Shown here: positions 1 through 35,639 of the stretch, in pieces
How positions within the stretch are numbered: the first letter of the stretch is position 1
How the letters are laid out: each line of letters begins with the position of its first letter
Virus record (IMG/VR): IMGVR_UViG_3300042691_013758
Coordinates: 1-35,639 of that record
DNA: 35,639 nt
DNA from: a virus
Direction: 5' to 3' (one strand)
Position numbers and translations under genes: made by a program
The notes under the pieces: generated by a model
Databases searched by the model: none
Told to the model about the DNA's origin: nothing
Seen by the model: only the letters and a program-made list of their open reading frames with translations

Positions 1-1
1 G

Positions 2-136
2 TCATCTTATGCCGGTCTCGCGGCTATCTCTACGGCGGTCGGTATGTCCGCGCCGCTGTACGACCACGTTGCTATTGCGGCAACGGGTGTGTTCGGCCTC
101 GTCGCTTTCCTTATGGATAGCCGCAAAGTCAAGTAA
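2..136 (+). CDS. Holin-like small membrane protein, 3' end only
   Basis: The frame is open from the window edge to TAA at 134-136 and gives 44 C-terminal residues ending in DSRKVK. The residues before that tail form a hydrophobic stretch (VAIAATGVFGLVAFLM) that reads as a membrane helix, followed by a short basic tail. This layout is typical of small phage holins, which form the membrane lesion that releases endolysin, and the position beside fibre genes at the end of the late region fits. The N-terminus lies outside the window, so the number of membrane segments is unknown. Another small membrane protein of the lysis cassette is equally possible. Confidence 0.5.
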   Translation, partial: SSYAGLAAISTAVGMSAPLYDHVAIAATGVFGLVAFLMDSRKVK

Positions 137-147
137 GGACTACGCAC

Positions 148-417
148 ATGATGATAGGCGAAGCCTATTCACCTAGAACGCTTGCGGCCTCCGGGCAAGT
201 GTTCACTGGTAACGGAAGTACCGGAGGTTTTCTTTGCGCCACGTCTGGTACGCTTACGCTGCGGGCCACGAATTCCGGCGGTACGGTTGTGTGTGCGACT
301 ATGCCTGTCACGGCTGGTGTATGGCACGCTATTCCGCTTGCCTGGGCTGATGGTTGCTACGCTGAACTTGCTGGCGGCGCGACGGGTACGTTTGGGTTTA
401 GGGGTGGCAACTCGTAA
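148..417 (+). CDS. Small structural-like hypothetical protein (89 aa)
   Basis: This ORF begins with two Met codons (148 and 151). An AAGGA sequence just before the ATG, overlapping the previous stop, is a plausible ribosome binding site. The product is rich in Gly, Thr, Ser and Ala with short alternating hydrophobic segments (TLTLRATNSGGTVVCATM), which suggests a beta-rich virion or adhesion accessory protein. I recognise no family. Its TAA overlaps the ATG of the next gene (TAATG), so translation is probably coupled through the following small gene to the fibre-like protein at 551. Confidence 0.6.
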   Translation: MMIGEAYSPRTLAASGQVFTGNGSTGGFLCATSGTLTLRATNSGGTVVCATMPVTAGVWHAIPLAWADGCYAELAGGATGTFGFRGGNS

Positions 418-551
418 TGGCCCCAGCGGCTAGCAAGATGAGTGAGGTAGTGCTGTTGCAGGGCGGCCCGCCACCGCCGTCCTCCGGCAATAGCGCCGAC
501 AGCACTATCCTTACCGCAGATAGCACTTTAAAGACAGCGGATGAGACCTGA
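417..551 (+). CDS. Very small hypothetical protein between late genes (44 aa)
   Basis: The ATG at 417 overlaps the upstream TAA (TAATG), and the TGA at 549-551 overlaps the ATG of the fibre gene (TGATG). This double stop-start overlap is the main evidence that the frame is translated. The product contains a Gly-Pro-rich stretch (QGGPPPPSSGNS) followed by a Ser/Thr/Asp-rich tail. The frame includes the first CTTTAAAG octamer of the window, read as Thr-Leu-Lys, which forces the otherwise uncommon Leu codon TTA. No family is recognised; it may act mainly as a translational coupler. Confidence 0.55.
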   Translation: MAPAASKMSEVVLLQGGPPPPSSGNSADSTILTADSTLKTADET

Positions 552-1480
552 TGGCGCAGCAACTAGTTAACCTCGGCCTAGCGCCTAATGACGGGCTCGG
601 TGATCCGTTACGCACCGCTTTTGATAAGCTAAACGATAACGACACAGAATTGTACGCAGATGTAGCGACGCTTACGGGCGATGTAACGACCCTTATAGGC
701 GACGTGGCGACGCTCACTGCACTAGAGGCGGGTTCGTTCCATTCAGCCGCCGCCGACCCTACAGTCAACGACGACAGCGGCGACGGGTACGCGGTAGGGA
801 CGCGCTGGCTGAACACCACTACGCGCGCCACCTTTATAGCTATTGACGTGACGGTCGGCGCTGCGGTGTGGATGAAGCTCTCGGCTATCCAGACGCCGTA
901 CGGTTACGTAGCTGGTAAGCTCATTCAGCCTTTCCGTGCAAGTGCGCTCGTCGCTGGTTCCGCGCCTATAGCCAACCGTATGCATTGTGCGCCGTTTATT
1001 GTAAATGAACGTGTCACTGTCGATGCGGTCGGCTACCGCATTGCGACTGCCAGCAGCGGCGTTGGGAACATCAAGTTTGCTATTTACGCCAGCGACACGA
1101 ACGGCGAGCGATGCACAGGGCTACCTATTGCGGAAACGGCTAACATTGCCAGTAACGCCGCAGCAGGGTCTTACGTTACAGCCTTTACCGCCAGCGTTGT
1201 TCTAGTCCCTGGCCGCTTGTATTGGATGGCGTATTGGACAGATACCGTAGCTGCGACCGCGACTGCGGTTGTCGCTACAGGCTACGCGTCGGGTACAGAC
1301 TTTTCGTACTTGCGCGCAAACGCGAGTATGACGGCTTTGATGGCCACAAGCACGGCGCTTGCCGGGGCCATTTCGTATTCATCAGCCTTCGGAGCGTGGC
1401 CCGATCTTACGGGCGTGGGCGTAACAGGCGCAAGCGAAGCCGGTTCACGAATGGCGTTCTTTACTTTGAGGATTGTATAA
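551..1480 (+). CDS. Tail fibre / receptor-binding-like protein (309 aa)
   Basis: The N-terminal 30 residues (LGLAPNDGLGDPLRTAFDKL, then NDNDTELYA) match the short segment that starts many phage tail fibre and appendage proteins, in the pattern NxGxxPNDGxGDxLRxAFxKiNxNfxEL. A heptad-like repeat follows (VATLTGDVTTLIGDVATLT, about residues 38-56), suggesting a short trimeric coiled coil. The remaining 240 residues are Ala/Thr/Gly-rich and beta-like, as in receptor-binding heads. There is no chaperone domain of its own. Translation is probably coupled on both sides (TGATG at 549-553, TAATG at 1478-1482). This is a candidate host-range determinant; the fibre assignment rests on the N-terminal motif and position. 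Confidence 0.7.
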   Translation: MAQQLVNLGLAPNDGLGDPLRTAFDKLNDNDTELYADVATLTGDVTTLIGDVATLTALEAGSFHSAAADPTVNDDSGDGYAVGTRWLNTTTRATFIAIDVTVGAAVWMKLSAIQTPYGYVAGKLIQPFRASALVAGSAPIANRMHCAPFIVNERVTVDAVGYRIATASSGVGNIKFAIYASDTNGERCTGLPIAETANIASNAAAGSYVTAFTASVVLVPGRLYWMAYWTDTVAATATAVVATGYASGTDFSYLRANASMTALMATSTALAGAISYSSAFGAWPDLTGVGVTGASEAGSRMAFFTLRIV

Positions 1481-1926
1481 TGGACGGGTATACGGAAATT
1501 GACGCCGATGGTGTATATACGCTTGTTAAAGGCAATGAGCGTTTGGTAATACCGTCAGACGCAACCGTTGAGGAAATTAACCAAATACGATTGGCGTTCT
1601 TTGGCCCGGACTTATCGTTGCCGGAACCGTTCTCTATGCATCGCTTACGTCAGTTTTTGATCGTAACCAACCGTACGACGCAAGTAACCACGTGGATCAA
1701 TAGCTTGCTGGAGCCACAAAAGTCGTTAGCGCGCGAAGAGTTTGAATACGCGCCGGACTTTAAAGCGGACAGCGCATTCGGTCGGGCTATACAGACGGCA
1801 CTCGCTTTAAACGACGCCGATTACGCCGAGCTAACGCGTACAGCCGCTACGTACTCGGTAGAGGATTATGGCGACACGCCGGTTCTGACCCTGGCCCAAC
1901 GCATCGCCAAATTCCTGATCGGCTAG
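1480..1926 (+). CDS. Hypothetical late protein downstream of fibre (148 aa)
   Basis: I chose the ATG at 1480 because it overlaps the fibre stop codon (TAATG), although the frame is open further upstream. The protein starts with a small beta-like segment (TEIDADGVYTLVKGNERLVI) followed by helical, charged sequence. It is the last gene of the + strand block. Its TAG at 1924-1926 overlaps the stop codon of the convergent early operon, leaving no intergenic space. I do not recognise the family; the position suggests a fibre partner, fibre-assembly or tail accessory protein. Confidence 0.65.
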   Translation: MDGYTEIDADGVYTLVKGNERLVIPSDATVEEINQIRLAFFGPDLSLPEPFSMHRLRQFLIVTNRTTQVTTWINSLLEPQKSLAREEFEYAPDFKADSAFGRAIQTALALNDADYAELTRTAATYSVEDYGDTPVLTLAQRIAKFLIG

Positions 1927-2258
1927 GCCCCTTGGGGGCTCTCGGGTAGGGGGGTAGCCGGGGGAGGCTCAAGCCCGCCAGCGGCCCGCCTCTTGAGCCC
2001 CCTGACCCGCTTCCCGGCCTCGATCTGCCTCAGAACCCACCACGCCCCCATGATCGCGGGGACGTCTTCCGTTCCTAGCCCAAGCGCGTTGGCGACGTAG
2101 GATACTTGAAAGTCTTTGGGGACGCCGGGAGCGACGTCTTTAAAGGCTTTTTGGGTGTGAGCGGGCGTAACTGCGGACACGATATCATAGGCGCGCCACG
2201 ACACGTTATCGTCTAGTGTCTTCGCGTGCCACGCCTTAACAAAATCAAACAGTCTCAT
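1923..2258 (-). CDS. Hypothetical protein, last gene of the early operon (111 aa)
   Basis: The start overlaps the stop codon of the upstream helicase gene as ATGA (2255-2258), the usual coupling arrangement in this operon. The N-terminal 75 residues look globular and helical. The C-terminus is basic and then Pro-rich (GGLEPPPATPLPESPQGA) and resembles a disordered tail. Its TAG (1923-1925) overlaps the stop of the converging late gene. No family is recognised. Genetic linkage to the SNF2-type helicase and VRR-NUC nuclease suggests a replication or recombination accessory role, which is inference only. Confidence 0.6.
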   Translation of the reverse strand: MRLFDFVKAWHAKTLDDNVSWRAYDIVSAVTPAHTQKAFKDVAPGVPKDFQVSYVANALGLGTEDVPAIMGAWWVLRQIEAGKRVRGLKRRAAGGLEPPPATPLPESPQGA

Positions 2259-3949
2259 AGCTGTATACCTCCAAAGGGTTTGTAGTTTCCTATTTCGGGC
2301 AACGAGCTTAGGTCTATGCCCATATCTCGCTGGTATTGCCGTGTTGCCGCTCTAAAGCGGTCTTGCTCTTCGCCGCGCTGGAACCACGCATTATAGCGTA
2401 TTTCGTCGGTAGTATGGCGCGCCATAATGACGTGTATGCCAACGATATTAGACTGGCCTGATCGGGCGATCCGGGCGTTGGTTTGCAAGTATCGCTCAAG
2501 CGACCAGATCGTGCTAAACCAAATAAGCGTGTGACCCCCGAACTGTAGGTTAAGCCCGTGGCCCGCCGATTGCGGGTGGATTAGCAGGTTAGGTAGCTCC
2601 CCTGCGTTCCACTGTGCTATGATCCGCTCTGCGTTCTTAGACGTTAGCACGCCGTACGGTATGCCTTCCTTTTTAAAGCGCGCTTCGATACGCTCTCGGT
2701 CATGGTTAAACCAGTACGGGATGAGGCAATGCTTATCCAGCCGGTCCACTAAGTCTACGAGAGCGTCTAGCTTACCGGTATGTACTTCGGTCCAGTCCTT
2801 CTTACCTGTCTCGTCGGTAGAGTAGATGGCCCCGTTACATATCTGCCAGCACATCATAGACTTCGCACCGCCGTTCGCGGCGATAATGGGGTCTTTAAGC
2901 ATCTCAAATACCGCCTCTTTCTCAAGCTGGCGGTAGTGGGGCAGAATGCTATCTGGTAAGTTAATGTAGTGCTTTACAGGGGGTAATACTTTTGGCAACA
3001 CGCCGTAGTCATTGGCGTCTAGCTCGACAGTTATATCCGCAATAAGTTCGTGTATCCGCTCAGCGGTACCTGTCTTAACCTGCCAAGTCGGGCGCGGTTC
3101 GTCTTCCTCTTTGTTAAGCCCCATCTGGAACGTGTGCGCGGCGACTTGGCGCGTACGGTGGAAAAACCGCCCCTGGAAGCTCTCGAAAGACTTATTCAGG
3201 CGTGCCCCATGGTCTAGCAAGTAGAACGGAGCCCATATGTTCTGTAGTCCCGAAGGTGAAGGCGTGCCCGTCAACACGGCGGTTCGTTTAAAGCGTGGGG
3301 GTCCGATAGGCGTTCCGGCCCCGGTCAACGGGCATCGGATGGCTTTGCCGGTGGCGGGGTCGGTAATGAGTCGCCGTGTTTGGTAGTTAGACAAGACACG
3401 GAACCGCTTGGCCCGGTTGTCTTTAAACATAGAGCTTTCGTCTATAATAAGCGCGTCGTATTCATTCTCCCAATCCGCGCGTATAAACGTCTGTAGCCAA
3501 GTAAGTAGCTCGGGATTGATTAGGTGAATATGCGTCTTACGCTTCTGCGAAAACGCACGCGCCTTCTCCGATCCGCGTATAAGCTCAAAGGTCAAATGGC
3601 CCAGGTGCGACCATGCTTTAGCCTCTTGCCGCCATACTGTCTCGCACACTTTAATGGGCGCAACGATGAGTACCGGTTTAGTAACGATACCGCGTTTAAC
3701 CCATTCGGAAATAGCTGTCAGCGCCGTCACAGTCTTGCCTAAGCCGGGGTCGATATGAACGGCGGTACCGTCACGCACTTCACTGTCGAATACTTTTACA
3801 CCCGTCTTCGGGTTACGCATGGGCTCGCCAGTGAATATCTTATGGGCGGCTCGTAGCTGGTAAGAACGCATCGGCTTACCAGTGGGTAAGTGAATACGCT
3901 TCTCGTTCCAAGTAAAGCCGGAAGTATCAGACAGAAGATCAGGGAGCAT
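2255..3949 (-). CDS. SNF2-type DEAD/DEAH-box helicase (564 aa)
   Basis: This is a superfamily 2 ATPase that couples ATP hydrolysis to movement on DNA. The N-terminal RecA-like domain has a Q-motif-like RSYQLRAA (about 28-35), Walker A DPGLGKT (67-73) and the Walker B variant DESS (170-173). Motif III is TGTPSPSG, and the C-terminal domain ends with motif VI QTNARIARSGQ. Phage SNF2-like helicases of this size commonly sit next to a VRR-NUC nuclease, as here (4155-4475), and are thought to process replication forks or recombination intermediates. The start overlaps the upstream zinc-finger gene by 11 bp, and the stop overlaps the next start as ATGA. Confidence 0.88.
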   Translation of the reverse strand: MLPDLLSDTSGFTWNEKRIHLPTGKPMRSYQLRAAHKIFTGEPMRNPKTGVKVFDSEVRDGTAVHIDPGLGKTVTALTAISEWVKRGIVTKPVLIVAPIKVCETVWRQEAKAWSHLGHLTFELIRGSEKARAFSQKRKTHIHLINPELLTWLQTFIRADWENEYDALIIDESSMFKDNRAKRFRVLSNYQTRRLITDPATGKAIRCPLTGAGTPIGPPRFKRTAVLTGTPSPSGLQNIWAPFYLLDHGARLNKSFESFQGRFFHRTRQVAAHTFQMGLNKEEDEPRPTWQVKTGTAERIHELIADITVELDANDYGVLPKVLPPVKHYINLPDSILPHYRQLEKEAVFEMLKDPIIAANGGAKSMMCWQICNGAIYSTDETGKKDWTEVHTGKLDALVDLVDRLDKHCLIPYWFNHDRERIEARFKKEGIPYGVLTSKNAERIIAQWNAGELPNLLIHPQSAGHGLNLQFGGHTLIWFSTIWSLERYLQTNARIARSGQSNIVGIHVIMARHTTDEIRYNAWFQRGEEQDRFRAATRQYQRDMGIDLSSLPEIGNYKPFGGIQL

Positions 3950-4154
3950 TTACGCTTCTCGTGTTAACGCCTAAACCGTCGCACTCTTGACAAACTCGTA
4001 CTTTTGTACTACGAAGGTATTCTCCTTCTAGACCCCATACAGCGGTACTTGAAGTCAATCGCCCGTGTCCTGCACATGACGGGCAGTAATCGTTTATCGC
4101 CTCTTTAATGTTAGCGCGGTACAGGTTATCGGGTGTGGCCCATGGCGGTCGCAT
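3939..4154 (-). CDS. DnaJ-type zinc-finger small protein (71 aa)
   Basis: Two CxxCxGxG repeats, CPSCAGHG and CQECDGLG, are separated by about 25 residues. This is the half-set found in one zinc centre of the DnaJ cysteine-rich domain and in many small phage zinc-finger proteins. There is no J domain, so it is not a co-chaperone by itself; a DNA- or protein-binding adaptor is likelier. The start is immediately adjacent to the upstream nuclease stop: CTT TAA ATG, so the TTTAAA palindrome supplies both the stop and the junction. It overlaps the helicase start by 11 bp. Confidence 0.75.
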   Translation of the reverse strand: MRPPWATPDNLYRANIKEAINDYCPSCAGHGRLTSSTAVWGLEGEYLRSTKVRVCQECDGLGVNTRSVNAP

Positions 4155-4475
4155 TTAAAGCATCTCCGCTACGCAAATATCGTATAACGTGTTGATGAGG
4201 GCATCTACTTCCTCGTACGTATTTACCATATCTAGTACGAGTACACCCCGCTTGCGCCAGTCGTCGCGCACAAGCTCTTGCAGGCGACGTTCGTGCTTGC
4301 CGGGGCGCTTTATCTCGATCACCCACGGAGCGCCGGGGGACCATAACGGGCGAAGGATCATCCTATCCGGCGAGCCAGCGGTTCCGGGGGTGACTAGTTT
4401 TAGCACTTTAAAGCCGTACCCGGTTAGCCCGCGTACAAGTCGGTTTTCGACCTTGCTTTCGAGTACGGGGGTCAT
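4155..4475 (-). CDS. VRR-NUC domain nuclease (106 aa)
   Basis: This is a stand-alone VRR-NUC protein of the PD-(D/E)XK superfamily, typical in length for phage versions, which act as structure-specific endonucleases on branched DNA. The signature is visible: an N-terminal helix with Glu (ESKVENRLV), then GTAGSPDRMIL containing the metal-binding Asp, then WVIEIKRPG with the E-x-K pair, and a downstream Gln/Arg-containing helix. I start it at ATG 4475, which overlaps the upstream stop as ATGA, rather than at GTG 4484. The downstream helicase probably acts with it. Its stop TAA lies within a TTTAAA palindrome. Confidence 0.88.
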   Translation of the reverse strand: MTPVLESKVENRLVRGLTGYGFKVLKLVTPGTAGSPDRMILRPLWSPGAPWVIEIKRPGKHERRLQELVRDDWRKRGVLVLDMVNTYEEVDALINTLYDICVAEML

Positions 4476-4672
4476 ATATCCCACTCTCGCAACGCGTGGT
4501 TCGCCATTTCCGCGAAGTCGGGGGTTTGCTGGGGTTTACCCTCGCGGCACAATTGTTCGTTGCGGTCAAACACCGACTGGTATTGTTGCATGAAGTCGTC
4601 AAGGACTTCATGGTGCAGCCCGTGTATATCGCATTGATCCATCATATAGCGTACTGCCTGGGAGAAGGTCAT
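4472..4672 (-). CDS. Small hypothetical protein (66 aa)
   Basis: A compact acidic, helical protein whose start and stop both overlap neighbours as ATGA (4669-4672 and 4472-4475), so it is almost certainly translated as part of the polymerase-nuclease operon. It contains His, Cys and Asp residues near the N-terminus (MMDQCDIHGLHHEVLDD), but I see no recognisable metal site. No family is recognised. The invariant coupling to the VRR-NUC gene suggests stoichiometric co-expression. Confidence 0.6.
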   Translation of the reverse strand: MTFSQAVRYMMDQCDIHGLHHEVLDDFMQQYQSVFDRNEQLCREGKPQQTPDFAEMANHALREWDI

Positions 4673-5004
4673 TTGTAGCTCTCCGCATACGATTGAAGGA
4701 TAACCGCCATACGCTTGTTAGACACGCCCTCTACCGTTGAGAGTAGGTCCTTTAAACGAGCGTGAAAGCGCTCTTCGGCGGATACGGGGGCGGTCCAGCG
4801 CCATACTTGGTGTTTGTGCGGTATAGGCCCCACGGGTAGTATAGGGTGGGGCTCAACGAATATACTGGCGTGTTGCTTGCCACGGTCGCGTGCCGCGCCC
4901 TCGCATTGCACCACAAGATCAGTACGTCCGTCTTGCGTGGCAAAATACCATTCGCGATCCGAGACGATGTACGAGTATACGGTATCTGTTTCGACAATTT
5001 TCAT
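4669..5004 (-). CDS. Hypothetical protein between polymerase and nuclease genes (111 aa)
   Basis: I place the start at ATG 5004, which overlaps the polymerase TAA as TAATG; the frame is open further upstream but only inside the polymerase gene. The sequence begins MKIVETDTVYSYIVSDREWYF, a beta-hairpin-like start, then has His/Pro-rich segments and a helical C-terminus. The stop overlaps the next start as ATGA. No family is recognised. Position directly after the DNA polymerase suggests a replication accessory role, without direct sequence support. Confidence 0.6.
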   Translation of the reverse strand: MKIVETDTVYSYIVSDREWYFATQDGRTDLVVQCEGAARDRGKQHASIFVEPHPILPVGPIPHKHQVWRWTAPVSAEERFHARLKDLLSTVEGVSNKRMAVILQSYAESYK

Positions 5005-7187
5005 TACTGGTACCTTTCCATTTGACTTGCTTCTGCGGCTAGGGGTAAATCGCCATACCACGGCTCAGGCTCGCACATTATAGACGCAAGCTGGTCAGGC
5101 GTGCCGTGGCCTATAAGCGGCATGGTTACGTTACTGTCGTGTACTAACATACGGGACGGGTAGCCCGCCCGTTCGGCCTTTAAACCGCCCGTGACGAGTA
5201 CGTCCCTGGCGATCTTCTGTACCATGTTTTCGACTAGCTTTCCGCCGTACGTAGGCTCACGGTAGCTCTTGCCGTTCCATTCCGTACGGAAGCTCAATTG
5301 CTCGCGTATGCGCCCCCAGCGCTCCACGACTTCGACTTTCGGGCGGTAGTAGTGCTGGCACGATCCGCTAGGGTCCTGGCGCACAAGCCAGTACCGCTCT
5401 TCGTCAATGTGCCACGTATAGAATTTAACGCCCGTTGCGCCTAGCTCATACACTTGGCCGGGGTTCATCACGGCGAGTATGGCGCATTGCTCGACCCGTG
5501 ACCATAGCTTCACAATTTCGGGATGGGCGTCGCGGTAGTCTTTAACGGTCTTTTGCGCTTCCTCAAGCGCGATAATCAAATCGGAGTTATCGCAGTATTC
5601 TACAAACTTGGGAGGGCCGATGCCAAAGCCCGCGCCTAGCACCGCCGACTTGGCTATCTGGCGCTTGCGGGCGTACGGGCCTGTTTTAAAGACTTTACCC
5701 CGCGCGTCGAAGTAGTCTTCGTAGCGCGTCTCGGGCCACATATAATCCGACGCGAATTTGACGTACGGGTCTTTCTTCTCTCTAAACGCGTCAAGAAGCC
5801 ATTCGCAGCGCGCTAGCCAAGCGAGTATTCGCGCCTCAATCTGCGAGTAGTCGCAGTCGATAATCGTATGCCCAGGTTCAGGACGTATAAACCCCTTCAT
5901 GGACACGCTCAGCGCCTTTAAAGGCCGCATAAAGCGCCACTCGGCGGCGTCTATCCAATCGGGTTTACCGACGACACTAGGGTCGTCCAGAATGCTAAGC
6001 GGGGGTCCGCCGTTGTGCCCTATCTGACCGCCCCACCACGGGCCGTCTAGATACTCAAACATGCGTTCTAGCACGTACGGGTCACTACGTTTCATGTTGC
6101 CGGTCTGCAAGCGCTTATGCGACCAACGCATAGTGTGCGCGCCGCCGTACAGGTGGCCTCCGCGCACTACGCTGTCTATGGGGTCCGCGCACGCCTGCAT
6201 CGTGGCGAGTTTCTTTACAGACGCTAGTGAGTTATCCAGCCGTATATTGATTGCGTCCTGTAGGTCTTGCGGAAACTCTGCTTTAATTAAACGCTTTAAA
6301 GTCTTTGAGCGCAAGTCCCCCAGGTTATCAATCTCTTCGCGTTGTTGCAGATACTCAAGCACACGGTCACGCTGCGTCGGGCGTAAGTCCGTAATCTGCT
6401 GAAAGCGTCGGTTAGCTTGTTCCGTGAAGTATTCCGAGTACGCTATGGCGCGGTCCACGCTCTGTAGGTCTACAGGAACACCACGGCGATTGATAATTTC
6501 GTCCCATTCCCATGCGGCTTGTTCGAACGGGGGCAGATCGGGCAAGAGCGCGTCGATATCCGCTTCCGCCATACCGTCGATAACGCAATACTCTAGACCG
6601 GCTTGCCAACCTGCGCGGTTTTGATGGGGCTCGTACCATAGGTCCTTAACGATGCCGTCCTTTTTCGGCCCCTTGTACTTACGTGGCTTACAAAAATTAG
6701 TGATGAATTCCTTGCCGCGCGCATCTTTCTGATTAACCACTTCAAGGTCGGACGCTGAGCCTTCAAGACTAGCTCTAATTCCGTAATAACGACTGCGCGC
6801 GGCAGTACATGACCAACGCGTGATAGGGGGCCAACCCCATTGCAGGTGACAAATATAGTAATAGATTGCCTGTTCAAACCGTGCGTTATGTGCAACGAAT
6901 GTGTCGCCGCGTGCGATTGCTGCCAGGATAGCAGGCGGGCAAGGTACTTTAAAGAGGTTGAGCGTCGGGCTGGGGGGCTTCTCATTAGGGTACCTGCTCG
7001 CTGCATATCCCGGTATATCAAAGAAGTCGATAATCTCGAATACAGGCGCTTGGCCGCGCGGGGCGGAACCGATGGTAAGCATTAGAGGGGTTGTTGACCA
7101 GTGACGCGCGTATACATGCTCGCCCAGCTTGGGCAAGTCTATAAGACTACGCGTCTCGAAGTCGATATGTGTACGGAGCGCTTCCAT
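5004..7187 (-). CDS. Family A DNA polymerase with 3'-5' exonuclease domain (727 aa)
   Basis: This is the replicative polymerase of the phage. The N-terminal DnaQ-like proofreading domain has ExoI HIDFETRS (D9, E11); ExoII reads HNARFE, with Glu where Asp is usual, and ExoIII is around YCVIDGMAEADID. The polymerase domain has motif A DCDYSQIEAR (catalytic D446), motif B RQIAKSAVLGAGFG (Arg and Lys conserved, Phe at the usual Tyr position) and motif C LVHDSN (D684). There is no 5'-3' nuclease domain, as in other phage enzymes. An unusual insert with the peptide IGHNGGPPL (389-397), shared with the large terminase, lies upstream of motif A. The upstream gene's stop is 10 bp from the start. Confidence 0.95.
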   Translation of the reverse strand: MEALRTHIDFETRSLIDLPKLGEHVYARHWSTTPLMLTIGSAPRGQAPVFEIIDFFDIPGYAASRYPNEKPPSPTLNLFKVPCPPAILAAIARGDTFVAHNARFEQAIYYYICHLQWGWPPITRWSCTAARSRYYGIRASLEGSASDLEVVNQKDARGKEFITNFCKPRKYKGPKKDGIVKDLWYEPHQNRAGWQAGLEYCVIDGMAEADIDALLPDLPPFEQAAWEWDEIINRRGVPVDLQSVDRAIAYSEYFTEQANRRFQQITDLRPTQRDRVLEYLQQREEIDNLGDLRSKTLKRLIKAEFPQDLQDAINIRLDNSLASVKKLATMQACADPIDSVVRGGHLYGGAHTMRWSHKRLQTGNMKRSDPYVLERMFEYLDGPWWGGQIGHNGGPPLSILDDPSVVGKPDWIDAAEWRFMRPLKALSVSMKGFIRPEPGHTIIDCDYSQIEARILAWLARCEWLLDAFREKKDPYVKFASDYMWPETRYEDYFDARGKVFKTGPYARKRQIAKSAVLGAGFGIGPPKFVEYCDNSDLIIALEEAQKTVKDYRDAHPEIVKLWSRVEQCAILAVMNPGQVYELGATGVKFYTWHIDEERYWLVRQDPSGSCQHYYRPKVEVVERWGRIREQLSFRTEWNGKSYREPTYGGKLVENMVQKIARDVLVTGGLKAERAGYPSRMLVHDSNVTMPLIGHGTPDQLASIMCEPEPWYGDLPLAAEASQMERYQ

Positions 7188-7197
7188 CGGTTTCGCT

Positions 7198-7413
7198 TTA
7201 AAATACGCCCGTACGCATAAAGCCTTGCGCCGCCTGCATAGCTTCGTCTAGGCTGTCAGCAGCGCCGGTCAGGTTAAGTACGTAGTCTGACGTGCCGTCC
7301 GACACTTTAAGAAACGTACGCCGCGCATCGACGGTGAATTTACCGTCCGGCGTAGTGTTTACGACTACCCTGCGTCGTTCGCGGGCTGCGGGTTCTTCGG
7401 GAATAAAAGGCAT
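7198..7413 (-). CDS. Small hypothetical protein upstream of polymerase (71 aa)
   Basis: The ATG at 7413 is chosen because it is preceded by GGAGCTTTAAA directly abutting the start, one of the motif-containing ribosome binding sites of this phage; a longer in-frame extension to 7473 crosses a hairpin and is unlikely. The protein has a basic N-terminus (PAARERRR) followed by a predicted alpha/beta mini-domain with TDYVLNLTGAADSLDEAM-like features. No family is recognised. The stop codon is formed by TTT TAA A of another TTTAAA palindrome, 10 bp upstream of the polymerase start. Confidence 0.6.
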   Translation of the reverse strand: MPFIPEEPAARERRRVVVNTTPDGKFTVDARRTFLKVSDGTSDYVLNLTGAADSLDEAMQAAQGFMRTGVF

Positions 7414-7424
7414 TTTAAAGCTCC
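7411..7424 (-). promoter_or_regulatory. Motif-containing ribosome binding site
   Basis: On the - strand the sequence is GGAGCTTTAAAATG: a Shine-Dalgarno GGAG, the TTTAAA palindrome as the whole spacer, then ATG. The same arrangement is seen at 9674-9688 (AAGGACTTTAAAATG) and on the + strand at the capsid gene (GGAGCCTTTAAATG). Confidence 0.6.
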
Positions 7425-7436
7425 ATGTAGGGAAGT

Positions 7437-7466
7437 GGCCCCTGCTTTCTTGCCGCAGGAGGGGCC
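7437..7466. repeat. GC-rich inverted repeat between SSB-like gene and small gene
   Basis: The 94-bp gap between the SSB-like gene and the next gene contains GGCCCCT ... AGGGGCC arms with additional CCTGC/GCAGG pairing inside. A stable hairpin would form in the - strand transcript. No U-run follows on the - strand, so it is not a classical intrinsic terminator. An attenuator, mRNA stabiliser or processing site after the abundant SSB-like gene is possible. Confidence 0.4.
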
Positions 7467-7507
7467 GAACCACGGAGACGCGGCGCCCTGGCTTACCGCT
7501 GCAAGCT

Positions 7508-8191
7508 CTAGAGGACGATGCTACCGCCTCCAGCGGGCGGCATTTTCGCCAGCGGGTCGAATTGCGACTTCGCGTCCGGCTTGCCGCCGCCGCCGATCCG
7601 CTCGCCGTCCGCCGCCTTCTGGATATTGTTAAGGCGCACGCTTATGAAATTACGGCCGGAGTATTCAGTGCCGAACATGATGCCCGATACGCGCGCCATG
7701 CAGCCGGGGTAAATATCCGTGGCGAGAAGGTCTTCGTTATACGGGCCAATCAGGCCGGGAGCGCCAGCGTACGTCACTTGACCCGTGCCGTGCCGCGTTG
7801 GCGTTGCCTTCGTTTTAAAGTTCAAGTACACTCCGCCGAACAGGTATTCGCGCTTCATGGTGTTGTGTTCCGGGCTGTCACCGTCGCGCAAGAAGGGCTC
7901 CAGGCGGAACCAGCTATCCGTCGCGGAACCGGGCCACGCCTCGTCACGCGTTTGTGCGGCCAGCGTGCGTAGCGGGATCAAAGTAGTCTCAAGCTCCGAC
8001 TTGGGCCACCACAAAGTGACTTTAAAGTCAGCCTTCTGGATACCGTCCGTGTCCAGGATTGGCTCTTTCGTCTTCTCGTTCGTTTGAAGCTGCGGCTTGT
8101 CGTGGTAAGCGTGCATAAGCCTACCAATAGGGGTGATAAACTCGTTGAAAATGGGCTTGTTGTTCGGCTGATTTACGTATGCTTTGGTCAT
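7508..8191 (-). CDS. Single-stranded DNA-binding protein-like (DUF2815-type, 227 aa)
   Basis: Size, position between the polymerase and the Cas4/RecB-like nuclease, and an N-terminal segment ending in FKVTLWWPKSELE are reminiscent of the phage DUF2815 / gp2.5-like OB-fold proteins that coat single-stranded DNA during replication. The C-terminus is Gly/Pro-rich and ends GGGSIVL, without the acidic tail expected of a canonical SSB, which weakens the assignment. There is no strong Shine-Dalgarno; CCTTTAAAG lies about 15 bp upstream and overlaps the stop of the upstream gene. Confidence 0.6.
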   Translation of the reverse strand: MTKAYVNQPNNKPIFNEFITPIGRLMHAYHDKPQLQTNEKTKEPILDTDGIQKADFKVTLWWPKSELETTLIPLRTLAAQTRDEAWPGSATDSWFRLEPFLRDGDSPEHNTMKREYLFGGVYLNFKTKATPTRHGTGQVTYAGAPGLIGPYNEDLLATDIYPGCMARVSGIMFGTEYSGRNFISVRLNNIQKAADGERIGGGGKPDAKSQFDPLAKMPPAGGGSIVL

Positions 8192-8204
8192 TTGGTCGCT
8201 TTCT

Positions 8205-9425
8205 TTAAAGGATGTGAGTTTGGTTGCTTGGTACAGTGGCGGGGTCTATCGTGCCGAACTCGCTGCCCCGTACGCGAGCCGGTCTACCGTCGATGGCCCG
8301 CTCTAGCGTCAGGCCACCGGCTGTCTCTGTGATGTATTGTCCGACGATGTTGTCGTATAGCGTTTTCCAGCTACCACGCGGCAAGTACGACTGACGCGCG
8401 TATTGCTTAATAACGTCTTCAATGTGCTTGCACGTGCCAAGGTGTTTTAAAACTTCGGGACGTTCGACGTCAAGGTCGGATACCCAGGCAAGCTCAGGGA
8501 ACAAGCGCCGCGCCCACGTCAGGCCCAGCGCGCTCTCAATTGCGCCTACGAGGTTAGCGGGATCGCGTACAGCACGGTTACGGCGTCCCTTGACCACCTT
8601 GTAGCCGTCGATACGCCGGTCCATATTCATTATGCGCCGCATGGCCTCCATGCGCGCTTCATTGCGGTAGCCTGCTAGCTCGTCGCACGCGTCAAGCACT
8701 TTAGAAAGGCTCTCATCCGACATACCCTTAAGCTCGCTTGAGTGCCAGCCCAGGGCTAGATCGTTTTGCGCGTATACGCGGAACGCCTCGCAGCTACCAC
8801 GGTGAGGGCAGTAAGACGCTTTACAGTGCGTCCCGGCCTGAACGTGGTTATCGTTCGCCACCGACCACAATACGGCCTCTTCGTGATGGCGTACGTCCGT
8901 ATCGGATGGCTCCCACGTACGGAACGTGCCGTTTATGTGATCGAAGTTGGGTTGGTGGATACCAAGCCTGTATCGCGGTCGCGGGCCGTATAAAGCAATC
9001 GCGCCCAACAGGTAGGTAAGCATCTGTTCGTTATGTTCGACGTCAACGGCCACGTAGCCGCTCTTCTCGTCAATAACGACAATAATTTCCGGGTGAACGT
9101 AAAGAAGATCGGCGGTGCCGAATTCGCCTGTCTGCGGTATGTCTAGCCGTACTTCAACGTACAGTTTACCGCCGGGAAACTCTTTAATGAGCGCTTTAAC
9201 CTTCTCGGCCAAGTCGTCCATTGCTTCGGCCATATCGGGGTCAACGTCGCGGGGTAGCGCGCCGAATACGATCCGATCCTCCATGGCCTTGTGCCACTGA
9301 TCGCCCTTTAAAGATGCGTCAGTCTCGTCGTTGGGGTATAGCGGTGTAACTTGCGCCGACCACGGGCATGACAACCAGCGCTTAGCGGCGCTAGGTGGCC
9401 TGTTCTTTGCGTGTGCGATTGTCAT
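8205..9425 (-). CDS. DUF2800-type PD-(D/E)XK nuclease, Cas4/RecB-like (406 aa)
   Basis: The start SAAKRWLSCPWSA is the characteristic N-terminus of the DUF2800 phage family. Nuclease motifs are visible: GTADLL (D106), IDEKSG (D119, E120, K121) and a following Gln-Tyr helix (QMLTYLLG). Four cysteines (C20, C201, C206, C212; HCKASYCPHRGSC) are placed as in the iron-sulfur-binding Cas4/AddB nucleases. It probably resects DNA ends for phage recombination or processes replication intermediates. It lies immediately upstream of the SSB-like gene, a common pairing. The TAA stop is CTT TAA A within a CTTTAAAG octamer. Confidence 0.8.
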   Translation of the reverse strand: MTIAHAKNRPPSAAKRWLSCPWSAQVTPLYPNDETDASLKGDQWHKAMEDRIVFGALPRDVDPDMAEAMDDLAEKVKALIKEFPGGKLYVEVRLDIPQTGEFGTADLLYVHPEIIVVIDEKSGYVAVDVEHNEQMLTYLLGAIALYGPRPRYRLGIHQPNFDHINGTFRTWEPSDTDVRHHEEAVLWSVANDNHVQAGTHCKASYCPHRGSCEAFRVYAQNDLALGWHSSELKGMSDESLSKVLDACDELAGYRNEARMEAMRRIMNMDRRIDGYKVVKGRRNRAVRDPANLVGAIESALGLTWARRLFPELAWVSDLDVERPEVLKHLGTCKHIEDVIKQYARQSYLPRGSWKTLYDNIVGQYITETAGGLTLERAIDGRPARVRGSEFGTIDPATVPSNQTHIL

Positions 9426-9442
9426 GCCCGTAATCTCGCTTA

Positions 9443-9676
9443 CTAGTAGAGGCTAGCGATATACCAGTCGTCCGCCAGCAGGTCCGTTTGGGAGGCCAGC
9501 CAGGGGACGCGGTCGCCGTTCGGGTATTCGATGTACACGTACGGTTTCGTCATCTTGGAGTGTTCGTCCGGCGTTTGCAAGCGGCATGACAAGTCTTTGC
9601 CGTTCCATCCGTAACGAGCGACGGCGTGGCCGTTGCGCATCATTTCGATGGCCCAGCCGATTGTACCTTCGGGCAT
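9443..9676 (-). CDS. tad2: Thoeris anti-defence protein Tad2-like (DUF2829, 77 aa)
   Basis: The sequence fits the DUF2829 signature throughout: an N-terminal helix GWAIEMMRNGHAVARYGWNG, a central YVYIEY strand, and the C-terminal block VPWLASQTDLLADDWYI, with the conserved W-x-x-S-x-x-D-x-L-A-x-D-W. Characterised members (Tad2) are small proteins that bind and sequester the gcADPR signal made by Thoeris TIR proteins, so the downstream effector is not activated. Length is normal for the family. The ribosome site AAGGACTTTAAAATG contains the genome motif. It sits within the replication block, so early expression is likely. Activity is inferred from family membership. Confidence 0.85.
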   Translation of the reverse strand: MPEGTIGWAIEMMRNGHAVARYGWNGKDLSCRLQTPDEHSKMTKPYVYIEYPNGDRVPWLASQTDLLADDWYIASLY

Positions 9677-9688
9677 TTTAAAGTCCTT

Positions 9689-9973
9689 CTACTGGAGGTT
9701 AAGTTTTTGGCCGAGCGCGGACGCCCCACCGACTACGCCTTTAGCGGCGTCACTAAACCGCGCCATACGTATACCGATCAGGTGCAGATACGCTTGCGCG
9801 CTCTCCATTTGTAGCATAAACAAATGGCGATCTAGTATATCGAGAGCTTTAAAACCCTCGGTTTGGGTGAATGCCGCCATGGCCTCAACGCGTGCGTTAA
9901 GCTCATCGCCTTCCTTACGGAGTGCGTTTACCATGGCGCGGTACGGAACGGATTTACTTGCCAGTGCGTCCAC
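9689..9973 (-). CDS. Small helical protein, crAss001_48-related-like (94 aa)
   Basis: It starts with GTG at 9973, supported by GGAGG seven bases upstream, and overlaps the preceding gene by 20 bp. The pattern ELNARVEAMAAF ... FKALDILDRHLFMLQMESAQAYLHLIGIRM resembles a widespread small phage family annotated as crAss001_48-related: two amphipathic helices with a conserved Q-x-x-x-M/A-x-x-Y core. The function of that family is unknown to me. A C-terminal Gly/Ala segment follows. The family assignment comes from memory of the pattern only. Confidence 0.6.
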   Translation of the reverse strand: MDALASKSVPYRAMVNALRKEGDELNARVEAMAAFTQTEGFKALDILDRHLFMLQMESAQAYLHLIGIRMARFSDAAKGVVGGASALGQKLNLQ

Positions 9974-10181
9974 GGCTCGCCTCCGCTTCTAGCTCAGCGC
10001 GGTTACGCTCTGCGGCGGATGGACGTTCAGACTTGGCTTTAACGTGCTCGTCCACGGTCAAGCCGTAATCGGGATGGTTACGCCCGACATACGCCCACGG
10101 AAATTTCTTCCGCCCATGGGTGGGTACGGGCAGGCCCCGTTCGCGGCGCGCGTTTAGGCGGCGTTGTTCTTCACTGTTCAT
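9954..10181 (-). CDS. Small basic hypothetical protein (75 aa)
   Basis: ATG 10181 is preferred over an in-frame TTG one codon earlier; GGGAG lies nine bases upstream. The product is highly charged (MNSEEQRRLNARRERG, then GRKKFPWAYVGRNHPDYG) with an Ala/Glu/Arg-rich C-terminus. It might bind nucleic acid or a protein partner, but no family is recognised. It overlaps the following GTG-started gene by 20 bp. Confidence 0.55.
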   Translation of the reverse strand: MNSEEQRRLNARRERGLPVPTHGRKKFPWAYVGRNHPDYGLTVDEHVKAKSERPSAAERNRAELEAEASRGRTGK

Positions 10182-10290
10182 CAAAGGTCTCCCTAGAACG
10201 GTTTAAAGGGTGCCGGCATCACGTTTGTCCGGCGCGTAGGCGGTATTGCGACTGCGTAGGGGTGTACGCCGTAACCGCTTCGATCCGGCG

Positions 10291-10683
10291 CTAGATGATC
10301 GACGGACGGGGAGCGGGAGCGGGGGCCGCGCCGGTCGTGTGGCGCTGAATAACGCCTTGGAACGCCTGATAGAGCGCCGCCGTCTGATGCGGTTGCACTT
10401 CGGTAAGGGCGTTAATCCCCATGCCGCGCATTGCCACGCCCAAGTCCGCCTTAAGGGCGAGATTGTCGAGATGCGGCGTGATAAGCGCCGTGATCGCGTC
10501 TTCGTCCACAACGGCGGGGGCAGGTGCCGGAGCGGGGGCAGGTGCCGGAGCGGGCGTAACCGCGACGGGTGCAGGAGCGGCCCCGACCGGCGCTGCGTAT
10601 TGTTGCGGCGCGACTTCCGCCGTTGCGTCGAGACTGTTGGCGGCGGCGCGAAGCGCGGCGGCTAGTTGTTGAGCGGTAATCAT
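10291..10683 (-). CDS. Ala/Pro-rich two-domain hypothetical protein (130 aa)
   Basis: The ATG at 10683 is taken because GGGGA precedes it; an upstream in-frame extension would lie inside the primase-helicase gene. An N-terminal helix (MITAQQLAAALRAAANSL) is joined by an (Ala-Pro)n linker, about residues 35-62 and encoded by a short tandem DNA repeat around 10517-10555, to a helical C-terminal region (DEDAITALITPHLDNLALKA). The end is again Ala/Pro-rich. Such linker architecture suggests a tethering or oligomerising protein. No family is recognised. It follows the primase-helicase stop by 4 bp. Confidence 0.6.
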   Translation of the reverse strand: MITAQQLAAALRAAANSLDATAEVAPQQYAAPVGAAPAPVAVTPAPAPAPAPAPAPAVVDEDAITALITPHLDNLALKADLGVAMRGMGINALTEVQPHQTAALYQAFQGVIQRHTTGAAPAPAPRPSII

Positions 10684-10687
10684 TGGA

Positions 10688-12916
10688 CTATGAGTCCCCT
10701 TTAAAGGTTTTGGGTAGATGATACCCCGCACGTCCTTGCTGGATGAGGTTTTCAAACTTCATCGTCGTAAGCACCTGCGAGATGCGAGACCGTGAGACGT
10801 TAGGCATAACGCTCACGAATTCCTGCTGTGTCATATATGGGTGAACAGCTAGGAGCTTTAACACGCTCGCGCGGACGTCATGCTTGGCCGCTGTCAGCCA
10901 GCCGCCGCGTTCCGCGTTGAACGCAATATCTATTTGATGATCGAAAGGTATATCGCGACCGGACAGGAGCAGTTTACGTTCTTCGCTCTCTTCCTGAATA
11001 CCGCGCTTGCCTTTAATGGACATAACGCCATCGACGGTGCCTGTAATGCCAGACGTACCGGAGGCGTCTTCCATGAAGTCGCCGCTCTCTTGCGACGCTA
11101 ACCCTTTTTTCTCGTGGTGTACGACAAGTATACAAACCTCACGTTCCGACGCGAGGCGCGTAATCGGATACATTTGATCGACGTCGCGCTGGTACACGTC
11201 GCGGTTATTCGACGGTCCTCTAAAGTGCGCGTAAGTGTCGATAATCATAAGTTTTGTCCTAGGGTACGCGTCGTGAAAACGCTTTAATGCGTCCACGCCT
11301 TGCTCCCCACGAGGGAACGCGCTATACGCCCGCTCGGCCTCTTCGGGGTTGGATACGAATTGTTTACCGGTAGTGGGTGAGATGTCAACACCACCAGTCC
11401 AGTATCGAAAACCCGACAGATCAGGTGGGTTAAGGTCCAAGGTCTGTAAAAGTCGTATACGACTGCGGAGCCTGCGCTCGTTATCTTCGAGCCCAAGGAA
11501 CAGTACCTCGCCAGTGTTACATTGCCAATCGAGAAACTTTCGCCCGCTGCATACGGCGAGCGCCAGTTGAAGCGCAAGGAAGGTCTTACGCATTTTTGGG
11601 CGGGCGGCGAGGAGTATTGTACCTGTGGGTAGAACATTCGGTATGATCCAGTTAGGCTCTTTAAATGTACGTGCCTGCAAATCCGCCATCGACGGGATGC
11701 GCCGAAAGTCAAACTGCGGCCCCGGTGGGGCGGCTCCCGGTAGATTAGCAGCCGTAGCCGGGGTGTCAATCGAATTTTTCGGAGGGCCTAGAATTTCGAA
11801 TTCTGTCAGCGGGGCTTTTAAAATATCCGCCAAGCGCTGCGCTGCGAGCGCCTTATCCTTGCCGAATACTAGCTCAGACAGAAGGCTAACAGGCGTGCGT
11901 CTACCTTCGGTCGGGTCGCCCTGGTCGGCAATGCCGAAGTATTTAATCCCCAGCGGGCGCGGGTGGATCGTAAGGTCTTCTTCGAAGTCGAGACCGATAT
12001 CCGCCGACGCTACTCTAAAGCCTTGTTTGTACGGGCGGGCGGACGGGAAGAAGTGCGGTACCCATTCGGGGATACGCTCCATCGCGTGTTCGTTGAGACC
12101 GCGATACTTCTTTTCGTCGTCAGGGTATTCGCTATGGCCGGGTGCTTTATAGGCGGCCTGTGCGCTAACAGTCAGGTACTTTTCGTTCGCGGCGTTAAAG
12201 TGTTTTATTTGCCCCAGCGTAACAGTTTGACGCGGCTCTTGCGGTGCCGTAAGTAAGACAGACTTTCGGTGGGGCCGTAAGGGGGCGTTATCGCCTTTGC
12301 GAGCCCACGTGCCGGGGAGGCGGAAGATACGCGAGGCGTTGAAGGCGGTAGTATCGACCGTGCAGCCCAGCGCGCTAAAGCGTCCGCTAAGTGTCTTGAG
12401 GAAGTTGTGTATAGCATCGCGAACCTCGTCGGTATTTGGTTCATCAATGGGGTACAGCAGGTGTGCGCCGTTACCCGAGGATACGGACGCAGGCGCAGGC
12501 CAGCCGTACTGAATTTCCAGCATTGACGCAATGGTACTGGCGACCTTTAAAGCGTTGGCGCGCTCTTGGTCGGACGCGCTGATGCCGCTAGGCCGGTCGG
12601 GGTCAATGTCGATGAGTAGCCAGCGTCGGCGCAGCACGTAGCCGTCAGTCGTGGTGTGGCTCGACCACGGAAGTATGCGGTTGTACGCGCGAGCGGCTAG
12701 ATCGGCGTGAACCGGGTTGGGGGTGTAGTATATCCCCGCGTACGGTTCCTCTAAAGCGGCTACGGCGCTTGCAGCGTTCTCGACGCTATCGAAGTAACCG
12801 CTATCAACGCGCTTACTATTTCGGGCGTGTAGTAGCCGTATTTCGAACACGCTACCGCGCTCAATGAACGCGTTTAAAGCGTATGCTATTTCGGCGTAAT
12901 CATGTTGCCGGTTCAT
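10688..12916 (-). CDS. Primase-helicase: AEP/prim-pol plus RepA-like RecA-fold ATPase (742 aa)
   Basis: The N-terminal half looks like an archaeo-eukaryotic-type primase domain, with catalytic LIDIDPD (D103, D105) and SSGNGAHLLYPID as the nucleotide/His motif. The C-terminal half is a RepA/RecA-like hexameric helicase with a P-loop reading ARPKMRKT (438-445), Walker B LMIID and the VVHHEKKG motif, ending in a winged-helix segment. In the P-loop, Arg443 occupies the position of the conserved Gly before Lys-Thr. I use ATG 12916; a further 89 Pro/Arg-rich residues are open upstream but cross a large hairpin and look non-coding. It synthesises primers and unwinds DNA for the family A polymerase. 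Confidence 0.88.
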   Translation of the reverse strand: MNRQHDYAEIAYALNAFIERGSVFEIRLLHARNSKRVDSGYFDSVENAASAVAALEEPYAGIYYTPNPVHADLAARAYNRILPWSSHTTTDGYVLRRRWLLIDIDPDRPSGISASDQERANALKVASTIASMLEIQYGWPAPASVSSGNGAHLLYPIDEPNTDEVRDAIHNFLKTLSGRFSALGCTVDTTAFNASRIFRLPGTWARKGDNAPLRPHRKSVLLTAPQEPRQTVTLGQIKHFNAANEKYLTVSAQAAYKAPGHSEYPDDEKKYRGLNEHAMERIPEWVPHFFPSARPYKQGFRVASADIGLDFEEDLTIHPRPLGIKYFGIADQGDPTEGRRTPVSLLSELVFGKDKALAAQRLADILKAPLTEFEILGPPKNSIDTPATAANLPGAAPPGPQFDFRRIPSMADLQARTFKEPNWIIPNVLPTGTILLAARPKMRKTFLALQLALAVCSGRKFLDWQCNTGEVLFLGLEDNERRLRSRIRLLQTLDLNPPDLSGFRYWTGGVDISPTTGKQFVSNPEEAERAYSAFPRGEQGVDALKRFHDAYPRTKLMIIDTYAHFRGPSNNRDVYQRDVDQMYPITRLASEREVCILVVHHEKKGLASQESGDFMEDASGTSGITGTVDGVMSIKGKRGIQEESEERKLLLSGRDIPFDHQIDIAFNAERGGWLTAAKHDVRASVLKLLAVHPYMTQQEFVSVMPNVSRSRISQVLTTMKFENLIQQGRAGYHLPKTFKGDS

Positions 12917-12971
12917 CCCAACCCGTTCTGTACATGCGCTGGGGGCCACCCGGCGCGCTTGCCGAGCGAGG

Positions 12972-13000
12972 GTGCTACGGCGGTTTGAGGGGGTCGTCAA
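12972..13000 (-). promoter_or_regulatory. Candidate promoter upstream of primase-helicase
   Basis: On the - strand TTGACG (13000-12995) and TAGCAC (12977-12972) are separated by exactly 17 bp, about 56 bp before the primase-helicase start. The -35 fits well (5 of 6) and the -10 is weak. A similar element occurs at 13137-13165, and the two share the string CGCCGTAGC around the -10. Confidence 0.3.
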
Positions 13001-13039
13001 GAGCGCGAGAGGGGCGCGCTGGGGGCCTCTAGGGGCGAA

Positions 13040-13079
13040 GGCTGGCCCCCCTACCTGGGGAGGTCTAGGGGGGCCAGCC
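13040..13079. repeat. Perfect 14-bp inverted repeat (large hairpin)
   Basis: GGCTGGCCCCCCTA (13040-13053) and its exact reverse complement (13066-13079) flank a 12-nt loop with a further CCT/AGG pairing. It lies in the 254-bp gene-free stretch upstream of the primase-helicase. No T-run follows on either strand, so a simple intrinsic terminator is unlikely. A regulatory RNA structure, protein-binding cruciform or replication site is possible. The rest of the gap is GC-rich and holds no gene I can support. Confidence 0.7.
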
Positions 13080-13136
13080 GGGGCCGGGCTAGGGCCTGTC
13101 CTGGGTCGTCGGCGGCAAGAGCCGAGGGACACGCGC

Positions 13137-13165
13137 GAGCTACGGCGCTTTGCGCTGACCGTCAA
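13137..13165 (-). promoter_or_regulatory. Second candidate promoter in the primase-helicase leader
   Basis: TTGACG (13165-13160) and TAGCTC (13142-13137) with a 17-bp spacer on the - strand. The element is closely similar to 12972-13000, both ending CAAA-x-CGCCGTAGC-x-C. It would start transcription upstream of the large hairpin, placing that hairpin in a leader RNA. The -10 is poor, so this is tentative. Confidence 0.25.
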
Positions 13166-13170
13166 GGGGG

Positions 13171-13338
13171 TCATAACGTCCACAAGCGCGCAGCCGCGAC
13201 GGCGCGGGCCTCGTCAGGGTATTTAAAGACTTTATGCCGCCACGTCGCAAAGTCGAGTACGCGGACGATCCAGCCGTCGCCGCCGATGTTCTCCCGCGTC
13301 ACCACGTAGTAACCGCTTGGGGACCAGAACGGAGGCAT
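13171..13338 (-). CDS. Small hypothetical protein (55 aa)
   Basis: A short frame with ATG 13338 and TGA 13171-13173. It starts 4 bp after the upstream stop, with ATTTAAAGCG just before the ATG, matching the junction style of neighbouring genes. The product starts MPPFWSPSGYYVVTRENIGGDGW and continues with WIVRVLDFATW and a short helical Ala-rich end. The alternating aromatic and hydrophobic residues suggest a small beta-sheet protein. The in-frame TTTAAA gives Phe-Lys. No family is recognised. Confidence 0.5.
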   Translation of the reverse strand: MPPFWSPSGYYVVTRENIGGDGWIVRVLDFATWRHKVFKYPDEARAVAAARLWTL

Positions 13339-13342
13339 CGCT

Positions 13343-13924
13343 TTAAATGAACCGATTTATTGTGCGGTCGGACGGGATATTCGCGAGCCCCTCAAAAGCG
13401 TCGCCGCTATCTATACACGCTACCCAATCGAACGGGTACACGTGAATTGTCTGACCGCCGAAGTACAGGCTAGCGAACGGGATCATAAGCGGATCGTCGC
13501 CGAACTTTACAGCGCCCGATGGCCGTATTAGCCGCGCGCCCTCTAAAGCGTCCCAGCCGCCTACGTGGTTTTTTGCGAATTGCCCAGCGGGTGTGCGCGT
13601 CATGCAGTCAACGTCGATCATGCCGGGTATGTCCCCGAGCGCGTCAACGATAAAATCGTCGGGCCAGGGGTAAACCCTTTTGTATCGGCGCGTCCAGCGC
13701 TGGCGACCTACCCAAAACGTTCTACGCTCTAAAAGCGTGCGACCGGCAGACACTAACTGCGTCACGGTTGGCGGGTCATCGGGCGGCGAGTATATTTCTT
13801 GAAGATGCGGCGGGTCGTCGTATTTTCGAGCAGCTTGCGGGTAAAACCCCTGTGTAGCCTCTTCAAAGCGACTGCGCCAAAACTCGTATATAGCGGGACG
13901 GTGTATACGTGTAGGGGGTGCCAT
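13343..13924 (-). CDS. Hypothetical protein (193 aa)
   Basis: ATG 13924 is the first codon of a 193-residue frame rich in aromatic and basic residues (TFWVGRQRWTRRYKRVYPWP), with a later segment VDCMTRTPAGQFAKNHVGG. Coding character is convincing in codon use and in tight spacing on both sides (4 bp to the next start, 17 bp from the previous stop). It may bind nucleic acid given the Arg/Tyr/Trp clusters, but no conserved family is recognised. Its stop TAA is formed by ATT TAA A within a TTTAAA palindrome. Confidence 0.65.
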   Translation of the reverse strand: MAPPTRIHRPAIYEFWRSRFEEATQGFYPQAARKYDDPPHLQEIYSPPDDPPTVTQLVSAGRTLLERRTFWVGRQRWTRRYKRVYPWPDDFIVDALGDIPGMIDVDCMTRTPAGQFAKNHVGGWDALEGARLIRPSGAVKFGDDPLMIPFASLYFGGQTIHVYPFDWVACIDSGDAFEGLANIPSDRTINRFI

Positions 13925-13941
13925 GTAAATGCCTTTAAAGG

Positions 13942-14187
13942 CTAAACGTCAATCTCGCACGGATACGAGTATACCGAATGGTTGTTGCGGAACGCCCAAA
14001 AGGCGGTCTTCCCCATCCACGTACGGAAACCGGGGTCCTGGTGGTCGCCTACGCGGTCGTGAACGGGCTTCGCGTCGGGGTCGGCCTGATTACGTACGAC
14101 AACGCGTACCATGCAGGGGCCTTCAAACACGGTGTTCTCTTGACGGGCGGGGCGAGTGCGCGTGTCGGGGTTGTATCGGACAGTCAT
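13942..14187 (-). CDS. Small hypothetical protein (81 aa)
   Basis: ATG 14187 is preceded by CTTTAAAGGTACGACGGC, with AAAGG as a plausible ribosome site partly formed by the genome motif. The product begins MTVRYNPDTRTRPARQENT, continues with CMVRVVVRNQADPDAK and ends with several aromatic residues. It looks like a small beta-rich protein. No family is recognised. It is the first gene after the intrinsic terminator at 14208-14250, so some read-through or a separate promoter must feed it. Confidence 0.55.
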   Translation of the reverse strand: MTVRYNPDTRTRPARQENTVFEGPCMVRVVVRNQADPDAKPVHDRVGDHQDPGFRTWMGKTAFWAFRNNHSVYSYPCEIDV

Positions 14188-14207
14188 GCCGTCGTACCTT
14201 TAAAGCT

Positions 14208-14250
14208 ATTGAAACAAGAATACCGGGGGAGGCGTTGGGACCTCCCCCGG
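14208..14250 (-). terminator. Intrinsic terminator after the 224-aa gene
   Basis: In the - strand transcript the sequence is CCGGGGGAGG, loop TCCCAACG, then the perfect complement CCTCCCCCGG, followed by TATTCTTGTTTC. A 10-bp GC stem plus a T-rich tail fits a Rho-independent terminator. It separates the 224-aa gene from the downstream early genes and would lower their expression relative to it. Confidence 0.7.
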
Positions 14251-14266
14251 CGCTCGCTAGCACGCC

Positions 14267-14941
14267 CTACAGGAGAGAGGGCTTGCCCGCAAGTTTCTTG
14301 TTCGTCCCCATGCCAAGCAGGTTCTTGGCGGGGTTGACGAAGCGCTCATCACGCGACGCTTCGAGCATCGCCCGGTCGCCGCCAGCGGCCACTTGTTCTT
14401 CGATGATCGCATTAAGGTACGCGAGACCATCGGTGCCGACCGCCTTGCGGGCTTCGAAGAACGAGTATTTCGGGTTGGTCTCCCGTTCCTTGCCGTACAC
14501 CGCGCGCACAACGGCGTCAGTGATCGTAGCAATCAGCGGGTCCTTGACCTTGCGTTGCGCCGGCTCGTCGCCGCGCTTGCGGATCGTACCGTTGACCAGA
14601 TCGGCAATAGCCCGGTCGAAAGCCGCTTTATAGTCGGGCGGCGTGGGGCGTTCGCCTTCCGGCTTGGCGACAATGGATTGCAGCGGGTCCGCCGCCGTAG
14701 CCTTGTCGTACGCGTTCCAAGCCAGGACCTTCTCGTCCTTCTCGAAACGGTTGCTCAGGCCATTGAGGCGATTGGCGATGTAATCGCGCACGGCGTTCTT
14801 GAGAAAGTCCAGGCGCGTATCTGACGGGATCGTCGCCAGATCAACGGACACGGTTTCGCTACCGAGTTGACGGAACTCAAAACCGGCGACGTTGGGGTTA
14901 GCGGCCTCGGGGGCCGGGGCGACGGTGGGTTGCTCAGACAT
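14267..14941 (-). CDS. Hypothetical protein, probably well expressed (224 aa)
   Basis: ATG 14941 starts MSEQPTVAPAPEAANPNVAG and is preceded by AAGAG; a longer form to 14986 lacks support. The protein is mainly helical and charged, with an N-terminal Pro/Ala-rich lead and a C-terminus ending KNLLGMGTNKKLAGKPSLL. It has its own 80-bp leader containing a 12-bp palindrome and a strong terminator immediately downstream, so it is set apart as a separately controlled, probably abundant product. No family is recognised; a DNA-binding or core-structural early protein is possible. Confidence 0.65.
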   Translation of the reverse strand: MSEQPTVAPAPEAANPNVAGFEFRQLGSETVSVDLATIPSDTRLDFLKNAVRDYIANRLNGLSNRFEKDEKVLAWNAYDKATAADPLQSIVAKPEGERPTPPDYKAAFDRAIADLVNGTIRKRGDEPAQRKVKDPLIATITDAVVRAVYGKERETNPKYSFFEARKAVGTDGLAYLNAIIEEQVAAGGDRAMLEASRDERFVNPAKNLLGMGTNKKLAGKPSLL

Positions 14942-14967
14942 TGTGTATCTCTTGCCTATGTGTTTGT

Positions 14968-14979
14968 GCCGATATCGGC
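14968..14979. promoter_or_regulatory. 12-bp perfect palindrome GCCGATATCGGC (operator candidate)
   Basis: It sits 27 bp upstream of the 224-aa gene start, in an 80-bp intergenic leader that also holds TTGACG (15018-15013) and a weak -10 candidate (TAAGGT). A symmetric site of this size at this position is a plausible operator for a dimeric regulator. No second copy was noticed nearby. Confidence 0.35.
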
Positions 14980-15021
14980 GGGACAAGTTGACCTTAGCCC
15001 GTTGTGCGCGGGCGTCAACAA

Positions 15022-15423
15022 TTATTTTTCGGTTTCTGCCGTCCAGTCGTCACCGTGGTTGGCTAGATGGATCGTCGTCTCTTTTGTGCGGGGGTCGTAC
15101 TCGGCCCGCAACGTCGCTTTGCCGTCTTCGATGACTTGGGAGAAAGGCATACCGGCAGCCTTGAGACAGCTACAAATCTGGTCAAGTGCTTTAAACGTAC
15201 TGCCCATGTAGTCGCCCCAGGCGCACGAGGTTTTAGAGAACGACACTTTAAAGTCGTTACGCGCGAGCGAGTAGGTTATCCGCACCATAGCGCTACGGGA
15301 TAGGAAGTGGACTTCGGGGTTCGTCCGCGTGCCGCCGACAGTAGCGCGCCAGTACATACGTTCGGTGACAGCGTTGAACGATACGGCGAGGTCGTCAGCC
15401 CGCATGAGGGGTGTTTGCGTCAT
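15022..15423 (-). CDS. Hypothetical protein (133 aa)
   Basis: ATG 15423 is preceded by GGAGGAGCTTTAAAGCC, where the motif is the spacer and the upstream gene's stop lies inside it. The sequence has several beta-like segments (RMYWRATVGG, AMVRITYSLARNDFKVSF, TKETTIHLANHG) and a central helix with Cys-x-Cys (DQICSCLKAAG). It is probably a compact alpha/beta protein. No family is recognised. Confidence 0.6.
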   Translation of the reverse strand: MTQTPLMRADDLAVSFNAVTERMYWRATVGGTRTNPEVHFLSRSAMVRITYSLARNDFKVSFSKTSCAWGDYMGSTFKALDQICSCLKAAGMPFSQVIEDGKATLRAEYDPRTKETTIHLANHGDDWTAETEK

Positions 15424-15440
15424 GGCTTTAAAGCTCCTCC
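15421..15440 (-). promoter_or_regulatory. Composite stop / ribosome site / motif junction
   Basis: On the - strand GGAGGAGCTTTAAAGCCATG encodes the last residues Glu-Glu-Leu and the TAA of the upstream gene. The same bases form the Shine-Dalgarno GGAGGAG, and the octamer CTTTAAAG spaces it from the next ATG. All functions are packed into 20 bp. Confidence 0.65.
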
Positions 15441-15679
15441 CACGCCTTAAGCGCGGCTTGTAAGTTCATACCTTTTTCGGCGCAACGCACGCCAAACTCT
15501 ACGGCGCTTCGCATTGCGGTTAAGTACGCCGAACGCGGCATAGTCATAGTATCGCTTGGCGCAGCGTTCGGCGTCCAGTTTTCGCAAAACGGGCGCATGT
15601 CGGGACAGTCCATAGCGTGTTCGCAGTCGCAGCCTGCACCCATGGCGCAGCGACCGTCATTGCGTACGGGTCCGCTCAT
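15428..15679 (-). CDS. Small Cys-rich hypothetical protein (83 aa)
   Basis: Five cysteines and one histidine cluster in the first 32 residues (GRCAMGAGCDCEHAMDCPDM, then C32), suggesting a small metal-binding knuckle; the spacing matches no family I know. The C-terminal half is a plain helical region ending AWEEL. The start overlaps the upstream stop as TAATG, and its own stop lies in a CTTTAAAG octamer that also serves the next gene. Confidence 0.6.
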   Translation of the reverse strand: MSGPVRNDGRCAMGAGCDCEHAMDCPDMRPFCENWTPNAAPSDTMTMPRSAYLTAMRSAVEFGVRCAEKGMNLQAALKAWEEL

Positions 15680-15933
15680 TACGACTTTAAAGCGATTGCG
15701 CGCTTTTCCTCTACCAGAAGAAGCTCTCGCACGATGTCAAGTGTAATTTTCGTCGCCTCTTCGCGCGACGTGTTTGGCTTACGGGCGCGCACCTCCACGC
15801 GGGCAAACGCGATTGCCAGTGCGAGCATGAGGCAATGGGTGTCGTCGTCGGGGCGTAGCTTCTCCGCGAGCGGGGCCGTCCCGACGATTATGGTATTCGC
15901 AAGCGCTTCGGCAGCGCGGCTCATGGTTATCAT
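15679..15933 (-). CDS. Small helical hypothetical protein (84 aa)
   Basis: ATG 15933 lies seven to eight bases after AGGA and is preferred over the Met three codons later. The protein looks all-helical with an acidic centre (KLRPDDDTHCLMLALAIAFA) and a Glu/Arg-rich C-terminus. The stop TAA overlaps the next start (TAATG). An in-frame CTTTAAAG near the 3' end gives Ala-Leu-Lys. No family is recognised. Confidence 0.55.
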   Translation of the reverse strand: MITMSRAAEALANTIIVGTAPLAEKLRPDDDTHCLMLALAIAFARVEVRARKPNTSREEATKITLDIVRELLLVEEKRAIALKS

Positions 15934-15945
15934 ATCGTAGGTCCT

Positions 15946-16179
15946 TTAAAGTATGTTTACGAGGTTGGGTTTCGGGGCCGGGGGCGCGTCGTTTAAAGAT
16001 ACTGTGCTAAGGGCGGTCGGAACCTTAATTCCGAACGCGCCCTCTAGCTTACGGGTCGCGTCCATAAAGAGGCGCACGTTATCTGAGTGCGCCAAGCGCC
16101 CGCCGTCCACGGTCATAACTCGAACCGTGGCGGCGACGTACGCTTGCAACGCAAGCATTTGTGCTGGCGTCACCGCCAT
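15946..16179 (-). CDS. Small helical hypothetical protein (77 aa)
   Basis: The start ATG 16179 follows GGAGCGCTTTAA and overlaps the 3' end of the preceding small gene by 10 bp. The product has two helices (TPAQMLALQAYVAATVRVM and SDNVRLFMDATRKLEGAFG) and a Pro-rich C-terminus ending NLVNIL. The stop is CTT-less but motif-based (ATA CTT TAA A). It resembles its downstream neighbour (15679-15933) in size and helical character; a distant paralogy cannot be judged by eye. Confidence 0.55.
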   Translation of the reverse strand: MAVTPAQMLALQAYVAATVRVMTVDGGRLAHSDNVRLFMDATRKLEGAFGIKVPTALSTVSLNDAPPAPKPNLVNIL

Positions 16180-16307
16180 TTAAAGCGCTCCAAGAGTGAG
16201 CGAGGCTGGGGCGGGACGTATACGGGTCCGCGCGAGGGGCCGCGTAAAGGGAATTGCACGGGGCTGACAGGCCAGGGACGGCCTACGGTGTTGGGGCGAT
16301 CATCCAT
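16170..16307 (-). CDS. Very small Pro-rich hypothetical protein (45 aa)
   Basis: ATG 16307 is preceded by GGGGGAGG at seven bases, a strong ribosome site, and the frame ends at TGA 16170. The product is Pro/Arg-rich (VSPVQFPLRGPSRGPVYVPP) with a basic C-terminus (LLERFKWR). It overlaps the upstream gene by 8 bp and the downstream gene by 10 bp, typical of the compact packing here. Function unknown; the strong Shine-Dalgarno is the main support. Confidence 0.5.
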   Translation of the reverse strand: MDDRPNTVGRPWPVSPVQFPLRGPSRGPVYVPPQPRSLLERFKWR

Positions 16308-16476
16308 CGTGACGCCTCCCCCTCACAGGCCAACGCCCCGTATGCGTCGGCTCGGGCTCTGAGTATTCGCCTTGCTTGCGCCGCTTGGCGGCGTACTTTG
16401 ACAGGGCGGGCGGATGCTCTTTACGCTTCTCCGCGCGTGCGGCGGCGTTGCGTAGGTTTCGCTTTGATTGCTTCAC
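16300..16476 (-). CDS. Small very basic protein with GTG start (58 aa)
   Basis: GTG 16476 follows GGAGGG by about seven bases and lies 2 bp after the previous stop; the frame runs to TGA 16300-16302. The product is rich in Lys and Arg (KQSKRNLRNAAARAEKRKEH, then SKYAAKRRKQG), as expected for a small nucleic-acid-binding or host-takeover protein. No family is recognised. Without this frame there would be a 170-bp gap in an otherwise gap-free operon. Confidence 0.5.
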   Translation of the reverse strand: MKQSKRNLRNAAARAEKRKEHPPALSKYAAKRRKQGEYSEPEPTHTGRWPVRGRRHDG

Positions 16477-16478
16477 GC

Positions 16479-16691
16479 CTAGCCCTCCACCGCTTTAAAG
16501 GTATCCACGATCTTCCGCTGCGTGGTGACTTTTTCTATGTCAAGCGAATACTGAGGGTTCGCGGCGTACTCTTGCGCGGCGGCGATATGGGCCTCCGCTT
16601 CGGACGCGAACGCGGGCAAGCCAATGACCGGGTGCCGCGCCACGTTGCCGCTCCGATGGCGCACAACGCGATATACTGTAACGGTGTCCAT
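16479..16691 (-). CDS. Small hypothetical protein (70 aa)
   Basis: ATG 16691 follows AGGAGGT at an ideal distance, the best Shine-Dalgarno in this block, and a candidate promoter lies at 16722-16750. The product begins MDTVTVYRVVRHRSGNVARH and has an Ala/Glu-rich central helix (FASEAEAHIAAAQEYAAN) followed by a short beta-like end. The overall pattern (strand, helix, strand) suggests a small alpha/beta protein. No family is recognised. Confidence 0.6.
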   Translation of the reverse strand: MDTVTVYRVVRHRSGNVARHPVIGLPAFASEAEAHIAAAQEYAANPQYSLDIEKVTTQRKIVDTFKAVEG

Positions 16692-16706
16692 ACTTTGTAC
16701 CTCCTG

Positions 16707-16937
16707 TTAGGTTGCGGTGCCACCGTAGCACGGCGGGCGGGGTTCGTCAACATCCCAAATGACGCCGCAGCGCGGGCAACGATACTGGTCTTGCGTGTGC
16801 CGCGTACGTCCAGCGTCGCACGTTGACGTTAAAGCGCTTGACGGAGCGGGCGGCTCTAAAGCGTACGGTCCTAGGTCAAGCTGACCCTGTGGGGGCGACG
16901 GGTCGGGATACCGCTTACGTCCTTTAAAGCGCCCCAT
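16707..16937 (-). CDS. Small zinc-ribbon-like protein (76 aa)
   Basis: The start overlaps the upstream stop as TAATG. The N-terminus is basic and Pro-rich (MGRFKGRKRYPDPSPPQG); the C-terminal half has CPRCGVIWDVDEPRPPC, a CxxC followed by a third Cys 13 residues later, plus an earlier Cys, compatible with a small zinc ribbon. Such phage proteins often bind DNA or the host RNA polymerase, but nothing here proves that. The TTTAAA motif in frame gives Phe-Lys at residues 4-5. Confidence 0.6.
   Translation of the reverse strand: MGRFKGRKRYPDPSPPQGQLDLGPYALEPPAPSSALTSTCDAGRTRHTQDQYRCPRCGVIWDVDEPRPPCYGGTAT
16722..16750 (-). promoter_or_regulatory. Candidate promoter inside the zinc-ribbon gene
   Basis: TTGACG (16750-16745), a 17-bp spacer and TACGGT (16727-16722) on the - strand, about 31 bp upstream of the strong AGGAGGT-led start at 16691. 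Spacing is ideal; the -10 has only the conserved first two and last bases. Confidence 0.35.
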
Positions 16938-17410
16938 TAGTCGCCCCCTAACGCGCGCATGAGCGCCATAAACTCGGGCGTGCGCCAGTCCACCTTATTA
17001 ATCTCGCGCCAGTCGTCAGCGTCCCCAGGGAAACCCACGATGGTAAAGCGCCGCCATAGCTTCTCAGGGACTACATACGCAGGAAATGACGCGTCGCCGC
17101 GTTGCCAACGTCGCCAGAGCCTATGCGCGCCGTCGATGCTTATATGGTGTTCGCCCCAGGTTCCGATGATACCGGGGATGTTTAAAGCGCCGTCGGGTAG
17201 GCGTCGGGCGTGCGCCTCTTCGACACCCAACAAGCCGCGTTTGAGCGCGTCCACTAGGGAGGGCGCAATATGGCAATCCGTGACGGGCCAGTTAGCGGAT
17301 TTGAGCGCGCGGCCTAGGACGCTTGCGGCTATGTGGACGGGCGGCGCGTCATCCGGCGTAAACGTGTAGACGCTCTCGGTTAGGTCCAGATCGGATACGT
17401 GTATAGGCAT
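16937..17410 (-). CDS. ParB/sulfiredoxin-fold-like small protein (157 aa)
   Basis: ATG 17410 is chosen for the upstream GGAGCTTTAAAGCT; a longer open frame to 17632 overlaps the previous gene and lacks support. Residues 89-118 (HISIDGAHRLWRRWQRGD, then a YVV strand) carry the D-G-x-H-R motif and following helix typical of the ParB/Srx fold, which in phages includes small nucleases and nucleotide-binding proteins. The canonical domain is otherwise hard to align by eye. The stop overlaps the next start (TAATG). Confidence 0.5.
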   Translation of the reverse strand: MPIHVSDLDLTESVYTFTPDDAPPVHIAASVLGRALKSANWPVTDCHIAPSLVDALKRGLLGVEEAHARRLPDGALNIPGIIGTWGEHHISIDGAHRLWRRWQRGDASFPAYVVPEKLWRRFTIVGFPGDADDWREINKVDWRTPEFMALMRALGGD

Positions 17411-17427
17411 AGCTTTAAAGCTCCTGC
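17408..17427 (-). promoter_or_regulatory. Composite stop / ribosome site / motif junction
   Basis: GCAGGAGCTTTAAAGCTATG on the - strand encodes Gln-Glu-Leu-stop of the upstream gene, contains AGGAG as the ribosome site, and has CTTTAAAG as the spacer to ATG 17410. It is almost identical to 15421-15440. Confidence 0.65.
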
Positions 17428-17666
17428 GAACGTGCGGACACGTATTGGCTCTCGCGATACGCGGTTGCGGTGATATTTTCAATTGCGGACATAATCGCGT
17501 TATGTGGCGCGTTATGCCGCGCTGCGAAGCCCTCGCGCCACCGCTCAAACGCGTTATGGGCCTTTGCGCTTGGCGCGTCGCCTCGCGCGTCCAGAAACGC
17601 GCGCCATAGCGCCGCCCCCTTAAGTAGTTCAAGCGCGCGCTTGCCGGTCCAATTCGTATGTGCCAT
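17415..17666 (-). CDS. Small hypothetical protein (83 aa)
   Basis: Start ATG 17666 follows AAGGACCTTTAAAG. The product is helical and rich in Ala, Arg and Trp (NWTGKRALELLKGAALWRAF; FERWREGFAARHNAPHNAIM), with a C-terminus ending RSQEL. No family is recognised. Its stop lies in the junction cassette shared with the next gene. Confidence 0.55.
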   Translation of the reverse strand: MAHTNWTGKRALELLKGAALWRAFLDARGDAPSAKAHNAFERWREGFAARHNAPHNAIMSAIENITATAYRESQYVSARSQEL

Positions 17667-17680
17667 CTTTAAAGGTCCTT
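17664..17680 (-). promoter_or_regulatory. Composite stop / ribosome site / motif junction
   Basis: AAGGACCTTTAAAGATG on the - strand: Lys-Asp-Leu-stop of the upstream gene, AAGGA as the ribosome site, CTTTAAAG, then ATG 17666. Only two bases separate stop and start. Confidence 0.65.
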
Positions 17681-17938
17681 CGGTTCGACGCGAAAAATGT
17701 TGTCATCCGCCAAGGCTTCTGCCGTCGCCTCGCCATAGCTACGCAACCCCGCCTTTAGGGGAATGCGGAAACGCTCAGGGTCGCGTTTCCAAGTTTGCGT
17801 TTTGCCGTTGCGGCGCACGCGCCACCATACGCCACGCCCCATGTGCGCCCAAAGTCGCCCCTCGTCTAGGGCGGTCTCTAGCGCTTCGCGGGAGCGGGGA
17901 GCGTTAAAGCTACTCGTATCTGTTTGCTGGTATGTCAT
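17669..17938 (-). CDS. Small basic hypothetical protein (89 aa)
   Basis: Start ATG 17938 follows AAGGACTTTAAAG. Central residues are basic and aromatic (RLWAHMGRGVWWRVRRNGKTQTWKRD), suggesting a small beta-barrel or nucleic-acid-binding fold, with an acidic C-terminal region ending RVEPKDL. No family is recognised. Its stop codon is part of the next junction cassette. Confidence 0.55.
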   Translation of the reverse strand: MTYQQTDTSSFNAPRSREALETALDEGRLWAHMGRGVWWRVRRNGKTQTWKRDPERFRIPLKAGLRSYGEATAEALADDNIFRVEPKDL

Positions 17939-17951
17939 CTTTAAAGTCCTT
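17936..17951 (-). promoter_or_regulatory. Composite stop / ribosome site / motif junction
   Basis: AAGGACTTTAAAGATG on the - strand: the upstream gene ends Gly-Leu-stop within it, AAGGA is the ribosome site, and the TTTAAA core spaces it from ATG 17938. Confidence 0.65.
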
Positions 17952-18123
17952 CTGTATGGGGACGCGCGTTGCGTCCTTGCTGGTACCCTCTCGCGTATTC
18001 ATCCGGCCACGCGTGCGCCGTTGGACGGTAGGGGGCGAGCCTTAACCCATCGTAAATGCCCGCCAGGAAAGCCCTACGCGCCCGTTTGACGTAGGCGGCT
18101 ACCAGAGTAGCGGGGGAGGTCAT
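17941..18123 (-). CDS. Small hypothetical protein (60 aa)
   Basis: The start overlaps the upstream stop as ATGA (18120-18123), supporting translation. An N-terminal helix (TLVAAYVKRARRAFLAGIYD) is followed by PYRPTAHAWPDEYARGYQQGR. The G-x-x-x-G plus P-Y and W-x-x-x-x-x-G-Y-x-x-G pattern is weakly reminiscent of ribosome-modulation-factor-like small proteins, but this is a loose resemblance only. Confidence 0.5.
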   Translation of the reverse strand: MTSPATLVAAYVKRARRAFLAGIYDGLRLAPYRPTAHAWPDEYARGYQQGRNARPHTEGL

Positions 18124-18968
18124 GCCGCCCCCTGTGGCGCGGCTAGCGCCGCGTCAATCGCCTTGGAAATATAGGCCAGCGCGTCTTCTGGCGTCTTCGC
18201 CACGGTGGACGCTTGGGCCATGCCGTTTAGGACTACCACGCCAGCGGGGGCGTTGATGAGGTCCCCGGCGGTTGCGGGTACGGTGGACCCATAACCCGGG
18301 TCGCAGGGGGCGTGCGAGCGTTCACGCAGCGCGAAGCCTAGACGCCGGAACATGGCGGGGTGTCCGATTGAGAAGGACAAAACCGCCAAGTCCAACGGTT
18401 GCGACGCGCGCTTTAAAGTCCACGAATGCGCGACGCGTTGCCCGCGTACGTTACTGACGATCATTCCAATAACTTCTACGCGTACGTTTTCCGCCTCCAA
18501 TTGATTAATGTAACGCGCAACCGCAGTCCCGAAGTTAGCCATATGGACCGCAGAGACCGACGCCAGAGCGTTAACAGGGATTGCGAGGGTAAGAGCGCGC
18601 CCGCTCCCCTCACGCCCGTTGGGGGCGTTCCGAACCATACAATCGGGCGCGCCCGCGCAATACCGGGGGACGTTCGGGCGGAACCCGTACACGTCATTCC
18701 TAAGGCGCGGCTTGGGGGTGTACGGGCGGAGGCGCTTTAGAGCGGCTTGCGTCTTTTGCGCGCCCTCAATCCAACCAAACCGCGCCATGTCAACCGCGCC
18801 CGCGTAACCCGCTTTCAAATCCCAAGCGGTTTCGGGCGTGGCGGTTTCACTGTCGCGGCAATCCCACGTACGCGGCATGGCGTTGATATACTCGCCTAGC
18901 GCGTGAAGGCTTTCGAACGCGTAACGGTGATGGACCGTCCCGCCCGTTTTTGTTTCCCGATGTTGCAC
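18120..18968 (-). CDS. VWA-like (DUF7192-type) partner of the AAA ATPase (282 aa)
   Basis: It starts with GTG 18968, one base after the ATPase stop (GCG CTT TAA C GTG). The middle region (RYCAGAPDCMVRNAPNG, then ALTLAIPVNALASVSAVHMA, a helix, and ENVRVEVIGMIVSN) resembles phage DUF7192 proteins, which look like a degenerate von Willebrand A domain: strand, helix, strand order without a clear MIDAS D-x-S-x-S. MoxR-type AAA ATPases commonly pair with VWA proteins, and the gene order here supports that. Function inferred: substrate adaptor of the ATPase. Confidence 0.5.
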   Translation of the reverse strand: MQHRETKTGGTVHHRYAFESLHALGEYINAMPRTWDCRDSETATPETAWDLKAGYAGAVDMARFGWIEGAQKTQAALKRLRPYTPKPRLRNDVYGFRPNVPRYCAGAPDCMVRNAPNGREGSGRALTLAIPVNALASVSAVHMANFGTAVARYINQLEAENVRVEVIGMIVSNVRGQRVAHSWTLKRASQPLDLAVLSFSIGHPAMFRRLGFALRERSHAPCDPGYGSTVPATAGDLINAPAGVVVLNGMAQASTVAKTPEDALAYISKAIDAALAAPQGAA

Positions 18969-18969
18969 G

Positions 18970-20175
18970 TTAAAGCGCCTTTTCGATTTGCTTCACGGTG
19001 TCGGCGTCCAAGCCTTTCCAGATCGCCATTTGCGCCGCTTCTTCCCACGTAAACCCGTCTTCGAGCAACGCGCAACCCTCATACGTCGCGCGGGGCGTGA
19101 CAAGGTGGGGCAATTCGCGTTGGGCGATCACGCGGCGGATACGTTGCACGTAGTCACACCATTCGGCGTTGGACGCCAACGCGCGCTCTAAAGCGTCATC
19201 ATAGCCGAATTCTAGGAACGTGAAGCGGTCAATTGATGCGGCGTCCAATTGCTCACGCCCGACATACTGGCGCGACGAACCCGTCAAGGTAGTGTTACCC
19301 GCCGCAATGCATTTGAAGTCGGGATGGCGCTTCACCACGCCGTCAGGGAAGGCGCACACGCCGTTAGCAAGCGCCATATTCAGCGCGACAATCGCGCCCG
19401 CGCCCGACCCGTCCAATTCGTCAAATAGGAACACCCCGCCATGTTCATACGCTTCGCGGAATGGCGTACGCACAACGCTTCCGGTGGCGTCGCGGAACCC
19501 AAGAAGTAGATATTCGCTCTCAACCTTGGCGACGTAGTAGACGGGAAGATTGAACGCTTGGCCCGCTTGTGCGGCCACTGTCGTTTTACCCGACCCGGCC
19601 GGACCATGGAGGTAGACGTTACGCCCGGGTCGCGCCAGGAGGCGAATAACCTTGGGCGTGAGGCGATGCGTAAGACCCAGCGGGACGGCGGGCGCGTTGG
19701 CGACGCTCACGACAAGCGAGACCGGCGCTAGGTCGCGAATAGCCTTCGCGACGTTGGACCGGATATCCGACCCGATTGCGTCCATGCGCGCGTTAAAGGA
19801 CCGCTCCTGATCTTCAACCGCGCGCTGTAGGGGTTCGATTGCCCCGCTTTGTACCTCGTCGCGAATGATGCGCCGAACCTCGTCTATGGACGGGCCAGAA
19901 GCCCCCATAGGCGGGCGGGCGGGGGAATGTGCCGAACCAACGCGGAGGCGGATACGGTCGGCAATGCGTTGCGCCGCTACGCCGTCCTTTTGAGCGACGT
20001 TAAAGAGACCGCGCAAATCGGCGTCCGTCATGGCGCGAACGTCCGTTTCGGAAATTCCGGTAGCTTGTGCGAGACGCTCTAAAGCGTAGGCGGGGGGCGA
20101 GCGTCCATAATCGCGCGATATCTCGCGCGCTAGGTCCGTAATCGCATGGGGGCTGGTAAGCGTTTGGTAGGCCAC
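18970..20175 (-). CDS. MoxR/CobS-type AAA+ ATPase (401 aa)
   Basis: It begins with GTG 20175 after AGGAGACCTACC. Walker A GPAGSGKT (191-198), Walker B FLFDEL (D252, E253), sensor 1 AAGNT (N294) and DAASIDRF with the predicted arginine finger R317 are all present. The first 160 residues are helical with a coiled-coil-like stretch (about 100-150) and may be an oligomerisation or partner domain. MoxR/CobS-like ATPases remodel or activate protein complexes together with VWA partners. It forms a three-gene module with 18120-18968 and 20265-20894. The ATPase assignment is firm; the target is unknown. Confidence 0.88.
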   Translation of the reverse strand: MAYQTLTSPHAITDLAREISRDYGRSPPAYALERLAQATGISETDVRAMTDADLRGLFNVAQKDGVAAQRIADRIRLRVGSAHSPARPPMGASGPSIDEVRRIIRDEVQSGAIEPLQRAVEDQERSFNARMDAIGSDIRSNVAKAIRDLAPVSLVVSVANAPAVPLGLTHRLTPKVIRLLARPGRNVYLHGPAGSGKTTVAAQAGQAFNLPVYYVAKVESEYLLLGFRDATGSVVRTPFREAYEHGGVFLFDELDGSGAGAIVALNMALANGVCAFPDGVVKRHPDFKCIAAGNTTLTGSSRQYVGREQLDAASIDRFTFLEFGYDDALERALASNAEWCDYVQRIRRVIAQRELPHLVTPRATYEGCALLEDGFTWEEAAQMAIWKGLDADTVKQIEKAL

Positions 20176-20197
20176 GGTAGGTCTCCTGTAGGTTACA

Positions 20198-20209
20198 CGC
20201 CCTAGGGCG
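20198..20209. promoter_or_regulatory. 12-bp palindrome CGCCCTAGGGCG between trio genes
   Basis: A perfect palindrome in the 89-bp gap between the SprT-like gene and the ATPase start, 22 bp upstream of the GTG. It could be an operator or a small hairpin in the transcript; there is no T-run on the - strand. Confidence 0.3.
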
Positions 20210-20264
20210 GGCCAGGGTTTCCCCCTCCCGCCACGGGCGCATTAAAGCGCGTCTAGGGCGTCGG

Positions 20265-20894
20265 TTATTCGTCGTCAGGCTCCCCCGCTGTACTGAGGTC
20301 TTCGCAAATCAATTCCCCCGGGCAATCGGGGACCGGGCACGCCAGGAAGGGATGCGGCTTGATATGCTTAAGCGTCACGCGCGCCAGCCATCCGCAGGAG
20401 GGGCATTCAACCTTACGCAACGCTGCGGCTTGCTTCTTCCGGGCGTTAGACGCCCCGCCCGTCAACGCCGCGTACGGCATCGCCCCGAGACTGTCGATTA
20501 GGGGCAACGCCCACGCGTACCAGTCCTGCCCGGGCGCGTAGTCGTTACGCCCCTGCCCGCCCTCTAGGCCAAGCGACGCCGCGACGCGGCGGTAATGCGA
20601 CCCGCGACGCGACCCAAGGCCCGTTGCGGCATAGATCAATTGCTGCGTTAGCACGTCGCAGATACGCGCAACGTCCGTCATGGTCGGGCGTATGAAAATT
20701 TCAAAATGTCCGTCATCCGACGCTGTATCCGCCCAAATCTCCCCGGCGCGCGTGCCTTTCGTACCGTTCGAACCAAACCCGACGCTAACGCGTACGTTCG
20801 GGGGGAGCGGGGCGTTAGCGGCCTCAAAATGGACCCGCGCGCCTTCAATGAAAGCGTTAAGCCACTCTTCGCGGGTTTCGTAAGCGTTCGTCAT
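20265..20894 (-). CDS. SprT-like protein with degenerate active site and zinc ribbon (209 aa)
   Basis: ATG 20894 follows AGGAGA at a good distance. The layout matches phage SprT-like metallopeptidases: a strand segment (GEIWADTASDDGHFEIFIRP), the helix that normally bears HExxH, a G-x-G-S-H region with the third His (H100), and a C-terminal zinc ribbon (C164/C167 ... C186/C191). At the catalytic helix, however, the sequence is VLTQQLIYAATG, so HExxH is replaced by QQLIY (84-88), removing two zinc ligands and the catalytic Glu. It is probably an inactive scaffold or DNA-binding pseudo-protease. It is next to a MoxR-type ATPase. Confidence 0.65.
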   Translation of the reverse strand: MTNAYETREEWLNAFIEGARVHFEAANAPLPPNVRVSVGFGSNGTKGTRAGEIWADTASDDGHFEIFIRPTMTDVARICDVLTQQLIYAATGLGSRRGSHYRRVAASLGLEGGQGRNDYAPGQDWYAWALPLIDSLGAMPYAALTGGASNARKKQAAALRKVECPSCGWLARVTLKHIKPHPFLACPVPDCPGELICEDLSTAGEPDDE

Positions 20895-21289
20895 GGTCTC
20901 GTCTCCTGTATGTCGGGCGCGTTCCGCCCCGCGCCGAAGCGCCATCCCTACTTAAAGCGTCTCTCGCACAACGCAACCCCTGCGGCGTCTTTTTTCAAAG
21001 AAAAAGGAAGCGGGCGCGCGTGAATATCTTTTTCGCCTATGTCAACCCCCTGTCCGTCGATTACGTCGCTAGTGTGGCTTTTCGGTATACGCCTAGAACG
21101 CCCTCAGAAGCCTCAGGACGGGCGTTAGCGGGTTCGGTCACTCTCCTATGGAAAAAGCGCCAGAGGGGCATAGGCGGCGTTTTTACGTTTTGTTCTCGTA
21201 TTGCATACAAATAAAATACAACCCCAAGGCGCGTCGGGTATTGTTTACCGTTTGTTCCACGTCGCGTTAAAGCGTCGCTCCCCGCCCGA
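20895..21289. other. 395-bp gap: AT-tracts, no supported gene
   Basis: Neither strand has a convincing gene. + strand frames here lack ribosome sites and oppose the operon; on the - strand only frames below 40 codons occur. Visible elements are an AT-rich hairpin-like CTTTTT...AAAAAG at about 20988-21006, an AT-rich patch (TATTTTATTTGTATGC on the - strand) at about 21200, TTTGTTCC at 21251-21258 that recurs in the divergent control region, and two relaxed TTAAAGCG motifs. A promoter for the ATPase trio is plausible. Confidence 0.4.
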
Positions 21290-21742
21290 TCATCTCACGC
21301 CGGGTTCGTGCCGCGCGTCGCTTACCCTTACGTAATGCGCGTGGACGCTCACACGCCAACCCGCAAACGCCGGAAGCGCTCTAAAGCGTTCCGCGTAGTT
21401 TAAGACTAAACCATGCGCCTCCCGCATCATGGGCGCATTAAAGCGCGTCCACGTTTCGACGCTTACGCCCGCCGCGCCAGGAGACCACGCGTCCCGAGAC
21501 CATAGCGCGCGTGGCCCGCCCGCCGCGCCTAGTAGCCATGCGTCCGCCATGAGGGGAGCGCGCCCCGCCGCTCGCATCTCTATGACTAGCGCGTTAAAGC
21601 GCTCCCCCGCTGATAGCCCCTCTCGGGAAGTAACCCAAGCGTCCAGGTGGGCAACGTGTGGACGCGTTAAAGCATCGTACACAGTAGAACGAAGCCATGG
21701 TCTGTATTGTAACGCGGGACGACGTTTAGATGCTGTATTCAT
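21290..21742 (-). CDS. First gene of the early operon, hypothetical (150 aa)
   Basis: ATG 21742 is the first start downstream of the divergent control region, so this is probably the first early product. The protein is Arg/Ala/Trp-rich and strongly basic (MNTASKRRPALQYRPWLRST), followed by several Ala/Gly/Trp motifs. There is no clear Shine-Dalgarno. First-position phage genes often encode host takeover factors, but no family is recognised. It carries four relaxed TTAAAGC/CTAAAGCG motifs and no TTTAAA. Confidence 0.55.
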   Translation of the reverse strand: MNTASKRRPALQYRPWLRSTVYDALTRPHVAHLDAWVTSREGLSAGERFNALVIEMRAAGRAPLMADAWLLGAAGGPRALWSRDAWSPGAAGVSVETWTRFNAPMMREAHGLVLNYAERFRALPAFAGWRVSVHAHYVRVSDARHEPGVR

Positions 21743-21829
21743 GGGGTGTTTCTAGTCCTTTGCATGTATTGAGGGGATTGTTTGCCGATTTATAGAGGGT
21801 ACACGCTGCGGGTGTTCTCTAGGTTTGTC

Positions 21830-22324
21830 AATACTTGAAAAAAGCCCAACAAAATCAATGGGTTCATGTATAGAGGCTAGTGTTTGCCGAGTGTTGCTTT
21901 GAGGCGGCCTGTTATATGTGTAAAACCTTGCAAAAGAAGCCGTCGCGGCCTGTTTTCGATCTGCACGAATACCTTACATCTATATAAGGGATTGTTCGCG
22001 TATATGTATATAGGGGTATATATAGAGTATCGGGGAGGACGCGAATATTGTACGCAAGTATTGTATATTTGAGTATAAATTCGCTTACGAATACTGCTTT
22101 AGAGCGTCGCCCTAGGCAAACAGTGGCAGATAAAAGTGTAAGTTCATGGTTTGTTCCCCTATTGAGCGATCCTTAGAGAATACTCAAGTATTATATTCGA
22201 GTATTATACTTAAAGTATAGTATTCGGCAGGCATATTATACTCAAGTATTATATTTTATTACTATACTTCCTATGCTTTAAAGTAATTTATTCAAGTATT
22301 TAATGCTTTAAAGCGTCAAGTATA
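21830..22324. repeat. CAAGTATT iteron-like repeats
   Basis: The octamer CAAGTATT occurs at 22055-22062, 22185-22192, 22243-22250 and 22293-22300, with CAAGTATA at 22317-22324 and an inverted copy (AATACTTG) at 21830-21837. Two copies extend to TACTCAAGTATTATAT. All lie inside the AT-rich control region. Likely role: binding sites for an initiator or regulator. Confidence 0.55.
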
Positions 22325-22400
22325 CAGTGTTCACGATTTGTTCCAGTTATTATACTTAAATATACTTAAGGTCCCGATTTTATACTTAAAAATACTTAGG
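22205..22400 (+). repeat. Phased TATACTTAAR decamers
   Basis: TATACTTAAA at 22351-22360, TATACTTAAG at 22361-22370, TATACTTAAA at 22381-22390 and the variant AATACTTAGG at 22391-22400 are placed at exact 10-bp steps, with one unrelated decamer between pairs. A further copy is at 22205-22214. The 10-bp step puts all copies on one face of the helix. Confidence 0.65.
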
Positions 22401-22486
22401 CCACCGGGTTCGCGGGCAGGCGGGGGGTGTACTTGTGCCGGGTACCAACGCAACAAAATTTTTTCAATTTTACAATACAGAGTTAT

Positions 22487-22492
22487 TATAAT
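22487..22492 (+). promoter_or_regulatory. TATAAT -10 candidate upstream of terminase operon
   Basis: A perfect TATAAT lies about 108 bp upstream of the small terminase start at the edge of the AT-rich region. No matching -35 is present at 16-18 bp, so it would need an activator or be one of several AT-rich chance matches. Confidence 0.2.
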
Positions 22493-22600
22493 AATGCACA
22501 TACTAGGTTAAAGTACAATAACACATCCCCGACACACCCCGCACCCAAGCTCATTTTGCCCCTTGACAACCCCTAGGGAACCACGGCACGCAAGCACCCG

Positions 22601-23113
22601 ATGCGCAATCAAGACACCCTCGACAGGCTGGCCCGAGAGCTACAGCGGAACTGCGGAGACGCCCTGGCAGCCTCTCGCGCGGTAGGGGTGTCGCTTCTAT
22701 TCGTGAACCAGTGGCGCAAGGACGATCCCGAGGTAAATGCGCGGCTGAGCGAAGCCGAAGAGGTCGGCACGCAAGGGCTGGTCAGCGCGGCGATCCAACG
22801 GGCGGTACATGGCGTACCCAAGGGCGTGTACTATAAAGGCGTCAAGGTAGACGAGGAAACACAATACTCGGATAGCCTACTGACTACGCTCTTGAAGGCG
22901 AAGATCGACGACTTTAAAGCGCAAGATGAAAGATCAGGCGGCGTACACGTCAATGTCAACGTGGCGAACCTGATGCCGCGTGCGTCGTCGTACGATGAAT
23001 GGCTGACGATGAAGGAGCGTACGATCCGGCCCGCGCTCGAAGCGCCGACGGACACGCCCATCGACGTGGAGTACGCCGAAGTGAAGGTTCGGTTTCACGA
23101 TATTGACCTTTAA
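22601..23113 (+). CDS. terS: Terminase small subunit (170 aa)
   Basis: It lies first in the late operon, before TerL. The N-terminal 60 residues form a helix-turn-helix-like region (LARELQRNCGDALAASRAVG, then SLLFVNQWRKDDPEV) that would recognise the packaging site, followed by an oligomerising helical centre and a beta-like C-terminal region that normally contacts TerL. No Shine-Dalgarno is visible before ATG 22601, so the start is less certain. Stop: GAC CTT TAA A, with the TAA inside a TTTAAA motif. A packaging site is usually in or next to this gene. Confidence 0.75.
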   Translation: MRNQDTLDRLARELQRNCGDALAASRAVGVSLLFVNQWRKDDPEVNARLSEAEEVGTQGLVSAAIQRAVHGVPKGVYYKGVKVDEETQYSDSLLTTLLKAKIDDFKAQDERSGGVHVNVNVANLMPRASSYDEWLTMKERTIRPALEAPTDTPIDVEYAEVKVRFHDIDL

Positions 23114-23127
23114 AAGGGGTATACTAT

Positions 23128-23337
23128 ATGGAATACGCTAAACCATTTTTCGTGCCGTTGACCGGGTATGTTCCGGGCATAATGGGCTCCCGGTCGGCAG
23201 CAGCGACGCAGCTACGCGTTACGCAGGTGTTGCAAGCGGCGCACAATCAAGCGCTTATGAATTCCGCCGTAGGGGCCGCGATGCCGGATTATCTCGACGG
23301 CGACGTCTCGTATAACCGCGTGCAACGCGCTAACTGA
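23128..23337 (+). CDS. Small hypothetical protein between terminase genes (69 aa)
   Basis: ATG 23128 follows AAAAGGGG at about eight to ten bases. The product starts MEYAKPFFVPLTGYVPGIMG and has an Ala-rich helical middle (SAAATQLRVTQVLQAAHNQA). Its TGA overlaps the next start as TGATG, so it is translationally linked with the Acb2-like gene. No family is recognised. Confidence 0.6.
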   Translation: MEYAKPFFVPLTGYVPGIMGSRSAAATQLRVTQVLQAAHNQALMNSAVGAAMPDYLDGDVSYNRVQRAN

Positions 23338-23810
23338 TGCGTAACCTTAAACCCCGAACTATCGGCTATTGGAAGGAACATTACGATATGCAGAACGAAC
23401 AGACGAGCGCAGCAGTAGCGAGCATTGCCGGTCGTATTCTGGCTGGCGGCGACTGTACACCTGCTGAAATACGCGCTATCGCCGCGTCAGTGTTGACGCA
23501 AACGGCGGACAAGGAAGGCGAAGTAAAGGGCCTGCCCGTCGCCGGGTATAAACTCACCCAGCCCGAGACCGCGATCAGGGCAGTCAATGTCTTTAAAGCG
23601 CTTGAAGAGCGCACGCTGCGGCACATTGAAGTGCTTACTGGCGACCGACCGCACCTGACAGATATCTACCCGTACCATCCCGGCTGCGATATGCGTATGC
23701 TGGCGGTGGGGCGCACGCAACTCCAACTGGCGTTCATGGCGCTTAATCGCGCCGTCTTTCAGCCGCAACGCGTCGATCTGCCCGAGGACAGCGATGCTGA
23801 TGCGACCTGA
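23337..23810 (+). CDS. Acb2-like cyclic-nucleotide sponge domain with N-terminal extension (157 aa)
   Basis: Residues 72-146 fit the helical-hairpin family of Acb2 (T4 Vs.4): QPETAIRAVNVFKALEERTL on the first helix, then DMRMLAVGRTQLQLAFMALN and AVFQPQR on the second. Acb2 proteins sequester cyclic di- and trinucleotides made by CBASS and, for some, the Thoeris gcADPR signal. The N-terminal 70 residues form an extra helical domain (SIAGRILAGGDCTPAEIRAI) absent from minimal Acb2. I keep ATG 23337 because of the TGATG overlap; ATG 23388, after GGAAGGAAC, is the alternative. Placement between TerS and TerL would give late expression, which is unusual for an anti-defence protein. Confidence 0.75.
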   Translation: MRNLKPRTIGYWKEHYDMQNEQTSAAVASIAGRILAGGDCTPAEIRAIAASVLTQTADKEGEVKGLPVAGYKLTQPETAIRAVNVFKALEERTLRHIEVLTGDRPHLTDIYPYHPGCDMRMLAVGRTQLQLAFMALNRAVFQPQRVDLPEDSDADAT

Positions 23811-23958
23811 CGAGGAACACGCTAAGCAGATACGCGCGCTACGCCTAGCAGCGGATAAGGCGTACGCGGACGGCGCATGGAACGGCCTATTCGTAGGCTT
23901 TTTCATCGGCGCGGTACTCGGCATCATCCTGATGATGGCGTTTACTGCGTATGCCTGA
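23794..23958 (+). CDS. Small single-pass membrane protein (54 aa)
   Basis: ATG 23794 follows GAGG by six bases, overlaps the end of the Acb2-like gene by 17 bp, and its TGA overlaps the TerL start by 8 bp. A charged N-terminal helix (MRPDEEHAKQIRALRLAADK) precedes a strongly hydrophobic segment (GLFVGFFIGAVLGIILMMAF) with the glycines typical of a membrane helix. The topology resembles a spanin- or pinholin-like small protein but there is no lipobox. The function is unknown; its place in the terminase cluster is odd for a lysis gene. Confidence 0.65.
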   Translation: MLMRPDEEHAKQIRALRLAADKAYADGAWNGLFVGFFIGAVLGIILMMAFTAYA

Positions 23959-25462
23959 TGACGCCGGTATAGGCCATAACGGAGGCCCGCCGCTTTGGGA
24001 GCCCCAGCCGGGGCCTCAAGCCCTCGCCGTGGGGGCTATGTTCGTTGATGAGCTTATGTTCGGCGGCGCACGGGGCGGCGGTAAATCCGACTTTCTGCTA
24101 GGCGACTTCCTACAGGATATTCAACTAGGGGAGAAGTGGCGGGGTATTATATTCCGCAAGTCGTACCCCGAGCTAGAAGAGCTTATCACCCGTGCAAAGG
24201 AAATATACGCACCTTACGGCGCGATCTACAAAGTAGCCGAAAAGACGTTCGTATTCCCTGGCGGTGCGTCTTTAAAGATGCGCCACGTCGAGACCGAAAA
24301 GGACTGCGACAAATATCAGGGCCACCAGTACACATGGATTGGCTGGGACGAGCTTACGAACTGGCCGGACCTCAAGTCGTACAAGAAACTTAAAGCGTGC
24401 TTGCGTTCGGCGCACGATGTGCCCTTTAAAAGAATTCGATGCTCGGCCAACCCCGGCGGCGTCGGCCACCATGCGGTTAAAGCGTACTTTGTAGACCCGG
24501 CTCCGCAGGGCATGGAGCTACTGTCTAGCGTTACTACGTCGCAGAACCCTGATGGCACGACGTACTCTGAGACCACGACGCGGATGTTTATCCCGTCGAA
24601 GGTCCATGACAACAAAATTCTTATGCGTAACGACCCCGGCTATATCGCCCGTCTGCACGAGATTGGGTCGCCAGAACTCGTTAAAGCGTGGCTGAACGGC
24701 GACTGGAGCGTTATTACGGGTGCGTACTTCCCCGAATTCAGCATCGACAAGCACGTAATTAAGCCTTTTAAAATCCCTGACCATTGGTTGCGGTTTCGCT
24801 CGATGGACTGGGGTTCAGCTACGCCCTTTGCCGTGCTATGGTACGCTGTCGTTTCCGAAGATTACGAGATGGAAAACGGCGTGTGGTTGCCGCAAGGCGC
24901 GCTAGTGACGTACCGCGAGCTTTACGGCTGGAATGGCAAGCCGAACGAAGGCGTACGTTGGCCCGCTACTCGCGTGGCTCAAGAGATTTTAAAGCGCGAA
25001 GCCGGGGATAAGGTCACTTACGGCGTAATCGACCCGTCTGCGTATTCAAACCAGTCGGGGCCGTCACATGCGGAACGTATGGCCGTAGAAGGCGTGGTGT
25101 TCCGCAAAGCCGATAACAACCGTATTGGCGGTTGGGATATGGTGCGGGACCGGCTGTGCGGCGTTGAAGGCGATCCTGCCGTGAACAACGGCGTGGGTAG
25201 GCCGATGTGGTACGTATTTGCTACGTGTTCTCATATTATCCGTACGCTACCTGCTTTGCAACACGACATAACGGACCCGGAAGACTGCGATACGGACGGC
25301 GAAGACCACGCCCCCGACAGCCTCCGCTATGGGTTTATGTCCCGCCCCTGGAGGCGACCGAAGCCGAAAAAACCGACCGGGAGCATTGTAAAGCTCTTGC
25401 AAGATGCTACCCTAGACGAACTGTGGACCGCTAAAGACGAATTCGAGGAATGGCATGGCTAA
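23951..25462 (+). CDS. terL: Terminase large subunit (503 aa)
   Basis: This is the DNA-packaging motor and headful nuclease. Walker A GGARGGGKS (38-46), Walker B YTWIGWDE (D133, E134), the coupling motif region SANPGG, and nuclease acidic motifs at RSMDWGS, GVIDPSAY and HAPDSLRYG are present, so both ATPase and nuclease domains look intact. The N-terminus contains the peptide IGHNGGPPL (7-15) just before the ATPase core, shared with this phage's DNA polymerase. The start overlaps the upstream membrane-protein gene by 8 bp and the stop overlaps the portal start by 8 bp, so translation is coupled. Confidence 0.95.
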   Translation: MPDDAGIGHNGGPPLWEPQPGPQALAVGAMFVDELMFGGARGGGKSDFLLGDFLQDIQLGEKWRGIIFRKSYPELEELITRAKEIYAPYGAIYKVAEKTFVFPGGASLKMRHVETEKDCDKYQGHQYTWIGWDELTNWPDLKSYKKLKACLRSAHDVPFKRIRCSANPGGVGHHAVKAYFVDPAPQGMELLSSVTTSQNPDGTTYSETTTRMFIPSKVHDNKILMRNDPGYIARLHEIGSPELVKAWLNGDWSVITGAYFPEFSIDKHVIKPFKIPDHWLRFRSMDWGSATPFAVLWYAVVSEDYEMENGVWLPQGALVTYRELYGWNGKPNEGVRWPATRVAQEILKREAGDKVTYGVIDPSAYSNQSGPSHAERMAVEGVVFRKADNNRIGGWDMVRDRLCGVEGDPAVNNGVGRPMWYVFATCSHIIRTLPALQHDITDPEDCDTDGEDHAPDSLRYGFMSRPWRRPKPKKPTGSIVKLLQDATLDELWTAKDEFEEWHG

Positions 25463-27578
25463 GGCGCGCGGCAACCCCGATAATCAGGTTTCATACTGGA
25501 CTACGGAGATAGAGCGCGCAAAGAAGCGCTATAGGCCGTTCCATGATGCGGGCGAGACCGTGATCGACGCGTATCGGTTGCAGAAGGCTGACGGCAACGA
25601 CTTGGCCTATCGTGACAAATATAATATCCTGTATTCGTCTACGGAAACTATGCGCCCGCAGCTATACTCGAATACACCTAAAGTCCGCGTAGTGATGCGC
25701 AGTAAGGATACTGCGACGGACTCGCAGCGTCTCGGAGCGTTGCTGATTGAGGGGTGCGTCAAATATATTCAAGACGAAGAACAATTTGACGCCATCATGG
25801 ATCAAACGGTTGACGATTATTTGTTGCCGGGTATGGGTCAAGCGTGGGTACGCTACGAACCTACATTCGGCGAAGATAATAAACTGCTTGACGAAATGGT
25901 TAAGCTCGACTACGTGTATTGGGCGGATTTTCTTACTGGCGTGGGGCGTACTTGGGAAGACGTACCGTGGGTCGCTAAGCGCCTGTGGCTGACGAAGGAG
26001 CGCGCTAAGGCCCGTTTCGGCCCCGAAATTGCAAGTAACCTTACATATGTGATGCGCGAGTCGTCTAATCGCGACCAAGATACACCGTCGGATACGGCGG
26101 AAGTGTGGGAGATTTGGGATAAGGCTAAACTCCGAGTCGTATGGTATTCCGAGGGCTTGGATAAGCTGATCGACACCAAGACGGACCCGCTACGTCTCAA
26201 GAAGTTTTTTCCGTGCCCGAAGCCGATCCGCGCAATTCACAATACTCGGTCATTTGTACCGCGTTCGTTGTACTCGCAGTACCGATCACAAGCCGAGACT
26301 TTAAACGTCCTGACGCGCCGTATTAGGCTGCTCGGCGAAGCCCTGCGCGTGGTCGGCTTCTATGACGGCCAGCATACCGCGCTTGCAGACGCTTTAAACC
26401 CAAATGCCGGCAACAAGATGATTGCCGTAGATAGCTGGGCCGCATTTGCGCAAAGCGGCGGCATGGCCGGGAACGTCGTTTGGCTTCCTATCGACCAGAT
26501 CGTGAAGGTGCTTAACGAGCTATTGCAGGCCCGTGAAGTATGCAAACAAGAAATTTACGAGATTACGGGTTTTTCGGACATCGTTCGCGGGGTCTCTAAA
26601 GCGTCAGAAACGCTCGGGGCACAAAACATCAAAGCGAATTTTGCCAGCGCGCGTATTCGTAAAATGCAGCGTGAAATTCAGCGCTTTGCAAAAGACCTAC
26701 TGGCGCTAGTCGGCGAAGTGGTCTCGGAGCATTGCTCGCCGGAAACCATCGCTCTGTTCTCGGGGCTTTCGATCCCGGACCCGGAACAGGTAAGGGTTAA
26801 TCCGCAACTACAGCAGCGGATGCAGCTCTTTAAAGAAGCAACAGATTTGATCCGTAACGAGATGCGACGTGTATCTAGCATCGACATTGAGACGGATAGT
26901 ACGCTACTTGCCGATGACGAACAGGAACGCGCAGATCGGTCGCAGTTTCTTTCGGCGGCTGGGGCGTTCCTGCAACAAGCCGTACCTGCCATGGAAGCGA
27001 CGCCAGAACTCGGCCCGCTCCTTGGCGCGTTGCTTATGTTCACTGTCCGCACGTTCCCGTCTTCGAGGCCCATCGAAGAGGAATTCGAGCGCGTACAGCA
27101 GGCCATGGCTAACCGGCAGCCGCAGCAGGACAAGGACGGTAAACAGGCTAAAGCAGCCGTGGATCAAGCTAAGCTCGAACAAACGGCTAAGATCGAAACG
27201 GATAAACTGCAAGTCCAGAGAGAACAGGCAGAAGCCGACCGAGCGCTAGAAGCGCAAAAAGAGGCGAACCGGCATAGCGAACGTATGCTGGAACTTGGGT
27301 ATAAGGAACGTGAGCTTGAGCTTCGCGAGCGCGAACTGGCCTTTAAAGAGCGAGAGCTTGAAGAGCAAGTTAAGCTGGATAAGTTTAAAGCGCTCCATGA
27401 AGCGGGTATGCGTGAGGAAGAACAGGAACGCGAGGCCGAAGAGCGGGAGGCCGACCGCACCCACGAAGCCGAAGAGCGGGAGGCCGACCGCACCCAGGAG
27501 TACGACAGAATGGACCGGGACGCCGAAGAGCGGGAGGCCGACCGGGAGACTGAGCGCGAGCCCACTAAAGAGGGTTGA
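25455..27578 (+). CDS. Portal protein, P22/Bcep22-like (707 aa)
   Basis: It follows TerL with an 8-bp overlap, the usual order. The N-terminal two-thirds match large podovirus portals: YWTTEIERAKKRYRPFHDAG near the start, then YNILYSSTETMRPQLYSNTP with the wing and stem regions, about 700 residues as in P22. The C-terminal 160 residues are a long charged coiled coil, ending in repeats of AEEREADR encoded by near-identical 23-bp DNA units (27435, 27468, 27522). That C-terminal helix may form the barrel of the portal inside the capsid. It makes the dodecameric vertex through which DNA enters. Confidence 0.9.
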   Translation: MAKARGNPDNQVSYWTTEIERAKKRYRPFHDAGETVIDAYRLQKADGNDLAYRDKYNILYSSTETMRPQLYSNTPKVRVVMRSKDTATDSQRLGALLIEGCVKYIQDEEQFDAIMDQTVDDYLLPGMGQAWVRYEPTFGEDNKLLDEMVKLDYVYWADFLTGVGRTWEDVPWVAKRLWLTKERAKARFGPEIASNLTYVMRESSNRDQDTPSDTAEVWEIWDKAKLRVVWYSEGLDKLIDTKTDPLRLKKFFPCPKPIRAIHNTRSFVPRSLYSQYRSQAETLNVLTRRIRLLGEALRVVGFYDGQHTALADALNPNAGNKMIAVDSWAAFAQSGGMAGNVVWLPIDQIVKVLNELLQAREVCKQEIYEITGFSDIVRGVSKASETLGAQNIKANFASARIRKMQREIQRFAKDLLALVGEVVSEHCSPETIALFSGLSIPDPEQVRVNPQLQQRMQLFKEATDLIRNEMRRVSSIDIETDSTLLADDEQERADRSQFLSAAGAFLQQAVPAMEATPELGPLLGALLMFTVRTFPSSRPIEEEFERVQQAMANRQPQQDKDGKQAKAAVDQAKLEQTAKIETDKLQVQREQAEADRALEAQKEANRHSERMLELGYKERELELRERELAFKERELEEQVKLDKFKALHEAGMREEEQEREAEEREADRTHEAEEREADRTQEYDRMDRDAEEREADRETEREPTKEG
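27435..27544 (+). repeat. In-frame 23-bp repeats at the portal C-terminus
   Basis: GCCGAAGAGCGGGAGGCC followed by GACCG starts at 27435, 27468 and 27522; the first two copies are spaced by exactly 33 bp (11 codons). They encode AEEREADR. This is a site where slippage or recombination could change the length of the portal coiled coil. Confidence 0.75.
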
Positions 27579-27609
27579 CAATCGGCGCAAACTAGGGAAC
27601 GCAGGCACA

Positions 27610-28014
27610 ATGGCTCGGTCCAAAACCGTTTGGCGTAATGGCAAGGTGTTCGCGGAGTACGTGGACGGCCAGCTAGTATGGCTGGACCCGGAGTATAAGG
27701 CTCCGGCGAGGTCAACGGACGTTAAAGCGCCAATGTACATGCGCGACATTGGCGAATACGTTTCGCCTATTGACGGCAGCTATATTAGTACGCGTTCGGC
27801 GCATAGGGACCACATGCGCGCCCACGATGTGATTGAAGTCGGTAACGAGCGCCTTAAAGCAACACCGGTTGAGGAACCGGTTGGGTTTGGACAGGCGATC
27901 AAGCAACGTCTGGATGAAGTTAAGGCTATGCCGCAACGGGATTACGACGAATACGTGCAAAAACAGGTATACGAGCATTCACAAATAGCCGCCGTTCCTG
28001 TAGCGGCTGAATAG
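27610..28014 (+). CDS. Conserved-looking phage protein between portal and scaffold (134 aa)
   Basis: ATG 27610 is in a frame that is also open upstream across the portal end; the start after GGGAACGCAGGCACA is preferred because it follows the portal stop. The centre (MYMRDIGEYVSPIDGSYIST, then RSAHRDHMRAHDVIEVGNE) resembles short head-assembly proteins that often sit between portal and scaffold and can carry a recombination-like R-x-x-H-x-x-x-H motif. No zinc cluster is present. Function unknown, probably in head morphogenesis. Confidence 0.6.
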   Translation: MARSKTVWRNGKVFAEYVDGQLVWLDPEYKAPARSTDVKAPMYMRDIGEYVSPIDGSYISTRSAHRDHMRAHDVIEVGNERLKATPVEEPVGFGQAIKQRLDEVKAMPQRDYDEYVQKQVYEHSQIAAVPVAAE

Positions 28015-28023
28015 GGGTACACT

Positions 28024-29169
28024 ATGGACCTGGATATGGTTTCTGATCTTAACGGCACTGGCGATACGAGTGTCACTGTGCATGAGAGCGGTACGCCGCC
28101 GTCTGCCCCTGCCGCTCCTGCGGAGAATACGCGCCGTGCGCCCGCTGATTTGCCGCAAAAGGCCCAAAGCGAGCCCGTTAAAGACGAAACTGATAAGCCT
28201 GAGCTGTCGCTTCGCGAGCAAATCTCAAAGGCTTTAAAAGGCGATACGGGCGTTGAAGCAGCGCCAGAGACCCCAGCGAGTACGGATACTCGCCCTCGTA
28301 ACCCGGACGGGACTTTTGCAGCAGCGCCTAAAGAGGCCGATACTGCGCCTAAGCCGTCCACTATCGCCCCGCCTGCCGGGGTCGATCCTCAAGTATTCGC
28401 GTCGCTCCCGGCGGAAACGCAAGCTCACCTTGCGCGTACAATGGAGGACGTACAACGGTCCCAACAGCGGTTCGCCGCGTTGGAGCCTGTAGAGCAGCTT
28501 ATCGCGCCCCGTATTGATGCGTGGGCTTTAAACGGTATGCAGCCAGCGCAAGCGCTGCAACAGTTGCTCGCCCTGTCGGATTTTGCGGGACGCGATGCCG
28601 CAGGGTTCATTAAGTACATTGCGCAAAACAACGGTGTCGATCTTGAACAGCTTGTTCTGGATATGGAACCGGGTGAACCGGAAGACCCTAGACTGGTCGC
28701 TTTAAACAAGGAAGTATCCGACCTTAAGGCGTCACTACAGGGTCAGCAGCAACGAGACCAGCAGATCGCGCATAATGCGCGGGTAGACCAAATTATCACA
28801 TTCGCATCGGAAAAAGACCAACAGGGTAACTTGTTGCGTCCGTATTTCGACGATTTGGGTGAAGCGGTGCTTCCGTACATTAGCATGGTCATGGAACAGC
28901 AACCGGGGCTTTCCCCTACGCAGGTGCTACAGGAAGCGTATGACCGCGCTTGCTGGGCCACGCCTGCGGTACGAACAAAGATGCAGCAAGCCGCAGATGC
29001 GGCGGGCGAGGCAGAACGTATTCGTAAAGAAGCGGAAAGAGCGGAAAGAGCACGTAACGCTGGCGTAAGCGTCCGGTCTGGTACTCCTAGTAGTGCCGCA
29101 TCTAGCCCCGATAAATCCGAGCTTTCGCTGCGAGATACGATCCGCGCCACCATGGCGTCTCTGTCGTAA
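28024..29169 (+). CDS. Scaffolding protein (381 aa)
   Basis: It lies directly upstream of the capsid gene, the usual order, with 9 bp between the previous stop and its start. The composition is typical: a disordered Pro/Ala/Glu-rich first 140 residues, then helical sequence rich in Gln and Ala (AQALQQLLALSDFAGRD; LQGQQQRDQQ). A short motif occurs twice: KPELSLREQISKAL (58-71) and DKSELSLRDTIRATM near the C-terminus (about 363-377). In P22 the C-terminal end of scaffold binds coat; the duplicated motif may give two coat-binding points. The molecule is expected to leave the capsid after assembly. Confidence 0.8.
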   Translation: MDLDMVSDLNGTGDTSVTVHESGTPPSAPAAPAENTRRAPADLPQKAQSEPVKDETDKPELSLREQISKALKGDTGVEAAPETPASTDTRPRNPDGTFAAAPKEADTAPKPSTIAPPAGVDPQVFASLPAETQAHLARTMEDVQRSQQRFAALEPVEQLIAPRIDAWALNGMQPAQALQQLLALSDFAGRDAAGFIKYIAQNNGVDLEQLVLDMEPGEPEDPRLVALNKEVSDLKASLQGQQQRDQQIAHNARVDQIITFASEKDQQGNLLRPYFDDLGEAVLPYISMVMEQQPGLSPTQVLQEAYDRACWATPAVRTKMQQAADAAGEAERIRKEAERAERARNAGVSVRSGTPSSAASSPDKSELSLRDTIRATMASLS

Positions 29170-29193
29170 CAACCCTCTTTTTGGAGCCTTTAA

Positions 29194-30168
29194 ATGGCCG
29201 TCCCTAACCTGAGCGAGATCGTCACTACGACGATTGAAAACCGTTCGCGCAAAGTCGCGGATAACGTCTCCAAGTCCCACGCACTGTTGGACCGCCTGGA
29301 GAAGCGTGGTAAGGCGAAGCCCGCCGATGGCGGTCGCCGTATCATTCAAGAACTGGAATTCGCCGAAAACGGTACTTTCGGTTGGTACTCCGGTTACGAT
29401 CCGCTGAACATCACCCCGCAAGAAGTGTTCAGCGCCGCCGAATTCGACTGGAAGCAATGCGCCGTTTCCGTGTCGATTAGCGGTCTCGAACAACTGATGA
29501 ATAGCGGCGAAGAGCAATTCATCGACCTGCTCGAAAACCGTCTCGGCAACGCCGAAAAGACCATGAAGAACCAGATGGGCCTTGCCGTATACGGCGACGG
29601 CACGGCGGCTGGCGGACGGGCTATCGGCGGTCTGCAACTGCTGGTCGCGGATACTGCCACTTCCGGTACGGTCGGTAACATCAACCGTGCTACGTGGTCG
29701 TTCTGGCGTAACCAGTCGTTCTCGTCTATTACGGACTTCGGCGGCGCCATGACGTCGGCAAACGTGCTGTCTTACATGGCGCGCGTGTGGCTTACGCTGG
29801 TGCGTGGCAACGAAAAGCCCGACTTGATTATGGGCGATAACAACTACTATCGCCTGTATTGGGAAAGCCTGCTTCCGCAGCAGCGCTTTACGTCGCCCGC
29901 GATGGCCGAAGCCGGGTTCGAAAGCCTCAAGTACCAGTCGGCGGACGTTGTGTTCGACGGCGGTATCGGTGGCGGTTGCCCGACGAATAAGTTCTACTAC
30001 CTCAATACCGACTATATTTACCTGCGTCACCACCCGCGCCGGCGTTACGTCGCGCTTGGGGAGAAGCAACGCTTCTCTACCAACCAAGACGCGATGGTGC
30101 AGCTCATGGGCTGGGCCGGTAACATGACGCTTTCGGGCGGCATGATGCAGGGCGTTCTTCGCGCTTAA
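29194..30168 (+). CDS. Major capsid protein, HK97-fold (324 aa)
   Basis: The start follows GGAGCCTTTAA directly, a motif-containing ribosome site. The sequence from MAVPNLSEIVTTTIENRSRK through NGTFGWYSGYDPLNITP and FDWKQCAVSVSISGLEQLMN matches the phage capsid family common in Bcep22-like podoviruses, about 320-330 residues. The order strand-rich P-domain, long E-loop and A-domain helices is consistent with the HK97 fold. It is the most abundant virion protein, and the stop is followed at once by a hairpin (30178-30199) that could shape downstream expression. Confidence 0.9.
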   Translation: MAVPNLSEIVTTTIENRSRKVADNVSKSHALLDRLEKRGKAKPADGGRRIIQELEFAENGTFGWYSGYDPLNITPQEVFSAAEFDWKQCAVSVSISGLEQLMNSGEEQFIDLLENRLGNAEKTMKNQMGLAVYGDGTAAGGRAIGGLQLLVADTATSGTVGNINRATWSFWRNQSFSSITDFGGAMTSANVLSYMARVWLTLVRGNEKPDLIMGDNNYYRLYWESLLPQQRFTSPAMAEAGFESLKYQSADVVFDGGIGGGCPTNKFYYLNTDYIYLRHHPRRRYVALGEKQRFSTNQDAMVQLMGWAGNMTLSGGMMQGVLRA

Positions 30169-30177
30169 CCTCGACAG

Positions 30178-30199
30178 CGGCGGCTTTAAATAGCCGCCG
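30178..30199 (+). terminator. Hairpin after the capsid gene, with motif in the loop
   Basis: CGGCGGCT (30178-30185) pairs perfectly with AGCCGCCG (30192-30199) around a TTAAAT loop, so TTTAAA lies at the top of the stem. A moderately T-rich stretch follows (CCCCTTCTGGCTTTTGTTG) but not directly, so termination may be partial or the hairpin may protect the capsid mRNA. Confidence 0.55.
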
Positions 30200-30236
30200 T
30201 ACCCCTTCTGGCTTTTGTTGATGAAAGGATATCAAC

Positions 30237-30758
30237 ATGCCCTTTAAACCTGACCGTAACTCCGGTCTTGGATATCCGCCCGTTGGCGGTACGCCTATCG
30301 GTATCCCCGACGCGACCGCAGTAGTGCAAGTCGGCACTATCGTCTCGATGTTCGATGAAATTCAAGGCTGGGGTGAGTTTATTTACCTCCCCGGCGCTGC
30401 ATCGCTCGCCGCTGGCGACCTAGTTCTGTACGACACTACGCCGGGTGCGGCCTCTGTTACGCGTCATACCAACGCGACGGGCTCGAATACGGGCCGTCCC
30501 GTTGCCATCGCGATGGCAGCTATCGGCGCAACCCAATTCGGCTGGTACCAGATCAGCGGTCTCGCTATCGTTAACACCGTTTCCGGTCAGGTGGCCGGTG
30601 TTATGATGGGGACGGCGACGGCCGGTCAAGTCGGCAACACGGCGGACGCTGGGGACCAAATCCTTAACGCCCGCCTGACGACGGCGCGGGGTACGCCTGC
30701 GGCGAACCAAGCGTACGCGCTTATCCAGCGCCCGTTCGTACAAGGTCAGATCACCTAA
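30237..30758 (+). CDS. Putative capsid decoration protein (173 aa)
   Basis: ATG 30237 follows GAAAGGA. The product is a Gly/Thr/Ala-rich, beta-like protein (TIVSMFDEIQGWGEFIYLPG, then AASLAAGDLVLYDTTPGAAS) of a type found immediately after the major capsid gene in many podoviruses, where it decorates or stabilises the head. A hairpin terminator directly follows at 30787-30838, placing the capsid and decoration genes in a separate high-expression segment. The function is from position and composition. Confidence 0.6.
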   Translation: MPFKPDRNSGLGYPPVGGTPIGIPDATAVVQVGTIVSMFDEIQGWGEFIYLPGAASLAAGDLVLYDTTPGAASVTRHTNATGSNTGRPVAIAMAAIGATQFGWYQISGLAIVNTVSGQVAGVMMGTATAGQVGNTADAGDQILNARLTTARGTPAANQAYALIQRPFVQGQIT

Positions 30759-30786
30759 GCTCACGATCCTCCCCGTGAGGCAAACT

Positions 30787-30838
30787 GGCGCGGTGCGCTT
30801 TCCGCTAGATCGGTCCCGCACCGCGCCTTCTTTCATTT
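30787..30838 (+). terminator. Intrinsic terminator after capsid/decoration genes
   Basis: GGCGCGGTGCG (30787-30797) is perfectly complementary to CGCACCGCGCC (30817-30827), a strong 11-bp stem, followed by TTCTTTCATTT (30828-30838). A second small hairpin CTCACG...CGTGAG precedes it at about 30761-30780. This fits a Rho-independent terminator that limits transcription into the tail genes. The T-rich tail overlaps a TTTAAA motif. Confidence 0.8.
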
Positions 30839-30852
30839 AAAAGGACATGGGT

Positions 30853-31512
30853 ATGCACCTTCCTGATCCGCAATACAAAACAGCAGACGGCTCCGCGCTA
30901 CGCATTTGGCGTGACGAAGCGCAAAATAACTTTCTCTCGCAGCGCGAGGGAAGACCGATTTTTGACGAAGTAATCTACGCCGAGATTATTTCGCCGGGAT
31001 CGCGCGATAGCGCGCCCGTTCTCGAACTCGTGCGGCACTTTGCGCCGGAAATGAACCACCCCGGCCCTATGTTTCATTCGCGCTACGATGACTATAAGCA
31101 TTTTGTGGAGGACTTCGAACGTAAGTCCGCTACAGACGCGTCGCTGGCGGGTACCCCCCTGGGCGAATGGTCGGAAATTCCGCGCCGTTTGGCCGCGACG
31201 TTGCGCGCGTCAAACATTTACACCGTGGACGCGCTTGCGGCGTTGCCGGATAGCAAGCTCTCGGCGGTCGGACTCGACGGGCGCGTATGGCGCGCGAAAG
31301 CCGAAGCATACTTGCAGACTGCGAAAAACGCGGCATACGCGACCGAGCTAGCCGGTCAAATTGACGCGCTTAAAGCGGAACTGCAAGCCAGCCGGGACCG
31401 CGAACACGTGATGGCTACCCGCCTGGACGAGCTTGAAGCGGCGAAAAACGGCGGCGAGGTCCCGTCACTGGTCGCCGACGACGCGACGCCGCCGACGCCG
31501 CCGATTATCTAA
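30853..31512 (+). CDS. Head-tail region protein with HhH-like segment (219 aa)
   Basis: ATG 30853 lies seven bases after AAGGA and is preferred over ATG 30847, which is only one base after it. The N-terminal half is aromatic and charged. Residues about 115-150 (NIYTVDALAALPDSKLSAVG) have a helix-hairpin-helix-like pattern, followed by a helical coiled coil (ELAGQIDALKAELQASRDRE) and a Pro-rich tail. It lies between the decoration and adaptor genes, a place for a head-completion or internal protein. No family is recognised with confidence. Confidence 0.6.
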   Translation: MHLPDPQYKTADGSALRIWRDEAQNNFLSQREGRPIFDEVIYAEIISPGSRDSAPVLELVRHFAPEMNHPGPMFHSRYDDYKHFVEDFERKSATDASLAGTPLGEWSEIPRRLAATLRASNIYTVDALAALPDSKLSAVGLDGRVWRAKAEAYLQTAKNAAYATELAGQIDALKAELQASRDREHVMATRLDELEAAKNGGEVPSLVADDATPPTPPII

Positions 31513-31546
31513 CCAAACGACGCCACTTTAAAGCAGGACGTGAGTA

Positions 31547-32257
31547 ATGACGTTGCTATCTACAGCCCAACGGGCGTGCGATGTAGCGGGATTGCCGCGT
31601 CCTGCGGCGCTTCTAAGCAGTACCGACCCATTTAACCGTCAAGTGTTGGCTCTCGCAATTGAAGTGCTTGATGAGCTATGCTTGATGAACTGGCCGATAC
31701 TAAACGTGCCTTATACGTTCAACACCGTGGCTAACCAGTCTCAGTACGACCTACCCGAAGACTTTAAAAGGGAAATGGGCGACACGATGTACGCGGCGTC
31801 GCAGTATACACAGCTTCGGGGATCGTTGACGCCCGCAGATTGGGCGCGCCAGCGCGACACGCTGCAAGCACAATATGGTCGGTACCGTTACCGCATTTTT
31901 GGCTTGCCTTTAAAGATCAATGTAAGCCCGACACCGACGGCGGTGGAAGCTCTTACGTTTGAGTATCAGACAACGTACAAGGTACAACAGGCAGATACGA
32001 CCTATAAAAATACGTTCTTTGCCGATAGCGATGTGCCGCTGGTAGACGAAGACCTGTTTTACTCGGGCCTAAAATGGCGTCTAAGGCGCGTTAAAGGTCT
32101 TGATTATAGTGAAGAATTTAACGAATACGAAGTCGATAAGGCGAAGCGCTTAGCGCAAGCATTGCAGCTAGGCTCTATGCCGGTTTCGTATCGGTACCCG
32201 TATGACGTGCCTGATGGGCTTGGCTTCTATATCCCTGAGAATGGATACGGAAACTAA
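31547..32257 (+). CDS. Head-tail adaptor, P22 gp4-like (236 aa)
   Basis: ATG 31547 follows AGGACGTGAGTA. The layout fits gp4-type adaptors: an N-terminal helical part (LLSTAQRACDVAGLPRP), the TFNTVANQSQYDLPEDF strand, and a middle YQTTYKV. The C-terminal part is helical (SEEFNEYEVDKAKRLAQALQ) with an aromatic C-terminal tail (SYRYPYDVPDGLGFYIPENG). Such proteins bind the portal and form the connector for the short tail. Length is normal for the family. The stop overlaps the next start as TAATG. Confidence 0.8.
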   Translation: MTLLSTAQRACDVAGLPRPAALLSSTDPFNRQVLALAIEVLDELCLMNWPILNVPYTFNTVANQSQYDLPEDFKREMGDTMYAASQYTQLRGSLTPADWARQRDTLQAQYGRYRYRIFGLPLKINVSPTPTAVEALTFEYQTTYKVQQADTTYKNTFFADSDVPLVDEDLFYSGLKWRLRRVKGLDYSEEFNEYEVDKAKRLAQALQLGSMPVSYRYPYDVPDGLGFYIPENGYGN

Positions 32258-33828
32258 TGGTTGCGGTTCGGAGAGTTAATCGCGGGCGGCAAGCCGTACC
32301 GGAAACCGTTGGCGCGCCGACCGGGGGCCTTAACGGGCGTGACGCACTTGTGGCCATGCAGCCGCAAGACGCGTTTCAACTCGATAATTGGATACCGCGA
32401 GGCTCCTACTGCGAAACACGCGGGGGCAGCGAAGACTATGCGACAGGAGTACCCGGCGCGGTCGAGAGCCTGGAAGTGTACACGGGCGGCGCGGGCTCGA
32501 AGATGCTTGCGTTTGGCAACGGTAGTATATACGACGTAAGCCTTGGCGGCGCCGTCGGGTCCGCCCTAGCGTCGGGCAAAACGAGTAATAAAGTGACGAC
32601 TGCGATGTTCGCAAACGCGGGGTCGCAGTTTTTGCTTATCTATACCGGCGCGGATCAGCCTATGTCGTATAACGGCACGGCAATCGCGAACCTGACAATT
32701 ACCGGAATGACGGGTTCGCAGAACACGTTGCATAGCCCGATGGCTTTTAAAGGCCGTATGTACCTTGCGCAAGAAGACCAGTTAGGTTTTTACTACCTCG
32801 CTGTCGGTGCAATCCAAGGTGCGGCGTCATTCTTTGACCTACAGCAGCAGTCACTACGCGGCGGCGCGCTGGCGACTATGGTATCGTACTCGCAAGAAAG
32901 CATGGGTGATGGCCCGCAAGATTACGCGCTTTTCGTAACCACGGAAGGCGAATACATTATGTACGCGGGGACGGACCCGTCGAATGCCGCCACTTGGGAG
33001 CTAGTGGGTAGGTACTACGGCCCGCCGCCTATTGGAAAAAAGGGGTGGTTTAAGTTTCGTTCCGATGTGTATTTTATCACTCGGGAAGGCATTTTGTCGT
33101 TTACTCAAATTCGCCAGATGGGCGAAGAAGCGTCGGATACAAAGTACCTGACGTCGCGCCTAGGGCAGCTATACGCTGGTGCAACGACGTATAAGAACAC
33201 GCACGGTTGGACTGGTATTATCTACCCAGCCGGGAGCCTGTTGGTTGTAAATATCCCGCGAAGCGGCGCGATGAGCGGCGCGTATACGCAATTTGTTATG
33301 GATACGAATAGCAATGCGTGGGGCCAGTTTACGAACTGGAACGGCATTTGCTTTGCGCTCTTTAACGACCGTTTGTATTTCGGTACGAACGCCGGGAAAG
33401 TGGTGCTCGCCGACGAGGGTTTTACAGATAACGGCGCGGAAGTGGTAGGCGTCGCCCGCCCCGCATGGAACGACTTTGATAACGGTTTCGGCCTGGGTAA
33501 CGCGGAAAAGCAATTTCACATGCTTTATCTCGCTGTACGGGCGGACGGCGTGCCGAGTGTGTCGTGCGCTTTAAACGTCAACTTTGAAAATGACGAGCCG
33601 GTATCAGCGTCGGCAGCCGCGCCGCCGGAAGGCGTGGAATGGGACGTACCGGATTGGGATACGGCGGATTGGGCTGACGGACCCGCTATTCAAAACATAG
33701 CTATTCCGGTATCGAAACTCGGCTACGTGGCGTCGCCCTGGCTGAAAGCCGTATCGACTGCAAGCACAATACAGTGGTATGCGTATAGATCAGTCTTCCA
33801 GAAAACTAAAGGGGTATTCATACAATGA
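32257..33828 (+). CDS. Tail hub/knob protein, podovirus gp10-like (523 aa)
   Basis: It begins MVAVRRVNRGRQAVPETVGA, the common start of podovirus tube/hub proteins. The mid-region has repeated beta-propeller-like segments (LAFGNGSIYDVSLGGAVGSA; YLAVGAIQGAASFFDLQQQS; FVTTEGEYIMYAGTDPSNAA) consistent with blades of a propeller. It follows the adaptor, as in P22-like tail arrangements. It probably closes the connector and forms the base of the tail. Start (TAATG) and stop (ATGA) both overlap neighbours, giving coupled translation across the tail genes. Confidence 0.75.
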   Translation: MVAVRRVNRGRQAVPETVGAPTGGLNGRDALVAMQPQDAFQLDNWIPRGSYCETRGGSEDYATGVPGAVESLEVYTGGAGSKMLAFGNGSIYDVSLGGAVGSALASGKTSNKVTTAMFANAGSQFLLIYTGADQPMSYNGTAIANLTITGMTGSQNTLHSPMAFKGRMYLAQEDQLGFYYLAVGAIQGAASFFDLQQQSLRGGALATMVSYSQESMGDGPQDYALFVTTEGEYIMYAGTDPSNAATWELVGRYYGPPPIGKKGWFKFRSDVYFITREGILSFTQIRQMGEEASDTKYLTSRLGQLYAGATTYKNTHGWTGIIYPAGSLLVVNIPRSGAMSGAYTQFVMDTNSNAWGQFTNWNGICFALFNDRLYFGTNAGKVVLADEGFTDNGAEVVGVARPAWNDFDNGFGLGNAEKQFHMLYLAVRADGVPSVSCALNVNFENDEPVSASAAAPPEGVEWDVPDWDTADWADGPAIQNIAIPVSKLGYVASPWLKAVSTASTIQWYAYRSVFQKTKGVFIQ

Positions 33829-34382
33829 TAGCTGTACCTGCCGGGCGCTTTACAGAAATGGTCGGCCAATACTGCATGGAGAAAATACCGGGTTTAAAGC
33901 TTGCGTCTGGCATGTATCAGGCGATGATGGTAGTGAACGACGATAACGACTTCGTGGCCGGAGTAGTGTTCACTAATTTTCGCGATATCGACGTAGAGAT
34001 TAGCTGCGTTAGCGAAACCCCGGCGGCGTGGCGACCGGAAGTCTGTAAAGCGATCTTTACGTATATATTCGACCAACTCGGTTGTGTGCGGTGTACTTCG
34101 ATCACGACGCGGCCCAACCGGAAGGCCAGAGGTTTTTTAGAGAGCCTCGGTTTCACCCTTGAAGGCAACGTGAGGTTGGGCTATGACGGCCAAAGGGATG
34201 CCTTGATTTACGGCCTCCTGCGGTCTGAATGCCGCTTCCTTGCTGACGATAGCGAGAGAGACGATGGGAAAGAAGAGCGGCCCGAAACCCCCGCCAGCGC
34301 CGGACCCGGTGACAACGGCGAAGGCTCAGGGGGAGCAGAACATCGCCGCCGCGATAGCCCAAGCGAACCTGAACCGGATTAA
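33825..34382 (+). CDS. GNAT-type acetyltransferase-like protein (185 aa)
   Basis: It starts within the hub stop (ATGA). Residues 40-140 resemble the GNAT core: a strand ending in VAGVVFTNFRDIDVEISCV, the helix RPEVCKAIFTYIFDQLG, then RPNRKARGFLESLGFTLEGN followed by the GYDGQRDALIYGLL strand. Phage GNAT-like proteins are common in podovirus tail clusters, but their substrates are unknown. The acetyl-CoA P-loop (R/Q-x-x-G-x-G/A) is not obvious, so activity is uncertain. The last 40 residues are low-complexity and acidic, and overlap the following gene in another frame. Confidence 0.7.
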   Translation: MIAVPAGRFTEMVGQYCMEKIPGLKLASGMYQAMMVVNDDNDFVAGVVFTNFRDIDVEISCVSETPAAWRPEVCKAIFTYIFDQLGCVRCTSITTRPNRKARGFLESLGFTLEGNVRLGYDGQRDALIYGLLRSECRFLADDSERDDGKEERPETPASAGPGDNGEGSGGAEHRRRDSPSEPEPD

Positions 34383-35598
34383 CCAAGTAACCCCGCAAGG
34401 GTCGCTTACTTATACGCAAGACGGCGTGAATAGCGACGGTACGCCTCGCTACACGCAAACCATGACGCTTAGCCCGGAAGAGCAGCGTAAGTACGAGCTT
34501 AACAATCAGGTTGCAAACGCTTTAAACGGCCTTGCCGTTAACAATGTCTCGCGCGTAGCCGATGCGCAATCAACGCCGTTTTCGTATGACGGCATGACGC
34601 CGATCCGTACGTCTATTGGCGGCGGCAGCTTGGCGGATATTGGCGACGCCGGAAAGATTAAAGAGCGCCTTGATTACTCGGGCCTAACGAAACTCCCGGG
34701 CACAGAGGACTTCGGCGCAGAACAGCGCCGTATGGCAGACACGGTGTACGCGCAAGCGGCGTCGCGCCTTGACCCCCGGTTCTCCCAGCGCGAAGGCGAT
34801 TTAAAGGCCCGTCTCGCTGCGCAAGGTATTTCCGAAAACTCCGACGCATATCGTCGCGCTGTAGACAACGAAGCGCGCGACCGTAATGACGCGTATAACC
34901 AAGCGGTGTATACGGCGCAACAAGCTGGTTCGTCTGAACAGTCGCGTATTTTCGGCCTAGCAATGTCGGCGCGTCAACAGGGCCAGGACGAAGAGAATAC
35001 GTCAGGGGCGTTCCAGAACACGGCGCAACAGCAGCGCTTTGGTCAAGAAGCGGCGCGGACGGCGGTTGCGAACCAGAATGCGGTGACGCGCTTTAACCAA
35101 AGCGCCGCCGAAGCTGCGTTTAACAACCAAGCCCGCCAGCAACAAATACAAGAAGCCGCGTACCTGCGTAATCTGCCGCTTAACGACATTGCCGCGCTTC
35201 TCGGTACCGGCCCCGGTGTGGCCGATCCGAACTTTAACCCGGTTTCGCAAGTCGGCGTGGCGGCTCCTGATTACATGGGCGCGGTCAATAATCAGTATAA
35301 CGCGCAGATGCAGCAGTATAACGCTCAGCAACAAGCGCGTAGCCAAATGCTCGGCTCGATCTTTGGCGCGGTCGGCACAATTGGCGGTGCTGCGGTCGGA
35401 AGCGATATCCGCTTTAAAGAGAACATTAAGCGCATCGGTACCCTTGCGAACGGTATCGCAACGTATGCGTTCACCTATATCGGCGATAAAGTGCAGCGGT
35501 TTGGCGTCATGGCCCAAGAAGTCCTGCCCGTTATCCCCGATGCGGTTGTTTATGACCGTGATGGCTTTATGTACGTTGACTATTCGAAGGTCTATTAA
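34264..35598 (+). CDS. Tail/internal protein with C-terminal S74-type chaperone segment (444 aa)
   Basis: ATG 34264 (MGKKSGPKPPPAPDP) is chosen over 34240 because it follows GAGAG and matches the family's usual start. The first 370 residues are Gln/Ala/Asn-rich and helical (RQQGQDEENTSGAFQNTAQQ), as in podovirus ejection or needle-associated proteins. The last 65 residues (380-444) begin SDIRFKENIKRIG and end FMYVDYSKVY, the compact intramolecular-chaperone-type segment (Peptidase_S74) seen in many tail proteins. It is shorter than the full 100-120-residue domain, so self-cleavage is unsure. It overlaps the GNAT gene by 119 bp. Confidence 0.75.
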   Translation: MGKKSGPKPPPAPDPVTTAKAQGEQNIAAAIAQANLNRINQVTPQGSLTYTQDGVNSDGTPRYTQTMTLSPEEQRKYELNNQVANALNGLAVNNVSRVADAQSTPFSYDGMTPIRTSIGGGSLADIGDAGKIKERLDYSGLTKLPGTEDFGAEQRRMADTVYAQAASRLDPRFSQREGDLKARLAAQGISENSDAYRRAVDNEARDRNDAYNQAVYTAQQAGSSEQSRIFGLAMSARQQGQDEENTSGAFQNTAQQQRFGQEAARTAVANQNAVTRFNQSAAEAAFNNQARQQQIQEAAYLRNLPLNDIAALLGTGPGVADPNFNPVSQVGVAAPDYMGAVNNQYNAQMQQYNAQQQARSQMLGSIFGAVGTIGGAAVGSDIRFKENIKRIGTLANGIATYAFTYIGDKVQRFGVMAQEVLPVIPDAVVYDRDGFMYVDYSKVY

Positions 35599-35639
35599 AT
35601 GGCAACGCGTCGTCGTCCCCCCGTTATCCCCGAGATTGC
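35599..35639 (+). CDS. Next late gene, 5' end only
   Basis: An ATG immediately after the previous TAA (TATTAAATGGCA) opens a frame MATRRRPPVIPEI that runs off the window. Thirteen residues are too few to assign; the position suggests a further tail or internal virion protein. Confidence 0.45.
   Translation, partial: MATRRRPPVIPEI

Follow-up and report, generated by a model that had tools for sequence, protein, structure and literature searches.

Results

The stretch of viral DNA analyzed here (the window, 35,639 nucleotides) carries the nonapeptide IGHNGGPPL in two of its predicted proteins. The first is a family A DNA polymerase of 727 amino acids encoded on the minus strand (5004..7187; Pfam DNA_pol_A, E = 1.2e-11; phrog_17, E = 5.4e-69), in which the peptide occupies residues 389-397 (5997..6023, minus strand). 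The second is a terminase large subunit (TerL) of 503 amino acids encoded on the plus strand (23951..25462; Pfam Terminase_6N, E = 3.7e-06; phrog_979, E = 7e-36), whose N-terminal tail contains the peptide at residues 7-15 (23969..23995, plus strand). The TerL peptide bearing the tag is MPDDAGIGHNGGPPLWEPQ, where the H and N of the motif are residues 9 and 10 in TerL numbering. The positions and residue numbers given in the original prediction were right, with the clarification that the polymerase copy is encoded on the minus strand; the plus-strand reading of 5997-6023 is KRGSAVVPY.

The coding strings of the two copies, ATAGGGCACAACGGCGGACCCCCGCTT and ATAGGCCATAACGGAGGCCCGCCGCTT, show exactly five differences, all at third codon positions and nowhere else, as had been claimed. 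The window encodes 34 ORF proteins (9,760 amino acids), and IGHNGGPPL is the sole peptide of at least seven residues common to two of them. Of 300 shuffles of the residues of these proteins, 10% produced any shared 7-mer; a shared 9-mer was far rarer. A comparison of the first 20 kb of the window with annotated phages found no close relative. The portal gene of the window (25455-27578) belongs to phrog_12082, a family in which the motif is present in another sequence (L064); the window portal itself has no motif, and the tags of the window sit on TerL and the polymerase. An ORF at 18970-20175 on the minus strand matches phrog_249, which is labeled porphyrin biosynthesis (auxiliary metabolic gene category).

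The polymerase motif lies within a lineage-specific insertion, which begins downstream of residues 361-378 (QTGNMKRSDPYVLERMFE) and stops short of residues 446-451 (DYSQIE). It is flanked by QTGNMKRSD and this palm motif. One relative with 67% identity (L266) is missing about 16 residues at the motif insertion, and another with 63% identity (L265) has MGHNGGP at the same place. Homolog comparison showed that the motif is absent from the polymerases of Rhodoferax, Brevundimonas and Manatee Spring phages. A further polymerase (L087) has it at the N terminus (MNAPIGHNGGPPL), compared with residue 389 in the window polymerase. An AlphaFold model of the polymerase computed from five sequences had a mean pLDDT of 50, too poor for judging motif exposure.

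In TerL, the motif precedes WEPQPGPQ and the Walker A region (GGARGGGKS, residues 38-46). TerL relatives, which were chosen by overall similarity without the motif as a filter, have IGHNGGPPL, IGHNGGPLW, IGHNQPPNL, IGHNGPPLW, FGHNGGPVW, IGDNSAPDL or nothing at this place, and a relative located by its motif (L385) has IGHNNPPDL. The fast-changing TerL tail thus keeps one short island, within which the long and the short form can replace each other.

The original prediction had placed the peptide in unrelated phage and alphaproteobacterial proteins as well. This was borne out by scans of a viral collection and of bacterial genomes for IGHNxGPP, which found unrelated carriers in both. In the viral collection, IGHNxGPP is present in at least 119 stretches, IGHNNPP in at least 120 and IGDNNPP in 103, compared with 16 places in the whole collection for a scrambled control of equal degeneracy (HGINxPGP). 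Among the matches listed, 99 of 121 IGHNxGPP sites lay within the longest open frame, compared with 5 of 16 for the scrambled control. Masked-motif BLAST clustering grouped 267 carriers into 62 clusters, and the carriers span at least 15 PHROG families, a recurrence in non-homologous proteins of the kind that defines linear motifs. They comprise TerL proteins (HK97-type phrog_9 as well as phrog_979, phrog_2, phrog_3717 and phrog_10250), portals of five families (phrog_12, phrog_1216, phrog_21, phrog_12082 and phrog_156), DNA polymerase (phrog_17), exonucleases (phrog_10477 and phrog_1218), an HNH endonuclease (phrog_1872), a helicase (phrog_16), a late sigma factor (phrog_12791), a NifU-like protein (phrog_8429) and a virion structural protein (phrog_25516). 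A minority of the matches is due to chance, namely those in very short frames and the tail-fibre string GIGDNNPP in L458, L461 and L472.

Several individual carriers deserve mention. In L309, L282, L292 and other marine viral contigs, NifU/IscU-like phage proteins have IGHNNPP as their C-terminal end. The late sigma factor-like protein at L322:6191-7156 ends with IGHNNPPPEFQ, and its homolog in Escherichia phage PBECO4 is without this tail. In Sulfitobacter phage NYA-2014a (L518:1974-2945), the phrog_10477 exonuclease contains an eroded motif, VGGNNPPDPID, and the next gene is annotated as a DUF2312 protein.

A single motif site was found in 45 of 50 tagged viral records and two sites in the remaining five, and the short form occurred elsewhere in none of the 50 long-form records. 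It follows that in most tagged phages the tag does not link two phage machineries, and the window with its two tags is an exception. The five two-copy records fit an independent rare gain, and we do not claim one tag per phage as a rule. The proposal that the peptide brings replication and packaging together is thus not supported by the copy numbers, nor by the range of carriers, among which are also portals, a late sigma factor, NifU-like and toxin-like proteins, endonucleases and an endolysin.

The motif shows a clear association with one bacterial class. In the bacterial genome scan, 71 of the 119 classified loci belong to Alphaproteobacteria. Residue 9 was outside the search pattern, and it is L, I or M at 70 of 72 alphaproteobacterial sites compared with 5 of 48 elsewhere (p = 2e-24), so that the matches are not spread at random over non-phage proteins. 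Likewise, residue 5 (x) is G at 56 of 72 alphaproteobacterial sites and at 2 of 48 elsewhere, and the median open frame at the sites is 166 codons in Alphaproteobacteria versus 52 elsewhere. In other classes, the matches of the genome scan seem to be due to chance. In an even draw of genomes that included the seeds, Alphaproteobacteria had IGHNxGPP in 17 of 385 and the Cupriavidus class in 2 of 369, and a reversed-pattern control matched one genome in each of the two sets. The short forms, found in 2 of 190 alphaproteobacterial genomes and in 0 of 185 genomes of the comparison set, are rarer in genomes than the long form and only weakly tied to Alphaproteobacteria.

Within carrier families the motif is found at differing places. 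One subset of HK97-type TerL proteins has it at the ATPase/nuclease junction, another about 120-150 residues downstream, and TerL carriers overall have it in N-terminal, internal or C-terminal position. The phrog_12 portals contain it either as a C-terminal tail or at the N terminus (residues 22-28), and in various carriers it lies 2-10 residues after the start codon or 2-20 before the stop codon. Close homologs from phages of other hosts lack the motif: the TerL proteins of a Moraxella phage (48% identity) and a Synechococcus phage (71% identity) show a clean alignment gap in its place, and the C-terminal tag is absent from Klebsiella, Pseudomonas, Agrobacterium and Paracoccus phage portals. 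No motif-like site was found in Agrobacterium phage Rivra and Paracoccus phage Shpa, and the tag is therefore not essential for infecting these hosts. Such gain and loss among homologs is again a hallmark of linear motifs, and with close homologs lacking the motif, a normal structural turn of the carrier folds has so far found no support.

That the peptide rather than the DNA is conserved, as suggested from the two window copies, held over a much larger set. The 113 sites comprised 90 distinct 24-mers and had unrelated flanks, and third codon positions were free and independent (mean matches 3.457 of 7, compared with 3.457 expected). The free codons and the differing places together argue against a DNA signal and against a recent mobile element. 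Judged from sequence, this pattern is what the repeated gain of a functional peptide would look like.

The surroundings of the motif were disorder-like, with a disorder-promoting fraction of 0.645 in its flanks versus 0.586, above all 1000 random placements. Of 45 clusters, 19.8 had the motif close to a terminus, versus 14.9. A profile search of the PDB returned one chance-level match, and no PDB chain holds the motif.

Besides prophage TerL proteins and portals, the bacterial carriers are a small protein, nuclease-toxin-like proteins, an Rhs protein, a GH19-type endolysin and a dGTP diphosphohydrolase-like protein. The small protein is chromosomal, about 67-130 amino acids long and characterized by W..AHkkAWKtPPrEIalrRlaRAeeLGmTYkEYTLEIlERG; loci of this family include L125:4238-4468, L159:3893-4096 and L229:834-1040 along with 24 more. 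Its orthologs keep GHNGGPPL (GHNGGPAL in one) after variable preceding residues. The predicted structure consists of three helices following an uncertain motif-bearing N-terminal tail (pLDDT 51-65). A fold search gave no match at E <= 0.001; the best matches, which are insignificant, were the Arc repressor (E = 4.4) and an antitoxin (E = 6.9), only a hint that the modeled protein may be partly ribbon-helix-helix-like. Neither the small protein nor the nuclease-toxin-like protein had a match in Pfam or NCBIfam. The latter has a proline-rich linker followed by a nuclease-like part, dVHHlVE...NLVRI (in fuller form dVHHlVE...NLVRI...HweInaW). It was found in bacterial (L144, L158, L223) and viral sequences (L014, L032, L043, L046), with the motif in the proline-rich linker; L158 and L223 have an extra N-terminal PRVPAGxxxGGxWTDG segment, and L032 contains two motif genes near each other. 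In both toxin-like and Rhs proteins the motif lies between an N-terminal part and a C-terminal effector part.

Discussion

Our results suggest that IGHNxGPP[L/I/M], IGHNNPP and IGDNNPP are forms of a short linear docking motif of phages of Alphaproteobacteria and some bacterial proteins, a reading to which we assign a probability of roughly 0.6. The motif would come and go in evolution on carriers that are interchangeable, as a short, exposed insert or a tail at a terminus, and would bind one conserved host protein of Alphaproteobacteria. The small bacterial protein may present the same peptide to the same partner as a disordered N-terminal tail, and phages may mimic this peptide, thereby recruiting the partner to a phage protein or occupying it. 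More tentatively, and with somewhat less than even odds, we propose a host mimicry that is clade-wide, in which phages would have repeatedly and independently grafted the peptide of the small protein and so recruit or neutralize one conserved alphaproteobacterial receptor.

The docking tag put forward in the original prediction thus remains plausible and is the best fit to a codon-free island that is inserted or terminal, missing from homologs and set in disorder-like flanks. The details suggested along with it fared less well: besides the link between replication and packaging, a clamp-like or membrane factor as partner is unsupported, as the motif is without the clamp-binding consensus. Some considerations speak against docking in general. 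The carriers have no evident common pathway, which makes a single recruited function hard to name, and phages such as Rivra and Shpa infect their hosts without the tag. In addition, I, G, H, N, P and P are nearly fixed, which is unusually rigid for a docking motif, although the search pattern accounts for part of this by ascertainment.

Known peptides of similar behavior are the bacterial beta-clamp-binding motif and the C-terminal tail of SSB. Like the present motif, these are only a few residues long, are gained and lost in unrelated proteins and are conserved as peptide, not as DNA; they sit in tails or insertions that are exposed, as is probably also true here. However, their sequence is different, and the carriers described here extend beyond DNA metabolism to portals, NifU-like proteins, toxin-like proteins and endolysin. 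The beta-clamp-binding motif was considered as a candidate and rejected; IGHNxGPP[LIM] and IG[HD]NNPP have no consensus of the Q-x-x-[L/M]-x-[F/L] type. Eukaryotic viruses mimic host linear motifs, the likeness being that the same peptide occurs on the small host protein and on unrelated viral proteins. The open-access literature searched contained no account of such mimicry in phages of Alphaproteobacteria. The same literature yielded no report of IGHNGGP, IGHNNPP, IGDNNPP or such a tag, and the string GHNGG matched only in unrelated papers. Within it, the motif is of a known kind, the short linear motif, with a new sequence, taxonomic reach and variety of carriers.

Five further explanations were weighed, and all are weaker than a docking peptide. 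The motif could be a substrate site for an enzyme specific to Alphaproteobacteria, either a protease that processes the carrier or an enzyme that modifies one of its residues. Its restriction to one clade, the near invariance of H and N and the position in presumably exposed linkers or at termini would agree with this, and cleavage between the N-terminal and the C-terminal effector parts of toxin-like and Rhs proteins would be sensible. However, a cut inside the palm region of the polymerase or midway through TerL would destroy the enzyme, and the removal of 5-15 residues from a terminus of portals, NifU-like proteins or TerL has no evident use. These objections concern cleavage and leave modification the likelier form of a substrate site; overall, we consider a substrate site rather unlikely.

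The peptide could also act in trans by occupying or inhibiting a host factor, in which case any expressed phage protein might carry it. This is consistent with the single copy in most tagged records, the carrier that varies between phages and the failure of long and short forms to co-occur. But the window itself has two copies, and the two-copy records can be explained by independent gain. Action in trans would itself be one form of docking, from which sequence data do not separate it; taken as an explanation of its own, we regard it as unlikely.

A translational signal, that is, a ribosome-skipping peptide of the 2A (StopGo) type or an arrest peptide, is very improbable. The 2A core is D-(V/I)-E-x-N-P-G-P, which I-G-H-N-x-G-P-P resembles in its (V/I)-x-x-N-x-G-P spacing, and GPP is slow to translate. 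However, the motif has neither an acidic residue at the 2A places nor the upstream helix, and IGHNNPP, IGDNNPP and IGHNQPP are without the G-P bond. It also occurs at extreme N and C termini, where skipping or arrest would be useless; 2A peptides need about 18 or more upstream residues in the exit tunnel, and many carriers have the motif at residues 2-10.

Equally improbable is a scar of mobile DNA inserted in frame. The Rickettsia palindromic elements, which likewise add a peptide of foreign origin to numerous unrelated genes of Alphaproteobacteria, within the reading frame, are the obvious parallel, and the many unrelated genes and the differing places in homologs would fit. In contrast to these elements, the motif has no palindrome and no conserved DNA beyond the peptide, as seen from the diversity of its 24-mers and its independent codons, and the recurrence is limited to 7-9 residues. 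Finally, chance or an ordinary structural turn, to which G, N and P lend themselves and which does account for some matches, is rejected for the set as a whole by the scrambled control, the residue 9 test and the close homologs without the motif, and its likelihood is negligible.

If the docking reading is true, a single peptide would mark a host target common to podovirus-like, HK97-like and T4-like phages across an entire class of bacteria, and nine residues would suffice as bait in the search for it. The motif would also provide a way into the function of an uncharacterized small bacterial protein, and of those portals, terminases and polymerases that have an otherwise unexplained insertion.
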